A stretch of DNA of 64,000 nt, from contig JAHWGK010000007.1 of the NCBI GenBank assembly GCA_020054495.1, positions 1 to 64,000 on the forward strand. Reading direction: 5' to 3'. The notes under the pieces were generated by a model. It was not told where the DNA came from and ran no database searches. It was given only the letters and a program-made list of their open reading frames with translations. Position 1 is the stretch's first letter; every line of letters starts with the position of its first letter. Made by a program: the position numbers and the translations under genes. This document shows, in pieces, positions 1 to 64,000 of the stretch. The stretch comes from Thermoplasmata archaeon. GTDB taxonomy: Archaea; Thermoplasmatota; E2; DHVEG-1.

Positions 1-140
1 CATATGTCACACCTTGGGGTATCATATATGCTTGTTATGATACTCATAGGAAGCGACATATGTCCTGTCCTAACACAACTTTTTTTATAATCATTTTAGA
101 CAAGTTTATAATCCGGTTTTTAATTGGTAAAGTTAATTTT

Positions 141-214
141 GGGCCCATAAGGTAGTCTGGATATCCTACTGGCCTTCGGAGCCGGTAACTGGGGTTCGAA
201 TCCCCATGGGTCCG
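141..214 (+). tRNA. tRNA-Arg (anticodon TCG)
   Basis: Cloverleaf: acceptor GGGCCCA/TGGGTCC, anticodon arm CTGGC-CTTCGGA-GCCGG, T arm TGGGG-TTCGAAT-CCCCA; no encoded CCA. Confidence 0.93.
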
Positions 215-360
215 TATTTATTTATCAGAGAAATCGAGACGGATCTTTTTTTTTAATTTTGTATTAATTATATTTTATTGTATTTTATAATAAACCAGCA
301 TAATACTTACAGAATGCTACAATAAATTTATCAACCAAAAGATGTTTACCTTAGATCATA

Positions 361-446
361 GGGGTCTAGTCTGGAAGTAAGTATGAATTTTAGGACAACC
401 TACTTTTTCATATCTTTTCTTCCTCCCTCAAAAAAAACTAGGCCCC
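361..446. ncRNA. candidate structured RNA, copy 1
   Basis: GGGGTCTAG (361-369) pairs with CTAGGCCCC (438-446); inner GGAAG/CTTCC, TATGAA/TTCATA, TAGG/CCTA helices; T-run directly downstream on + strand. Confidence 0.4.
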
Positions 447-560
447 TTCGTTTTTTTAGTATTTTGTCGAAATAAAACCAGTGTAAAAACATTGTTTTTT
501 GTATCTAGATTGGATGATTGGTCTATAAATTACATATATGTAGCAATAGATAATAATTTA

Positions 561-651
561 TATGGGGTCTAGTTAGAAATTGAATTGTTATTTTCTCATT
601 GTCACCTCCTCTAATCATAATTACCTCATCTAATATTTGCTAGGCCCCATA
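561..651. ncRNA. candidate structured RNA, copy 2
   Basis: TATGGGGTCTAG (561-572) pairs with CTAGGCCCCATA (640-651), same closing stem as copy 1; inner TTAGA/TCTAA; TATA-like CTATAAATTA upstream on +. Confidence 0.4.
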
Positions 652-752
652 GGAGTGTAATAACTTCACGGACAAACAACAGATTGAGTCTAATTTGATA
701 TATCTAGTAAAAGTCAATGTACTGGCATTTTAATCCTAAATATTCAATGATA

Positions 753-3140
753 TCAGCCTGGTAGTTCATTTTGTGGTGGTGGAGGTACACCATAGTCATC
801 TGGATCAGGTTGTAGATATTCCACTTCATAGATTGTATCCCAAGATGAACCAGAATTATAAAAACTACTTGTGCTATAAGAGCTGGCAGTAGTTAAAGCT
901 CCATTCCATGAATTTTCTTCCCAATATTCTTCTCCAGTTATCTCATCTTTAAAGGCTAAATATCCAACAGATACGTGCCATGTAATTGGTTGAGTGTTTT
1001 CATCGTCACTATCATGATCAGCATAGTAATGCACCCTAAATTTATATGTTCCATAAAGTGATTTACCTGAACCTGCATAGTTTGGAAGAGTCATATCTTC
1101 CGTTGCATAATAATGTTCTGGACCATACCCATCTGTATTATCGATGTCAAGATAGGGATAATCATTATATTGACCACCCATATTGTTGTAATATATGTGA
1201 CGCCCATCTGTATTGCTAATTGTTGGTTCCAATACATGAAGATCGACATCGCTATTACCCTGCCCCCACGTTAAAGTGAATGTAAGAGACGCTACAGAGG
1301 CAGATGATTTTATGCTATCTTTCAAGAACCCTGCCCAATTAGTTCGAGTATTTTCATCAGTAGCAAGTATTATTACATCGTTTTCACCAGCAAATAAAGG
1401 AACCTCTTGTGAAAATGATCCTCCATTCACTGGAACTACGAATTTTTGATTGCTAACAAAAATCAACGTTGAACTAACTGCTTTCTGCCCACCAGTTATT
1501 GTACCCGAGATTGTAACTTTACTTCCTGTTGTATCTCGAATGTCATCACCATCAGTATCTATTGGGGTATCAGGGCTAGTGAGTGTAACTGTTGGAAAAA
1601 TAGAATCATCCTTAAATTGTTTTTCTGCACCATCAAAGAGTTGGCTGTAAGCATTTGCAGGACTGAAGGTTTTTGAGCTAGCATGATAAAATATGTTATA
1701 TTGTCTGCCCGATCCTGCATTTTGGCCTGAGCTATAAACTCTGGTAAAACCATCATTATAAGTAAATGGTATCTGTCTTACGTCAGTACCTGGTGCTGTG
1801 CCATGATAGTTAGGATCATATATATCAAATCGCCCTCCACTATATTGATATGCAAGCACAGCATGCCCGCCTGCTGCCCAGCTTCCATTAACATATCTGG
1901 TCCTTAACCCAACAAGTTGAGGCTCACCACTTACAGTCATGCCGTGAATTAAACTATAAGCGACATCCTCAGATTTTGTCGTCGCCCACTCTTGCTCATC
2001 TCCATTTAGTGAACTCCATATACCTGAGGATCCCATTTGACAACGAGTGGCAAGTTCGACAGCTGTTTCATCGTCACGCCATTCAGCATCATCTCCCTCT
2101 CTATATTTTGTATATAAATTTCCAGCTGTTGATTTTTTATGCGCATAATACCATTTTGCGTAGCTAGTCATACCTAAACATACGCCACCAGATCTAAGAT
2201 ATGAACCCCAATTATCGATAAACCAGCCATCCTTCGAAGGTCTAAATTCAGTATCAGCTGCATAATCTGCCCCAAACCATTCATAAGCGGCCATCATAAG
2301 TTCAATTGCAGTGAAATTTGAAAAAGTCCCAGCATAGAATGTTATAGTATTTGCATCTGTATCTTGAGATACGAAACCTGTTGCTTCTAATCTGTTGTTT
2401 TCATCATCATAAGAATAAAATCTGATTGCTTTCTCATTTGTAACAAGACTTGGGTCGTATGGTAGTGTAACTAAACATGGTTTTTCAAAAGATTTATACG
2501 TGTCCCAAACAGCAGTACCATCTGTTTCAATGGTAATCATTTTGCTTGCAAAGTTAGTATTATCTGGTAAACCAGTAATATCCGTAATGTCTGAATAACT
2601 AATTTCAAAATTAACTGAATCTTCTGTAGCTGCTTTAGGTACATCAATATTAAATCCATAAAGTGGACTTGAGCTATCTGTAACTTTAATCTCTCCACCG
2701 TCATAGTCAACTGACCCTAAAGCAGCTGGAATATTATTGCCGGTACTGATACTTACTTTTCTTGAATCACCGGTCTCTCTGCTATCTTCATCTCCTATTG
2801 TAAATCCAACATAAAACGAAGCTATAATCAGTATTGCTACAACAGCAATAGCCCCTAAATACTTGAGAGATTTTGATTTTAACGTAGGCGAAGAAACATA
2901 AGTTGGTGCAACAGATTGAGGCGACGGCATTGGTTGTGTAGGTTGAGGCTGAATTGGTATAGTTGCTGCTGGTTGAGCTGGTGAAGCTGGTGGGGGCGCA
3001 TCAGGCGTTACTTGAGGCTCTGGTTGCAGTGTTAGTTGTTCTTTTATTATTTGTTCAGTTTCAGTTTTTGTGCCGCATTGAAGGCAAAAATTAGATCCTT
3101 CAGGTATTTCAGCTCCACAACTTGTACAAAATCTTTGCAT
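753..3140 (-). CDS. zinc-ribbon / TM / papain-like cysteine peptidase-like / DUF2135 (YfaP-like) membrane-anchored protein
   Basis: N-term MQRFCTSCGAEIPEGSNFCLQCG zinc ribbon, one TM, SGGVCLGMTSYAKWYY ... GGHAVLAYQY ... YDPN, and SDVDLHV...GGQY..Y.LDIDN motif; SD GGAG before MQRF start. Confidence 0.7.
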   Translation of the reverse strand: MQRFCTSCGAEIPEGSNFCLQCGTKTETEQIIKEQLTLQPEPQVTPDAPPPASPAQPAATIPIQPQPTQPMPSPQSVAPTYVSSPTLKSKSLKYLGAIAVVAILIIASFYVGFTIGDEDSRETGDSRKVSISTGNNIPAALGSVDYDGGEIKVTDSSSPLYGFNIDVPKAATEDSVNFEISYSDITDITGLPDNTNFASKMITIETDGTAVWDTYKSFEKPCLVTLPYDPSLVTNEKAIRFYSYDDENNRLEATGFVSQDTDANTITFYAGTFSNFTAIELMMAAYEWFGADYAADTEFRPSKDGWFIDNWGSYLRSGGVCLGMTSYAKWYYAHKKSTAGNLYTKYREGDDAEWRDDETAVELATRCQMGSSGIWSSLNGDEQEWATTKSEDVAYSLIHGMTVSGEPQLVGLRTRYVNGSWAAGGHAVLAYQYSGGRFDIYDPNYHGTAPGTDVRQIPFTYNDGFTRVYSSGQNAGSGRQYNIFYHASSKTFSPANAYSQLFDGAEKQFKDDSIFPTVTLTSPDTPIDTDGDDIRDTTGSKVTISGTITGGQKAVSSTLIFVSNQKFVVPVNGGSFSQEVPLFAGENDVIILATDENTRTNWAGFLKDSIKSSASVASLTFTLTWGQGNSDVDLHVLEPTISNTDGRHIYYNNMGGQYNDYPYLDIDNTDGYGPEHYYATEDMTLPNYAGSGKSLYGTYKFRVHYYADHDSDDENTQPITWHVSVGYLAFKDEITGEEYWEENSWNGALTTASSYSTSSFYNSGSSWDTIYEVEYLQPDPDDYGVPPPPQNELPG

Positions 3141-3294
3141 ATTTTCCCATCTCCTCACAGTATCATATCATTTGCTTATTTATAAAACCATACCATGGAT
3201 AAGAAGTAATAATTTCACTTATGATCGTTATTTTTTCAAATTGACATTCTCACGCAAAAATTATATAAAGTATTAACATCAGAGTATATCTTAA

Positions 3295-3352
3295 GGAATC
3301 TGGATCACTTTATTTTATTCCTTTCATCTTTACCATCCACCCTCCAGATTCC
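3295..3352. other. perfect 10-bp inverted repeat hairpin GGAATCTGGA/TCCAGATTCC with pyrimidine-rich loop
   Basis: Read directly; intergenic, about 30 nt downstream of a TATA-like ATTATATAAAG on + strand. Confidence 0.5.
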
Positions 3353-3442
3353 CCAACCCTCTTCTAATGATAAACAACAACGATTAACTCTGTCAGAAAC
3401 AATATCGAAAACTAATGCTATAACATTTCAGATAAAAAATAA

Positions 3443-3814
3443 TTAGGCGTATTTTCCTCTTAGTTTTCGCCGTTCTACCTTAACATCGGAAGGCGCAATA
3501 ATCATAAGATTATTTCCAATACCTGCAATATCTCCATTTATTTCCTTTGTTAATTTCTTGAGCTCACTTGTAATTCTTTTCAATATTACTTCTTCCTCAG
3601 CAATTGGTGAAAAATCAAGAATTAAAACATTCCCACCATATACATAGTCGGTAAAGTCCTTTAAGTCCTCGTATCTTTGAATCTCACCAACCCTAACATG
3701 CATCTTAGCGCCAAGTGTTTTACCGTCTGTTGATTCAACATATTTCTCAAGATCAACATATCCTTCAACGTCACTTGTGCTCTTATCGCCAAAAATCTTG
3801 TTAACTATTCCCAT
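3443..3814 (-). CDS. sepF: SepF-like cell division protein (DUF552)
   Basis: MGIVNKIFGDK...VGEIQRYEDLKDFTDYVYGGNVLILDFSPI...DIAGIGNNLMIIAPSDVKV. Confidence 0.85.
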   Translation of the reverse strand: MGIVNKIFGDKSTSDVEGYVDLEKYVESTDGKTLGAKMHVRVGEIQRYEDLKDFTDYVYGGNVLILDFSPIAEEEVILKRITSELKKLTKEINGDIAGIGNNLMIIAPSDVKVERRKLRGKYA

Positions 3815-3864
3815 AATAATAACCATCTCCTGATTTTAACTCTTATTCTAAAATATTTTTGTCT

Positions 3865-4362
3865 TTATAAACTTTTGGCGCCAAAATTCCACAGATTATC
3901 GCCCACATAGTGAATGGTCTTTATTGCCTTACCTTTTTTCTCGTTTATCATCTGCTCACCAGACATAATAGCGATACCAACAGCTAAAGGTTTTCTATAC
4001 TTTTCATCACATATCCATACTTGGTCATCCTCAGTTATATTTTTATCAGCATCAATTATACCCGGCGCCATAACATCTGCTCCGTTTGTAACAAACTTAA
4101 CAGCACCCATGTCAACAACAACAAAATTTTCTTTTGGTGTATATCTGTTCAACCCGTGCAGTGTAAAAACGATCTTATGCTCATAAATCATAAAACATGG
4201 TTCACCGTCCCAAAAAATCATCTTTATACCCTCAAAATCCCCCGCCTCTACTGACGATTTCTTATTAAAAAAAACAGAATCAAAAGTGTTTTTCAATTCA
4301 TTTTGGAACTTTTTTATATCTTTTGCTTTTAGGTAGTGTCTATTTTTTATTTTTTCAGACAT
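3865..4362 (-). CDS. PUA domain protein
   Basis: C-terminal PUA-like VVDMGAVKFVTNGADVMAPGI...AVGIAIMSGEQM...GKAIKTIHYVGD. Confidence 0.85.
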   Translation of the reverse strand: MSEKIKNRHYLKAKDIKKFQNELKNTFDSVFFNKKSSVEAGDFEGIKMIFWDGEPCFMIYEHKIVFTLHGLNRYTPKENFVVVDMGAVKFVTNGADVMAPGIIDADKNITEDDQVWICDEKYRKPLAVGIAIMSGEQMINEKKGKAIKTIHYVGDNLWNFGAKSL

Positions 4363-4469
4363 GTTTTTAAGTTATTTACATACTTGTTTTTAATTTTTGG
4401 CTTTAATTTCTTTAAAAGCCCAAATCCTTATAAACAAGATATCTATTCCGTTTCCCCTAGGTAACAACC

Positions 4470-4688
4470 ATGGATAAACCGCTTAAAATATTACATGCAA
4501 GTTTGAACAATCGAGTAATGGTAGAGCTCAGAGGAGGACGTGGATACCATGGAACACTTGATGGATACGATGTCCCCCATATGAACCTCGTTTTAAAAAA
4601 TGCAGAGGAACTGGCACGAGGCGAATCAACTGCAAAACACAAAACGATTATTGTAAGAGGAGACAACATAATTTACGTATCACCATAA
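4470..4688 (+). CDS. LSm/Sm-like RNA-binding protein
   Basis: Sm fold: PLKILHASLNNRVMVELRGGRGYHGTLDGYDVPHMNLVLKNA...IIVRGDNIIYVSP. Confidence 0.93.
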   Translation: MDKPLKILHASLNNRVMVELRGGRGYHGTLDGYDVPHMNLVLKNAEELARGESTAKHKTIIVRGDNIIYVSP

Positions 4689-4703
4689 TTGAGGTAATTG
4701 TAT

Positions 4704-4868
4704 ATGACCAAAGGAACTGCATCTAAAATGGGCGGTAAAAAAACCCACACCATCTGCAGACGATGTGGAAAACATGCATTCCATGTACAAAAAAGAATAT
4801 GTGCTGCCTGTGGGTTTGGAAAGTCAAAGAAAATCAGACATTATAACTGGTCTAAAAATAAAGCTTAA
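4704..4868 (+). CDS. rpl37e: ribosomal protein L37e
   Basis: 54 aa, below track cut-off: [54 protein letters not shown]. Confidence 0.95.
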
Positions 4869-4937
4869 AAAAGCAGTTTTTAAACTTCTTTTACAAGGTA
4901 AGTACAAAATATTTTGAGTAAAAACCATTTTGTCTTT

Positions 4938-6383
4938 CTAATCATCAAGGGGAGGGTACCCACCAATTTTCAAGCTAGGATCACCAAAAAGAACCCATGA
5001 CTGAGGGACTTGTACATCAATCCATGAGTCATTAGTCAGTTGAGCATCCCAATCCACGGCATATGTATCTACATATCTACTTAAGGCAGCCGCCCAGATA
5101 TCACCAATAATATCTAAATTGTTTTGACCATATTGCTTAAAGAACTCCACCTCTAGTTCACAAACCCCTCCTTCAAATGAAATCTTATCTTCTTTAGTAA
5201 ATCCAAGTGCAGTACAACCAATAGTAGCAATAGATCCTCCTCCTATTTTTCTCGTCATCATCCAGCTCCAGCATTCACGGGCGTATTCTCCATGTTTCTT
5301 AGCAGTCTCATTAAATATTTTGAAAATTGATACATCAAACTGACTGTTATGACATCCACCAACTACGCATACCGGGAGCCTATCCTTATTACGAAGTAGA
5401 GGTATCTGATATATACTAAATCCCTTAGTTCGGTTCTTATCATTTGGAAAATGATTTGTCCAAGTCATCGCAGACCCATGACCTGCAAAATAAACAAATC
5501 CACATCCTTTGTTCAGAGCTTTTGTTATATCGCGCCAGTGTGTTAATGTTCCATCCGATGTATAATGTTTTATTGGGTTAAAGCCAGTCATATTTTCAAA
5601 AATCATATCCGCATAATATTCGCCCTCGTATCCTACCCATTTGGGATTTTTATATTCAGGATATGTATCGCCTGCGAATGCTACCATGTCTTTAAACCAT
5701 GACTTATTGTACGCTGTTTTTTCATAATGTATTATTCTACTAACCGTAATTTTTACTTCAAGTCTATTTCTACAAGGTAATCTTCCAACAGCAATATCTG
5801 GATGGAGATCAATATATCTGTCTTCTGGCTGATCTCCATAAAGCCATTCGCCATAAACACCGTCTCCATCAGAATCCCAGCTTGAGAAATTACCTTCAGA
5901 ATCGTAGATATCAGCATAGTACATATCACTAATATAATGTGGCTCAAAGTGGTTACCCATTTGGACATATCTCACTGGAAGATGCCAATGGTTAAATTGC
6001 CGAATTTTACCACCAACTAAAAGGACATATTGAATACCACTATCTTCAATTGCATCTTTGATGAAATATTTGATTTTTTCAGCTTTGTCGCGCCCATACC
6101 AAATATCATCATAAACATAATCTAATGTAACAAGCTTTGTTCTAACACCAAATTTGTTCTTGTGACAAACAAGTGGTTGAAGAGATCTCTTAAACTTTGA
6201 AGGAGCTAATATCAAGAGATCACAGATACTATTATCATTATTACTCTTAGCCTTTGACATAAAATAATTCACACTTTGAGAATTAATCACTGGAAAAATA
6301 GTTAAAGTTAGAAATAAAATGACTATAATAAAAACAAAAATTTTTTTATATATCTCATTTCCCATAATGATAATTATATTCAT
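4938..6383 (-). CDS. peptidase C25 (gingipain-like) secreted protease
   Basis: Signal peptide-like N-term; LLILAPSKF...YVLLVGG...DPDIAVGRLPCR...VYFAGHGSAMTW...VVGGCHNSQFD (His/Cys catalytic motifs). Confidence 0.85.
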   Translation of the reverse strand: MNIIIIMGNEIYKKIFVFIIVILFLTLTIFPVINSQSVNYFMSKAKSNNDNSICDLLILAPSKFKRSLQPLVCHKNKFGVRTKLVTLDYVYDDIWYGRDKAEKIKYFIKDAIEDSGIQYVLLVGGKIRQFNHWHLPVRYVQMGNHFEPHYISDMYYADIYDSEGNFSSWDSDGDGVYGEWLYGDQPEDRYIDLHPDIAVGRLPCRNRLEVKITVSRIIHYEKTAYNKSWFKDMVAFAGDTYPEYKNPKWVGYEGEYYADMIFENMTGFNPIKHYTSDGTLTHWRDITKALNKGCGFVYFAGHGSAMTWTNHFPNDKNRTKGFSIYQIPLLRNKDRLPVCVVGGCHNSQFDVSIFKIFNETAKKHGEYARECWSWMMTRKIGGGSIATIGCTALGFTKEDKISFEGGVCELEVEFFKQYGQNNLDIIGDIWAAALSRYVDTYAVDWDAQLTNDSWIDVQVPQSWVLFGDPSLKIGGYPPLDD

Positions 6384-6450
6384 CGTTGTTTATAAATTTT
6401 TCCAAAAATAGTTAAAATTATTATACCAAAACCTCTATGACATCCATCCA

Positions 6451-7167
6451 ATGGAACATAACTGTATATTTTATTGTTACAGAAAAACTCGTGAGCTTAC
6501 TCATTACAAAACCAATAAAACAGAAAAAATTGAGCTGGTTATTTTTGATATGGATGGAGTACTAGCAGATATCATAAGTTCATGGAAATATATTCATGAT
6601 TATTTTAAGACTTCAAATGAGAGATCTGTCAACGAATATCTAAAAGGTAAAATTGACGATATGGAATTCATAAAACGAGATGTTTTTCTATGGAAAGAAA
6701 ACGGAAAACCAATTACTAAAGATAAACTCGTTGAAATTTTATCTGATGTACCGCTTATGAACGGGGCAAAAGAATGTTTAAAAAATCTTAAAGAAAAACA
6801 AATTAAAACTGCAATTATCAGCGCCGGTCTTGATATACTTGCAAATAGAGTTGCAAAAGAACTTGAAATTGATTTTGTTATTGCAAATGGCGTAAAAACT
6901 GATAAACACGGGCGTCTTAATGGAGTAGGTGTTCTAGGTGTAAGATTGATGTATAAAGACTGGGCTGTAAAAGCTCTTGCTGAGCAGCAAAATATCCCAC
7001 TAGAAAAAATTGCTACTGTAGGTAATTCTTGTTTTGATATTCCCATGCTTGAGATGTCAGGATTAAGCATAGCTTTTAATCCAGGAGATGATTGTACCAG
7101 AAAAGCAGCTGATGTAATTGTTGAAGAAAAGGATTTAAGCAAAATATTGCCATTTATTGAACGATAA
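6451..7167 (+). CDS. HAD-family phosphatase, phosphoserine phosphatase-like
   Basis: VIFDMDGVLADI, ISAGLDILANRVAKEL, VGNSCFDIPMLEMSGLSIAFNP. Confidence 0.8.
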   Translation: MEHNCIFYCYRKTRELTHYKTNKTEKIELVIFDMDGVLADIISSWKYIHDYFKTSNERSVNEYLKGKIDDMEFIKRDVFLWKENGKPITKDKLVEILSDVPLMNGAKECLKNLKEKQIKTAIISAGLDILANRVAKELEIDFVIANGVKTDKHGRLNGVGVLGVRLMYKDWAVKALAEQQNIPLEKIATVGNSCFDIPMLEMSGLSIAFNPGDDCTRKAADVIVEEKDLSKILPFIER

Positions 7168-7185
7168 CATCAAACATTACTTGTT

Positions 7186-8469
7186 TTATTCTGCCGGGTT
7201 CATAACTCTACCCATAAAGAGTATTGCACCTGTTTCTTTGTGTTGTATTAAGAATATAAACGGATGATCTGCAATGAACTCTTTTTGATCTGGTACATAA
7301 GAAGTTGCCATAACAATTGCAGTTGCAGCAGCTGCCTCAGTTCCTTCTTCATTTACTTCAACATATGATTGATGAAGTGCTTCACTAATAAACAAGTACT
7401 TTGTTCCATCCATTCCTGAAAAATTTGCAATTCCTGGGAGAAATGCATCTAAAATTCCCATTTCTTTAAGAAGATTATTTAATGAATATTTTTTTTCGAA
7501 TTTAAACTTGGGAATTTCAACATCGATTTCTATTTCGTTTAAATCATTCATCCAGTCTGAAAGATTTTCAGCATTTATTGCAGATTCAGCAACTGAAATA
7601 TTATTCTCTTTAGGAAGGATGATAATCATCGACAAATCATTACCGACATATGGTAATTCTAGAATGTGTAGATCATCAGTTTCTGTATAATTAGAAATTG
7701 AATTTTCACTGTCACTTTTCATCATATTTACTGTTACAGTTTCATCTAAGGTTAATTTAAAATCAGTTTCATAGGTATCATCTGGACTAAATGGATTGGC
7801 CCAAAATCCTTTGAAATAAATTGCGTTTGTTAAAACAAGTTTTGTAAGATCTGATAACATATCAGGTTGAATCATATCTTTTATCTTATCATGTGTTTGT
7901 TCTTCAATCCAGCTATTAATAATTTCTGAAGCTTCTACATTTTTTGAGAAATCAAGTTCATTTGCTTCTGCCATATAAAAATTTTCAAGTAAACTCAGAT
8001 ATTCCTGCAAGAATTCATAATCTTGATGGGCCCAAAAAGCATTTGCAGTATTAATTGTGTAACCATCTTGATTCTGGTTTAATAAATTATAAACTCTCCC
8101 AAAAGATCCAAGTGAAACAGAATCATTTTGTAAAATATTTAGAATATTTTGCATTTCTGTTGCAGTGTTTCCCTTTGCACCTTCATAAGCCATCGATAAA
8201 GCCACGAAAATACTATACGGTGAAAAGAAAATATTACCTTCTTCGCGCGATTCGATTTGTTGATAGAAGCTGAAAGAAAAATCATTTAATGAATCTACCA
8301 GTGAGCTAATACTTTCCGCTGTAGCATTTGAATCATCTGCAAGTCGAACTGGAGTAGTAGAAATCTTTACAGGATCTTGTTCCAAAAAATTTACAATAGA
8401 AAAAACGCCAGCAACAACTACTAAACAACCAATGGCTATTGTTAGTAAACCTATTTTTTTCATTATCAT
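7186..8469 (-). CDS. serpin (serine protease inhibitor), membrane-anchored or secreted
   Basis: NIFFSPYSIFVALSMAYEGAKGNTATEM..., hinge VNEEGTEAAAATAIV, FIADHPFIFLIQHKETGAILFMGRVMNP; N-terminal hydrophobic segment. Confidence 0.95.
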   Translation of the reverse strand: MIMKKIGLLTIAIGCLVVVAGVFSIVNFLEQDPVKISTTPVRLADDSNATAESISSLVDSLNDFSFSFYQQIESREEGNIFFSPYSIFVALSMAYEGAKGNTATEMQNILNILQNDSVSLGSFGRVYNLLNQNQDGYTINTANAFWAHQDYEFLQEYLSLLENFYMAEANELDFSKNVEASEIINSWIEEQTHDKIKDMIQPDMLSDLTKLVLTNAIYFKGFWANPFSPDDTYETDFKLTLDETVTVNMMKSDSENSISNYTETDDLHILELPYVGNDLSMIIILPKENNISVAESAINAENLSDWMNDLNEIEIDVEIPKFKFEKKYSLNNLLKEMGILDAFLPGIANFSGMDGTKYLFISEALHQSYVEVNEEGTEAAAATAIVMATSYVPDQKEFIADHPFIFLIQHKETGAILFMGRVMNPAE

Positions 8470-8618
8470 CCCTCAGCGTATCTAGTATATAGCTAGATAT
8501 TATATAAAAGATGTGAAAACGTTTGGGAAAAACCAAACAATGTTTCTTTCTAATAGAGCTTTTTAAATAAGGGTAACAGAATACGGATGTTAACAAGTCA
8601 CTTAGGAGCATAAAAAAA

Positions 8619-8939
8619 ATGAAAGAAGAAAAGAAAGAAAGATGTGTTCTTACAGGTGTCATTGAAACAGAACTCGACATACTAAAAAGACACATATATG
8701 TTCTTAAAACGCTGCAAGATAAACAACCCATGGGAATAATAAAATTATCAGAAATTACAGATTATCCTCAGCATATGGTAAGATATTCGCTAAGGATACT
8801 TGAACAAGATGGATTAATAGAACCATCCCCCCAAGGCGCAGTAACTACCGGCAGGGTGTCAAAAACAATGGACTTACTTAAAAAGACATTGAGTAATATC
8901 AGTAAGACTGCTGAGGAGCTTAAAAAGACACTTGATTAA
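8619..8939 (+). CDS. HTH-domain transcriptional regulator-like protein
   Basis: winged-helix pattern IKLSEITDYPQHMVRYSLRILEQDGLIEPSPQGAVTT. Confidence 0.6.
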   Translation: MKEEKKERCVLTGVIETELDILKRHIYVLKTLQDKQPMGIIKLSEITDYPQHMVRYSLRILEQDGLIEPSPQGAVTTGRVSKTMDLLKKTLSNISKTAEELKKTLD

Positions 8940-8965
8940 ACACTGGTTTTATTTGTTTTCTGCAT

Positions 8966-9038
8966 GCCGAGGTAACTCAGTTGGGAGAGTGCACGGCTGA
9001 AGACCGTGATGTCGTGGGTTCGAGCCCCACTCTCGGCA
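8966..9038 (+). tRNA. tRNA-Phe (anticodon GAA)
   Basis: Acceptor GCCGAGG/TCTCGGC, anticodon arm CACGG-CTGAAGA-CCGTG, T arm GTGGG-TTCGAGC-CCCAC. Confidence 0.95.
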
Positions 9039-9202
9039 TAAATAAATAGGATAGAGTACCCTTTTAACAAAACAATTTAGGAACATGTTTTATAAAAAGT
9101 AATGGAGTAACAAAAAAAATAGTAGGTTAAAAAAGTATAATATATGTGTACATGCACATATATCTGCATAAAAAATATAAATATATCTAGAATGATTTTT
9201 AA

Positions 9203-9499
9203 ATGGGATGTACTATGAAAAAAGAAAGGTTTGTTGCACGGGTGCTCAGTTCTCTTAGGGATAAAAAAATAAGGTTTACACCACGCTCAATCTCTAATCA
9301 AAAGCCCTTTTCCAGTGAAAAAATAGAGGTGAAAGAAGAGGATTTTGTCGATCTTCATACAGAAATTGCACAAAAAGTAGATGCCTTAATTGTAGCAAAT
9401 GAAAGAGAACAATTAACTGAAGAACTGGAATTTCCCCCTGCAGACAAAGTTGATTTAAATCCTGAGAGATTAGAATCTAGTGTTCATTACAACATTTAA
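9203..9499 (+). CDS. hypothetical protein
   Basis: ORF, 98 aa; no recognised motif. Confidence 0.5.
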   Translation: MGCTMKKERFVARVLSSLRDKKIRFTPRSISNQKPFSSEKIEVKEEDFVDLHTEIAQKVDALIVANEREQLTEELEFPPADKVDLNPERLESSVHYNI

Positions 9500-9657
9500 C
9501 AATAGTAAATAGTAATGACTAATCTACTAAGTATAAATGGCTAATAAAAAATAGCGCCAAAATTTTATATACTCAAATTTGTTCAGGAAAAAAAGGGATG
9601 TAAGTATCGACAAAACAAAGGTGAATTAGAAAAATATTAAGTTGGAAGGGATGTAAT

Positions 9658-12600
9658 CTGTATCTTAAAGAAGTTAGAATGGAGAATTTCAAATCTTTTG
9701 GAAAAAAACTTACAGTACCATTTTTTCCAGGTTTTACTGCAATAACTGGTCCAAACGGCTCTGGTAAAAGTAATATTGCCGATGCTATTCTTTTTGTATT
9801 AGGTCCTAAAAGTTCAAAGGTTATGCGTGCGGGAAGATTATCAGATCTAATATTCAATGGAGGTAAAAAACATAAGAACCCTGCAAAGTACTGCAAGGTA
9901 TCACTTGTTTTTGACAATAAGAAAAGAAGAATGCCTGTTGACTCTAATGAAGTGGTTCTCACAAGGATGATAAAACGAGCGCCATTAAAGAACGATCCCA
10001 ATAATTATTACAGCAAGTTCTATATTAATGATCGCGCTGCTTCATATTCTGATTTTGAAAATGTTCTTTTACATGCTAGGATGTCTGGAGGTGGATATAA
10101 TATAGTGAAACAAGGAGATGTCACAAGTCTTATAGAGATGGGATCTGTTGATCGAAGAAGACTAATTGATGATATTGCAGGGATAAGTAACTTTGATGAT
10201 GATATTAAAAAAGCAGAGAAAGAAGAAGATGGGGTAGACAATAATCTTGAACGTGTTAGAATTATTTTATCTGAGATATCTAGTCAAATAAGACAGCTTA
10301 AGAATGATAGAGACGAAGCATTTCGTTACAAAGAGTTAAAGGACCAATTGTATGAAACAAAAGCAAAAATTGCTCTTAAGAAAAAACAAGATGTTGAAGT
10401 TCAGATGACAGAGATAGATCAGCAAATAGAATCTTATGAGTCTGAAAAAGGTAAACTAGATGAAAAGAGTAGAGAGTTAAAAGAACAATATGCTAAAATA
10501 CAAAAAGAACTTGAAGAAATAGAAGAAAAGATTGGAGAGGTTGGTGGTGACGAAGTTAAAGAGGTTAAAACTAAGATAGACTCTTTGCGGAGCGAAGAAA
10601 TAAAAGTTGAGGAAAGAATTAATTATTCAAATGATGAAATTCTTGAGATTCAAAATGAACAAGTTGAACTTAAATCAAATCTTGAATCCATTATAAAAGA
10701 GCTTGAAGAATATTCATCTCAGAAAGATGATCTTGAAAAACAGATTAATGAAAAACAACCCGAGTTAGAAAGAAAAGAAAAGGAGCTTTTTAGTTTAAAA
10801 GGAGATATTGCTCAATCTGATGATAAATCCATGGATCTAACCCATGAGCTTACAAAGATGCATGAGGAATATAATGAGAAAAATAGTGAGATCCATGAGT
10901 TTAAACTTAAACGTAATAGATTTACTGATAAAATTGAAGCTCTTGAGTTACAGATTGCAGAGATCCAGGAGACAAAATCAACATATGAATTTGAATTAAA
11001 GGATATAGACTGGCAAGCAGATGAATTTAAAAAGGAGCATAAGGAGAAAAGTAAAAAAACAGGAGATTTAGAGAAAAAACTTTTTGAGAAAAAGAAAAGG
11101 GAATCTGAACTTACTGAACAGCTTGCAGATTTGGAAAATGCTATTATACGGCTCCAACGTGAACAATCAAAACTACAGGCTGAATTAGATGCATTGCAAT
11201 CTGTAGAGGGCAAGTATAACTCTGCTGTGCATGAGATTTTAAAAACACGGAATGATGGATCTCTAAAAGGAATTCATGGGACTATTGCGGAATTAGCTCA
11301 GGTTGATAAAAAGTTTGAAACAGCTGTGGAAATTGCTGCGGGCTTTCGTATGCAATCTATTGTAGTTGAAGATGATGATGTTGCTTCAAAAGCAATTAAA
11401 TTTTTACAGAATAAAAAACTTGGCAGAGCTACGTTTCTCCCATTAAATAAGATGGTTTCAGGTAAGCCTCGTGGTAAGGCACTTATGACAGTTAAGGATC
11501 CAAAAGCCCATGGATTTGCAATTGATTTGGTTAAATTTAAAGAAGAATTTCGAGGAGCTTTTTGGTATGTATTTGGAGACACCGTTGTTGTTGATAGCCT
11601 TGACGATGCTCGCCGTTTAATGGGTGGTGTCCGTCTTGTTGATCTAAAAGGAAGTTTGATTGAGGCAAGTGGAGCGATGGTTGGCGGAAGCAAACCTAAA
11701 ACTCATCTCTCGTTCAGCAGTGCTGATCGGAGTAAATTAGAAGAAGTGACAAAACAACTGCAAAATGCCATTAACAGTCAGGATTCTATTTCTGCTGAAC
11801 TGGCTGATTTAAAAAAAGAAATAGCAGAAATCGAGGGTGGTCTTGGAGGGCTCAGAACAGAGGGTGACAAAGAGATTCAGGTTAAAGATTTGGATGTCAG
11901 AAGGAAAGAATTCATAGGTAAACTTGAGGTTCTTAACAAAGATTTAGAGGTAAAAATCAAGGAAAAAGAAGAGTTAGAGGAAAAGAAAAACGAGGTTATA
12001 TCCAAAATTGAGGAATATAAGAAAAGGCTTGAAGAATTGGATTCTATAAAAGAAGAAAAAGGAAAGCTTCTTTTGAAGGGTACCAAAAAGGAGTTAGCTC
12101 AGAAAGCAAGATCCTTTGAAGAAAATGTATCTAAGCTTCAACAGTCTTTATTAAGTTGCTCATCCGAAAAGGATGCATTGGAAAAGAAGATTGAGATTCT
12201 AAAAGAAAGGGAAAATGAGATATCTAATAAGATAGAAAATAAGAATAAAGAAGTTGAAAAGCATAAGATATCCATTGAGGAGTTAAAGAACTCACGTTCC
12301 TCGTATCGTGATGAGCTAAAAGCGCTTATGTCAGTTGAAGAAAAGATGACTGGTAAAATAAAGGATTTATCTGTTGAGCGCGATGGAATCTACAAGAAGA
12401 CTGTTACTACTGAAAACGAACTTGATAAGATTAATACTCGTGTTGAGTCTTATTTTGATTTGATCTCGCGAGCTAAATATAGATTGCCTACTCTTGAAGA
12501 TGCTGTAAAAGAACTTGAGCAAGAACTTAAATTGTACAATGTCGAGATTCACGAAGCCAAATTACCAAATGTTGAATCACTGAAAGATTCTGTGAAGTTT

Positions 12601-13275
12601 ATAGAAGAATCCATGAGGGAGCTTGAGCCAGTAAATATGCGAGCTCTTGAGGAATATGAGCATCAGTCAGAGCGTAAAAGGAAACTTGATGATGACATCA
12701 AACACTTAAAGGATCAGAAGAAAAATCTTATCAAACTAGTAAGTGAAGTAACAGAGAAAAAAACAGAGAGATTCTATGGGGCTTTTAATGCAATAAACAA
12801 AAACTTTATAGATATATATGCACAACTTTCAGAAGGGGGTGAAGCTGAGTTTCAACTTGAAGACCCTGAAAGTCTCTTTGAAAGTGGTCTAACAATAAAG
12901 GCGCGACCTCGAGGTAAAAAAGTGCTTTTACTGTCTGCACTCTCAGGTGGCGAAAAAAGTATTGCTTCGCTTGCTTTTATCTTTGCAATTCAAAATTATG
13001 ATCCCAGACCGTTTTATGTCCTAGATGAGGTAGACATGTATCTTGACGGTGTAAACGCAGAAATAGTAAGTCGCATGGTGAAGCGAAATGCACAGGATTC
13101 ACAGTTCATCATGATTACACTTCGTAAAGTCGCACTTAAGGAGGCTAATCATGTGTATGGTGTCACTATGAGAGATACTGGTATTTCCGAAATGATAGGA
13201 AACATTGATCTATCTACAGTTGGGCCAAAGGGAGAAATAAACAGTGAAGGAGGAAAGATGATTGGAGCAGCCTGA
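9658..13275 (+). CDS. smc: chromosome segregation protein SMC
   Basis: Walker A GPNGSGKSNIADAI, coiled coils, hinge, LSGGEKSIASLAFIFAIQ and DEVDMYLD; N-terminal strand YLKEVRMENFKSFG implies CTG start at 9658 rather than ATG 9679. Confidence 0.95.
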   Translation: MYLKEVRMENFKSFGKKLTVPFFPGFTAITGPNGSGKSNIADAILFVLGPKSSKVMRAGRLSDLIFNGGKKHKNPAKYCKVSLVFDNKKRRMPVDSNEVVLTRMIKRAPLKNDPNNYYSKFYINDRAASYSDFENVLLHARMSGGGYNIVKQGDVTSLIEMGSVDRRRLIDDIAGISNFDDDIKKAEKEEDGVDNNLERVRIILSEISSQIRQLKNDRDEAFRYKELKDQLYETKAKIALKKKQDVEVQMTEIDQQIESYESEKGKLDEKSRELKEQYAKIQKELEEIEEKIGEVGGDEVKEVKTKIDSLRSEEIKVEERINYSNDEILEIQNEQVELKSNLESIIKELEEYSSQKDDLEKQINEKQPELERKEKELFSLKGDIAQSDDKSMDLTHELTKMHEEYNEKNSEIHEFKLKRNRFTDKIEALELQIAEIQETKSTYEFELKDIDWQADEFKKEHKEKSKKTGDLEKKLFEKKKRESELTEQLADLENAIIRLQREQSKLQAELDALQSVEGKYNSAVHEILKTRNDGSLKGIHGTIAELAQVDKKFETAVEIAAGFRMQSIVVEDDDVASKAIKFLQNKKLGRATFLPLNKMVSGKPRGKALMTVKDPKAHGFAIDLVKFKEEFRGAFWYVFGDTVVVDSLDDARRLMGGVRLVDLKGSLIEASGAMVGGSKPKTHLSFSSADRSKLEEVTKQLQNAINSQDSISAELADLKKEIAEIEGGLGGLRTEGDKEIQVKDLDVRRKEFIGKLEVLNKDLEVKIKEKEELEEKKNEVISKIEEYKKRLEELDSIKEEKGKLLLKGTKKELAQKARSFEENVSKLQQSLLSCSSEKDALEKKIEILKERENEISNKIENKNKEVEKHKISIEELKNSRSSYRDELKALMSVEEKMTGKIKDLSVERDGIYKKTVTTENELDKINTRVESYFDLISRAKYRLPTLEDAVKELEQELKLYNVEIHEAKLPNVESLKDSVKFIEESMRELEPVNMRALEEYEHQSERKRKLDDDIKHLKDQKKNLIKLVSEVTEKKTERFYGAFNAINKNFIDIYAQLSEGGEAEFQLEDPESLFESGLTIKARPRGKKVLLLSALSGGEKSIASLAFIFAIQNYDPRPFYVLDEVDMYLDGVNAEIVSRMVKRNAQDSQFIMITLRKVALKEANHVYGVTMRDTGISEMIGNIDLSTVGPKGEINSEGGKMIGAA

Positions 13276-14131
13276 GATTGATAGTGATGTAATAAACCAT
13301 TTACTTTTTCATAAGTCACTCATTGATGAAAAAGATGATGCGACAAGGATTAATCATTATGTCAGTATGCTTCAAAAAGCTGATGACGGGGAACATATCT
13401 CAATTGAAGATCCATTTGATAGATCAATTGCAATTGCATTTGAACTAGTTATACAGCAGCATCTTAACCCATGGGATATTAATCTTGTAAAATTTTCAAC
13501 GATGTATTTGAAACGGGCAAAAGATGAAAAAATTGATCTGATGACTGCTGGTCGTATAATCTATATGGCATGGAGAGTATTGAAACTTCAAAGTGACAAT
13601 CTTGTGGTAACTATGGAAACCCACGAAGAACAATATGAGCCATTTGGCTGGGGAGATATACCAACAGAGATGTGGCTTAGTAAAGATGATGCTTACTCTT
13701 ATACAAATCTAGTGATGAACATGCCAGAGCCACCTTTGGATGAGCCAATTCGAAGAACAGCTAAAAGAAAAGTCACACTCATTGAACTACTGGATGCTTT
13801 TGATCAAGCTAGAAAAGAATCTGAAGAACACCAACTCATTGAACAACAAAGAAGGGAGGAGCGAGAGAAACTAGCAAAGAAAGCAAGGAAACGTATGAAA
13901 GGAACCGCTGTTGAGGATCATTTAGACGAAGATGTAGAGGTTGTATGGCAAAGAATTAATAAATTCCCAAAAAAAACTATAAACTTTATGGATTTATGTG
14001 AAAAAAAAGGTCGCGAGGAATTAATAAAAATACTAATGTCAGTTTTATTTCTTGCATATGACAATAAAGTACTAGTTTATCAAAAACAATTTCCATATGG
14101 AAAGATATATATTAAAAATATTGTAAATTAA
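13262..14131 (+). CDS. scpA: segregation and condensation protein ScpA
   Basis: Overlaps smc 3' end, TTG start; DPFDRSIAIAFELVIQQHLNPWDINLVKFSTMYLKRA..., C-terminal winged helix. Confidence 0.9.
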   Translation: MEQPEIDSDVINHLLFHKSLIDEKDDATRINHYVSMLQKADDGEHISIEDPFDRSIAIAFELVIQQHLNPWDINLVKFSTMYLKRAKDEKIDLMTAGRIIYMAWRVLKLQSDNLVVTMETHEEQYEPFGWGDIPTEMWLSKDDAYSYTNLVMNMPEPPLDEPIRRTAKRKVTLIELLDAFDQARKESEEHQLIEQQRREEREKLAKKARKRMKGTAVEDHLDEDVEVVWQRINKFPKKTINFMDLCEKKGREELIKILMSVLFLAYDNKVLVYQKQFPYGKIYIKNIVN

Positions 14132-14200
14132 ATAAAATGTATAAAAAATATATATTTTAAGAAACGCTAAGCATCTTTATTCAAAGTTGAACCAAAATCA

Positions 14201-14923
14201 CTATTTTATAAGATATAAAAATACTTTTTGAAGTAAAGGGAATTGTTCTAATAACTGAAGGATAAATGGATTTGATATTTCTTTGATTCTTGGTGCTTCA
14301 TAATATGTTATAAAACAAAAATCAATGTAACTCTCGTTATCATACCAAATCAATTTATACCAATTGCTACCTGAGGATCTCCATGCATCTCCTCTGTCGT
14401 AAAAATCTTTCCAACTAGTTCTCCAAGCATATTTGTCGAAACTAGTAATTTGATCAGAGCTGCATACAATGTAATATGTATTATCAGGTATAACAGTAAT
14501 ATCATTTAAATTAAAAACTATCCAACCCCCACAACGCCAAAAAATTTGATCTGTTCTAATTGACCTAGCAGCCAAATCCTTACCATTCAAGTCATCTCTA
14601 ATTGAAACAGTGATTTTTTGGTCATCTGGAGGAGAACCTATTTTGTAAATCCATAATGCAACAGCATCAATTTTATCTTTAGATGGTTTAAATGATTGAG
14701 CACGAAAGGTCTGCGGAATTAGATTATATCCACCATTAAAACGTCCAATGAGTTGTTTTTGGTCTGCCCCTTTCAATAATCCAAAAAATGGAGTTGGAAA
14801 TTTCTCATCATTTCTATCATCACCAACTAGTATCAAATCTTGGCTATCTATTTTTATACCAACAACAGGAATTGCAGTAGCAATCAACAGCAAACAAACA
14901 AAAATTCCAATTATTTTTTTCAT
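14201..14923 (-). CDS. secreted protein with novel C-terminal tail (PRIKEISNPFILQLLEQFPLLQKVFLYLIK)
   Basis: Signal peptide MKKIIGIFVCLLLIATAIPVVGI; tail similar to 60039-60137 and 63203-63295. Confidence 0.7.
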   Translation of the reverse strand: MKKIIGIFVCLLLIATAIPVVGIKIDSQDLILVGDDRNDEKFPTPFFGLLKGADQKQLIGRFNGGYNLIPQTFRAQSFKPSKDKIDAVALWIYKIGSPPDDQKITVSIRDDLNGKDLAARSIRTDQIFWRCGGWIVFNLNDITVIPDNTYYIVCSSDQITSFDKYAWRTSWKDFYDRGDAWRSSGSNWYKLIWYDNESYIDFCFITYYEAPRIKEISNPFILQLLEQFPLLQKVFLYLIK

Positions 14924-15154
14924 ATTTTATCCTCCCTCTACACATTCTAATCAGATTATTAGTATTTAAAATATAACCTTAAAATCCAATAAATTTTTAA
15001 AATTTAAAAAAATTGTATAACAATAATTTTATTAACTAAAAAAAGATTTTATAATAAAAACAACTTTATGATGGGTTGCTTTAAAATAAATATCTTACAA
15101 AAATTGTGGTATATATTAAATATTGGATATAGTTAGTTAAAAGGGATGGTCCCT

Positions 15155-15691
15155 ATGAGTATAAACGAGAAGCGTTTAGTTGAATCCGTTCTTTTTTCTG
15201 CAAGTAAACCAGTAAGTATCAATGAAATAAAAGAAGCAACTGGCCTTACGCCTAGCAAAATTAAAAAAACTATAGCTGAACTAATTGAAGACTACAACGT
15301 TAAGCGTAAAAATGAAATTTCTATGGAAGTAATAAAAGCGGGTGACAAATTTGCGATGCAAGTAAAGAAAAAATATATTGATCAATCTGTAATGATATCC
15401 AAACCTGAGATTGAAGGTAACCTGTTAAAAACCCTAACACTTATTGCATTCCATCAACCTATTAAACAATCTAACCTAAGAAGAATGATTGGTACAAAAG
15501 CATATGAACAGGTAGATGAACTTGCATCAAGGAAACTAATATACACAAAAAAACATGGTACAACTGAAATGCTTACCACTACAAAACTTTTTCCAGAATA
15601 CTTTGGAATCAATTCAACAAAACCCGAAGAAATTAGAGATTTCCTTATAAAAAAAATTGCAGGAAAAACAGACGATATAGAGCAGATTTAA
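15155..15691 (+). CDS. scpB: segregation and condensation protein ScpB
   Basis: MSINEKRLVESVLFSASKPVSINEIKEATGL...LKTLTLIAFHQPIKQSNLRRMIGTKAYEQVDELASRKLI. Confidence 0.9.
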   Translation: MSINEKRLVESVLFSASKPVSINEIKEATGLTPSKIKKTIAELIEDYNVKRKNEISMEVIKAGDKFAMQVKKKYIDQSVMISKPEIEGNLLKTLTLIAFHQPIKQSNLRRMIGTKAYEQVDELASRKLIYTKKHGTTEMLTTTKLFPEYFGINSTKPEEIRDFLIKKIAGKTDDIEQI

Positions 15692-15703
15692 ATCAGAATT
15701 TCG

Positions 15704-15832
15704 CTACTTTGTTTTTTTGGTAATAAATGTAAAGATACTCGGTAACAGTTGTACAACAACTCCTTTTAAGGATAACTTCCAAAGTATGTAATATAATTGT
15801 TGTGTCGGGGAAGGAAAAAACAATTTTTTCAT
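15704..15832 (-). CDS. small ORF, 42 aa, hypothetical
   Basis: MKKLFFPSPTQQLYYILWKLSLKGVVVQLLPSIFTFITKKTK preceded by AGGAGGTGAAAGG-ATG; TATA box TTATATATAA upstream. Confidence 0.55.
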   Translation of the reverse strand: MKKLFFPSPTQQLYYILWKLSLKGVVVQLLPSIFTFITKKTK

Positions 15833-16081
15833 CCTTTCACCTCCTCTCCTTACCACCTCAAAACTTCCTCGCTCAACGATTTTTTTCTCTCTTATATATA
15901 ATTTTTTTAGATTTTGAAATGATACTAATGGTTAATAGTGCGTTGATGAATTTCATTGGAAAATCTTACTAGTTTTATTGGTAAGATATTTCTTGATGAA
16001 TATTTTCAAAATGACATTTTTACAGGAAACATTTAAATATGAGTATGCATAAAGTATATCATAGAGGCAGGTGTAGGAAAT

Positions 16082-16540
16082 ATGAAAAAAAATAACTACC
16101 GAGCATTTGTGGTTTTTGTAATAGTTTTAATATTACCACTTTGTGGAGCTGGAGTAGCAATTTCCCAGACAGAAAATAATCCTCCAAGTAATCCTGAAGT
16201 TTGGGGCCCCTCTGGGACATTAAAACCAAATACAGAATATACTTTTTCCTGTCGTTCTATTGACCCTGATGGAGATGATGTTTATTATATGTGGGATTGG
16301 GAAGGTGGCGGACCCTATAGTGATTGGCTTGGCCCATATCCATCTGGAGTAGAACAAAGTACAACACATACTTGGCCAAATTGGGGAGAATTTGATGTTC
16401 GTTGTAAAGCAAAAGATATTCATGGTGCCGAGAGTGACTGGACATTATTTCCTATTACAGTAACAAAACAAGATATATACGCTCAACAACAAAGTGCCCA
16501 GCCATCACAAAGCACTACTCAAGAACCACTAGAAAGTTAA
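16082..16540 (+). CDS. secreted PKD-domain protein
   Basis: Signal peptide; PSNPEVWGPSGTLKPNTEYTFSCRSIDPDGDDVYYMWDW...DVRCKAKDIHGAESDW. Confidence 0.7.
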   Translation: MKKNNYRAFVVFVIVLILPLCGAGVAISQTENNPPSNPEVWGPSGTLKPNTEYTFSCRSIDPDGDDVYYMWDWEGGGPYSDWLGPYPSGVEQSTTHTWPNWGEFDVRCKAKDIHGAESDWTLFPITVTKQDIYAQQQSAQPSQSTTQEPLES

Positions 16541-16745
16541 AGTCAGAGTATCTCACAGTCCACAAACAGTAGCAACTACAACATCTACAACAACAGAACA
16601 AAGTATAATCAAAGGTTGATATAATACAAACTAAACAGTTCATCTTTTTTTTAATTTTTTTCTTTTTCAAATAATTTTTTTATTACAGTGAAAAATTATT
16701 TCAACAATAGACTTAAAGAAGCAAATATGTATTACTCATAATTGG

Positions 16746-17516
16746 ATGCATAAAACCAAGGACCAACTTTACGAAACTATCAAAGATCTAAAAACAAAAA
16801 ACGAATTTAAAGAAGAAATAAAAAAAAGAGAAAAGGAATATGACAACCTTTTAGACGAAGATACAATTGCATTGATGATCGTAGATGAACTAGGTAGAAA
16901 CAAACAAAACAAATTTAAAATCAATCAACTAGAACCTGGATTAGAATGCACTGTTTTTGGAGAGATAACCAAAATAAACAAAATGAGAAATTTCAACCGT
17001 AAAAACGGATCTACTGGACGAGTAATAAACCTAGAAATAACAGATGAAGAAGGGACCTGTGGACTCGCGTTATGGGACAAGGATGTTGAATTAGTAAAAA
17101 ATAAAAAAATACAAAAAGGAACAAGTGTAAAAATTATAAATGGCTACATAAAAGATGGTTTTAACGGTTTGGAAATAAATGTAGGCCGATGGGGACTTAT
17201 AGAAATCCAATCAGAAAATATGCTAGATTTGAAAAAAGAAGAGCCGTCTGAAAATAAAAAAATTAAAGGAAAAGTAATCCAAATTGAGCCAACACGCGCC
17301 TTTTTCAAAGATAACGGAGAATTTGGATTTGTAACTAACATCAAAGTAGAAACCAAAGACGATGTAAAAAAAATCACCATTTGGGATAAAAAAGTAAAAG
17401 AAATTCAGAAGCTAAACCAAGGAGATCCTATAGAATTAGAAAACATTGACATTAGAAAAAAAAATGGTAAAGAAGAGTTACATATAAACAGCAAAGGAGC
17501 CATTAAAAAACTTTAG
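16746..17516 (+). CDS. RPA-like OB-fold single-strand nucleic acid binding protein
   Basis: Two OB-like repeats: CTVFGEITKINKMRNFNRKNGSTGRVINLEITDEEGTCGLALWDKD. Confidence 0.75.
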   Translation: MHKTKDQLYETIKDLKTKNEFKEEIKKREKEYDNLLDEDTIALMIVDELGRNKQNKFKINQLEPGLECTVFGEITKINKMRNFNRKNGSTGRVINLEITDEEGTCGLALWDKDVELVKNKKIQKGTSVKIINGYIKDGFNGLEINVGRWGLIEIQSENMLDLKKEEPSENKKIKGKVIQIEPTRAFFKDNGEFGFVTNIKVETKDDVKKITIWDKKVKEIQKLNQGDPIELENIDIRKKNGKEELHINSKGAIKKL

Positions 17517-17857
17517 CATCCGCCTTGTACATATTTTGTATTTTTTTCAAGAGCACATTGAGCGTTCTGTAGCTCTCTACCTAAATACATATAATGTGCG
17601 GGTAACAGATCAGGAACATGTTTAACAATAGTATCGCAAAGAGCATCCGCCTTGCTTCCAGATAAAACCTTTTCAAGAATGCCTGAAACAATTCTTTTGT
17701 TTTTGTAAACATTTGAATAATACTCTACCCGAATCTCACTTTGTTTTTTGTCAACTTCTATAACAAAAAAACCTTTAGGATCTAAAATCACATCTTTTTG
17801 CGGTATCTTTTTAGCCTTAATCAGTGGAACTTCCTTATCAACCATAAACCTTTTCAC
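17513..17857 (-). CDS. DUF4346-like protein in Mtr/methionine synthase operon
   Basis: LDPKGFFVIEVDKKQSEIRVEYY...SGSKADALCDTIVKHVPDLLPAHYMYLGRELQNAQCAL. Confidence 0.5.
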   Translation of the reverse strand: MKRFMVDKEVPLIKAKKIPQKDVILDPKGFFVIEVDKKQSEIRVEYYSNVYKNKRIVSGILEKVLSGSKADALCDTIVKHVPDLLPAHYMYLGRELQNAQCALEKNTKYVQGGC

Positions 17858-18731
17858 CTGCTTTTACAAGATTTTTTAACTTTTCAAAGGCAACATTCCT
17901 TGGAAGCATTCTTTGCCCACAATCTGGTGCTAATTGACTAATCATATCATCAAAAACATCTATTCCCTTATTTATATGATCTATGATTTCACTAACAGAT
18001 TCAACTCTTGAATTATCTGACCTTACAGAACCTAAACAGATGTTTTTTGTAATTTTATATTGTTTAAATGCATCTAATAAGTTCGGTGAGCCCTTAAATT
18101 CATGTGAAAGAATATCCACAGGCATATCTAATACCTCTGGTACAATCTTTGATACATCACCACAGATATGAAGGCGCTTAGGGCAAGAAAAATCCTTTGT
18201 AATGATTTTGATTAATTCTTTACCATATTCAGGTATACCCATAGAAAAAAATGGTTCATCAATACTAATCATATCCACGTGTTTTTGCAATATCTGAGCT
18301 TCTTGTTTAAGTGCATAGGCGAAATCAAAAGCTAGTTCTTTTTCATCTTTATAAAAGAGATCAACAGATGAATTTGTAAGAGTATAAGGGCCTGTTATCA
18401 ATCCTATTAATTGTCTATCTTCAGGGATTAAACTTCTCACATATTTTTGATCTTTAATCGTAATTGGGCCATTGTATTCCACTTTATCTACTATTTCTGT
18501 TCGGTCCCTAATCCTACAGCCTTTAAGTTTCCTTGTAAAAATATTTACAAATGGATCACGTGTTTGACCATCGGAAATCATTTCAACACCTGATCCAACC
18601 ATGTCATTTACTGCAGATTTGATGTATTTATCCCATGAAATCTCTGCTTGATTGAAATACCCGCCCATAAGTTCCATGTTTTCAATGTTTACAGGATAAG
18701 ATCCAATAACTGTGGTTTTTACCTTCTTCAT
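17838..18731 (-). CDS. core (folate-independent) methionine synthase, MetE C-terminal/UROD-like fold
   Basis: VIGSYPVNIENMELMG..., ISDGQTRDPF, LITGPYTLTNSS, ISIDEPFFSMG, LHICGDV, LAPDCGQRMLPR. Confidence 0.8.
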   Translation of the reverse strand: MKKVKTTVIGSYPVNIENMELMGGYFNQAEISWDKYIKSAVNDMVGSGVEMISDGQTRDPFVNIFTRKLKGCRIRDRTEIVDKVEYNGPITIKDQKYVRSLIPEDRQLIGLITGPYTLTNSSVDLFYKDEKELAFDFAYALKQEAQILQKHVDMISIDEPFFSMGIPEYGKELIKIITKDFSCPKRLHICGDVSKIVPEVLDMPVDILSHEFKGSPNLLDAFKQYKITKNICLGSVRSDNSRVESVSEIIDHINKGIDVFDDMISQLAPDCGQRMLPRNVAFEKLKNLVKAGEKVYG

Positions 18732-19630
18732 CAGAACAGTTTCCTCCTAGGGTGCGAATCATCTGGAACAATTCCAAAGTAATTCTCAGTGTACTCAGAG
18801 ATAAGAATATCCTGCCATGCGATAATTGGAAAAACCATATCCGCATTGGCAATAGGGCCAATAATTGCGAAATCCCCACCAAACAGTTGTATATTAATAT
18901 TCGAAGACGCATCAACCGGTTTCCGTGCTGAATTAAAATCATCCAACCATTTCGATTTTTCCACAACATTATGTATAGCACAACCAGTAGGAAGACCAAA
19001 TTCTTCTTTTATAACAGGAATTGCAGCAATTGATGCACCGCTGTTATCACCAGGGGCCATAGCAGCAGTGTCAACTAGAATTTTTTTAATTCCAAGCTTC
19101 TTAGCGATATCAAGCAATCCAATATCTGTCAGATTTGCACCATTCTGTAAAACTTCAATTTTGCCGTCTGGTGATTTATCTTTAGGATTAAAAGCAACAA
19201 TAACAGCCATATTTGGAGTGTGATTTTTTAATGCATTACGTTCTTCATCTGTTATCCCAACATGAATAGAATTATAAATAGTCCTAGAAAGAAGATTTTT
19301 TTGATCAAGGTACTCCAGGGTTTTTACCTTCAAAGAAGGTTCAATTATATCTATTGAAAATGGATGGTTATTTGGAACTGTTTTTTCAATAAAAACAAGG
19401 ATATCTTCGATGTATTCCTCCTTCCGGATGAAAAAATCAGGTATTGCAGGATTGCCGGTTTTTTTACTAATATCCAGCATCTTTTGAAGCTGTTTTCTTC
19501 CACTCTCAAAATCAGGTTCTCCCTTAAAGAATAAACCACCAAATAGAACAGTGGGATGTAACCCAGGTTGTCCACCAATTTTTATTCCTGAAATGTCTAA
19601 TATTTCTTGTTCTTTAGTAAAAGAAAACAT
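18731..19630 (-). CDS. mtrH: tetrahydromethanopterin S-methyltransferase subunit H family
   Basis: MFSFTKEQEILDISGIKIGGQPGLHPTVLFGGLFFKG...LVDTAAMAPGDNSGASIAAIPVIKEEFGLPTGCAIHNVVEKSKW. Confidence 0.9.
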   Translation of the reverse strand: MFSFTKEQEILDISGIKIGGQPGLHPTVLFGGLFFKGEPDFESGRKQLQKMLDISKKTGNPAIPDFFIRKEEYIEDILVFIEKTVPNNHPFSIDIIEPSLKVKTLEYLDQKNLLSRTIYNSIHVGITDEERNALKNHTPNMAVIVAFNPKDKSPDGKIEVLQNGANLTDIGLLDIAKKLGIKKILVDTAAMAPGDNSGASIAAIPVIKEEFGLPTGCAIHNVVEKSKWLDDFNSARKPVDASSNINIQLFGGDFAIIGPIANADMVFPIIAWQDILISEYTENYFGIVPDDSHPRRKLF

Positions 19631-20200
19631 CTATTCGCCTCTTTTTTTAATCTTCCCCATATAATTCATTACTATTTTTGAATGTAATGCTCTTTTATCA
19701 TCTAATAGAGTTGTAGCCGTAGGGGTAATTCGTATTGCAATATATGGTTCTCCAAATGAGGGAGGAGATTTAGCATTGCAATCATCTATTATTTTGTCAA
19801 TATCTTCTCTTTTTTTGACATCTATCAAGTTAGCAATTTCTATTTGTTTTTGAAATCGGTCTATTGCTTCATTATTTAGATTTTCAATAAAGGGTATTGC
19901 CCCAGGTGCATCAATGATTCTGTGTTGCTCATCAATTCCGTTTTTATGTAGAGCTACAAGTGATGATCCTGAACGATGACCTCGTATATCATCCCCACAT
20001 ACAATAAGATATCGAATATTGGGATTTGATATGACATTTGCAACAATTTTTTCTATACCAATATTTTCAGTTTTAAGCGGCCCATATATAGCTACTTTAT
20101 CAGGGGGAGTATAGTCTACATTAAGAATTACAACTGCTACACAACCTTTAGCCGAGCATGTAGTAAATTCGCCACCCCATGGGTAATATTCGTCCTTCAT
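19631..20200 (-). CDS. mtrA: tetrahydromethanopterin S-methyltransferase subunit A-like corrinoid protein (no C-terminal TM)
   Basis: CVAVVILNVDYTPPDKVAIYGPLKTENIGIEKIVANVISNPNIRYLIVCGDDIRGHRSGSSLVALHKNGIDEQHRIIDAPGAIPFI. Confidence 0.88.
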   Translation of the reverse strand: MKDEYYPWGGEFTTCSAKGCVAVVILNVDYTPPDKVAIYGPLKTENIGIEKIVANVISNPNIRYLIVCGDDIRGHRSGSSLVALHKNGIDEQHRIIDAPGAIPFIENLNNEAIDRFQKQIEIANLIDVKKREDIDKIIDDCNAKSPPSFGEPYIAIRITPTATTLLDDKRALHSKIVMNYMGKIKKRGE

Positions 20201-20319
20201 TTCTTATGCTCCTCGAATCTTACGAAACCTGTAACTTAATGTTTTAATGATAATAAGTAAGAGGATAAGTTATTAAAAATTTTTACAATAAAACAAATAG
20301 AAATTAAGTATATCAATAG

Positions 20320-20413
20320 GGCTCTGTCTCAAAATTCAACTGTGCTATCTGTTGTTGTCATTTTATTGCATACTATCCAATATAAGTAAATCGAATACTT
20401 TTGAGACAAAACC
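20320..20413. mobile_element. MITE-like element, 94 bp, 9-bp TSD TATCAATAG (20311-20319 and 20414-20422)
   Basis: Terminal inverted repeats GGCTCTGTCTCAAAA vs GGTTTTGTCTCAAAA (13/15) flanked by identical 9-mers. Confidence 0.75.
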
Positions 20414-20485
20414 TATCAATAGTTTTAATACCCTCTACCACACTTTTATAAATAGTTATTAAATACCTTATTCTTGGAGTTTTAC

Positions 20486-21442
20486 ATGGAAAAAGATACT
20501 AGCACAAATGATGAAATCGATAAGCTACCAGGTATTGGACCGGCTACTGCAGAAAAACTTAGAGACGCAGGATATATTGATCCAATGGATCTAGCTGTCG
20601 AATCTCCTCATGAATTGGTAAATGTAGCAGACCTTGGTTTAGCAACAGCTTCTAAGATAATTCAAGAAGCACGAAAAGCAGTAAAAAAAGATAATTTTAA
20701 AACTGGAAAAGAGCTCCTAGAGAAACGCTCAGAAGTGGGTCGCCTTACAACAGGGTCTAAAATCCTTGATGAGTTACTTGGAGGAGGCTTTGAAACACAG
20801 GCTATAATTGAACTTTTTGGAGAATTTGGTTCAGCTAAAACTCAGATAGCTCATCAATTATGTGTAACGGTTCAATTACCTAAGGACCAAGGTGGATTAA
20901 AAGGACATGCGTTTTTTATAGATACTGAAAACACCTTTAGACCAGAACGTATTGTTCAGATGGCTGAGGCCCTCGAGCTTAAGCCAGATAAAGTTCTTGA
21001 AAAAATTCATGTCGCACGAGCATATAATTCGAGTCATCAAATGCTTCTCGTTGACAAGGTCAAGGAGCTTTCAAGAGAGAATGCTGCTCGTTTACTTGTC
21101 GTTGATTCACTTACTGCACATTTCCGTGCTGAGTATGTTGGAAGAGGAGCTTTAGCAGATAGGCAGCAAAAACTGAACAGACATATGCATGATCTTCTAA
21201 AATGGGGTGATCTTAACAATGGTGTGGTTTGTGTGACAAATCAAGTATCTGCTAAACCAGATGCCTTTTTTGGAGATCCAACAAGACCAATTGGAGGTCA
21301 TATAGTTGGGCATACTGCTACTTTTAGGATATATTTACGTAAAAGCAAGGGCCCGAAACGAATTGCTAGACTGATCGATTCACCTCATCTCCCAGAGGGT
21401 GAAGCCGTTTTTTCAGTAAATGAAGAAGGGATTAGGGATTAA
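20486..21442 (+). CDS. radA: DNA repair and recombination protein RadA
   Basis: [14 protein letters not shown] Hh[15 protein letters not shown] Walker [41 protein letters not shown]. Confidence 0.97.
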
Positions 21443-21506
21443 ACAGGAGAAAAATAAAGAAAAACTTAAATGTAGGAATAAGCATTTCTTCTTGGAGGTA
21501 AATTTT

Positions 21507-21692
21507 ATGGCCTTTACACATGAAGGATGGACATTATATTGTCTAGATGTAAAACTTAAAGGTGGGCGAATGCAGACAATTTATTTCTTTAGCAAGCGGA
21601 CACCTAAGAGTGGCAAACCTTGTGACAAGCCTGATAATATGGTAGTTGGCGTTAACAAGAGAACGGGTTTACCATATCTAAAAAAGAAATAG
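21507..21692 (+). CDS. small conserved hypothetical protein
   Basis: MAFTHEGWTLYCLDVKLKGGRMQTIYFFSKRTPKSGKPCDKPDNMVVGVNKRTGLPYLKKK with SD TTGGAGG. Confidence 0.75.
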   Translation: MAFTHEGWTLYCLDVKLKGGRMQTIYFFSKRTPKSGKPCDKPDNMVVGVNKRTGLPYLKKK

Positions 21693-21802
21693 ACAGTTTG
21701 TTTCAAGCTGGCCTTTTTGGGTCAGCTCAACTTCTTTTTTTTAAAAAAAATTTAATCTATTGTGTTTAAATATACGGTCTTCTTTTAGGATTCGATAAGT
21801 TA

Positions 21803-22945
21803 ATGATATCGAAAATCGGTTTTATTGTTAATCCTGTTGCGGGCATGGGTGGAAAGGTAGGACTCAAAGGCACAGATGGCGTTTTAAAACAAGCAATACA
21901 ACTTGGGGCAAGGCCTATAGCATCTGATAAAGCAGTGGAAACAATCAAAGGTTTTATATCAAATTATTCAACAAAAGACAAGATGCAGTGGTTTACCTGT
22001 TCAGGAAAAATGGGTGGCAACGAGCTTAAAAAAGCAGGAATAAATAAAATGGAGATCGTTTACACTCCAACTAGTAAAGATACTTCGTATCTTGATACAA
22101 AAAATGCCTGTAAGAAATTACTAGAAAAACATGTTGATTTGATTCTTTTTTGCGGTGGAGATGGAACAGCTAGGGATATTTTTGAGATTGTTTCAACAAA
22201 ATTACCAATTCTAGGTATACCATCTGGAGTAAAGATGCATTCAGGAATATTTGGTATAAACACTAGTGCATCAGCAAAAATGCTTTATGAATTTGTAAAC
22301 AACCGTCTGACCATCGGCGATGTTGAAATTATGGACCTTGATGAGGAGCAATACCGTAAGGGAAATTGGAACATAAAACTGTTCGGTATAGCAAAAGGAA
22401 TCGTAGAGCCAACATATGTACAGGTTGGAAAAACAACCTATGAATCTGTTTCTGATGATGAAATCAAGGATGAACTCACTGAACATATTTTGGATGAAAT
22501 TGAACAAAATTGTGATTTTTTGTTTTTATTCGGTTCTGGTGGAACTATAGATTATGTTGCAAGAAAATTGGGTATTCAAAATACCTTGCTTGGTATAGAC
22601 GCAGTTTACAATAAAAAAGTGGTAGGAAGTGATCTAAACGAAGAAAATATCCTTAGGCTTTTAGAAAAATATCCTAAGACTAAGGTTATTCTTAGTCCAA
22701 TTGGGGCACAAGGATTTATTTTGGGTAGAGGAAATCTTCAACTAAGCCCTATCGTTATCAGAAAGATAGGACTAGATAATATAATTGTTATATCAACTCC
22801 GTCTAAACTTGCATCTACCCCTGTTATTCGAGTGGATACTAGTGATATAAAGCTTGATAATGAATTTGCGGAAAAAGAATTTATGATGATTGTCATTGGA
22901 TATCGTCTAAGCAGGGTTGTTAAGATACAAACCAATAACTTTTAA
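21803..22945 (+). CDS. ATP-NAD kinase family protein
   Basis: IGFIVNPVAGMGGKVGLKGTDG, LILFCGGDGTARDIFE, LGIPSGVKMHSGIFG. Confidence 0.85.
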   Translation: MISKIGFIVNPVAGMGGKVGLKGTDGVLKQAIQLGARPIASDKAVETIKGFISNYSTKDKMQWFTCSGKMGGNELKKAGINKMEIVYTPTSKDTSYLDTKNACKKLLEKHVDLILFCGGDGTARDIFEIVSTKLPILGIPSGVKMHSGIFGINTSASAKMLYEFVNNRLTIGDVEIMDLDEEQYRKGNWNIKLFGIAKGIVEPTYVQVGKTTYESVSDDEIKDELTEHILDEIEQNCDFLFLFGSGGTIDYVARKLGIQNTLLGIDAVYNKKVVGSDLNEENILRLLEKYPKTKVILSPIGAQGFILGRGNLQLSPIVIRKIGLDNIIVISTPSKLASTPVIRVDTSDIKLDNEFAEKEFMMIVIGYRLSRVVKIQTNNF

Positions 22946-23009
22946 TATATCATTTTGTTTTTCTAAAAGCCACCAGGAGTTAGATGTTAATATGGGGGAA
23001 GGATTAATT

Positions 23010-24194
23010 ATGAAACGGAATTCAAATGCATTTTTAAAAGAAGAATATGATGAACTTGTTAAGAAAAACTTTAACTGGAAACTTCGCATCCTTGAAACTG
23101 GATCAACTCCACATTCTGTAGTTGATGGTAAAGAAGTCATAATGCTTTGTTCAAACAATTATTTGAACCTCAGCAACCATCCCCGCTTGATACAAAGTGC
23201 GATTAATGCCGCGAAAAAATTTGGAGCAGGATCTGGTTCTGTACGAGCAATTGCAGGGACTATGAAACTTCATATGGAGGTTGAAGAAAAGCTTGCAAAA
23301 TTCAAAGGAATTGAATCCTCCCTAATATATCAAACTGGCTTCGCTGCAAATGCAGGACTTATTCCTCAACTTGTTGGCAAAGAAGACGTAATCATATCAG
23401 ATGAACTAAATCATGGTAGTATCATAGATGGTGTTAGACTCACAAAAGCAGATCGTGCAGTCTACAAACATCGCGATATGGGTGAGCTGGAGAACATATT
23501 GAAAGATGCCGATAAGAAATACAATAGAATACTTGTCATAACTGACGGTGTTTTTAGTATGGATGGAGATATTGCTCCAATGGATAAAATCGTAGAAATC
23601 TCAAGAGAATATGGTGCAATGACATATGTAGACGATGCCCATGGGGAAGGAGTTATAGGCCCAGATGGACGAGGAATCGGAGCTCACTTTGGAATCGAAG
23701 GAAAAATCGATGTTGAAATGGGGACATTTAGTAAAGCATACGGGGTCGTTGGAGGCTTAATCGCCGGTAGTCAAGACCTTGTAAATTTCGCTTACAATAA
23801 ATCTCGAACATGGCTTCTATCAGGTTCCCATCCACCGTCTGTAGCCGGAGCACAACTTGCAGCAATTGATGTTCTTGAAACAGAACCAGAACACGTAAAG
23901 AAGCTATGGGATAATACAAAATATTTCAAAAAAGAACTCAACTCAATGGGATTTGATACAGGTGAAAGTGAAACACCAATAACACCAGTAATCGTTGGAG
24001 AATCAAGTAAAGCAAAAGAACTCAGTAACAGACTATATGATGAAGGTATATTTGCCCTTCCAATAGTGTTCCCAATGGTTGCAAAAGACAAAGCACGTAT
24101 TCGAACCATGATGAATGCAGGACTAACAAAAGAAGACCTTGACTTCACACTTGAAAGATTTGAAAAACTTGGAAAGAAACTAGGTATCATCTAA
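23010..24194 (+). CDS. glycine C-acetyltransferase / 8-amino-7-oxononanoate synthase family PLP enzyme
   Basis: MLCSNNYLNLSNHPRL, GSGSVRAIAGTMKLHMEVEEKLAKFKG, YVDDAHGEGVIGPDGRG, GTFSKAYGVVGG. Confidence 0.9.
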   Translation: MKRNSNAFLKEEYDELVKKNFNWKLRILETGSTPHSVVDGKEVIMLCSNNYLNLSNHPRLIQSAINAAKKFGAGSGSVRAIAGTMKLHMEVEEKLAKFKGIESSLIYQTGFAANAGLIPQLVGKEDVIISDELNHGSIIDGVRLTKADRAVYKHRDMGELENILKDADKKYNRILVITDGVFSMDGDIAPMDKIVEISREYGAMTYVDDAHGEGVIGPDGRGIGAHFGIEGKIDVEMGTFSKAYGVVGGLIAGSQDLVNFAYNKSRTWLLSGSHPPSVAGAQLAAIDVLETEPEHVKKLWDNTKYFKKELNSMGFDTGESETPITPVIVGESSKAKELSNRLYDEGIFALPIVFPMVAKDKARIRTMMNAGLTKEDLDFTLERFEKLGKKLGII

Positions 24195-24225
24195 GCTTCT
24201 TTCTCACTAGAATTCTCTAAACAAA

Positions 24226-24624
24226 ATGAATGAAAAAACCATGCTCAAACACATTGCATTACAATATACTGATAGAAAACAAGCAGAAATTTTTTTTACA
24301 AAAATACTAGAGCTCCCACTGAAAAAAACATTTACAGTTTCTAAACAACTATCAAATGCAATATTTGGAATAAATGAAGAGGCAATAGTAGATGTTTATG
24401 CCAATGATAATTCTTACTTTGAAATATTCATCACAAAAACACATAGAAAATATGGCTATGCACATGTAGGTGTTGAAATCAATAACAAAGACGAATTCAT
24501 AAAACGATGTAAAAAATATGATATAGAACCAATATATGCAAAAAAAGGTGAAAAAACACTACTCTTCATAAAGGACTACGCTGAAAACCTATTTGAAATA
24601 AAAGAAAGGCAACCTACAAAGTAA
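24226..24624 (+). CDS. VOC (glyoxalase/bleomycin resistance) superfamily protein
   Basis: LKHIALQYTDRKQAEIFFTKILELPLKKTF...HVGVEINNKDEF. Confidence 0.65.
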   Translation: MNEKTMLKHIALQYTDRKQAEIFFTKILELPLKKTFTVSKQLSNAIFGINEEAIVDVYANDNSYFEIFITKTHRKYGYAHVGVEINNKDEFIKRCKKYDIEPIYAKKGEKTLLFIKDYAENLFEIKERQPTK

Positions 24625-24639
24625 AAAATATGAATAGTT

Positions 24640-25272
24640 TCAATGTCTACCCCATTTACCCTTTTTCTTTTGACTTAAAACCTTATCGACAATTGTTTGC
24701 TCATCTGCTTCAACCATAGAGTTACCATCATTATTATCAGTATGCTTTTTTAAAGCTGCTTCAATTGCATCAGAATCAGCTTCAACAATAATTCTATCAG
24801 CTTCTTCTTTTTTCTCGGTTTCTAATTCATTAGACGTAGGCTCTTCAGTAGTCTGCTTATCAACTTTAGTAGAAGCATCTTCGATTTTTTTATCGGCAAT
24901 ATTATCTAAATCTTCAGTTTTAATGTCTCCATCTGTTACTTCAAAGATTGCTGATTCGTCTGGTTTTTCCAATGGTAGCATATCAATAGGTTTTTTCTCA
25001 TCATCCTTTGGTTGAATCTCAGTTGTTAGTTTTTTTTCTTCTGGCTTTGGAATAGTTTTGTTAGGAGGGCTATAATCTGCATCTATTGGCATAAGTTCAA
25101 ATGCTTCGTCTATCAAATCTTTCTCTCTTTCCGTCGGCATCCAGAAATAGCTATTTTTATCTTTAGAAACATTGGGTGCTTTTTCATCAAAATGAGCCAT
25201 TATCAATAGTTTACCAGAAGTCTTATCCCTACAAACTTCAAGTTTTATGTTAATCATATCATCCATAGTCAT
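24640..25272 (-). CDS. hypothetical acidic protein
   Basis: Full ORF; low-complexity acidic middle and basic C-terminus. Confidence 0.55.
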   Translation of the reverse strand: MTMDDMINIKLEVCRDKTSGKLLIMAHFDEKAPNVSKDKNSYFWMPTEREKDLIDEAFELMPIDADYSPPNKTIPKPEEKKLTTEIQPKDDEKKPIDMLPLEKPDESAIFEVTDGDIKTEDLDNIADKKIEDASTKVDKQTTEEPTSNELETEKKEEADRIIVEADSDAIEAALKKHTDNNDGNSMVEADEQTIVDKVLSQKKKGKWGRH

Positions 25273-25596
25273 ATTATCCTATCTCTCCTATCCAAAAGAT
25301 GAATATATTATTAGAACTTATACTTTTCTCAAAAAATAAAAAAGGGAAAAAAAATCAAAATAGAAATTATTCCTCATATGTTTGATTTTGATAATATTAC
25401 ACAAACACCAGTAGTATAGAGGCCAGGAGCTCCATTATTAATACTAAGGCTTTTTATTTCCGCCTCTGGAGCCGCGAAGACAGGTTGCATATTTGTTTTT
25501 TCCTAAGATGGGATTGACCAGAGGGTCATAGGTATTTTCTGCCTATGTGTATATTTAAGGGTTTTTGGGAAAAATGACAAAATGGAAAAAAGACAC

Positions 25597-26862
25597 TCAA
25601 TAAACAACTATACCATCCAAATGCTGACATTTCGTAATTATTTTGTCGCGTAAATTAGTATTACATTCAATAGAAATTATCACATGATAATCATATGAAA
25701 TATCTAATACATGGGCTTTTTCATAAATCCATGATATAAACGACTGAGTATTCTTGTTAACCTTCAATTTTAACTTAAACCTTACTAACTGAGGTAGCGA
25801 TTCATGGACTAAATCCAATAACTTATCGATACCTTCTTGATTTTTAACAGAGATAGACGAAATTTTTCTATTTCTTGCCAAACCCTGTTTTTGTATATAT
25901 TCAATTCTAGCTTTAAGTCCTTGTTTAGAAATAAGATCAATTTTATTTAATATAATAATAACTGGAGAAGTTACACCTATTTCAACTAATTCATCCAAGG
26001 AAACTTTTAGTTTATTTGCAACAACTTCTTTTTCCTCGCTGATATCAACAACCAAAAGAACAACATCAGCAACTTCTATCTCCTCAAGAGTAGAATGAAA
26101 AGCATCGATGATGTATGCAGGTAGATTCTGTATGAATCCAACGGTGTCTGTCAACAAAATTGGAAAGATCTTTTTGTTGATCTTACGAGTTGTTGTAGAA
26201 AGCGTAGAAAACAATCTGCCATCAACCTCTACTTTTTCACCAGAGAGCAGATTTAATAAACTACTTTTACCAGCATTAGTATATCCCGCTAAAGAAACCA
26301 GATAAAAACCTCCTTTATGCCTGTATCGTCTACGCAACTCTCTTTCATCACGTATGCTCCTTAAGTTCTCCTTGGTTTTTTTCATCTGTCTTTTAATCAT
26401 TTCATAATAATCATCAACCTGATATTCTCCACCGGCCATAAGACCAGGATGTTCGCCTGACCTTGCACGATGGATAAGCTCACGAACAAACGGCCGTTCA
26501 TACTGAAGCCGAGCCAGTTTAACCTGAAGTTTCGCTTCTTTTCTATCTGCTCGTTCTTCAAAAATTTTGAGAATAAGTCTTGCCCGGTCAAATACGTTTA
26601 CATGTAACTTTTTTTCAAGGATAAACCATTGAGAGGGTTTAAGCTCCCCATCTACAATGACTAAATCAATTATTTTTTCAGAAGTTTCAATAAATTCTTT
26701 TATTTCGTCAACCTTACCACGCCCAATAAAACTTTTAACATCTGGATTTTCTCTGCGTTGAAAAAAAGTCTTAACAACTCTATAATTTAGAGATTCAGCT
26801 AACTCAATTATCTCAGAAACATCATCATTTAATGAAATAATTATTGCACTATTATCATTCAT
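25597..26862 (-). CDS. hflX: GTPase HflX
   Basis: FIGRGKVDEIKEFI, GEHPGLMAGGEYQVDDYYEMI, LAGYTNAGKSSLLNLLSGE, LTDTVGFIQNLPAYIIDAFHSTLEEI, NKIDL. Confidence 0.95.
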   Translation of the reverse strand: MNDNSAIIISLNDDVSEIIELAESLNYRVVKTFFQRRENPDVKSFIGRGKVDEIKEFIETSEKIIDLVIVDGELKPSQWFILEKKLHVNVFDRARLILKIFEERADRKEAKLQVKLARLQYERPFVRELIHRARSGEHPGLMAGGEYQVDDYYEMIKRQMKKTKENLRSIRDERELRRRYRHKGGFYLVSLAGYTNAGKSSLLNLLSGEKVEVDGRLFSTLSTTTRKINKKIFPILLTDTVGFIQNLPAYIIDAFHSTLEEIEVADVVLLVVDISEEKEVVANKLKVSLDELVEIGVTSPVIIILNKIDLISKQGLKARIEYIQKQGLARNRKISSISVKNQEGIDKLLDLVHESLPQLVRFKLKLKVNKNTQSFISWIYEKAHVLDISYDYHVIISIECNTNLRDKIITKCQHLDGIVVY

Positions 26863-27039
26863 TTTCCGTTAAACCATAGAGGTATAGCCCACTATATTTT
26901 AATAATAATTGGCAAGAATTATATCTTCGAATGGTTATTTATTTCGACAATCGCAGTTGAAAATTTCGATAAGTTTATTTAGCATGATAGACAAACATAT
27001 ACATGATAGAGAATATCAAACAGAAGGGAGGTGAGATAA

Positions 27040-27267
27040 ATACGAATCAATATCGTTGGATCAGTTTCAAATAAAGAAGAAATGACAGATATAGAAACTG
27101 TTGCAAAAGTTTTTCTCATAGCAGAAAGAATGATTGATTTGACTTATGAACTTGAACCAGAAAAAAATATATTAGAACCCCCGAAGGAACCTATAAAAAA
27201 ATTAAAAAATACTCATAATTCTTACAACGTGCATTTACCAGTTTTAACTATTAAAGGTTTTAATTGA
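27040..27267 (+). CDS. hypothetical protein, probable ATA start
   Basis: Coding continues upstream of ATG 27082 (IRINIVGSVSNKEEM...) to ATA 27040, 5 nt after GGAGGTGA and directly after an in-frame TAA. Confidence 0.6.
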   Translation: MRINIVGSVSNKEEMTDIETVAKVFLIAERMIDLTYELEPEKNILEPPKEPIKKLKNTHNSYNVHLPVLTIKGFN

Positions 27268-27324
27268 ATCCCCGTTAACTTTTAATTCTTTAATTCATTA
27301 TTTTACTTGTAAGGAGTCCTATTT

Positions 27325-27945
27325 GTGACCATTGAACAAATTAGAGCCGGATTTGATAATTTTAGCTATATTATTTACTGTCCAAAAAGAAAAAAAACTG
27401 CAATTGTAGATCCTGGTTATGATACTTCTAAATTACTTGAATTCATATCATCCAATACATTAGAACTGGAATACATTATACTAACTCATTATCACAGTGA
27501 TCATACTAGTGGAATTCAAAAAATTAAGAATTTCATTTCTTCATCAAGGATTGTTGCCTCAGAAGTAGATGGTTTAAAGTTAGGCGTGAAAGTCGATATA
27601 AAAGTAACAGATCGTAATCGATTAGAATTGGGAGATGTAAATTTAGATTTTTTTTTAACACCTGGTCATACTCCGGGCAGTATATGTATAATTGTTGGCA
27701 ATGAAGCATTGTTAACTGGTGATACACTATTTATTGGGGATTGCGGTAGAACAGATTTAGAAGGGGGCAACATAGCTCAGATGTTTATTACACTTCAAGA
27801 AAAAATCAAGCCTCTTCCAGATCATTTGATTGTATATCCTGGACATGATTATGGTGATAAGCCATTCGATACTTTGGGGAATCAAAAACAGATAAATAAG
27901 ACATTACTCGCCAAAAATTTAGATGATTTCTCTAAGATTCCCTAG
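27325..27945 (+). CDS. MBL-fold metallo-hydrolase (glyoxalase II-like)
   Basis: ILTHYHSDHTSGIQKI, TPGHTPGSICII, LLTGDTLFIGDCGRTDL, VYPGHDYG. Confidence 0.9.
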   Translation: MTIEQIRAGFDNFSYIIYCPKRKKTAIVDPGYDTSKLLEFISSNTLELEYIILTHYHSDHTSGIQKIKNFISSSRIVASEVDGLKLGVKVDIKVTDRNRLELGDVNLDFFLTPGHTPGSICIIVGNEALLTGDTLFIGDCGRTDLEGGNIAQMFITLQEKIKPLPDHLIVYPGHDYGDKPFDTLGNQKQINKTLLAKNLDDFSKIP

Positions 27946-28000
27946 GTTTTTATTAAAATTACAAAAGTATATTTATTCAATCTTATTTACTAAAAACTGT

Positions 28001-28870
28001 ATGGATTATAATTGGTTGTTTAATAAAGATAAGAATGAACTTGAAAAATTCCGCAAGGAGTATAATAAGAAAAATAAGGATTCTCTAAATAAGAAACTCT
28101 TTATTTTTGATCAGGATGGAACTCTTTATATCGATAACAACCTTTTAAATGGTGCAACAGAATTTATTAAATATTTAAATCTAAAAGGTAAAAAAATTAT
28201 CTTTATTTCAAATAATTCGTCTAGGAGTACTTTGGCTTATAAAAAAAAATTATCTAATTTATTAGGTATAAGCATCAATCAAGATCAGATATATACTTCA
28301 ACTTTGGCTACTATTGCATATTTAAAATCCAAGAAAATATCAAAAATATATTCTATTGGAACTGCTGAATTTAATGAAGAATTAATAAGCCATGGATTTG
28401 AATTAACCGATAAGAACCCAAATCTAATCGTTCTTGCTTTTGATACATCTCTAAACTATCAAAAATTAAAAAAAGCCTGCTTACTCATTCAGAATGGAGT
28501 AGAATATGTCGCAACTCATCCAGATAAAGTATGTCCGACTTTAGAAGGTTTTATCCCAGATATAGGATCTTTTATAGCATTAATTAAAACTGCAACAAAC
28601 AAAGAACCCCAAAATATTTTTGGAAAACCTAACCCTGAATTGATTAACTCCCTTCTAAAAAAATTTGAAATAAAACCTCAAGAAGCAATTATTTTTGGTG
28701 ATCGTTTATATACAGATATAAAAATGGGTAAGAATTCCAATACATCAACTGCGTTAATGTTAACAGGTGAGTCAAAAATTAAAGATTTACTCAAATATGA
28801 AATATTCCCTGATTTTATATTTCAGGACTTGAATGAGGCATTATATCTTTTACAATCATTAGATAAATAA
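28001..28870 (+). CDS. HAD-family hydrolase, NagD-like
   Basis: FIFDQDGTLYIDNNLLNGATEFIKYL..., FISNNSSRS, FGKPNPELINSL, IFGDRLYTDIKMGKNSN. Confidence 0.85.
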   Translation: MDYNWLFNKDKNELEKFRKEYNKKNKDSLNKKLFIFDQDGTLYIDNNLLNGATEFIKYLNLKGKKIIFISNNSSRSTLAYKKKLSNLLGISINQDQIYTSTLATIAYLKSKKISKIYSIGTAEFNEELISHGFELTDKNPNLIVLAFDTSLNYQKLKKACLLIQNGVEYVATHPDKVCPTLEGFIPDIGSFIALIKTATNKEPQNIFGKPNPELINSLLKKFEIKPQEAIIFGDRLYTDIKMGKNSNTSTALMLTGESKIKDLLKYEIFPDFIFQDLNEALYLLQSLDK

Positions 28871-29386
28871 TTATTCCTCTTTAAATAAATCTCTACCATT
28901 GTAAATATACTGAGCCCCAGATATTATTGTTAATATTACAGCTATAAGCATGACGATTAGATAGTAAGGTAGTTCTAAAAGAGCAAAGATAACTGCAAGA
29001 ATTTGTGATTGTGTTTTTAATTTCGCTAAATTGGAAGCAGCAACAACAACTCCTTTTGAAGCAGCCACAATGCGGAATCCTGAAATTACAAACTCTCTAA
29101 AAATAATTATAATTACCATCCAACCAGGAATTGTTTGGGTTGATACCAAATATACAAAAACGCTTATTACAAGTATTTTATCAACTAAAGGATCTATAAA
29201 TTTTCCAAAATCCGTAATCAAATTTCTACTTCTAGCAATGTAGCCATCTATAGCATCTGTTACGGATGCGATTATAAAAATGATAGTAGCAATATAAATT
29301 CTATATTCTAAATTTGAATACAGAATTAAAAGAATGATAGGTATTAGTAATAACCTAAAAAAGGATAATTTGTTGGGTAAATTCAT
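28871..29386 (-). CDS. CDP-alcohol phosphatidyltransferase
   Basis: SVTDAIDGYIARSRNLITDFGKFIDPLVDKI matches D-x2-DG-x2-AR-x8-G-x3-D-x3-D. Confidence 0.92.
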   Translation of the reverse strand: MNLPNKLSFFRLLLIPIILLILYSNLEYRIYIATIIFIIASVTDAIDGYIARSRNLITDFGKFIDPLVDKILVISVFVYLVSTQTIPGWMVIIIIFREFVISGFRIVAASKGVVVAASNLAKLKTQSQILAVIFALLELPYYLIVMLIAVILTIISGAQYIYNGRDLFKEE

Positions 29387-29518
29387 ATTTATAAATATTA
29401 ATTAGGGTTTAAATAATTTTATTGAAAAATCAAATCAAATAAGATATTATTTTTAATTTTTGTTTTTTAAAAAAATATTATATAATCCTAAATTCTTTTG
29501 TTTAAGGTTGATTTATTT

Positions 29519-30760
29519 ATGAACTCAGAAAAAATATCAGATAATACAAGTTGGGATTCTTTATTAGATGATAAATACCATAAACAACGATTTGATAAAA
29601 AAAAGCTTGATTCGCTAAAAATTAGGCCCTATAAAAATATTAAAATTTTTACTATAATATATGATAAAGTTTTTCTTAGTTTAGATGAAAAAATTGGCAA
29701 ATATAAAAGAATATTTTTGGTATCTTTATTGTTATTTTCAATCATTCCAGCTATAACATTTTTTATATCCTCATCGATTGAAAATACCTTATATCTTCCA
29801 GGTAATAATGATGGTTTTTTGGAGGACTATGTTGATTGGACTCATTTATTAGTTTTTGGTTTGGTTATTTTTGCAATTAAATATTTTTATGATAAGACGT
29901 CAGTTTTTTTTATAGAAATTGTGAACACTATAAAAAGGGAAAAATGTAGTCTAGCAGATTATAAAAAATTAAAAGATGATTCGGAAAAAAAATTCCAGAT
30001 AAGAAAAAAAAGCATTAAAGATATAAAATTATATTTAATATTAGTTCTAGGAGGTTCAATATTATTTTTTATGTTTACTTTTTATTCACAGATCAATAGG
30101 TCATATGACATTTGGCATTCTTTTAACTATCCACTAGGTCTCTTTTTTTATGCGATTTTAAACTTTATTACTTTTGTAATTATTTTACCAATAATTATCT
30201 ACCATTTTTTTGTTACCGTGGGTATTATAAAAAATTTTACAAAAACATTTACAGAAAAAAATGCATTATTAATTAGACCCTACAACACAGAAAACGCAGC
30301 AGGATTTGGTATTTGTGGGGAAATCGCTTTATCCTTGTATTTGATTACATTAATTCCTATCATTTTTATTATACTAGGAATTTTAAGACAAATTATTTTT
30401 ACTTCAGAAAAGGAGTTTGCTTTTATAGTATTTATTCCCATATATATAATAGGATTAATTATCATATTTCTCTATCCAATTATTACAGTTCACAAAGCTA
30501 TGAAAAGGACAAAAGAACTGGAACTACAAGGAGTAAGACATATTTATGATAAAAATTATAGGCAACTTATAAATTTTAAAAAATCTAAAAATTTAAATGA
30601 TGAAACTGTAACGTTAGAAAAACTTGAAAAACTGGGATTAGTTCTTAATGATTTTTCTAATATAAACGAATGGCCAATTAATTTACAAACAGCTAGACTT
30701 TACATTACTACAATTATAGTACCAATAGCAATATTCATATATCAAATATTTTTCCAATAA
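29519..30760 (+). CDS. multi-pass membrane protein, hypothetical
   Basis: ORF with several TM segments; no recognised motif. Confidence 0.6.
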   Translation: MNSEKISDNTSWDSLLDDKYHKQRFDKKKLDSLKIRPYKNIKIFTIIYDKVFLSLDEKIGKYKRIFLVSLLLFSIIPAITFFISSSIENTLYLPGNNDGFLEDYVDWTHLLVFGLVIFAIKYFYDKTSVFFIEIVNTIKREKCSLADYKKLKDDSEKKFQIRKKSIKDIKLYLILVLGGSILFFMFTFYSQINRSYDIWHSFNYPLGLFFYAILNFITFVIILPIIIYHFFVTVGIIKNFTKTFTEKNALLIRPYNTENAAGFGICGEIALSLYLITLIPIIFIILGILRQIIFTSEKEFAFIVFIPIYIIGLIIIFLYPIITVHKAMKRTKELELQGVRHIYDKNYRQLINFKKSKNLNDETVTLEKLEKLGLVLNDFSNINEWPINLQTARLYITTIIVPIAIFIYQIFFQ

Positions 30761-30789
30761 TAAAAAAAAATTTAATATTTAAAACAGGT

Positions 30790-31647
30790 TTATTTTTTAG
30801 ACAAAAAATACATTGAAAAATAAAATAATGAAAAACTTATTAAAAATAAAAATAAACCTTTTAATGTATTACAATTCCAATAATCATTATTTGTAATACC
30901 TCCGGTTATAAGGAAAAAAAATTCATCAATTATTAAACCAATTCCTATGCCAATAGACATTAAGAGAAGATGAAATAATTTTTTATTTAGTTTTAAACCA
31001 TAAAATACAATAACTGTAATTATTAAAAATAAAAGAAGCATTGTTCCAATAAAAAGATGGTGAATTTCATAACCAAATAATAAAAATGAAACTTCTGGAA
31101 TTAAAAATACATATACTCTTGAAATAATTATTATCAATATAATCGTAAAATATACTAAAAATAAATGTTTAATATTAGAGATAAGTAATAATTTGTTATC
31201 ATTTTTTAAATTACTATTGACTAATTTTTTGATTCTTTTATTATTCTTTAAAAAAGAGAGTAAAAATACATAAAAAGAAAAACAGATTAAAAGGATTATC
31301 ATACCAAAATATGATGGGAACTCCCAATAGCCTTGCCCGGTTTTTTCTTTTACTATTAGAAACACATATTGATCAATTATTAAACCTATGCTAAAAGTTA
31401 ACAAAATATCTTTAAATAAATTACTTTTGTTTTTAAATAAATTAAAAAGAGTCATCAAACAAATAAAAATCAGCAAAATAACTCCAAAATAAAAATGTTG
31501 AAAAGGTTCAATTTGAAAAATATTAGTTATAATCCAATTTATAATCCTAATAAAAATTATTATTGTAATTAGAGTGATAATAAAAAATGAGTTAAATGAT
31601 AATAAATCAGTTCTTAATAGTCTAGATCTATAATTATCTAAAACCAA
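30790..31647 (-). CDS. multi-pass membrane protein, hypothetical
   Basis: ORF with two similar halves (DQYVF/DEFFF motifs) and multiple TMs. Confidence 0.6.
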   Translation of the reverse strand: MVLDNYRSRLLRTDLLSFNSFFIITLITIIIFIRIINWIITNIFQIEPFQHFYFGVILLIFICLMTLFNLFKNKSNLFKDILLTFSIGLIIDQYVFLIVKEKTGQGYWEFPSYFGMIILLICFSFYVFLLSFLKNNKRIKKLVNSNLKNDNKLLLISNIKHLFLVYFTIILIIIISRVYVFLIPEVSFLLFGYEIHHLFIGTMLLLFLIITVIVFYGLKLNKKLFHLLLMSIGIGIGLIIDEFFFLITGGITNNDYWNCNTLKGLFLFLISFSLFYFSMYFLSKK

Positions 31648-32186
31648 TTAAAAACCTCTTCAGACCAATCAATTTTACCCATGTTATATTTTTTCATATT
31701 TTTAAATTTGTTATTAATTATTTCTATAATGGAGGACGCTACAGCATCAATTGATTTACTTGTAGTATCTATCTCAAAAATGTTATTCTTAGGATGAATC
31801 TCTACAGCCTCACAAAGGATAATATCAAGAAGTTCTGCCTCAAGATTCTCCTTTATTTTTTTTGCGTTCCATCCCTTTTTAGAAAGGTTTTTTCTAAGCT
31901 CAGCAGGATGACACCTAAGGACAATGACCTTATCAACATTTTTTAAAAGATGAGAGAGATGTCCTTCGATAAAAACAATGTTTTTTCCAATGTAGTTTTT
32001 TTTTATATGCTCATTAAATTTTTCAACATCTACAATCATAGAATCTCTTTTTTCATCTCTTCCGATTAAAAAAATTTTTTCACATGCAACCTTGTTTAAA
32101 TCAATTACTTCAAACCCATTTTTCTGTAAAATTTTAGAAATAGAGGTTTTTCCAGTCCCAGGTGTACCAGTAATTGCAATAATCAT
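31638..32186 (-). CDS. adenylate kinase family protein (Fap7-like)
   Basis: MIIAITGTPGTGKTSISKIL, VIDLNKVACEKIF, VLRCHPAELRKNLSKKGW. Confidence 0.88.
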   Translation of the reverse strand: MIIAITGTPGTGKTSISKILQKNGFEVIDLNKVACEKIFLIGRDEKRDSMIVDVEKFNEHIKKNYIGKNIVFIEGHLSHLLKNVDKVIVLRCHPAELRKNLSKKGWNAKKIKENLEAELLDIILCEAVEIHPKNNIFEIDTTSKSIDAVASSIIEIINNKFKNMKKYNMGKIDWSEEVFNWF

Positions 32187-32190
32187 GATT

Positions 32191-33495
32191 CTATATCAAC
32201 TCATGATAATCATATCCACGGAATCCTTCTTTAAAGCAGTAATATAATTCCTGGAAATCCTTTCTAAATTCTTTGACATCTGCTTTTATTCTCTTCGGAT
32301 CCTTATTATCTATAAGCGCTCTTTTATAGAATTCAGCTATTTCATCCATTTCCTTTTCTTTCATACCAAGTCTTGTAAGTTCAGGTGTCCCGAGCCTTAA
32401 CCCGGATGGGTTTAACGGATCTTTATCCCCAGGTATTGTATTCATATTTGTTACAATGCCAGCATCTTCAAGTTTTTTAGATGCCTCCCGTCCTTTACCA
32501 GGACCAATTGAAAGTAAAATCTGATGAGATTTAGTGAAGCCTAGTTTCTCACCAAATACTTTGAATCCTTTTTCATGAAGTGATTGAGCGAAGCTTTGTG
32601 CATTTTTTATAATCTGCTTGGCATATGCTTCACCAAATTCCAGATGCTCAGCAAATGCAATTGCCTTTGCTGCAACATGATGAAGATGATATGAAGATGT
32701 AACCCCCGGAAATACCCCAAAACCGAGTTTCCTCAAAAATGATTTATCTTCATCTGTATCCCCATCAGGATCTGAAACAATCATTCCACCCTGCGGACCG
32801 GGGAGAGTCTTATGAGTACTGCCACTCATCACATCTGCGCCATCTCTCAATGGATCCTGAAATTGTTTACCTCCAATAAGACCCAAAACATGCGCAGCAT
32901 CATAAACAAGATATGCACCTACATCATGTGCGGCCTCTGCAAGTTCTTTAATCGGACTTGGAAACAGAAAAACAGATCGCCCATTCAAAGCAAGCTTTGG
33001 TTTAACTTTTTTAATAAGTTTTATAGCACCATCAACGTCAATATTCATTTCTTCATCACTAAACGGATAGGATAAAAGATTTATACCTCTAACACCAGCA
33101 GCCCCCCACTTACCAAAAGAGATATGAGCACCATTAGCAAGATCTAAAACAGTTGCGGTCTCACCTGGCTTCATCAATGCTTTTAAAATCGCCATATTAG
33201 CAGTTGTTCCCGCAGTCGGTCTGACATCAGCGTAACTGCATTTAAAAAGTTTCTTTGCAAGTTCCATTGCTTTTTCTTCAACACGGTCAAAAAAAGTGCA
33301 ACCCTCATAGTATCTATGTCCAGGTGTACCTTCTGCATATCTACCATGAAAATCACTAATCAACATTTCTCGACAAAGCGGTGAAAGCACATTTTCACTT
33401 GCAATCATTGGGAGGGAATTAGAAAAAAACTCATTGTTTTTCTTTGCCTGTTTTCTGATATATTCAACCTCGTTGTACCAACTCATAAGAACCAC
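32191..33495 (-). CDS. glyA: serine hydroxymethyltransferase
   Basis: LPMIASENVLSP, HGRYAEGTPGHRYYEGC, DAAHVLGLIGG, MSGSTHKTLPGPQGG. Confidence 0.95.
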   Translation of the reverse strand: MVLMSWYNEVEYIRKQAKKNNEFFSNSLPMIASENVLSPLCREMLISDFHGRYAEGTPGHRYYEGCTFFDRVEEKAMELAKKLFKCSYADVRPTAGTTANMAILKALMKPGETATVLDLANGAHISFGKWGAAGVRGINLLSYPFSDEEMNIDVDGAIKLIKKVKPKLALNGRSVFLFPSPIKELAEAAHDVGAYLVYDAAHVLGLIGGKQFQDPLRDGADVMSGSTHKTLPGPQGGMIVSDPDGDTDEDKSFLRKLGFGVFPGVTSSYHLHHVAAKAIAFAEHLEFGEAYAKQIIKNAQSFAQSLHEKGFKVFGEKLGFTKSHQILLSIGPGKGREASKKLEDAGIVTNMNTIPGDKDPLNPSGLRLGTPELTRLGMKEKEMDEIAEFYKRALIDNKDPKRIKADVKEFRKDFQELYYCFKEGFRGYDYHELI

Positions 33496-33543
33496 TCAAA
33501 AGCTATATCTAAAATACTCATAAAAAGGTAATGGAAATATAAT

Positions 33544-34635
33544 TTAAATTTCAATAATTTCGCGGGGTGTTTTTGTCAGAAGTTCTACTCCATCCTTTTT
33601 TATTAAAACATCATCTTCTATTCTTACACCGCCAAAACCCGGTATATAAACACCTGGTTCTATAGTAAACACCATATTTTCTTTTAACTCAACTTCACAA
33701 ATATTACTAAATCTTGCACCTCTATCATGAACAGAAAGACCAAGAGAATGCCCAGTAGAATGAATAAAACGACCTTTAAACTGTGTCCCTTCTATAAAAG
33801 AATTTACTGCGTTATGCACTTCATATGCTTTTAAACCAGGCTTTACCATATCAAAACCAATTCTCTGAGCTTCTTGAACAGTTTCATACATGTCCTTTTG
33901 CTCATTACTAGCTTTACCAAATACGAAAGTTCTTGTAATATCAGAATTATATTTTTTAAAACAAGCGCCAAAGTCACATAAAACAAAATCACCATACTTC
34001 AGCGGAGTAGCACCATGACTATAATGAGGTTGCGAAGTATTTTTTCCAAAAGACGATATTGTATCAAAAGCAGATTTATCAGCACCATTCTTTTGCATTA
34101 AGTAATCAATTTCTGCTGCAAGCTCAAACTCATACATGTCTTCGTGTAAAATTTGTGGGATCTTCTCCATTACTTTATCTGTTATCCCACAAGCTTTCTT
34201 TATCAATTCTATTTCAGATTCATCTTTGACAAGTCTTGTTTTCGCAAAAGAATCTGAAACATCAAAGAAGTCTGACCCAGGAAATCTATTTTTTAGTTTA
34301 CAATATTCTCTATGTGAAATCCCATGGAAATTTAATCCAATAGTTCTAGAAGAAGAGATACTGTCTTTCATAATACTTATTAAATCCTCTTCATTTTTGT
34401 AAACTTTAACATTTACATCCGATTTTTTAGCCGCTTCTGCTTCAAGTTCAGAGACAATAATATCAATATTTCCATATGGAAACAAAAAAGCTACAGATCC
34501 TTCAAAAAGACCTTTTTCAAGGCCAGTAACATAAAAAAAATTGTCATCAATAAATGGTTCGGCTGAGTTTTTTATTATTATTACCTCAGGTTTTTTTTCC
34601 AATTTATTAAAAATATTTTTAACTCTTTTCTCCAC
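33544..34635 (-). CDS. Xaa-Pro peptidase (M24)
   Basis: FVLCDFGACFKKYNSDITRTFVFG, HSTGHSLGLSVHD, ENMVFTIEPGVYIPGFGGVRIEDD. Confidence 0.93.
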   Translation of the reverse strand: MEKRVKNIFNKLEKKPEVIIIKNSAEPFIDDNFFYVTGLEKGLFEGSVAFLFPYGNIDIIVSELEAEAAKKSDVNVKVYKNEEDLISIMKDSISSSRTIGLNFHGISHREYCKLKNRFPGSDFFDVSDSFAKTRLVKDESEIELIKKACGITDKVMEKIPQILHEDMYEFELAAEIDYLMQKNGADKSAFDTISSFGKNTSQPHYSHGATPLKYGDFVLCDFGACFKKYNSDITRTFVFGKASNEQKDMYETVQEAQRIGFDMVKPGLKAYEVHNAVNSFIEGTQFKGRFIHSTGHSLGLSVHDRGARFSNICEVELKENMVFTIEPGVYIPGFGGVRIEDDVLIKKDGVELLTKTPREIIEI

Positions 34636-34726
34636 TATTACACCACCATAATAAAAAAAGAAAAGAAGGATGATATGAAATAATAGTTAAATGAACGAAC
34701 CCCTGAATAAAGGATAAAAATGTTAA

Positions 34727-35122
34727 TTATTTGTATCCTTTGACTAGAGTTTGTAGTTCCGTTAAATCGTTTCTAATAGTTTGCACTTGTTTCATTTTTT
34801 CTTGTTCGAAACTCTTTAGAATCTGTGGCAACCGTTTAGTAAGTTTATATATATGGACAGGTCTTCCTTTACCCTTTTTCTTTAAATCTCTTTTCTTAGC
34901 CCATCCTCTCCGTCTCATTTCCTGCATTGCAACACTTACTTCTGGCTGTCTAAGATCTGCACCTTGTTCGACATCCGCACATCGACATTCTTCAACTTGT
35001 GAGATGTACATCAATGTCTTAGCCAGATTTTTTGGCATCCCCAATTCAGCAAATAATTGAACTGCTTTATCGTCTTTTTCATCCAATACAAACGAATTTT
35101 TTCGCTTCATGTTCTCCTCCAA
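34727..35122 (-). CDS. HTH transcriptional regulator (TrmB/MarR-like)
   Basis: winged helix: GMPKNLAKTLMYISQVEECRCADVEQGADLRQPEVSVAMQEMRRRGWA. Confidence 0.7.
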   Translation of the reverse strand: MEENMKRKNSFVLDEKDDKAVQLFAELGMPKNLAKTLMYISQVEECRCADVEQGADLRQPEVSVAMQEMRRRGWAKKRDLKKKGKGRPVHIYKLTKRLPQILKSFEQEKMKQVQTIRNDLTELQTLVKGYK

Positions 35123-35143
35123 TCGTAAATCATCCGTTAGTAT

Positions 35144-35629
35144 TTATATTTTTCTTATTTTTTCAATTCCAGATACGTCTTTATTATTGAAATTTCTAAT
35201 TTTAATTTCACTTTCGCCAAGAATCTTCTTGGCAAGCTCATCCGGATATTCGCCTGAGAACACTATTTCTTTAACACCTGCATTTATTAACATTTTTACA
35301 CATACGATACAAGGAGTGTTTGTACAATACAAAACAGAATTCTTTATAGAAGTACCAAAAACAGCGGCTTGAATAATTGCATTCTGTTCAGCATGAAGTC
35401 CTCTACAAAGCTCATGTCTTTCACCAGACGGAACATTTTGCTCTTCTCTGAGACAACCGACTTCTGAGCAATGCTTAAGTCCTTTCGGAGCGCCATTATA
35501 TCCAGTGCTAAGTATGTGTTTGTCTTTTACAAGTATCGCACCTACTTTTCTTCTCATACAAGTACTTCTCTTTGAAACAACATGAGCCATTTCCATAAAG
35601 TATTCATCGTATGATGGTCTTGCTCCCAT
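35144..35629 (-). CDS. dCMP deaminase-like
   Basis: [48 protein letters not shown]...[13 protein letters not shown]...[17 protein letters not shown]. Confidence 0.9.
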
Positions 35630-35769
35630 AAAAATCAAGAGATAATAGTTAGAAGCGCTTAATAAAATTACTATTTTATGAACTTCTTTAAAATTAGAAC
35701 ACATCGCTACTATTAAAAGCAAGGAACTCATATCTAGACAAAATATTTTCAAATGTGGGGATGAGAAAA

Positions 35770-36096
35770 ATGGCACATAAATATGGAATTTATCAATCTA
35801 CCTCTAAAAGTTGTGTATTCTACAAACAAGATGAAGATGGTAATCAATCAACTTTCAATATCTTTATTGCACCTTCAAAAGATGAAACAGAGAAGAAAAA
35901 AGTCTTTGCTTTTATTGACAATGAACAAATGAAGAAAGACAATTGGGCAGTGACTAAAGAATCTGGCATTAAAGATGTAATTGAAGCATTTGGCGGATGG
36001 GCAGCAGATGCACCGATTGTCTTTGGATTAGAAGCTCAAAAAAGTATGAGCCAATGCCTAAGTTCAGTATTATTAAATGAGAATATAGAATTATAA
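35770..36096 (+). CDS. hypothetical protein
   Basis: [39 protein letters not shown]... Confidence 0.55.
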
Positions 36097-36122
36097 AATA
36101 GGCTTTTATCTCTAACAATTGA

Positions 36123-37043
36123 TTAATTTTTCAACTTAACTTCAATATCCTGGAAATCTTTTGATACAATAGTGTTCTTAAAAATCTTCTTAGCCTCATC
36201 TTCCAATATATGATTATCAAAATACCTGGGACTAATGTGTGTTAAAATCAACCTTTCAACATTAGCCTTTTTAGCAATCTCTGCAGCCTGAGATGCAGTA
36301 GAATGCCCATATTCACCTGAAAGATCCTTAAGGCTGGTATCAAAGGTTGCCTCATGAATCAAGACATCTGCATTTTTTGCAAACCTAACCATCTCATCAA
36401 TTGGTACGGTGTCTCCAGATATTACAATCTTCCTTCCGTTTCTAGGGGGTCCAAGTACCATATCCGGCGTAATTTTCCTACCATCCTTCAAAGTTATGGT
36501 TTCTCCTCGTTGTAGTTTACTAAAAAGGTGACCTTCTGGAATACCAAGTTTTAATGCTTTTGGTTTGTCAAATTTACCAGGTCGCAATTTTTCTTTAAGG
36601 GCATATGCAATTGCTGGAACTCCGTGTTTAACTTTTAAAACATGTATGAAATATTCTTCAAAATCAAGAATATCTCCTCCGCTAATCTCATGCGAGATTA
36701 TTTGATAGTTTGGTTTAAAATAACCAAGTGATAAGAGCTGATCAACAAGTTTGTTAATACCCTTGGGTCCATAGACATGTAGAGGAATGTCTCTATCATT
36801 TAACTGCATTGTTTGTATTAGGCCTGGCAAACCAAGAAAATGATCCCCATGAAAATGCGTAATAAAAACTTTGGATATCTGCATATAACTGAGTTTTGAT
36901 TTCTGAAATTGTCGCTGGGTACCCTCTCCGCAATCAAAGAGTATTACTTCGCCAGCTCTTTTTAATGCTATTGAAGCAACATTACGTTTCACAGTTGGCC
37001 AGCTACCGCCAGTTCCAAGGAGTATTATATTAAGCTGCGTCAT
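36123..37043 (-). CDS. rnz: ribonuclease Z
   Basis: LLGTGGSWPTVKRNVASI, FITHFHGDHFLGLPGLIQTMQL, VISGDTVP, LIHEATF, GHSTASQAAEIAKKANV, LTHISPRY. Confidence 0.95.
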   Translation of the reverse strand: MTQLNIILLGTGGSWPTVKRNVASIALKRAGEVILFDCGEGTQRQFQKSKLSYMQISKVFITHFHGDHFLGLPGLIQTMQLNDRDIPLHVYGPKGINKLVDQLLSLGYFKPNYQIISHEISGGDILDFEEYFIHVLKVKHGVPAIAYALKEKLRPGKFDKPKALKLGIPEGHLFSKLQRGETITLKDGRKITPDMVLGPPRNGRKIVISGDTVPIDEMVRFAKNADVLIHEATFDTSLKDLSGEYGHSTASQAAEIAKKANVERLILTHISPRYFDNHILEDEAKKIFKNTIVSKDFQDIEVKLKN

Positions 37044-37254
37044 CTAAAAAGGAGATAATACTCTATTGTAAAAGGATTGTGGTTATTTTTCATTATTAAT
37101 GGTTTATCAAGGATAATATAATCTTGTTTCCAGAAACAACTAGTAATCTATATATTTATGGAATTATCGAGGAATAACTTGATTTTACACAGCGGACATT
37201 TCATTTATTTTCCCGCGCTCGATATTAAATTTCATAACAACTATTTAACCGTAT

Positions 37255-37500
37255 CTAAATAGCATAAGATAATGCCTCATCACTTGTTATTTCTCTAATT
37301 CGCTCCTCGTCTACCCATTTATCAAATAGACTCTTTTGAATAGGAAATTCAAAATTCTTCTTATCTGTGTACATCATTAAAGTGTATACATCTTTGTTTT
37401 TGCCTTTCTCAAAGCCATATAATACACTAAATGCTATTTTGTGGCAGTTACTCAATTTAAATCCATAGTAGCTTCCTACTTTAATTTTTAGTTTTAACAT
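37255..37500 (-). CDS. small hypothetical protein
   Basis: 81-aa ORF with upstream SD. Confidence 0.5.
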   Translation of the reverse strand: MLKLKIKVGSYYGFKLSNCHKIAFSVLYGFEKGKNKDVYTLMMYTDKKNFEFPIQKSLFDKWVDEERIREITSDEALSYAI

Positions 37501-37531
37501 AAAATCCCTCCCTCAAACTATCAAGAGATAG

Positions 37532-37726
37532 TTATTCATGTTTTTCCTTCTGTTTCCCTTTATCTTTATATCTCCAACCATAACCTGGGTATCTCATTGC
37601 TTTGAAATCTTTTAAAAATTCATTAAACGCTATTGAATTACGGAAACGGATTAATCTTACTACATCCCCTGTTTTTTCATCAAATAACTCGATTACTTCT
37701 CTATATTTCGTTCCAACCCTACCCAT
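37532..37726 (-). CDS. small hypothetical protein
   Basis: 64-aa ORF MGRVGTKYREVIELFDEKTGDVVRLIRFRNSIAFNEFLKDFKAMRYPGYGWRYKDKGKQKEKHE. Confidence 0.5.
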   Translation of the reverse strand: MGRVGTKYREVIELFDEKTGDVVRLIRFRNSIAFNEFLKDFKAMRYPGYGWRYKDKGKQKEKHE

Positions 37727-37881
37727 TTTCCCTCCATAGCTACATACAATCTCATAACGTTTATTTGTTTAAAAACCTATAACCCACGGAGCGTGATAAT
37801 ATCTTGTGGAATAAAAAAAATAAGAGAAGAAAGGTATTTAAATCAAGATATTTAAAATCTAGGTGATTTCGAAAATTTTTT

Positions 37882-38031
37882 CTAAAATCTTTTTGGTTTA
37901 CGTTTCTGAAAACATTCCTTACAATAGACAGGCCTGCTGCCATCTGGTTTGAAAGGAACTTCTGTTTCCTTACCGCATTCTGCACAAGTTACTTTATGCA
38001 TTTCTCTATTTTCTCTATTTTCATCATACAT
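37882..38031 (-). CDS. small CxxC/CxxC zinc-binding protein
   Basis: 49 aa, not in track: MYDENRENREMHKVTCAECGKETEVPFKPDGSRPVYCKECFQKRKPKRF. Confidence 0.8.
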   Translation of the reverse strand: MYDENRENREMHKVTCAECGKETEVPFKPDGSRPVYCKECFQKRKPKRF

Positions 38032-38236
38032 TTTTACAATTTTCCTTTTCGTTCAATTAGAACTTTAAATCAGGTAGATTAAAGATTAGTATTTAAGGCT
38101 TCCCCATAATATTTTATTACAACATCTGTCACAAAACCCAGTGTCACTGGACTGATTTCATTTCAAACAAAACGATGCTCTATTGATGTAGTAGGATGAT
38201 TAAAAAAAAAATCAATCCCCTCTCTGTTTGTTTTTT

Positions 38237-38317
38237 TGTGCAGGTCTCACAGAAGCCACCATTCGAAATCGCTACAAAGAGCTTGCAGAAAAACTAGATA
38301 TAGGCATCATACTGTAG
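38237..38317 (+). pseudogene. transcription factor B (TFB) C-terminal remnant
   Basis: In-frame [26 protein letters not shown]-stop resembles the TFB C-terminus; no upstream TFB coding. Confidence 0.65.
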
Positions 38318-38334
38318 GCTTATCGTTCTACCAA

Positions 38335-38649
38335 TTAGCTTTTCTTTTTAGTTGTTAAGGTTATTTCAATTGACGACACATTAGAAGTTCTGCCTTCCTC
38401 GTTTGTCATGGATTCCGTGCTTATTTTTATTTCTTTGACTTTGGCATCTGTTACAAACCTGTTTCTTGTTATTTCTGCTGCGTCTACTGCGGTACTTATA
38501 GACCGTCCTCTAGCTTTTATTATTACCTCATCCGAACCACTACCTTGAAACTGTGTTACTATTGCAAGTACATAGCTCATTGGTGGTTTCTTTCCAACAT
38601 ATATTACGTTTTCATCAGTTCTTTTTTCTTTAGCTGTTTCTTCTGCCAT
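38335..38649 (-). CDS. alba: DNA/RNA-binding protein Alba
   Basis: [52 protein letters not shown]. Confidence 0.95.
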
Positions 38650-38884
38650 ACTTTTTTTCCTCTCTCAATCTATAATCTAACAGCTTCTTCTACTTTATAA
38701 ATTTTCCATATCTGGCGGTATATCCACCATTTATCTCTTCACCAAACTTTGAGTGTCAATATAGAATAACCCTACTCTATAATCTGCATAATTTACAGGT
38801 TTTTTCCATCAACCAGTATTAGTTAAGAATGATAATTGCAGATGCTCAGTAAAGGATATTGAAATATCTGTTACTTGTGAAACC

Positions 38885-39124
38885 TTGTTACCAAAAATGA
38901 GTGCATATATCTTATTGTCTTTACATCCAACAAAGAATGATGTTAGTTTCGATAGTAAAAAGATTGAACAAGAGTATAGAATTTCTGAAGAAGAACCAGC
39001 TGTAGATTGTTGGTATAACAAAGTTCCAGTTAGAATAAAAGGTGGAAAAGTCACTTTGGATATATCAAAAGGTGAAACAATCTTATTTGATGAAGAAAAA
39101 ATAGGTACTTGGCACTTTTCATAG
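38885..39124 (+). CDS. hypothetical protein; coding appears to continue upstream without a canonical start
   Basis: Frame open and protein-like upstream (QPVLVKNDNCRCSVKDIEISVTCETLLPKM...). Confidence 0.4.
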   Translation: MLPKMSAYILLSLHPTKNDVSFDSKKIEQEYRISEEEPAVDCWYNKVPVRIKGGKVTLDISKGETILFDEEKIGTWHFS

Positions 39125-39179
39125 TTAACAGTATTAAGGTTTACTCCCAAAAGTTATATTATCCTCGATAGACTAGATA

Positions 39180-40202
39180 TTATTTTTCATATACAACAAA
39201 ATAACGATTGAGACTTCTATGCGCCCTAAAATTGTGTTTTTCAACCTTTGAAAAAAACTTTTCACCAATATATATAAGATCTTCATTTGATAGTCCAATT
39301 ACAGCTCTACCGCCATTTTTCAATAATCTAGACATACTTTCAAAAGCTCGCATATAAAGATTATTCATTTTTTCCCCTTTTGTAGTGGTTGATTTTCCAT
39401 ATGGTAGGTCTGTTACGATCGCATCAACTTTATCGATGTGACTTCCAATATCACCTATATCAGAACAATAAAGCTTGTAATCATTAACTTTGTAGAAATC
39501 AAGAGTTTTTTTACACCCCTCAATCATTTTATTTTCTATATCACTACCAATCACTCTTGCACCTATTAAACCCGCCTCAAGTAGTATTCCACCGGTACCA
39601 CAAAAAGGGTCTAACAAGATCTCATCTTTTTTTATAATAGATAGACAAACCAGAGCACGTGCAAGTTTAGGATGCAAAGAGATTGGTGAAAAAAACGGAC
39701 GATTTTGAACCTTTCTCTCTTCAAATTGACTTCTATTTACCTCAGCTGATTTTAAACCAACATATACAGTCGAATCAGTGATTAATCCACGAACCTCAAT
39801 GTCAGGATTTTCAAGAGTTACCTCTCTGCCTTTAGTGTATATTTCTGCTAATGCTTTAACTATTGGCTGTGAATCAATATTTTTTGATCTATTTTTGTAT
39901 TTTATAGCTATTGATCCTTTTTTTTCAATAATTTTTGGAGATAATTGTTTCTTTAATTCTCCACTAGACGGCAAACAAGAAAACAAGAACTGATCCATGT
40001 AAAAAGTATATGATAATCTGCCTGTCAAATTCTTTATAATATTTTCATTTGAATTTGTTTCTATGAGCAGAACATCCTCATTTGACTCTAAAATATTGTA
40101 ATCAATATTTTCAGTTTCCAAGCATGCCAGAATTTCAGCTAAGGGCAGAGTTTTATGTTCTTTTGAGAGTTCAAATAGATATTTCATGACATTCCTTGGC
40201 AA
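39180..40202 (-). CDS. tRNA (guanine-N2) dimethyltransferase, Trm-G10-like (THUMP + methyltransferase)
   Basis: LLDPFCGTGGILLEAGLIGARVIGSDI; VDAIVTDLPYGKST. Confidence 0.9.
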   Translation of the reverse strand: MPRNVMKYLFELSKEHKTLPLAEILACLETENIDYNILESNEDVLLIETNSNENIIKNLTGRLSYTFYMDQFLFSCLPSSGELKKQLSPKIIEKKGSIAIKYKNRSKNIDSQPIVKALAEIYTKGREVTLENPDIEVRGLITDSTVYVGLKSAEVNRSQFEERKVQNRPFFSPISLHPKLARALVCLSIIKKDEILLDPFCGTGGILLEAGLIGARVIGSDIENKMIEGCKKTLDFYKVNDYKLYCSDIGDIGSHIDKVDAIVTDLPYGKSTTTKGEKMNNLYMRAFESMSRLLKNGGRAVIGLSNEDLIYIGEKFFSKVEKHNFRAHRSLNRYFVVYEK

Positions 40203-40215
40203 TTACTTGTCATTT

Positions 40216-41436
40216 TTAAAACGTAGCTTTAATTAAAAACGGTGCAATCAGTGTAGTTATAATCGTAAGTAGAATAGTAGTTACCAATATCTGATGGGCA
40301 CTGTTTCCAGTTAACAGATCATGAGATATAGCAGCAGCTACTATGATTAATGCAAGCTCCATTCTCGGAATCATTCCTACTCCAACCTGTAAAGATTCTC
40401 TACTGCTCATTCCCGCAAGTTTTGCACCAATTCCACATCCAACTATCTTACTAATAATACTCACAGTAATTATTACAAGTGCTAGTATCCCAATTGCTGT
40501 ATAAGTTGAGATATCTGTAATTGCCCCACCCCAGAGACTTGATCCAATCCAAACAAAAAACAGGGGGATAAAAAATCCATATCCAATGGTTTTTACGTCT
40601 TTAATAATTTTACTGGATCTAACATTTTGTCCAATTAATATTCCAGCAACAAATGCTCCAATTATCCCTGATAAACCTGCTTTATCAGCAAAGAATGCGT
40701 ATACTAAAAGAATAGCAAGTGAAAAACTAAGAAAGGCGTTTGGCAGATGTATTTTTTCACCTAAATCAAGTATTTTGTCAATTACTTTTAATGCAAGATA
40801 TAAAAAAATCAAGAAGAAAATAGCGATTCTAACGCCAATCCAAACTGCATCCATCAAGGATCCTATACTAATCATAAAAGCTAGTAATATTATTCCAATG
40901 ATATCATCAATTACAGCGCCGCCAAGAATTGTTGCACCAGCAGTTGTATCTAAAACATGTAAATCCATCAGCGTTCTAACAGTTACACCAACAGACGTTG
41001 CTGTTATAATTAGTCCAATAACTATACTTTCTTGTATTGTAAAACCAAGTAAAAAGCCAGATAAGGCTCCCAAAATTAAGGGCAACAAAACCCCACCAAT
41101 AGCTACAAAAGACGAAGCTTTCTCAGTTTTTTTTAATTTAGATAAACTTGTTTCCAATCCAGATATAAAAAGTAAAAGTAATATACCTATTTCAGCTAAA
41201 AGAATAAATCCTGCTGATTGAAAATCAAATCTTGGCAAGTAAATAATATAATTAGAAATTGTAAATTGTTGCCCTGAAAAAACAAATAAAACAATCCCTC
41301 CTAAAAATATGCCTGCTATTATTTCACCAACTACTGCAGGCTGCTTAAATCTATAAAACAAATACCCAAAAAGCCTAGCAAATATAAGCGCAACAGCTAC
41401 TAAAAATAAAACGTTAACTAATTCCGTTGTAATCAA
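40216..41436 (-). CDS. monovalent cation/proton antiporter-2 type transporter
   Basis: 12-TM pattern; KQPAVVGEIIAGIFLGG, ATSVGVTVRTLMDLHVLDTTAGATILGGAVIDDIIGIILLA. Confidence 0.9.
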   Translation of the reverse strand: MITTELVNVLFLVAVALIFARLFGYLFYRFKQPAVVGEIIAGIFLGGIVLFVFSGQQFTISNYIIYLPRFDFQSAGFILLAEIGILLLLFISGLETSLSKLKKTEKASSFVAIGGVLLPLILGALSGFLLGFTIQESIVIGLIITATSVGVTVRTLMDLHVLDTTAGATILGGAVIDDIIGIILLAFMISIGSLMDAVWIGVRIAIFFLIFLYLALKVIDKILDLGEKIHLPNAFLSFSLAILLVYAFFADKAGLSGIIGAFVAGILIGQNVRSSKIIKDVKTIGYGFFIPLFFVWIGSSLWGGAITDISTYTAIGILALVIITVSIISKIVGCGIGAKLAGMSSRESLQVGVGMIPRMELALIIVAAAISHDLLTGNSAHQILVTTILLTIITTLIAPFLIKATF

Positions 41437-41960
41437 CCTTCTTCATCTTCTATCATTGGATGATATTGAGTGGCGCCATAATATTTCCTAATTAATTGAT
41501 GCAGGGTAAGCTCACCAACAAGTTTTTTATCCTCAGTAACAGGCAGTCTTCTGAGTTTATATTTCATCATTTTCATAAGAGCATCAATGATCTTATCATC
41601 AGGTTTACAATTAATTATTTGACTAGCCATTACATCTTCAGCTATTTTTGCAGTGCCATGTTGAATCGAACTTACATCAGGCATACCAAAAACATAAGAA
41701 GGAAAATGTTTAGGTGCAAGTATTGATAAAACATCATGTTCAGTTATTACTCCAACAAGTTCTTTGCTTTCTTTATCCTTGACAACCCAAATATGATTTC
41801 TAGCACCAAGAACAGAAAGAACATGATGAATATCTTCTTTTTCCACTATTATTGGTAGATCCCACACTCTTTTATCCATTAATTGATTGACCGTACATTC
41901 ATAAAAATCCGTAATTAACTTGTTACGTTTAGCCATTTGTTCTCGTAAACTAAAAAGCAA
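41433..41960 (-). CDS. CBS-domain pair protein, coupled to antiporter
   Basis: DKESKELVGVITEHDVLSI ... MKYKLRRLPVTEDKKLVGELTLHQL; stop overlaps antiporter start. Confidence 0.85.
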   Translation of the reverse strand: MLFSLREQMAKRNKLITDFYECTVNQLMDKRVWDLPIIVEKEDIHHVLSVLGARNHIWVVKDKESKELVGVITEHDVLSILAPKHFPSYVFGMPDVSSIQHGTAKIAEDVMASQIINCKPDDKIIDALMKMMKYKLRRLPVTEDKKLVGELTLHQLIRKYYGATQYHPMIEDEEG

Positions 41961-41986
41961 TATTTAAAGACTACCTTACATCAAGT

Positions 41987-43192
41987 TTACTCTTTTTTTC
42001 CTTCGTCTTTCTTTTTATCTTTTTTCTTCACTTTTTCATCTATCTTCTCTTTGATGCTGTCTACACCCTCATACCATTTATCAATACCCTCTTCATCAAT
42101 TTCCCCCGTCAGTTTGTCTATCTCATATCTTATATCTTCAGTTCCCTCAAACCAATCATAGTTGCGTCTTTGAATTCTTTTACGAGAAATTACTTTTTCA
42201 GTTTCATCTACTTTTTGCTCGATAGGTACAATTTCTTTTTCTTTTTGAGGCCTGCTGATTCTAATCTCTTCAACCTTTGCATCTTTTTGTGGTTGTATTC
42301 TAACTGGCTCTTTAGAACTGCTTTGATCGTCTAGTTTTTCTTTACCCTCATGAAACAAAGATGGGGTACTTTTTCCTTGGGCATCATATTTTATTAAAGT
42401 TTTCTCATCAGAAATTTCTTTTGCTCTTGAGTAAATAGATTTTTTTTGTCTTTGATTAACAAATACTATAGCACACAAAAGAAATATTACAGCGATAACA
42501 ATAGGAAAAAATTGGTGATTAATAAGAGATTCCCACCAAGGTGGTTCAATATTTACTTTTATACTAATCGTACCATCAGTATAGCCGTCTTTTTGTGCTA
42601 GGATAGTAATCGAATCTTTTTCTTTTGGGGCAGTTAACCATTGACGACCATCATCGTCAGTGATTTTTGTCTCACCAAAGCTTTGTATTGCTACTTTGGC
42701 GCCAGGTATTATATTTTCATTTTCATCTTTTACTAATATAGAAAACTGCTTGCCTGCTTCAACTGTATAATCTTCGGGTAATATGATTAACTTAAGTGGT
42801 TCGCCCTGAGACTTGTTTTTGAGTACGGTTATCGTTTTATTTGTAGAGTTATAGCCCTCTTTTGATGCGTTTATAACAAACAATGTGTCTCGATCTACAA
42901 CTGGAGCTTGAAGTATTAACTCAATAGTTTCATCAATTTGGTATTGTTTACCATTGAATTCGATATCCACATCGCCTAAAAACGGTGTAGGTTCTTCAGA
43001 TTCTGGGTCTAATACACTGACAATAAAAAATTCACCCTCTGTAATTTCGTCTACTACCTGTATTTGCAGCCTTTCGCCACTTGCACCAATAATGTTAGGA
43101 GAAACTAAAATATTGAGAACTAATAGAAAAAATATCATAAGATATATAGTAATATGATTAACTCTAATACTTGAATATATCTTTTTCCTCAT
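41987..43192 (-). CDS. Ig-like/carboxypeptidase-regulatory-like domain membrane protein
   Basis: Signal/TM, AGKQFSILVKDENENIIPGAKVAIQSFGETKITDDDGRQWLTAPKEKDSITILAQKDGY, second TM. Confidence 0.65.
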   Translation of the reverse strand: MRKKIYSSIRVNHITIYLMIFFLLVLNILVSPNIIGASGERLQIQVVDEITEGEFFIVSVLDPESEEPTPFLGDVDIEFNGKQYQIDETIELILQAPVVDRDTLFVINASKEGYNSTNKTITVLKNKSQGEPLKLIILPEDYTVEAGKQFSILVKDENENIIPGAKVAIQSFGETKITDDDGRQWLTAPKEKDSITILAQKDGYTDGTISIKVNIEPPWWESLINHQFFPIVIAVIFLLCAIVFVNQRQKKSIYSRAKEISDEKTLIKYDAQGKSTPSLFHEGKEKLDDQSSSKEPVRIQPQKDAKVEEIRISRPQKEKEIVPIEQKVDETEKVISRKRIQRRNYDWFEGTEDIRYEIDKLTGEIDEEGIDKWYEGVDSIKEKIDEKVKKKDKKKDEGKKE

Positions 43193-43463
43193 TAACCACC
43201 TCTAATTTTAGAGTGCTTATTTCCTAAGATGTTTTATGCTATATTTATGTTTTTTTGAATAAAAAGATATATTTTTTTATTTTTTCTAGATTAAAGGGTT
43301 TAGGTTAATTCTAGTGAATTTTATAAATAATGATATTTATTAGCAAAATTTATTAAATATAAAATATATTATTATAATTAGATGATACTTACTTCATGGC
43401 GAAAAATGGTAACTATTGTAAACAAAGATTTATATATTAACAGTAACCACTTAAAATATGTAG

Positions 43464-46307
43464 GTGAGAAACAGTATGCCAGCAGCTAGAAAATTCAGAG
43501 TGTGTTTCTTAACATTCATATTACTAATTAGTTCCTTATCACTTTTTATTATTACTCCTGAAAATGTAAAAGCAGATGACGATGAGTTTTATGAATTATT
43601 ATTCCACCCATACATAACTGCTGCAATGTATATTTATGATGAAAATGAAACAATGGAAATTGAAGGTCCTTTAACTTTTGATTTGTATTATACTACAACA
43701 ATTGCTACACAGTTCAATTATCAAGATCAACTAAAAGTTGTAATATATTCTATTAATCCTTTCACAGGATCATTAAGAGAAATAGAAAATGCAAATAGCT
43801 CAATAACATTAACACCAGAAAGATTAGGAGATCTTGTACAAAAAGTAGAGGTTGACCTAGAAAATGTTAGTTTCACTTTAAACACAGGGGAATTATTAAT
43901 TTTTACTGTTGAAATAATTCAAAGCGGTAAACCAATTGGAAATATTGTTGAAAAAAGATATGAGAGGAATATAAAATCAGGAATGGAAAGAATAGGTGAT
44001 TTTTTTAATAATAGTAATAATGAAAATTTGAAAGAATTAGGAGCTACAATTCTTACTCTCCTAGACATAACCGAAGAATTTGGTATTAGTGGAGAAGAAA
44101 TTGCCAGTCTTGCAAATTCATTCAGTTCTTCATCCTTTATATTTAACTCTAAGGAATATCCTTCTTCAGTTACTCTCCCTACAGATTCAGATGAAAATAT
44201 GACTTTATACTTTCATTCTGCTATGTATGATGAGAGTTCTGAAGGTGATGGGTTAGTAGATATGATAACAGAAAAACCCAATGGAACAGCAACCACATGG
44301 CCAACAAGACTTTTTGATATCGATCAAACTGATCAAGGTTTTAATACTGAAGAATGGATGTTTTGGTTAGCGGTTTGGATTGATTATATTACAAAACCCT
44401 CTGATGAAGACGAAGATGAAAATATTGTAACATATTATTTAGATAATGAATTAAATCTTAAAACTGAAGAGCTGGAGGGATATTCACCGGCAAGAAAAAG
44501 TTTAAGTGAGCCGAAAAAATGGGATGGTCCATCTCTTCAAAGAAACAAAATTATAAAAAATGTGACAGCTGAATTATATATTCATTACCCTAGACTAATT
44601 ATTTTCAGTAAATATAATGTTAATGTTAGTTTATATGCTGGTGAAGATATCATTGCTTCTGATCAAAAGACAATGGATCGGACTACATTATTAGAGTTAT
44701 TACAAAGAGGACCAAATGATCCTATGGTTTTTACATTTCCAGAATTATTGGGTGAAGAATTATGGAATGGACAAAATATAAGCTTGAAGGTTAGTTTAAG
44801 CGGCGGTCCAATAACTATATTTAGATCTGCTTCGCTTTTATGTGATTCTAAGGATTATCCATCTTCTATAACATTTAATTTTGAGGAAACAACAAATATT
44901 GATATGACAATAATTGAAGGAGCAGAAGAAGATCCAGTTCCTGTTATTCCTGGTGGTAGTGCAGAATTTGTTTTAAATATAACAAGTGTACATGAAGACA
45001 CAATAGATATTGATATTATACCAGAAGATCCTGTTGATCTAGAAGACTGGAGTATTGAACATCCTGAAAGTGTTGATATTTCCGAAGATGGTTTTACATT
45101 AGTTAATGTTATTGTAAAATCCATTGACAATACAAGTGACGCCGAGGATGATGATATTCAACTATCCATTATTGCTAGTGGTTTAACAGGGATTGACAGC
45201 GAAGATATAGCGGTTGAAGTTTCCAAAAAGGCAGTTGATTATGATATAACTCTAACTTCACCTAAAGGAAAAGAAATCAAACATGGTGAAAGTGGTAAAT
45301 ATACTTTTAAAATAAAAAATAGCAATACTGGTATCTGGCCAGATGATTATGATATTATTGCAACCTCTGAGCATGATTGGGCAAATTTATCCTATAAAGT
45401 TGGGGATGCAAAAAATGTAGAAATTGGAGAAGAGTTTACTGTTGACGTAATAGTAAATGTTCCATGGTATACTGATATAACAACTGATGTATTGAAATTT
45501 ACAGTCATTTCTAAAGAAAGTAATGAAGAGTTCATTTTTACAGTAAATGTTACTACGACAGTTATTGCTCCAAATATCTTAGAGAGCACTTATCATTTCT
45601 TTGAGTCTGTTGCAAAAGATATAGGTCTTGATGAAATTCTTGGTTCCTATGCAGCTGCATTTTTAATATTTATCATAGTGTTCCTTATACTAATCTTCCT
45701 GATTCCTGCAATATATCTAATTAAAAAGAAGTTTGTCGAGATTATTTGTCTAGATCGTATTAAAGATATTGCTCCAGACGAAGAGGCAAAATTTGATATT
45801 ACCCTTCAAAACCCATCAAAACAAACTCTAACCTACGAAATCCATACAGAACTGGAATCTAAGAGTTGGAATATATCATTGGACAAAGAAAGTGTCGTAG
45901 TTGAACCAAAACAATCAAGTGTTGTTGTTTTAAGTGTTAAACCTACAGATCATATCAAACCTGATGAGTGGGTAGAGATTAAGGTGATAGTCAAGGTAGT
46001 TGAGAAAAAGAAATCAGTTGAAATTTCTACATTCACGAATATTAAAGGTGGAAAACCTGAAGTAAAAATTACTGGTGTATTTCATTGGCCAAAGATATTT
46101 AATAAAGATGATAGGGTAGAGACGTCTTTTAGACTAAATAATACAGGTAATGTATCAGCGAGCAACATCAATGTTATTTTGTATGTAAATGATGAGGAAA
46201 AAAATAAAGTAGAGGATATTACTATTCCTCGTGGCGGATATGCTGAAATTGAAATGCCTTGGATAGCCGTAAAAGGTAAAAACAAGATCAGCATAGTGGT
46301 TAAATAA
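43464..46307 (+). CDS. large secreted/membrane protein with CARDB/NPCBM-associated-like repeats
   Basis: Signal peptide, Ig-like repeats, internal TM FLIFIIVFLILIFLIPAIYLI, C-terminal CARDB-like RLNNTGNVSASNINVILYVN. Confidence 0.7.
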   Translation: MRNSMPAARKFRVCFLTFILLISSLSLFIITPENVKADDDEFYELLFHPYITAAMYIYDENETMEIEGPLTFDLYYTTTIATQFNYQDQLKVVIYSINPFTGSLREIENANSSITLTPERLGDLVQKVEVDLENVSFTLNTGELLIFTVEIIQSGKPIGNIVEKRYERNIKSGMERIGDFFNNSNNENLKELGATILTLLDITEEFGISGEEIASLANSFSSSSFIFNSKEYPSSVTLPTDSDENMTLYFHSAMYDESSEGDGLVDMITEKPNGTATTWPTRLFDIDQTDQGFNTEEWMFWLAVWIDYITKPSDEDEDENIVTYYLDNELNLKTEELEGYSPARKSLSEPKKWDGPSLQRNKIIKNVTAELYIHYPRLIIFSKYNVNVSLYAGEDIIASDQKTMDRTTLLELLQRGPNDPMVFTFPELLGEELWNGQNISLKVSLSGGPITIFRSASLLCDSKDYPSSITFNFEETTNIDMTIIEGAEEDPVPVIPGGSAEFVLNITSVHEDTIDIDIIPEDPVDLEDWSIEHPESVDISEDGFTLVNVIVKSIDNTSDAEDDDIQLSIIASGLTGIDSEDIAVEVSKKAVDYDITLTSPKGKEIKHGESGKYTFKIKNSNTGIWPDDYDIIATSEHDWANLSYKVGDAKNVEIGEEFTVDVIVNVPWYTDITTDVLKFTVISKESNEEFIFTVNVTTTVIAPNILESTYHFFESVAKDIGLDEILGSYAAAFLIFIIVFLILIFLIPAIYLIKKKFVEIICLDRIKDIAPDEEAKFDITLQNPSKQTLTYEIHTELESKSWNISLDKESVVVEPKQSSVVVLSVKPTDHIKPDEWVEIKVIVKVVEKKKSVEISTFTNIKGGKPEVKITGVFHWPKIFNKDDRVETSFRLNNTGNVSASNINVILYVNDEEKNKVEDITIPRGGYAEIEMPWIAVKGKNKISIVVK

Positions 46308-46347
46308 TTAGTATATCCAAAAGAGTAAGATCTTTGTAGTGTTTCTT

Positions 46348-47226
46348 ATGCAAAAGGACTCAGTTCATAAACAAGAAATAGAACAGCAAAAAGATGCGGA
46401 AAAAAAATACCAGACCTATATAAAGAAAAGAAACGAATTAAATGATATGGCTAAGGTACTTCGTGAAGAACGAGATATGGTTCATAATAGCCGTAAAGAT
46501 TTAAAAGAGGAGATAAAGAAGGTTAAAAAAGAGCGAGATGAGCTTGTTTCTAAGATGAAGCATCATAAAGAAATGCGTAATAAACTCCAAAAAGAAGCAA
46601 AAAAGTTTATTGAAGCCAAACAAAAGAGTAAAGGTGAGGTTTTTAAAAATTTACCATTGCGTGTAGAGGAGCTCAAAGCTGATTTTCAGATGCTTGAATA
46701 CAGACAGGAAACCGTTCCAATGAGCTCAGCAGAAGAAAACGAGTTAATAGAGACAATTCGTGAGAAAAGAAAGGAGTTCAAGCGGAAACAGAAACAAATG
46801 GAAAAACAGAAAAGCATTGAAATTGACATCTCTGACAAGGACAACGCTATAGATGAACTTTTTAAGAAAGCAGATGAAGAGCATAAATTGGTTCAGAAAT
46901 ACTATGATGAAAATCAGAAGGAACATAAAAAATACATTAAACTTGTTAATGAGTTGTCTTTATCTATTGCTGAAGGCAATAAAAAACATGAGCAATATAT
47001 AGAACTTAGAAATGAGGCACAAAAGATTCATGAAAAAGCATTTGAGATGAGATCCAAAATTATTGGCATTAAAGGGGAGCGGCGTAAACGTTGGACTGAG
47101 GCTAAAAAAGCGATAAAGGATCAAAATATTAAGGCCCGTAAGGCTGTAATGGATAAAGGCAAGCTTGATCAGATTGCTGATAAATCTGTTGACGCTTTAA
47201 AAAAGGGAGAGAAAATTAATTTATAA
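46348..47226 (+). CDS. coiled-coil protein (COG1340-like)
   Basis: Extended K/E-rich coiled coil; AEELKADFQMLEYRQETVPMSSAEENELIETIREKRKEF-like core. Confidence 0.75.
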   Translation: MQKDSVHKQEIEQQKDAEKKYQTYIKKRNELNDMAKVLREERDMVHNSRKDLKEEIKKVKKERDELVSKMKHHKEMRNKLQKEAKKFIEAKQKSKGEVFKNLPLRVEELKADFQMLEYRQETVPMSSAEENELIETIREKRKEFKRKQKQMEKQKSIEIDISDKDNAIDELFKKADEEHKLVQKYYDENQKEHKKYIKLVNELSLSIAEGNKKHEQYIELRNEAQKIHEKAFEMRSKIIGIKGERRKRWTEAKKAIKDQNIKARKAVMDKGKLDQIADKSVDALKKGEKINL

Positions 47227-47283
47227 TTTAAAAGATATTATTACAGATAGATTTATATATATATTAAACTTGTATAATAATAA

Positions 47284-48765
47284 ATGAAGAGTGTCACTAA
47301 ATTAGTGGTGATTTTGATAATTGCCATTTTGATCATTTCCTCTGTTTATATTGTTTATAGTTTAAATAATGAAAATGATGATGGAAACAGTGATACTATA
47401 CCTCCAATTATTAATTCAGTCACAGGTAACACAACAGGTACAACCGGAAAAATTACTAAAATTACAGCATCATTTTCAGATAATGTAAATGTTACAGATG
47501 CTACACTGTTTTATAGATCAAAAGAATCTGAAGAATGGATAAGCAAATCAATCTTATCGGGAAGTATTAATATTGAGATACCTTCAAATTCAGATAATGA
47601 TTGGTACTATTATATTACCATTAATGATAAAGCAGGAAATGGACCAATAGGTGACCCCTCAATTGATGGTAGTATTTATTATACAATTACAGTAACCCAA
47701 AATTTAGAAGATTTAGTACATACCGTTTTTATTGAAGAAGCTACAGGCGAAACTTGTGTATATTGTCCAGGAGTTTCAGAAGTAATACATGATTTATTTA
47801 AATCTAGAAATTACAATTTCTATTATGTTAGTATGGTTACAGAACATCAAAAAGCCAGTGACCATTTATATGATGATTATAATTTATTCGGTCAACCAAC
47901 CGTCTATATTGACGGTGGTTACAATGTTTTCGTAGGAGGTGGAGAGACTAAAGCTGACGTTGATGAAGCGAAATATATAGAAGCAATTCAAACAGCAGAA
48001 AAGAGAAATGTACCAAAAATAAAAGTAAATATTACAATAGATTATACAGAAGGCGACAACAAATTTACCACAAATGTTATTGTAAATAATTTTGAGGAAG
48101 AAAAATATACTGGAACACTAAAAATTCATTTAGCAGAAATTATTTCACAGTGGAACTATAAAACTGGAAGCGGTGGGAAAATCTATAATGGTTTTCTTGA
48201 TTATATTATAAATGAAGAGATAACTATTGACTCTAATGGAGAATTTACAAAATCAAAAGATTGGGATTTATCAAGTTTAGACCCTGAAAATCTAATTATT
48301 ATTGCTGTAGTTTTTAATTCTGAATCAGTGGAAGCATTTTCTGATCCCGGTGGTATTACTCAAGATAAACATCCCTTTGACGCTTATTATGCTGATGCAA
48401 CAGATGGAGCTTATGTTATCGCAGGGGGAAATTTGCCACCCGAGGTCGGCATAACTAATCCGGTTAATGGGAAACAGCATATTTTTGGCATTCCATTATT
48501 TAAAACACTACTAAAAGTAACTAGATTAATTGGAGGAACAAATATTGTTGTAAACGCCGATGATGACTCAAAAGTCGACAAAGTTGAATTTTATGTTGAT
48601 GGTGAGTTAGTATTTACTGATGAAGAAGCACCTTATGAATATCAATTGAAAAAAATAGGTACTTTTAAATCTATATTCTTCCGAAAACATATTATTTCAG
48701 TAATTGCTTATGATGATAGCGGGAAAACATCCACTGATGAATTAGAAGTTCGAGCTAGGTTATAA
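47284..48765 (+). CDS. secreted thioredoxin-fold (Omp28-like)/Ig-domain protein
   Basis: FIEEATGETCVYCPGVSEVIHDLF...GQPTVYIDGGYN; C-terminal Ig-like NPVNGKQHIFG...VEFYVDGELVFTDEEAPYEY. Confidence 0.75.
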   Translation: MKSVTKLVVILIIAILIISSVYIVYSLNNENDDGNSDTIPPIINSVTGNTTGTTGKITKITASFSDNVNVTDATLFYRSKESEEWISKSILSGSINIEIPSNSDNDWYYYITINDKAGNGPIGDPSIDGSIYYTITVTQNLEDLVHTVFIEEATGETCVYCPGVSEVIHDLFKSRNYNFYYVSMVTEHQKASDHLYDDYNLFGQPTVYIDGGYNVFVGGGETKADVDEAKYIEAIQTAEKRNVPKIKVNITIDYTEGDNKFTTNVIVNNFEEEKYTGTLKIHLAEIISQWNYKTGSGGKIYNGFLDYIINEEITIDSNGEFTKSKDWDLSSLDPENLIIIAVVFNSESVEAFSDPGGITQDKHPFDAYYADATDGAYVIAGGNLPPEVGITNPVNGKQHIFGIPLFKTLLKVTRLIGGTNIVVNADDDSKVDKVEFYVDGELVFTDEEAPYEYQLKKIGTFKSIFFRKHIISVIAYDDSGKTSTDELEVRARL

Positions 48766-48903
48766 AATTTCTTTCAATTTTTTTGTTGTTTGATATTTTC
48801 AATTAACTCGCATTTACTAATAGAAGAAATAGTTTTAATAAGTAAATATGTTATAATGATTATCTAGAACGCCTAATTAAATCATAAAAGAGGTGGAAAC
48901 AAC

Positions 48904-50379
48904 ATTAATTTTTTACTTATTTGTCCCAGAGTCTCGTATTCCTATGTTGACACAGATAGTAAAAATAAATCATTTAACGGACTTGCTCCACCACTTGGCT
49001 TACTTTATATTGCAAAAACTCTGGAAAACGAGGGAGATAATACTACCATACTTGATTTCTCCTGCGAAACTTTTGAAGAGCAAAAACTAGTAGATCCAGT
49101 AAAAAAAGCCGATGTCGTTGGAGTAAGTGTTTTCAGTTTTGCCTTAGAAAGTTCAAAAGAGATAATTAAAATTATCAGAAAAATAAAACCACAAATAAAA
49201 GTAATAATTGGAGGGCCTCATTGTTCATTATTCCCAGAAAAAGCTTTAAAAGAAACACAGGCTGATATATGTGTTCAAGGGGATGGTGAATTCGTAATTT
49301 CTGATATAAAAAAGGCAATCAAAGGGGAAATTTCTTTTTCAGAGATCCCTGGGATTTATTATCGAGAAAAAGATAAAAATCGGAAAGGAGCTCCATTAAA
49401 GCTTATTGATAATCTTGACACTATTTCTTTTCCAGCAAGACATCTCACTAACAAATATAATTATGGAAATCAGTTTAATCCTAAGATAAAAAATGGAGAG
49501 TTTACTTCGATTATTACAAGTAGAGGATGTCCTTTTAGATGTAAATTTTGTTCAAGAAACTCAGTTAGTATGAAAATGTATCGAGCGCGATCGACAGAAA
49601 ATATTTTAAAAGAATTAAAGGAAGTAAAGAATAAAGGCTATAAATATGTAGCTTTTGTAGATGATAGTTTTCTTTCTAATAAAAACCAAACTCATGAGCT
49701 ATTTGACAAAATTATCAAAGAAAAATTGAATATGAAATTCATAATTACTGCATCTCGCGTTGATTCTGCAGATGAAAAGCTTTTTTTAAAAATGAAAAAA
49801 GCAGGTGTGACCCATATTCAGTATGGTTTAGAATCAGGAAATCAAGATGTTTTAGATTTTTATAATAAAAAAACAACTCTAGAAAAAATTCGATATGCAT
49901 TAAATCTTAGTCATAAAACAGGTTTTTTTAATATGGGTTCATTTATTTTGGGGGCACCTTTTGAAACAAAAAAACATTTTGAAAAAACAATAAATTTTGC
50001 CAAAAGTCTTCCATTAGATTCTGTCTCTTTTGTCCCTTTAAAATATATGGCTGGATCTGATTTATGGTGTAAAGCAGTCGAGGATGGAAAGATTTCTGAT
50101 GATATTTATGTATCAAAAGCAGATTCTGAAAAAGGATTAGGATTATATCCTGAACAAGAAATCGTTAAATATTGCGTCAAAGCGCGTTCAAATTATTATG
50201 CACGTCCACAGTTTATGTTAAGGTTATTAATAAAATCATTAAAAAATGATGATTTAGGATTTTTACAATCTTATCTATTGATGTTTTTATCAAACATTTG
50301 TGAGGGATTCAAATTTTTAGGATTAACTCCTAAAAAAAATAATTCTGTTATAACAAAAGATAGATTATCAAGAAAATAA
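48904..50379 (+). CDS. B12-binding domain radical SAM protein (probable ATT start)
   Basis: Frame open from 48874; INFLLICPRVSYSYVD...PPLGLLYIAKTLENEG...GGPHCSLFPEKAL; radical SAM cluster RGCPFRCKFCS; SD AGAGGTGG 7 nt before ATT 48904. Confidence 0.85.
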   Translation: MNFLLICPRVSYSYVDTDSKNKSFNGLAPPLGLLYIAKTLENEGDNTTILDFSCETFEEQKLVDPVKKADVVGVSVFSFALESSKEIIKIIRKIKPQIKVIIGGPHCSLFPEKALKETQADICVQGDGEFVISDIKKAIKGEISFSEIPGIYYREKDKNRKGAPLKLIDNLDTISFPARHLTNKYNYGNQFNPKIKNGEFTSIITSRGCPFRCKFCSRNSVSMKMYRARSTENILKELKEVKNKGYKYVAFVDDSFLSNKNQTHELFDKIIKEKLNMKFIITASRVDSADEKLFLKMKKAGVTHIQYGLESGNQDVLDFYNKKTTLEKIRYALNLSHKTGFFNMGSFILGAPFETKKHFEKTINFAKSLPLDSVSFVPLKYMAGSDLWCKAVEDGKISDDIYVSKADSEKGLGLYPEQEIVKYCVKARSNYYARPQFMLRLLIKSLKNDDLGFLQSYLLMFLSNICEGFKFLGLTPKKNNSVITKDRLSRK

Positions 50380-50986
50380 GTGCAGATTTTGTGACTAATA
50401 TATTTCGATTTTTTCTATACGCACTATATTTATAATCATCTAACCTGTAAATAAGCAACCAACCGTATTGTGAGAAGAATGCAAAAAGTGCTAGGCATAA
50501 TATTTGGAACCAGATGATGATATCAAGGTTTAATGTCTTAGCCTGAACGTAAAATCCGCCGATGACTAAAAACATCGCTCCAAATGCCATCTGGGATTCA
50601 TGATGTAACAGTCCTTCAGCGTATAAACTTATGATTCCACCTATCAGAGAAAAGACAAGAACCGGCCATCCGCATTGCATTGTAAGGTAGAATGCAATGC
50701 CAAGTAGAAAAATTATAGAGATAACCAGTAATGTTTTCAATGTTTTTTTCGAAAATGTGATTCTTTTTTCTAATTCTATGTGATAAAAATCATGGATGGT
50801 GTGTGCAAGAACCCATTGAGCAAGAAAGCCTCCAACCATAACAAGAGCGATCCCTTCAAAGTATATACCATCTATTACTTTAAGATCAATAGCTGCAAGG
50901 GATCCTAAAAGAGGAAATCCTACCCCCGTAGCAATTGATGTCAATATGGTAAATGGTGCAAGCATGCCCTTTTTTTCAAATTTCAT
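50348..50986 (-). CDS. multi-pass membrane protein, UbiA prenyltransferase-like
   Basis: About 7 TM; HTIHDFYHIELEKR and YRLDDYKYSAYRKNR as possible degenerate DxxxD motifs. Confidence 0.45.
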   Translation of the reverse strand: MKFEKKGMLAPFTILTSIATGVGFPLLGSLAAIDLKVIDGIYFEGIALVMVGGFLAQWVLAHTIHDFYHIELEKRITFSKKTLKTLLVISIIFLLGIAFYLTMQCGWPVLVFSLIGGIISLYAEGLLHHESQMAFGAMFLVIGGFYVQAKTLNLDIIIWFQILCLALFAFFSQYGWLLIYRLDDYKYSAYRKNRNILVTKSALIFLIIYLLL

Positions 50987-51029
50987 TGCAGTCCCCTCAA
51001 TAATTTAATAGTTTATAAAATTCATAGTA

Positions 51030-52340
51030 TCATTTTGAAGAAAATAGTCTCCTACTGTTCATATGTGCTGTAAGGTTCCGTTCAAACGTGAGAAAAAATG
51101 GATATATCCCTAGTTTTAAACTTTTTAAAGCTCTTCTTACAGTATACGGTGCTGAATAAAATTCTTTGTACATTTTTCTTACGCCATATAGTAGTTCTTT
51201 TGGTGTCATATGTTCTGGGGTAAATACAACGTTTTTCATAGTATATTTAGACCAATCCTTGGTAATAATACGCCCTTCTTTTTCGAATCGGTTAAAAATA
51301 GGTGTTCCGGGATATGGTGTTAATACAAGGAAATCTGCAACGTCGATTTTTAATTCTTGTATCAGTTTCATGGTTTCCTTAAAAACATCCTTTGTATCTG
51401 TATCGAAGCCAAATACGAAACATCCAATCACTATCATACCTTGGCTATGAATGTTTTTTACAGCTTGAGCATACTCTTTGACTTTGTTTGTTTTTTTACC
51501 AATGTCATCAAGAGTAGTTTGAGAAACAGATTCAAAACCTATAAGCCAAGATACGCAGCCTGCTTTTTTTGAAAGTTTTACTAATTCTTTGTCATGTGCA
51601 AGAACATCTGAGTTACCATTACAGGAGAATTTTTTATGTAAGCCTTCCATTTTTTTAAAAAGAGATTTTGAATATTCTGGGTTGATAGTAAGTGATGTAT
51701 CATAGAATGTAAATGCTTTTTGCGGCATAGATTTTATTTCTGCTATCACCTCATCAACAGGCCTTGTATAAAATTGTGAACCGCCGGGTATGTTTGTCTC
51801 ACGGCAAAACTCACACCCATATGGGCATCCTCTTGTTGCTTCAACAGCACCAGTGAGAACAAAACCAGGTAATTTAATATTTGTAGATGGGATTTTTACA
51901 GATTTATCGTACTTCACTGGCTGGTAAAATGGTTTTAACTTTTTTTCTTCGAAATCCTCAAGCAATTTAAGCCAGTTGATTTCACCTAATCCTAGTAATA
52001 CACTGTCTGCATGTTGTTTTGATTCATCAGGCAATGCTGAGGCATGTAGACCACTCAATACTACTGTTGTATCTCTTTTTTTGAACTCATCAGCGATTTC
52101 ATAAGCTCTAGGTGCTGAAGAGGTTGCAAAATTAATATTTACAATATCATAAGGTTTATCAAAATCAATCTTTGTATATCGTTCATTTAAAACTTCGACA
52201 GAATGTTTTTTTGGAGTAATAACTCCTAGACGACGGGCATGTAACGTTGGAAGAACAGTAAACATTGTAAGAAGTGTTTTATCGAAAAAGCCGTACTTAG
52301 CAAGGCCCATCGAAACGTTTTCGATGATTAATATGTCCAT
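51030..52340 (-). CDS. B12-binding domain radical SAM protein
   Basis: MDILIIENVSMGLAKYGFF...; GAVEATRGCPYGCEFCRETN. Confidence 0.9.
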   Translation of the reverse strand: MDILIIENVSMGLAKYGFFDKTLLTMFTVLPTLHARRLGVITPKKHSVEVLNERYTKIDFDKPYDIVNINFATSSAPRAYEIADEFKKRDTTVVLSGLHASALPDESKQHADSVLLGLGEINWLKLLEDFEEKKLKPFYQPVKYDKSVKIPSTNIKLPGFVLTGAVEATRGCPYGCEFCRETNIPGGSQFYTRPVDEVIAEIKSMPQKAFTFYDTSLTINPEYSKSLFKKMEGLHKKFSCNGNSDVLAHDKELVKLSKKAGCVSWLIGFESVSQTTLDDIGKKTNKVKEYAQAVKNIHSQGMIVIGCFVFGFDTDTKDVFKETMKLIQELKIDVADFLVLTPYPGTPIFNRFEKEGRIITKDWSKYTMKNVVFTPEHMTPKELLYGVRKMYKEFYSAPYTVRRALKSLKLGIYPFFLTFERNLTAHMNSRRLFSSK

Positions 52341-52386
52341 TATGACAAGACAAATATAATCGAGATATATTAAAGTAATCTGGTGT

Positions 52387-53355
52387 ATGGAAAATACTAT
52401 GGATACTGCAGCAAAAACATTAAGACAAAGAGTCAATCATAATTTGAAAAGAAATAGGGTTATTGATAATTTTATATACAATATATCGGGAAAGACAGCA
52501 ATTTATGAAACGCTTCAATTTAAGATTTGGTTATTGATAAATAAAACACGAGATACTTCGAATTTAAACCCAATTATTATTGGAGGTTGCCCTAGAAGTG
52601 GTACAACATTAATCAGAGCGTTAATTGGTATGCATCCAGAAATTGCAACTCCTAAACAAGAATATAATGTTTTAATAGGAATAAATAACGATGATATTTT
52701 ACAAAGTATTCTTGATTTTTCGTCAGAAGAAATAACTGAACTAAAGAATAAATGGAAAAATATGGTAAATTTTTCAGAACATGCACTACGATTATATATG
52801 CAAAAACAAAGGAAACAATATATCATAGTAAAGCAACCATTCCATATTCTTATTATCAATGAACTTTTCCATTATTTTCCGAATATGAAGTTTATTCATA
52901 TAATCAGAGATGGGCGGGATGTTGCTTGTTCTTTAAGGATGCATCCGAAATGGAAAATGGTTAATGGAAAAATTATACCAGCTCATAATATAAGCCCATT
53001 TGATTGGTGTATTAGACGATGGGTTGCTTGTATTAATCTTGGTAAAAAATGGAGGGAATCTGATAAGTATATTGAGGTGAAATATGAGAATTTAGTTAAT
53101 TCTCCTGTTGAAACGATGCAAGATTTGTTTCAGTTTCTCCATGTTAATATGATTCCAAAAAATGATTTACTTAGTTATTATAAATATGAAAAAGATGAGG
53201 ATCACTACACAAATATCGAAGTTGGGAGAGCGATATTCAAGAAATCTATTGGCAGATGGAAAAAAGATATGAGTGAAGATGATAAAGAAATGTTTAAACA
53301 TATGGCTGGAAAGTTATTAATAGAATTAAAATACGAAGAAGATATGAATTGGTAG
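52387..53355 (+). CDS. sulfotransferase family protein
   Basis: PIIIGGCPRSGTTLIRALIGMHPEI (5'-PSB) and FIHIIRDGRDVACSLRMH (3'-PB). Confidence 0.9.
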   Translation: MENTMDTAAKTLRQRVNHNLKRNRVIDNFIYNISGKTAIYETLQFKIWLLINKTRDTSNLNPIIIGGCPRSGTTLIRALIGMHPEIATPKQEYNVLIGINNDDILQSILDFSSEEITELKNKWKNMVNFSEHALRLYMQKQRKQYIIVKQPFHILIINELFHYFPNMKFIHIIRDGRDVACSLRMHPKWKMVNGKIIPAHNISPFDWCIRRWVACINLGKKWRESDKYIEVKYENLVNSPVETMQDLFQFLHVNMIPKNDLLSYYKYEKDEDHYTNIEVGRAIFKKSIGRWKKDMSEDDKEMFKHMAGKLLIELKYEEDMNW

Positions 53356-53376
53356 TTCAGGTAATGTTGTGAGATA

Positions 53377-54759
53377 ATGAATTCTTTCTACAATCCAATG
53401 TTTCTCTCGAAGGTTTTAAAAATCTATATGTTCGATATCAACCGGCTAAAGAATCTCAATGAAGAAACATTAAAAAAATATCAAGATAAAGCCTTCAGAA
53501 ACATGGTAAAATATGCTTATACAGTTCCACTCTATCACGATAAATACAAAAAAGCAGGAGTTTATCCAGATGACATCACTAAGATAGAGGACATAAAAAA
53601 ACTCCCGATAATCTCTAAAAATGATTTCGATAACTATACTCCAGATGGCATCATATCACCTAAAACAAAGAGAGACCAACTCATTAAAATTACTACTTCA
53701 GGGACGACTGGGAAATCATTATCACTTTATGGTGACATGTATGATGTAGTAACATGGCTTTTTTGGTATATAAGAGTTATAAAAGAACATGGGGTTAATT
53801 GGCGAAAAAATAAGATGGCAATAATAGGAGATTTTGCACCACACACGATTGCTAGTGGATATGTTAAAAGAGGGTTATTTTCACAACTCAGCAGTAATCG
53901 TTTTTTCAGCAACATGCAATGGTTAAATACAAATGATAAACCAAAGGATGTAATCAAAGAAGTCAACCGGTTTAACCCAGAGTTTCTCGGAGGATACGTT
54001 GGTATGCTCAGTCATCTTGCTCTACTGAAGGAAAAAGGATATGGAGATGATGTTAATCCCAAATGGATTGCAACAATAGGATCAATCTTAACACCGCCTC
54101 TTCGGAAGTTGCTAGAGGATACATTTAATGCAGAAGTCTTCGAAGTCTATGGAGCAACAGAGTCAGGAACCATTGCGTTTCAATGTCGCTATGGGAACTA
54201 TCACATTATGTCTGATCTTGTTTACCCTGAGTTTTTAAAGGAGGGTAAACCTGTTGAATCAAAAGAGCAAGGAAAACTTGTGATTACAAAATTATATGGC
54301 AAAGGTACCCCTATCATAAGATATGGTGCAGTTAATGACATCGTTGCACCTCTCTATGAAAAATGCGACTGTGGGATGCCCGGCAATCTCATATATAAAA
54401 TCTATGGAAGAGATGATTTATCATTATATTTTTCTGGTGGAAGAGTACTACTTCCTTCATCAATAGGAGATATCCATGGACGACTATTATATGAATTAAA
54501 AACAAACAAAGTCAAACATACCCGTATCACCCAACATAGTTTAACAAACATTGAGATACGATTGATAATTGATAAAAAACTTAAGGAGAAAAAACCATCG
54601 GTTGAAGAGATATTCTCTGTATTACGTAAAGGTTATCAAGAAAAAGTTGGAGCAGATGTTAAAATTGATATTAAAGAAGTTGAAAAGGTAAGTAAAAAAG
54701 GACCACGAATCGTTTCAAAGGTTGATAAGAGTACATTTAAGATAAAACAGTATATCTAA
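53377..54759 (+). CDS. phenylacetate-CoA ligase/CapK-like adenylate-forming enzyme
   Basis: KITTSGTTGKSLSLYGDMYD; EVFEVYGATESGTIAFQC; GRDDLSLYFSGGRVLLPSSI. Confidence 0.88.
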   Translation: MNSFYNPMFLSKVLKIYMFDINRLKNLNEETLKKYQDKAFRNMVKYAYTVPLYHDKYKKAGVYPDDITKIEDIKKLPIISKNDFDNYTPDGIISPKTKRDQLIKITTSGTTGKSLSLYGDMYDVVTWLFWYIRVIKEHGVNWRKNKMAIIGDFAPHTIASGYVKRGLFSQLSSNRFFSNMQWLNTNDKPKDVIKEVNRFNPEFLGGYVGMLSHLALLKEKGYGDDVNPKWIATIGSILTPPLRKLLEDTFNAEVFEVYGATESGTIAFQCRYGNYHIMSDLVYPEFLKEGKPVESKEQGKLVITKLYGKGTPIIRYGAVNDIVAPLYEKCDCGMPGNLIYKIYGRDDLSLYFSGGRVLLPSSIGDIHGRLLYELKTNKVKHTRITQHSLTNIEIRLIIDKKLKEKKPSVEEIFSVLRKGYQEKVGADVKIDIKEVEKVSKKGPRIVSKVDKSTFKIKQYI

Positions 54760-54923
54760 ATGGTTCGGAGCTGAATTCTTTTTTTATTTGTTTATATTTA
54801 GGTATTAAAAAAAATCACCCAATGTAAGGATTATCGTTCAATAAAATGTATATATTAACGAAAAGTATTTATATTTTCAAAAGATATTGACTTAACAATC
54901 GTTAAGATTAGGGGTGAATAAAT

Positions 54924-55088
54924 ATGGCAATTGTATTATGTGAAGACAGTGTATGTGACCCACCAAAGTGTCCTGTTGTTGATGTACAAGAAGATAAAGT
55001 TATCATTGGCGAGAAAGACAATATATGTACATTGACAAGAGAGCAATTTGATATATTAAAAGAAAAAGTAAAAAACGATGAAATCTAA
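54924..55088 (+). CDS. small cysteine-containing protein, 54 aa
   Basis: Not in track: MAIVLCEDSVCDPPKCPVVDVQEDKVIIGEKDNICTLTREQFDILKEKVKNDEI; SD AGGGGTGA upstream. Confidence 0.7.
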   Translation: MAIVLCEDSVCDPPKCPVVDVQEDKVIIGEKDNICTLTREQFDILKEKVKNDEI

Positions 55089-55115
55089 ATAGAAGGATAA
55101 TTTTCCTTCTTCGTT

Positions 55116-55763
55116 TTATTTTTTAAAATCTTCAGGTCTAAATCCCTGACTGTTTTCTTTATAAAGTTCAATAGCAGTAAATATAATGTTTGTCAATTCT
55201 TCGATCCTTTGCTCATCAGTATAATCAGGATTTAATATTCCATATACAGTAAGATAATAAGGTGTAACAATTCCCCGATGATATTCAAGACTCATCATAG
55301 TAAACATTGGTACTGCGTTATCACCGTCAATATCATAAAATGGTTGTAAAGTTTTTAGTTCACCTGTCGCATGATCGTTATTTATATGATAAAAAATGAC
55401 ACCAGTTCCATTAAAATCAACTGTTTTTGAAAACACATCTTCTTTTTCAAATGTTACATTAAATATTTGCATAACTAAAGGTTCCATGTCATCACAATAA
55501 GCACAAACATCTGTTCTAAATGCAAGAAATATTGGACCTTTTGTTAGCTCATCAATAATGAAATTTGGATGAGGTTTTCCATTTGCTGTCTCAATCTTGT
55601 AATCTTGGGAATACACTCGATTTAGCTTAATACAGCTAAGACAAATTATTGATACTATTCTTGAGTATACTTCATCATAAACATCAGTAAAAGCATACAT
55701 TCCTCCTAAAGACCCAGAAATAAGAATTAAAGCTGTTATTTGTAATACTAGTATTTTTTTCAT
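55116..55763 (-). CDS. secreted thioredoxin-fold protein
   Basis: Signal peptide; PIFLAFRTDVCAYCDDMEPLVMQIF. Confidence 0.7.
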   Translation of the reverse strand: MKKILVLQITALILISGSLGGMYAFTDVYDEVYSRIVSIICLSCIKLNRVYSQDYKIETANGKPHPNFIIDELTKGPIFLAFRTDVCAYCDDMEPLVMQIFNVTFEKEDVFSKTVDFNGTGVIFYHINNDHATGELKTLQPFYDIDGDNAVPMFTMMSLEYHRGIVTPYYLTVYGILNPDYTDEQRIEELTNIIFTAIELYKENSQGFRPEDFKK

Positions 55764-55764
55764 T

Positions 55765-56613
55765 TTAGACCCTCTCAAAAGATATCAATCCTAATGGACA
55801 GGCTTCTATACATTTTCCGCAGAGAATACATTCGGGATCTCTTTTCATATTGGGAACATCAATTCCCATAGGACAACTATTTATACATGCATTACAGTGA
55901 ATGCATTTTTCTTCAGTAGAAGGATGCTCGATCATTAAATGTGTAGAAACATGGAGGTAACTAATTTTATTGAATGGTGCAAGAATCGCACCAACAGGAC
56001 AAAAGTAACGACACCATCCACGCTCAATTATAAAGATTAAAATAAAAAACAGGATAAAAATGACAAGTGCCATATAGAAAAATGCATTTGCTAAATATGT
56101 TCCAGGGTTTAATATCATTACAGGTATTGTACCAACAAGAACTCCAACTGGGCATATATCTGTAAACATGAATCCAATAAATATTGGAGTTATTACGACT
56201 AAGCCAATAAGAACAAAATATTTTGTATATCTTAAATAATGCTCAACTTTATGTTGACCAATTTTTGCAAATATTGGGAATCTTTTTTTAAGTTTCTTTG
56301 GTACTACACCAGTTGTTCTCTGCAGTAAACCAATAGGACATGCCCATCCACAAACAGCTCTTCCGGTTAAAACACCAACAGTACCAAGTATTAGAAGAGG
56401 ATACGTTATCAGTTTCCACTTGAATTCACCATTAAACACACCAACCTCTATTGCACGCAAAGGACAAGCTGAAGTCGCGGCAGGACATGCATGACAATAA
56501 AAAAAAGGATAACAAAAACCTGTCTTTAACCCAAGAGCACCAAGATTAGCTGAAATAAGAAAAATAATTTGAGCTATATACCGTTTAAGCTTCAATAACA
56601 CTTGGAACTTCAT
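55765..56613 (-). CDS. NapH/NosR-like membrane polyferredoxin
   Basis: CGWACPIGLLQR, CRYFCPVGAILAPFNK, CIHCNACINSCPMGID, CILCGKCIEACPLG plus TMs. Confidence 0.88.
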   Translation of the reverse strand: MKFQVLLKLKRYIAQIIFLISANLGALGLKTGFCYPFFYCHACPAATSACPLRAIEVGVFNGEFKWKLITYPLLILGTVGVLTGRAVCGWACPIGLLQRTTGVVPKKLKKRFPIFAKIGQHKVEHYLRYTKYFVLIGLVVITPIFIGFMFTDICPVGVLVGTIPVMILNPGTYLANAFFYMALVIFILFFILIFIIERGWCRYFCPVGAILAPFNKISYLHVSTHLMIEHPSTEEKCIHCNACINSCPMGIDVPNMKRDPECILCGKCIEACPLGLISFERV

Positions 56614-57134
56614 CTAGATCTCTTTCTTTTATATAACGACACTCCAACTAATACTGCAAATAATAATGTAATGATTTCAAAACCTGGTGTACCGTTATCA
56701 TCACCTCCACCATTTGTAGTGCCATTGCCATTTGGTTTTTCAGAAAGATTTATTTTGGTATCCTTAAGATACTCTATCCATCCGGTACTTGTTTCAACGT
56801 TTATAGTATATTGAATGTATGTTGCATCGTCATGACCGAGTGTAGCTGAAACTATATATTTTCCATCCTGCTCAGACATTGAAATATTCTGTAAAGAATC
56901 AGGAAAACAAATTCCGGTATTAGCATTACATTCCTGAACCTTCAGCCATACATCTATTATTCCTTCGTCATCTAATTCTGCAGTAAAAGTAACTGTAGAT
57001 TCTGCAACAGGAGGGTCTGGATCAACAGTTATTGTAGGGTCTGCTGCATTTACTGAGTTTGCTACAAAAAGACTTGTTACTAGCATCATAAAAAATATGA
57101 TTTTTATGGTTCTCCTCATTTTATATTCCTCCAC
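56610..57134 (-). CDS. secreted protein with PGF-CTERM-like sorting signal
   Basis: Signal peptide; C-term TPGFEIITLLFAVLVGVSLYKRKRSR. Confidence 0.7.
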   Translation of the reverse strand: MEEYKMRRTIKIIFFMMLVTSLFVANSVNAADPTITVDPDPPVAESTVTFTAELDDEGIIDVWLKVQECNANTGICFPDSLQNISMSEQDGKYIVSATLGHDDATYIQYTINVETSTGWIEYLKDTKINLSEKPNGNGTTNGGGDDNGTPGFEIITLLFAVLVGVSLYKRKRSR

Positions 57135-57136
57135 CT

Positions 57137-57760
57137 TTACCTGATTAATTCATTCAATATTGGGGCAAGCAGTGGTGTATCTTGTGAATATCCATATGGG
57201 ATTTCAGTAAAACCATGAATCCCTGCTTCTCTATAGTGGCGCTGCCCATTTTCATTAAATATCACTAGTGTGGGAATAGCGCCCTCCTTCAAATAATTTT
57301 CTGAAATACTACCATCAATATCATTCCCAAAAATCCAATCCAGTTCAATACCAAGTTGCGAAACAAATAAACCTCTATATTCCTGTATCTGCTGAATACC
57401 TTCCCTTGATTCAATATTGATAGAAAGTATCTCTAAATCAGCTCTACTATAATTTTCATATATCTTTTTTAATTCAATCATTACAACTACACAAGGTCCA
57501 CACCATGTTGCCCACGTATCAAGGATAACAACTTTTCCTCTATAATCACTTAAATGTTTCTCACTTCCATCAGTTGCTGTAAAAACAAAATCTTCTCCTC
57601 CGTTATCAGTTGTTCCATTGTCATTTTCAGAAGTATTAATACAACCCGAAAAAAAAGACGTTGATATAATTATAATAAATACCGCAATAATCACTTTTTT
57701 CATATCTGAATCTCCACATAGAGATGCATAGTGATAAAGATATCTAGTTGTAAGTTTCAA
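57137..57760 (-). CDS. TlpA/ResA-like thiol-disulfide lipoprotein
   Basis: Lipobox FFSGCINTS; GKVVILDTWATWCGPCVVVMIELKKIYENY. Confidence 0.9.
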   Translation of the reverse strand: MKLTTRYLYHYASLCGDSDMKKVIIAVFIIIISTSFFSGCINTSENDNGTTDNGGEDFVFTATDGSEKHLSDYRGKVVILDTWATWCGPCVVVMIELKKIYENYSRADLEILSINIESREGIQQIQEYRGLFVSQLGIELDWIFGNDIDGSISENYLKEGAIPTLVIFNENGQRHYREAGIHGFTEIPYGYSQDTPLLAPILNELIR

Positions 57761-58157
57761 GCTTCTTTTTTAATTCTTCTTTTGGATAGGCTCCAACAAG
57801 TCGATCGACTAAATTACCATTTTTAAACACAAGTAATGTAGGTATGCTCATAATATGATGTTTAGCTGATGCCAGTGGATTTTCATCAACATTTAGTTTA
57901 CCAAAAACAATTTTACCATGCATCTCTTTTGCTAATTCTTCAATGACAGGTGTAACCATTCTACATGGACCACACCATGGCGCCCAACAATCAACGACAA
58001 TAATTCCATATTTTTTTACCGCTTTATCAATATCTGTATCAGTAATTGTAAGTGGTGTATCTGGTAAATTTTCTCCCATATTTTTTCCTCCATTCAAATA
58101 CTGCTTTTTTAATTCTTCCAATTTTCTCTTTTTAATTTCTTCAAGCTCATCATTCAT
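57744..58157 (-). CDS. thioredoxin
   Basis: IIVVDCWAPWCGPCRMVTPVIEELAKEMHGKIVFGKLNVDENPLASAKHHIMSIPTLLVFKNG. Confidence 0.95.
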   Translation of the reverse strand: MNDELEEIKKRKLEELKKQYLNGGKNMGENLPDTPLTITDTDIDKAVKKYGIIVVDCWAPWCGPCRMVTPVIEELAKEMHGKIVFGKLNVDENPLASAKHHIMSIPTLLVFKNGNLVDRLVGAYPKEELKKKLETYN

Positions 58158-58186
58158 TTTTACGCATAATAGTAATTCTAATATTA

Positions 58187-58441
58187 TTAATTATCCTGAA
58201 GCCATTTTCTTATTCGTAGGTAGCCAATTTTTTTTTCTCCATCCACCCAAAGAATAGGAGCAGTTTTCTGTAACTCTTCAAAAACATCATGAGATTTTGC
58301 CTCATCTAATTGTTCTTCACTCCAATCAGTTATTTCATGTGGATATGTAACTATTTTTACATCATCTCTATTAAGCAATAATTCTTTTGTCTGTGTACAT
58401 TTTGTACAATTTTCTAAAGAAAACAATATTTTTTCAACCAT
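58187..58441 (-). CDS. glutaredoxin/thioredoxin-like small protein
   Basis: KILFSLENCTKCTQTKELLLNRDDVKIVTYP. Confidence 0.75.
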   Translation of the reverse strand: MVEKILFSLENCTKCTQTKELLLNRDDVKIVTYPHEITDWSEEQLDEAKSHDVFEELQKTAPILWVDGEKKIGYLRIRKWLQDN

Positions 58442-58472
58442 TTCAAATTCCCCATTTATCGTCTAATTTAAT

Positions 58473-58484
58473 ATGGGCCAGGCC
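58473..58484. repeat. tRNA-Val 3'-end direct repeat, copy 1 (ATGGGCCAGGCC)
   Basis: 12-bp identical to 61173-61184 and 62537-62548. Confidence 0.7.
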
Positions 58485-58739
58485 GAACTTGCATCAGCTT
58501 ACAGGAGGGATTTTGTTTAAGAAAATCCCATTTTTGACCCATCTTGAATTTTAACAAGGCAATCAGTTCTTACTTACTAAAACCTTTCTTTTTTCTTTTT
58601 GGTTTGAGTAGTGTTTTTAGAAATTGGGTCACTACACTATTACGACAGATGTTTTCAATTATTAGCAGTTTTAACAGATACATTTAAATTGTATTATTAT
58701 ATAGTAATTTTATAAATTTTTGCATCTGGGGAGAAAAAG

Positions 58740-60137
58740 ATGGAAAAGAAATTTTTTGGAAAAACTTTGATAGTAGGATTAATAATTCTATTCGTTGGAG
58801 CAAGTGTGATACCAAGTGTAAACGGCACAAATATTAGATCAATCGAAGATAATGAAAGAGTTTATGCCTTAGAAGATATGAATTATGTCAAAAATCCATT
58901 GGCTAAGGGAGTTGTATTTGAAGATGATTTTGATACAGGAAATACCCCAGGTCAAGACCCAGTTGGATGGGGTGTTTCAGAATTTATAAACTCTGAGGTA
59001 GCGATAACAGGTGCGACCTATGTAAGCAGCCCATATTCTGTTGAGCTTTATAATCCTGCAGATAGTGGAATCAACATCTGGCATGGTTTTACTTCACTGT
59101 CAGAGGGCGCAGTAGAGTGCCACGTAAAATCAAGTGATGATGGTTGTTTTATCACAACTAGTGAAGAAGAGAACCCAGACCCAGGTGATTGGGGCATACT
59201 AGTAGCTTTCTGGAATGGTAAAATTATGTATCTTGGTTCAAGTGGATGGGAAGATTTGGATCCACCGTTTACGTATACTCCAAACACATGGTATCATTTT
59301 AGATTTGAGTTTGATTGTGGCACTGATACCTATGATATATACATTGATGATGATCTCAAAAAACAGGATGCATCCATGAAAACTCCATTAACATACTTTG
59401 GCTATATATGGATATCATGCGAGTATACCTATGCATGCACTGCATATCTAGACAATGTAAAAATCTCTGAAGCCAATGATCCACCAAACACTCCAGGTAC
59501 TCCTTTAGGGCCTACAACATTGGGAGTAGGAGAGTCTGGTACATACAGTACAAGTGCTACAGATCCAGAAGGAGACCAAGTGCAGTATCGGTTTGATTGG
59601 GATGACGGAACAATTAGTGATTGGACGGATCTTGTAAACTCTGGGGCAACTGCAAGCCAGGATTACTCTTGGGATACGGTTGGGGCGTATGTGGTGAAGG
59701 CTCAAGCCCGTGATGAACAAGGTGGTACAAGTGATTGGTCTAGTGGTTTAGCCGTGGTTGTGAATGATCCTCCTGCAACACCAGATATTGATGGAGAAAC
59801 CAATGGCAAAGTAGGGACAGAACATGAATACACATTTGTTTCAACTGACCCTAATGGAGATATGATCAAGTACATTATCGACTGGGGTGACAACACCACA
59901 GATACTACAGAACTCTATGATTCGGGAGTGACGGCAACGATATCACATACTTGGAATACAAAGGGAACCTACATAATTAAAGCGAAAGCAGCGGATGAAC
60001 ATGATGCTGAAAGTGATTGGGGAACTCTAGAAGTGGCAATGCCAAGAGACAAAATAACAATCAACTCATTGTTATCGCGTCTGCTTGAACGATTTCCAAA
60101 TGCATTCCCTCTGCTAAGACATCTGCTTGGACTGTAA
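58740..60137 (+). CDS. secreted LamG-like/PKD protein with novel C-terminal tail
   Basis: Signal peptide; two PKD repeats; ends MPRDKITINSLLSRLLERFPNAFPLLRHLLGL. Confidence 0.8.
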   Translation: MEKKFFGKTLIVGLIILFVGASVIPSVNGTNIRSIEDNERVYALEDMNYVKNPLAKGVVFEDDFDTGNTPGQDPVGWGVSEFINSEVAITGATYVSSPYSVELYNPADSGINIWHGFTSLSEGAVECHVKSSDDGCFITTSEEENPDPGDWGILVAFWNGKIMYLGSSGWEDLDPPFTYTPNTWYHFRFEFDCGTDTYDIYIDDDLKKQDASMKTPLTYFGYIWISCEYTYACTAYLDNVKISEANDPPNTPGTPLGPTTLGVGESGTYSTSATDPEGDQVQYRFDWDDGTISDWTDLVNSGATASQDYSWDTVGAYVVKAQARDEQGGTSDWSSGLAVVVNDPPATPDIDGETNGKVGTEHEYTFVSTDPNGDMIKYIIDWGDNTTDTTELYDSGVTATISHTWNTKGTYIIKAKAADEHDAESDWGTLEVAMPRDKITINSLLSRLLERFPNAFPLLRHLLGL

Positions 60138-60378
60138 ATCTACACTTAAACCATTCTTCTTTCTTTGTTTCTTTTTATTTTACTTATTAAGTTTTGTTTT
60201 CTTTAGATTTTTTAAGTTTATATTTTCTAAAATAATGTTTAAAACAACTAAGTTATTTTTAAAAAGGAAAATTTAATTTGTAGCCTTTTTTATCAATGCA
60301 AAAGATACTAAATCACCAAAAATTATAAATAATATCATGCATATACATATATACATGAAATTACATGAGGTTATGTAA

Positions 60379-60525
60379 ATGGTAAGAATGACTTTTTCAA
60401 TACCGGATGAATTAAAGAAAAAACTTGACCAACTACAAGATATAAACTGGTCTGAAATCTTCAAAAACGGTCTTAAAAAGAAACTGGAAATATTAGAAAA
60501 ACTCCATGCAAAAGGTGAACTATAA
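60379..60525 (+). CDS. ribbon-helix-helix antitoxin-like (VapB-type), 48 aa
   Basis: MVRMTFSIPDELKKKLDQLQDINWSEIFKNGLKKKLEILEKLHAKGEL; not in track. Confidence 0.7.
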   Translation: MVRMTFSIPDELKKKLDQLQDINWSEIFKNGLKKKLEILEKLHAKGEL

Positions 60526-60527
60526 AT

Positions 60528-60830
60528 ATGGCATGCATCACAATTTCTATAGAAAAATCATTTAAAGAAAGATTAACAAGATTTCCATGGGTAAACTGGT
60601 CAGAAATCGGCAGAGAAGAAATGTTAAAGAGATACATATTTGAAAAATATATACGAACTGGAAAAATTACAAATGAGGGATGGAAATTCTGCGAAAAAAT
60701 CGACTGGCACCCTGTAGATGAACTTCCATTAAAAGAAGAATTCATTAAAAAACTTAGGAAAATACAGAAAGGTTCATACTCTAAAACAATGGGTTCAAAA
60801 GATTTAGAACAGTGGTTTGAAGATCTATGA
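60528..60830 (+). CDS. second RHH-like antitoxin
   Basis: ITISIEKSFKERLTRFPWVNWSEIGREEMLKRYIFEKYI; overlaps downstream toxin. Confidence 0.65.
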   Translation: MACITISIEKSFKERLTRFPWVNWSEIGREEMLKRYIFEKYIRTGKITNEGWKFCEKIDWHPVDELPLKEEFIKKLRKIQKGSYSKTMGSKDLEQWFEDL

Positions 60831-61105
60831 CCTTTCAAATAATTATTTCAGAAGAACTCAAAAAGAAATTAGCAGTTCTTAAAAGAAAAGATAAAACTAC
60901 TTATGCTACATTAAAAAAGAAAATTTTTCAAATTACCTCATCTGATAAAAACTCAATTGAACATTTCAAAAATCTAAGAGGAAATTTGAGTAATTTTAAA
61001 AGAGTACATATTGGTGGTTTTGTACTCATCTTCAGAATCAAAGACAACACTATTATTTTTGAAGAATTTGAACATCATGACAAAGTTTATAAAAAAAGAC
61101 AGTAG
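60827..61105 (+). CDS. RelE/ParE-type toxin
   Basis: MTFQIIISEELKKKLAVLKRKDKTTYATLKKKI...HFKNLRGNLSNFKRVHIGGFVLIFRIKDNTIIFEEFEHHDKVYKK. Confidence 0.85.
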   Translation: MTFQIIISEELKKKLAVLKRKDKTTYATLKKKIFQITSSDKNSIEHFKNLRGNLSNFKRVHIGGFVLIFRIKDNTIIFEEFEHHDKVYKKRQ

Positions 61106-61172
61106 GGGATTTTTAATATACATTTATCTGCGATTATTTCTTTATTTAACAAAAACTATAGATATAAGTTAT

Positions 61173-61232
61173 ATGGGCCAGGCCAGAATTGAACAGGCGA
61201 TCTCCGCGTTGTAAGCGCGACGTCATAAGCAC
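61173..61232 (-). pseudogene. truncated tRNA-Val (TAC) 3' portion
   Basis: Minus strand TTATGACGTCGCGCTTACAACGCGGAGATCGCCTGTTCAATTCTGGCCTGGCCCA; anticodon arm TCGCG-CTTACAA-CGCGG; 5' acceptor strand and D arm 5' side absent. Confidence 0.85.
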
Positions 61233-61251
61233 CATATATATTATACATCCA

Positions 61252-62481
61252 CTAAATCAAGTCAATGATATCTATAATTTCTATACTCGAGTCTTTTATT
61301 TTGATCTTTCTTTTATCAGGTACAAAAAGCAATTTCTTTTTAGCCTTTATTTTTTTAAGATTATTCTCAACTTCTTCAATATTAATTTTTTTACCCCATT
61401 TAACCTCTAAGGCAATTTCTGGTTTTTTAAATTTCAATAAGCAACCATCAACATCATAATCTTTTGCTTCAAAAAGAGCTTCTTCAAGATCATATTTTTC
61501 AGATATAAACTCTCTAATATTATCCTCAACTATTACTGGCATTATCTCATCAATTATCCTTTCAATTTCTTTTTCATTTAGTTTCCTTTCAGATATGTTA
61601 TATTTTTCATCTGCATAATAAAATATTCTTGATAATGGTGAAACATGTTTGTAAACAAGTTTATTTTTACCATATACTTTCATTCTTTTTATAATTCCAA
61701 ATTCCATTAAATTTTTCAAATATTGTTGTATTAAACTAGGATCATCTTTTTTTAATAATTTTCTCGAAAATAAGTAGCTAGATATTTCACCTGAAACTGT
61801 TTTACCATTTGCAATTGCTCTTAAAACACCTTCATAAACAGCTGAAATATTTCTTTCTTCTTCAACAAATATTTCCCCAATTAATGCTGGAACGGTCTTT
61901 ACACTATACATAATAATTCTTGCAATTATTTTCCTTGGATCTTCTTTCTCATCAAAATATTCTATCATTAAAGGTTCTCTTAGAAGGATAGCCATCTCCA
62001 ACAATTGTTTCTTATCCATCTTATACTTTTTTAGATGTTTTAAAGTATCTTTCAAATTGATTATTGAAATAGGAACCTCTGCAAAAAAACCAAGTATTGG
62101 TGATTTAGACGAAAATAGTTTTTTTGAAAGATATAAAGTTGAAGAAAGCAAAATGAGTTTTCCACGTTTTTCTGTGTAGTGAATAAAATCAAAAAAACCG
62201 TCATCTAATCGATGGAACTCATCTATTGCTATAGTTTTTTCATTTGATAGTTCCCTTTCAATTAATGTTGTAAAAGTATCATATGTTATCTCTTTTCTGT
62301 CTTTTTTTGAAAGTATACTACGATCTCTTTTTACAAAGAAGTATTCGTCATATTTTAAAAAATTTTCAACGAGAAATGTTTTCCCAGTTTTTCTTCTGCC
62401 AAATATCAAAAGCCATTTTTTTATCTTTTTGATATTATTAACCTCAAATCTTTCTATAATCATCATAAGTATAATGGTCAT
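61252..62481 (-). CDS. archaeal ATPase (PF01637/DUF234-like)
   Basis: LLIFGRRKTGKTFLVENFLK Walker A; TIAIDEFHRLDDGFFDFIHY; C-terminal nuclease-like DVDGCLLKFKKPEIALEVKWGKK. Confidence 0.88.
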   Translation of the reverse strand: MTIILMMIIERFEVNNIKKIKKWLLIFGRRKTGKTFLVENFLKYDEYFFVKRDRSILSKKDRKEITYDTFTTLIERELSNEKTIAIDEFHRLDDGFFDFIHYTEKRGKLILLSSTLYLSKKLFSSKSPILGFFAEVPISIINLKDTLKHLKKYKMDKKQLLEMAILLREPLMIEYFDEKEDPRKIIARIIMYSVKTVPALIGEIFVEEERNISAVYEGVLRAIANGKTVSGEISSYLFSRKLLKKDDPSLIQQYLKNLMEFGIIKRMKVYGKNKLVYKHVSPLSRIFYYADEKYNISERKLNEKEIERIIDEIMPVIVEDNIREFISEKYDLEEALFEAKDYDVDGCLLKFKKPEIALEVKWGKKINIEEVENNLKKIKAKKKLLFVPDKRKIKIKDSSIEIIDIIDLI

Positions 62482-62536
62482 TATACTTTTTATATTTTTC
62501 TACCTAAACATTAAAAACCAAAAGAAAACAAGTTAG

Positions 62537-62548
62537 ATGGGCCAGGCC
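62537..62548. repeat. tRNA-Val 3'-end direct repeat, copy 3 (ATGGGCCAGGCC)
   Basis: AAGTTAgATGGGCCAGGCC vs AAGTTAtATGGGCCAGGCC at 61166-61184. Confidence 0.7.
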
Positions 62549-62629
62549 GGAGTTATTTCTATCAACAGGTAAAACAATGTCAACCTAACCCTATTTTTAC
62601 CTGTTGGTTGACGTATGGAGGTAATAATA

Positions 62630-62779
62630 ATGTGTAATTTAAATACTGCGATTAGAGTGGATGCTAAACGATATAAAATACCAAATAAACAATTATTCAT
62701 TCTACATGAATTACATCACCAAGAAAATGGCAATCGTAAACCAAGAAATCTTGCAGATCTATTAGATACAATCATATAA
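62630..62779 (+). CDS. small hypothetical protein, 49 aa
   Basis: MCNLNTAIRVDAKRYKIPNKQLFILHELHHQENGNRKPRNLADLLDTII; SD GGAGGT. Confidence 0.55.
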   Translation: MCNLNTAIRVDAKRYKIPNKQLFILHELHHQENGNRKPRNLADLLDTII

Positions 62780-62795
62780 AAATCAAGGTTTTGAT

Positions 62796-63155
62796 ATGAA
62801 TGATAAGTCAATTTACAATCAAATGACAAAGGCCGAAAAAGAAGTTGCTGAATTGTTAAAGACTTTAGGTATTAAATGGTCATATGAGCATCCAGTTTTT
62901 GTGTGGGATGAAAATAAGAGGCCAAGAGTTTGGGCACCAGACTTTTTTCTCGTTCAATTTGGAGTTTATCTTGAAGTTTGTGGTTCAGAAAAATTTGATT
63001 ATAATTATAGAAGAAAGATATTTGATAACAATGGATATGATGTGATTTTTTTACATTTATATAAGGAAAAATATAAGTGGATTTACCATCTTTTAAGTTA
63101 TCTTGATAGAATTATCAGATGCAGATATCGTAAATTAAATGAAATCCTCAAATAG
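62796..63155 (+). CDS. restriction-endonuclease-like (PD-(D/E)XK/Vsr-like) protein
   Basis: MTKAEKEVAELLKTLGIKWSYEHPVFVWDENKRPRVWAPDFFLVQFGVYLEVCG. Confidence 0.7.
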   Translation: MNDKSIYNQMTKAEKEVAELLKTLGIKWSYEHPVFVWDENKRPRVWAPDFFLVQFGVYLEVCGSEKFDYNYRRKIFDNNGYDVIFLHLYKEKYKWIYHLLSYLDRIIRCRYRKLNEILK

Positions 63156-63202
63156 GTGAATAGAGAACAATAATAATAGTACATAGCTTTGTAATAAAAG
63201 TC

Positions 63203-64000
63203 TTATTTTAAAAAGAGTAAAAGTTTTTGTAACATTGGGAATTGTTCAAGAACCTGATACAACAATCCTATACTTGTTTCTTTATTTCTAGGCATTGATA
63301 CCGTTAGTTCACCCCAAGGACCTTCATCATCATATATATCCTTTGCTTTACATTTGATTGTATAATTACCTTGATTTGACCATGTGTGTGATTTAGTAAT
63401 TATTATACCAGAATTATAGGGTCCAATCCATCCAGTGTTAGTATTATCATCCCAATCTATGTAATACCAAATATGTAATCCTTCTGGATCATTTGAAGTA
63501 AATGTATAAGGATAAGATGTTCCAGCATTCCCATTAATAGGTCCATTAATATCAGGTTGAGATGGGGGTGAGTTACCATCTTGTATCCAAGCCCAAGTAG
63601 TATCATCAGTTGAGTTTCCACTATCATCTATAACTGTTAAGGTAACTGTATAATTCCCAGGCGCTGTATAAGTATGTTGTGGGTTTTGTTCATCTGAATT
63701 AAAAGTATCTCCAAAATCCCAATGAAAAGTATAAGGAGAGTTCCCACCCTCTGCATGCCCCTCAAATTGAACAGGTTCATTTATTAATCCATAGTATGGT
63801 CCGTTTGCATCAGCTTCAAGTTCCCCTACACTAAATGCATATAAATAATGGCCTCTAGAACCTATATAAACTGTTCCATCTTCACCAATTGCAGGAGCAG
63901 ATTCACAATCACCGATAGATTTTCTCCATTTTTCATTTCCATTAGAATTAAAAGCAATTATTTCTTCGCCTTCACTTATCCCAACATAAATAGTTCCGTC
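63203..64000 (-). CDS. secreted PQQ-repeat/PKD protein (5' end beyond window) with novel C-terminal tail
   Basis: Minus frame: DGTIYVGISEGEEIIAFNSNGNEKWRKSIGD..., PKD repeats, ends MPRNKETSIGLLYQVLEQFPMLQKLLLFLK; not in ORF track. Confidence 0.8.
   Translation of the reverse strand, partial: DGTIYVGISEGEEIIAFNSNGNEKWRKSIGDCESAPAIGEDGTVYIGSRGHYLYAFSVGELEADANGPYYGLINEPVQFEGHAEGGNSPYTFHWDFGDTFNSDEQNPQHTYTAPGNYTVTLTVIDDSGNSTDDTTWAWIQDGNSPPSQPDINGPINGNAGTSYPYTFTSNDPEGLHIWYYIDWDDNTNTGWIGPYNSGIIITKSHTWSNQGNYTIKCKAKDIYDDEGPWGELTVSMPRNKETSIGLLYQVLEQFPMLQKLLLFLK

Follow-up and report, generated by a model that had tools for sequence, protein, structure and literature searches.

The DNA analysed here (the window) comprises positions 1-64000 of a contig in a 2.72-Mb metagenome-assembled genome (MAG) of 248 contigs from the Thermoplasmata. 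A preliminary description had reported three proteins in it that end in similar C-terminal tails. All three tails were recovered at the claimed sites, each ending at its stop codon. A signal peptide is present in all three carriers, that of carrier protein 2 (MKTTIIVGIIALFVVSSLAPLSFG) lying just past the window end. These and the other features referred to below are as follows.

58740-60137, plus strand: carrier protein 1, 465 aa, with a signal peptide, a LamG-like region, two PKD domains and the C-terminal tail
about 58740-58826, plus strand: signal peptide of carrier protein 1
60039-60134, plus strand: tail 1, MPRDKITINSLLSRLLERFPNAFPLLRHLLGL, the final residues preceding the stop codon
63203-64000, minus strand: carrier protein 2, its ORF cut by the window end; at full length a signal peptide, a PQQ/BamB-type beta-propeller, two PKD domains and the tail
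63206-63295, minus strand: tail 2, MPRNKETSIGLLYQVLEQFPMLQKLLLFLK, with the stop codon directly after
14201-14923, minus strand: carrier protein 3, 240 aa, with a signal peptide, a beta-rich unannotated domain and the tail
14204-14296, minus strand: tail 3, APRIKEISNPFILQLLEQFPLLQKVFLYLIK, on a non-PKD domain, with the stop codon directly after
56619-56693, minus strand: Heimdall/PGF-type CTERM of the 56610-57134 protein, with a PGF motif, a transmembrane (TM) span and KRKRSR
4941-6389, minus strand: exported protein without the tail, C-terminal '...LFGDPSLKIGGY', a typical C25 peptidase ending

The body of carrier protein 3 gave no Pfam match and is not PKD. An AlphaFold model of 14201-14923 from the single sequence had a pLDDT of 41 and was uninformative apart from two helices in the tail.

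The tail is 33-40 residues long, with the consensus [VI]-[TS]-M-P-[RK]-N-[KR]-A-x(2-3)-[TP]-[PL]-F-L-x-F-L-[EQ]-x-[HF]-P-N-L-F-P-I-L-[RQ]-x-L-L-x-(R)-L-G-L-(Q). A basic patch (e.g. PRNK) is followed by two short, predicted amphipathic helices around a conserved Pro, and the L-rich end finishes in GL, GLQ or LIK. The patch lies N-terminal to the helices on non-PKD bodies too. Conservation spans the entire tail and is not centred on a short cleavage motif. The maximum hydrophobic moment of the tails was 0.47, compared to 0.29 elsewhere in the same proteins (p = 3e-26) and 0.32 in shuffled tails. The lipid-binding threshold of D > 0.68, a rule of thumb from other systems that here counts the charge of the PRNK patch, was passed by 99% of tails and by 14% of other stretches. 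The amphipathic helix first proposed for the tail is borne out at the level of prediction, in the form of two helices around the Pro. Neither a TM-length span (81 tails; maximum KD19 0.78 on average and 1.37 at the highest, against 1.90 in the Heimdall/PGF-type neighbour) nor a very C-terminal basic cluster was found in the tails, which agrees with the preliminary description.

As a held-out test, an HMM built from the three window tails alone was searched against their own genome. It found 82 places at E <= 10. Of these, 44 had E < 0.01, and the best new matches outside the training set reached 3e-12. The best 30 matches were all C-terminal, 0-13 residues ahead of the stop. In a survey of the phylum, matches at E <= 0.001 were obtained in 40 of 390 genomes. 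The same GTDB family accounts for 38, and the two genomes outside it (both in f4) had single weak matches. The tails are rich in Leu and Phe, and a chance or compositional likeness among Leu-rich C-termini could be suspected on that ground. A model of three tails would not then recover dozens of others, all C-terminal, while some 350 genomes of the phylum yield just two weak matches. The held-out search refutes chance likeness, and we regard its probability as negligible.

With an HMM of 28 tails, 105 places were found in the genome. Counted by ORF (E < 0.1, after retrieval of 40 genome stretches), there were 86 matches, including a duplicate of window tail 1 and a second weak match in one ORF, for a total of about 85 proteins or fragments. 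The search of the whole genome thus placed the same tail on many more exported proteins. The main ORF matches lay within 26 residues of the stop in all cases except one, so that the restriction to extreme C-termini holds with a single divergent exception. In that ORF (L160:929-3328), the tail-like segment is internal and a HExxH metallopeptidase-like domain comes after it, perhaps as the result of a gene fusion. Six body-less ORFs of 44-114 aa (L127, L131, L142, L148, L150 and L159) consist of PKD plus tail or of the tail only; they resemble leftovers of genes or pieces truncated at contig edges, and such orphans suggest that tail genes often turn over or decay. Codons at identical tail residues differed in 48% of comparisons, where 60% would be expected under free choice. 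Most copies are therefore old and maintained at the protein level, and recent copying of tail DNA is rejected as the sole cause.

A 55-tail model detected the tail in 40 of the 45 family genomes, with 0-113 copies per genome and 958 matches overall; the tail-less genomes are G014 (97% complete), G094, G111, G138 and G243. At class level, one f10 genome (G228) adds two matches (best 3e-10), and a C-terminal tail with a signal peptide (locus L267) was assigned to it by elimination. When 84,980 named genomes were searched with a strict DNA pattern, three contigs matched, all from Thermoplasmat(ot)a MAGs. A viral origin was discarded as the same strict pattern, a weak test, was not found in IMG/VR contigs. 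From the names of the matched genomes and the many C25 peptidases, we infer that the lineage is MBG-D/Thermoprofundales (GTDB DHVEG-1).

All complete carriers of at least 200 aa have a signal peptide. A strict rule called a signal peptide in 66 of the tail matches, and the matches outside this rule are fragments, run off the end of a contig or stretch, or have a hydrophobic segment without a rule-called start. Applied to the other genes of the window, the rule passed 14 of 53, several being multi-span membrane proteins. No complete protein lacking a signal peptide was found to carry the tail, which agrees with the tail's original description as a feature of secreted proteins. Lipoprotein anchoring was rejected as the means of attachment, since a lipobox-like motif occurred in just 3 of the 66 signal-peptide carriers.

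The bodies of the 71 carriers of at least 200 aa were classified by domain-family matches. PKD was found in 30, Peptidase_C25 in 11, beta-propeller/PQQ in 9, FG-GAP in 4, papain C1 and M28 in 3 each and S8 in 2, with M14, S15, LamG, NosD and others represented once each. Judging by these domains, the carriers act outside the cell as enzymes, many of them peptidases, or resemble adhesins. The T9SS PorU sortase model was matched by 10 of the 71, through their C25 bodies. A home-made PKD profile detected a PKD-like domain immediately ahead of the tail in 63 carriers; the other eight bear the tail on other domains, including the undescribed domain of 14201-14923. In one protein (L124_12), the tail directly follows the end of the C25 catalytic domain, and tail-less C25 proteins end ('...GDPSLKIGGY') where this tail begins. 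Because the tail follows non-PKD bodies of several kinds, including a C25 end at which tail-less C25 proteins stop, we agree with the preliminary description that it is a module. Taken with its copy number and range, the sequence evidence indicates that the tail is genuine: a C-terminal module that marks exported proteins, occurs in high copy number and is restricted to this lineage.

The PKD-like domain that so often precedes the tail would also be expected of a folding or oligomerisation element, which would cap the last PKD domain or self-associate and have no role in localisation. AlphaFold2 models of PKD plus tail (six sequences) had a PKD sandwich with a pLDDT of about 97 to residue 90. 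After residue 93, the tail was predicted as two separate helices (98-110 and 114-121) with a pLDDT of about 59 and no confident packing onto the PKD domain, so that the PKD fold appears complete alone. This, the several different non-PKD bodies of eight carriers, and the many PKD proteins without a tail make a role in folding quite improbable.

The endings of PKD proteins were compared in a small sample of 25 distinct ORFs, those behind the best PKD matches in the genome. Five end in the tail and 11 in a C-terminal TM or CTERM-like span (KD19 above 2); the remainder have neither ending or run off the locus. As none has both, tail and membrane span seem to be interchangeable, with the tail substituting for the span, and the common problem that they solve would be retention. 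Retention would not be universal, because about a third of the sampled proteins carry neither tail nor TM. A second recurrent C-terminal module, beta-rich ('...FGFGKINIKIEVE...SAFALGPFILNIQ'), was observed on long C25 proteins of tail-less or tail-poor relatives (L249, L256, L257 and L264, in G014, G243 and G066) and is possibly an alternative ending to the tail.

Searches of Pfam and NCBIfam gave no meaningful match to the tails, and the best profile match among PDB sequences (cyclin E, E = 1.9) was at chance level. The suggestion that the tail belongs to no named family is upheld by these searches, and a search of the open-access literature returned no description of it. None of the CTERM models in NCBIfam matched any of the 55 tails at E <= 1. 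The neighbouring 56610-57134 protein had been assigned to PGF-CTERM; it does carry an archaeosortase-type tag, but the tag scores as the related Heimdall-CTERM (26.6 bits, cut-off 24). PGF-CTERM with its archaeosortase and Heimdall-CTERM (NF045529) resemble the tail as C-terminal tags of archaeal signal-peptide proteins with many copies per genome. GlyGly-CTERM with rhombosortase and MYXO-CTERM with myxosortase are likewise many-to-one C-terminal tags, theirs for surface sorting. CTERM tags comprise a motif, a TM span and a cytoplasmic basic cluster (PMC11980579), whereas the tail shares with these tripartite systems the signal peptide of its carriers and lacks the TM span, the terminal basic cluster and, among the four enzyme families compared below, a co-occurring cognate enzyme. 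Without a TM span and a basic end, it does not qualify as a signal for sortase, archaeosortase or rhombosortase.

We compared the occurrence of four known families of processing enzymes with that of the tail across the 45 family genomes. Archaeosortase TIGR04178 is encoded in 39, usually in one copy and including four of the five tail-less genomes; it was not found, among others, in G069 (95% complete, 8 tails) and G246 (64% complete, 64 tails). Each of these two genomes has 8 Heimdall-CTERM-like tags despite no detectable archaeosortase, and incompleteness may be the reason, above all in G246. Rhomboid PF01694 is present as a single copy in 39 genomes, including all tail-less ones, Rce1-type PF02517 in 40, at roughly one copy each and with tail-less genomes among them, and sortase PF04203 in none. 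Heimdall/PGF-type CTERM occurs in 45 of 45 genomes, with or without the tail; Heimdall-CTERM-like tags number 2-16 per genome and show no relation to the number of tails after correction for genome size. C25 (gingipain/PorU-type) peptidases number 4-36 in every genome, tail or none. The dedicated enzyme that a sorting signal led one to expect was thus not found among the four families. Archaeosortase was rejected as a partner, and so were rhomboid, sortase and Rce1-type enzymes, whose presence follows neither the presence nor the number of tails. As far as gene presence shows, the tail would be no substrate of these systems.

A processed sorting signal would be cut at the PRxK patch by a dedicated membrane or surface enzyme and the body joined to a lipid or glycan, in the manner of sortases, archaeosortases or the T9SS PorU, the cutter perhaps being a C25/PorU-like peptidase. 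Such processing would agree with the logic of CTERM systems, which combine a signal peptide, a C-terminal tag and many substrates for one enzyme (PMC11980579), and with the abundance of C25 relatives that match the PorU sortase model. It is opposed by the enzyme distributions above, including tail-bearing genomes without an archaeosortase match and C25 peptidases as abundant where tails are missing, as well as by the absence of a TM span and basic end and by conservation of the whole tail. We consider processing unlikely, and anchoring would explain the observations better than a cleaved sorting signal.

The T9SS CTD (Por secretion tail) is an approximately 80-aa beta-sandwich that serves outer-membrane transit. 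Its carriers, like those of the tail, include C25 gingipain-type peptidases; the tail, by contrast, has 33-40 residues and is predicted to be helical, and the T9SS CTD model was absent among the best 25 of 56 NCBIfam families matching the carriers. A parallel for another reading is the dockerin-cohesin system, in which a modular C-terminal helical ligand is placed on many enzymes. The tail may similarly be the ligand of a dedicated surface receptor (an S-layer or scaffold protein), and docking would then assemble extracellular peptidases into a surface complex. The highly specific conservation, including the Pro and Asn positions, the modular tail on multiple enzymes and a single recognition sequence in up to 113 copies per genome all favour docking. 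The calcium-loop repeats of dockerins are not in the tail, however, and no dockerin was among the Pfam families that the tails matched at E <= 1. Nor does the tail match any solved domain, and a receptor was not found: no recurrent tail partner emerged from the neighbourhoods in 20 regions of low- and medium-copy genomes. We hold docking to be a rather doubtful reading, although a better one than processing.

One non-tail gene set did recur near tail genes in these 20 regions, a thioredoxin redox cluster, and was rejected as a partner since the association looks like chance or synteny of the block. In the window (55116-58441), it encodes a thioredoxin, a TlpA-like lipoprotein, a NapH-like 4Fe-4S protein, a glutaredoxin-like protein and the CTERM protein. 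The cluster is conserved across genera (the window, L274 in G069 and, partly, L269 in G222), with a tail gene nearby in all three.

Our preferred reading, to which we assign a probability of roughly one half on the basis of sequence, structure prediction and analogy, is that the tail serves to retain proteins at the surface, as a modular C-terminal tag that acts as an in-plane amphipathic membrane anchor. A cleavable Sec-type signal peptide would take carriers across the membrane. Once folded on the outside, they would be held against the outer side of the cytoplasmic membrane by their last 33-40 residues. From basic patch through helix 1 and the Pro kink to helix 2, the tail would most likely remain uncleaved and lie flat within the membrane plane, its Lys and Arg residues at the lipid head groups.

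The nearest mechanism is probably the anchor of E. coli PBP5, an exported protein that a C-terminal amphipathic anchor attaches to the external side of the inner membrane, and that is soluble and mislocalised when the anchor is removed (PMC2909392). PBP5 and PBP6 (DacA/DacC) share with the carriers a cleavable signal peptide, and their uncleaved anchor is an amphipathic C-terminal helix that is not TM, as is predicted of the tail. The PBP5 anchor is a single helix found on one enzyme family, whereas the tail has two helices and a Pro kink on dozens of unrelated archaeal proteins; the comparison is one of analogy, and homology is not claimed. Several observations weigh against a membrane anchor. 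Amphipathic helices would suit a protein-binding site equally well, and FPN.FPILR..LLGL shows more conservation than lipid binding by itself would require of a helix, which favours a specific partner. The sampled PKD proteins that have neither tail nor TM, and the divergent segment inside one protein, also count against it. Even so, an in-plane anchor appears more likely than a docking peptide, and surface retention by one or the other is the probable function of the tail.

MBG-D/Thermoprofundales are abundant in sediments and are reported to transcribe extracellular C25 and M09B peptidases (PMC6461988). C25 peptidases account for 11 of the 71 full-length carriers, and the tail would bear on how sediment archaea keep their enzymes from loss to the surroundings. 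With about 85 exported carriers in a single genome, it provides a testable candidate retention signal, and the tail HMM allows exported proteins of these uncultured archaea to be recognised. We tentatively suggest that it may represent an entirely new surface-attachment system, a short, non-TM helical-hairpin tag without a known processing enzyme, either membrane-inserted or receptor-docked. If so, such a system would be at work mainly in one archaeal family, on as many as roughly 100 exported proteins in a single genome; in the docked form, a surface receptor would organise extracellular protein-degrading enzymes. In either form, the tail would be a case for archaeal surface display independent of archaeosortase.
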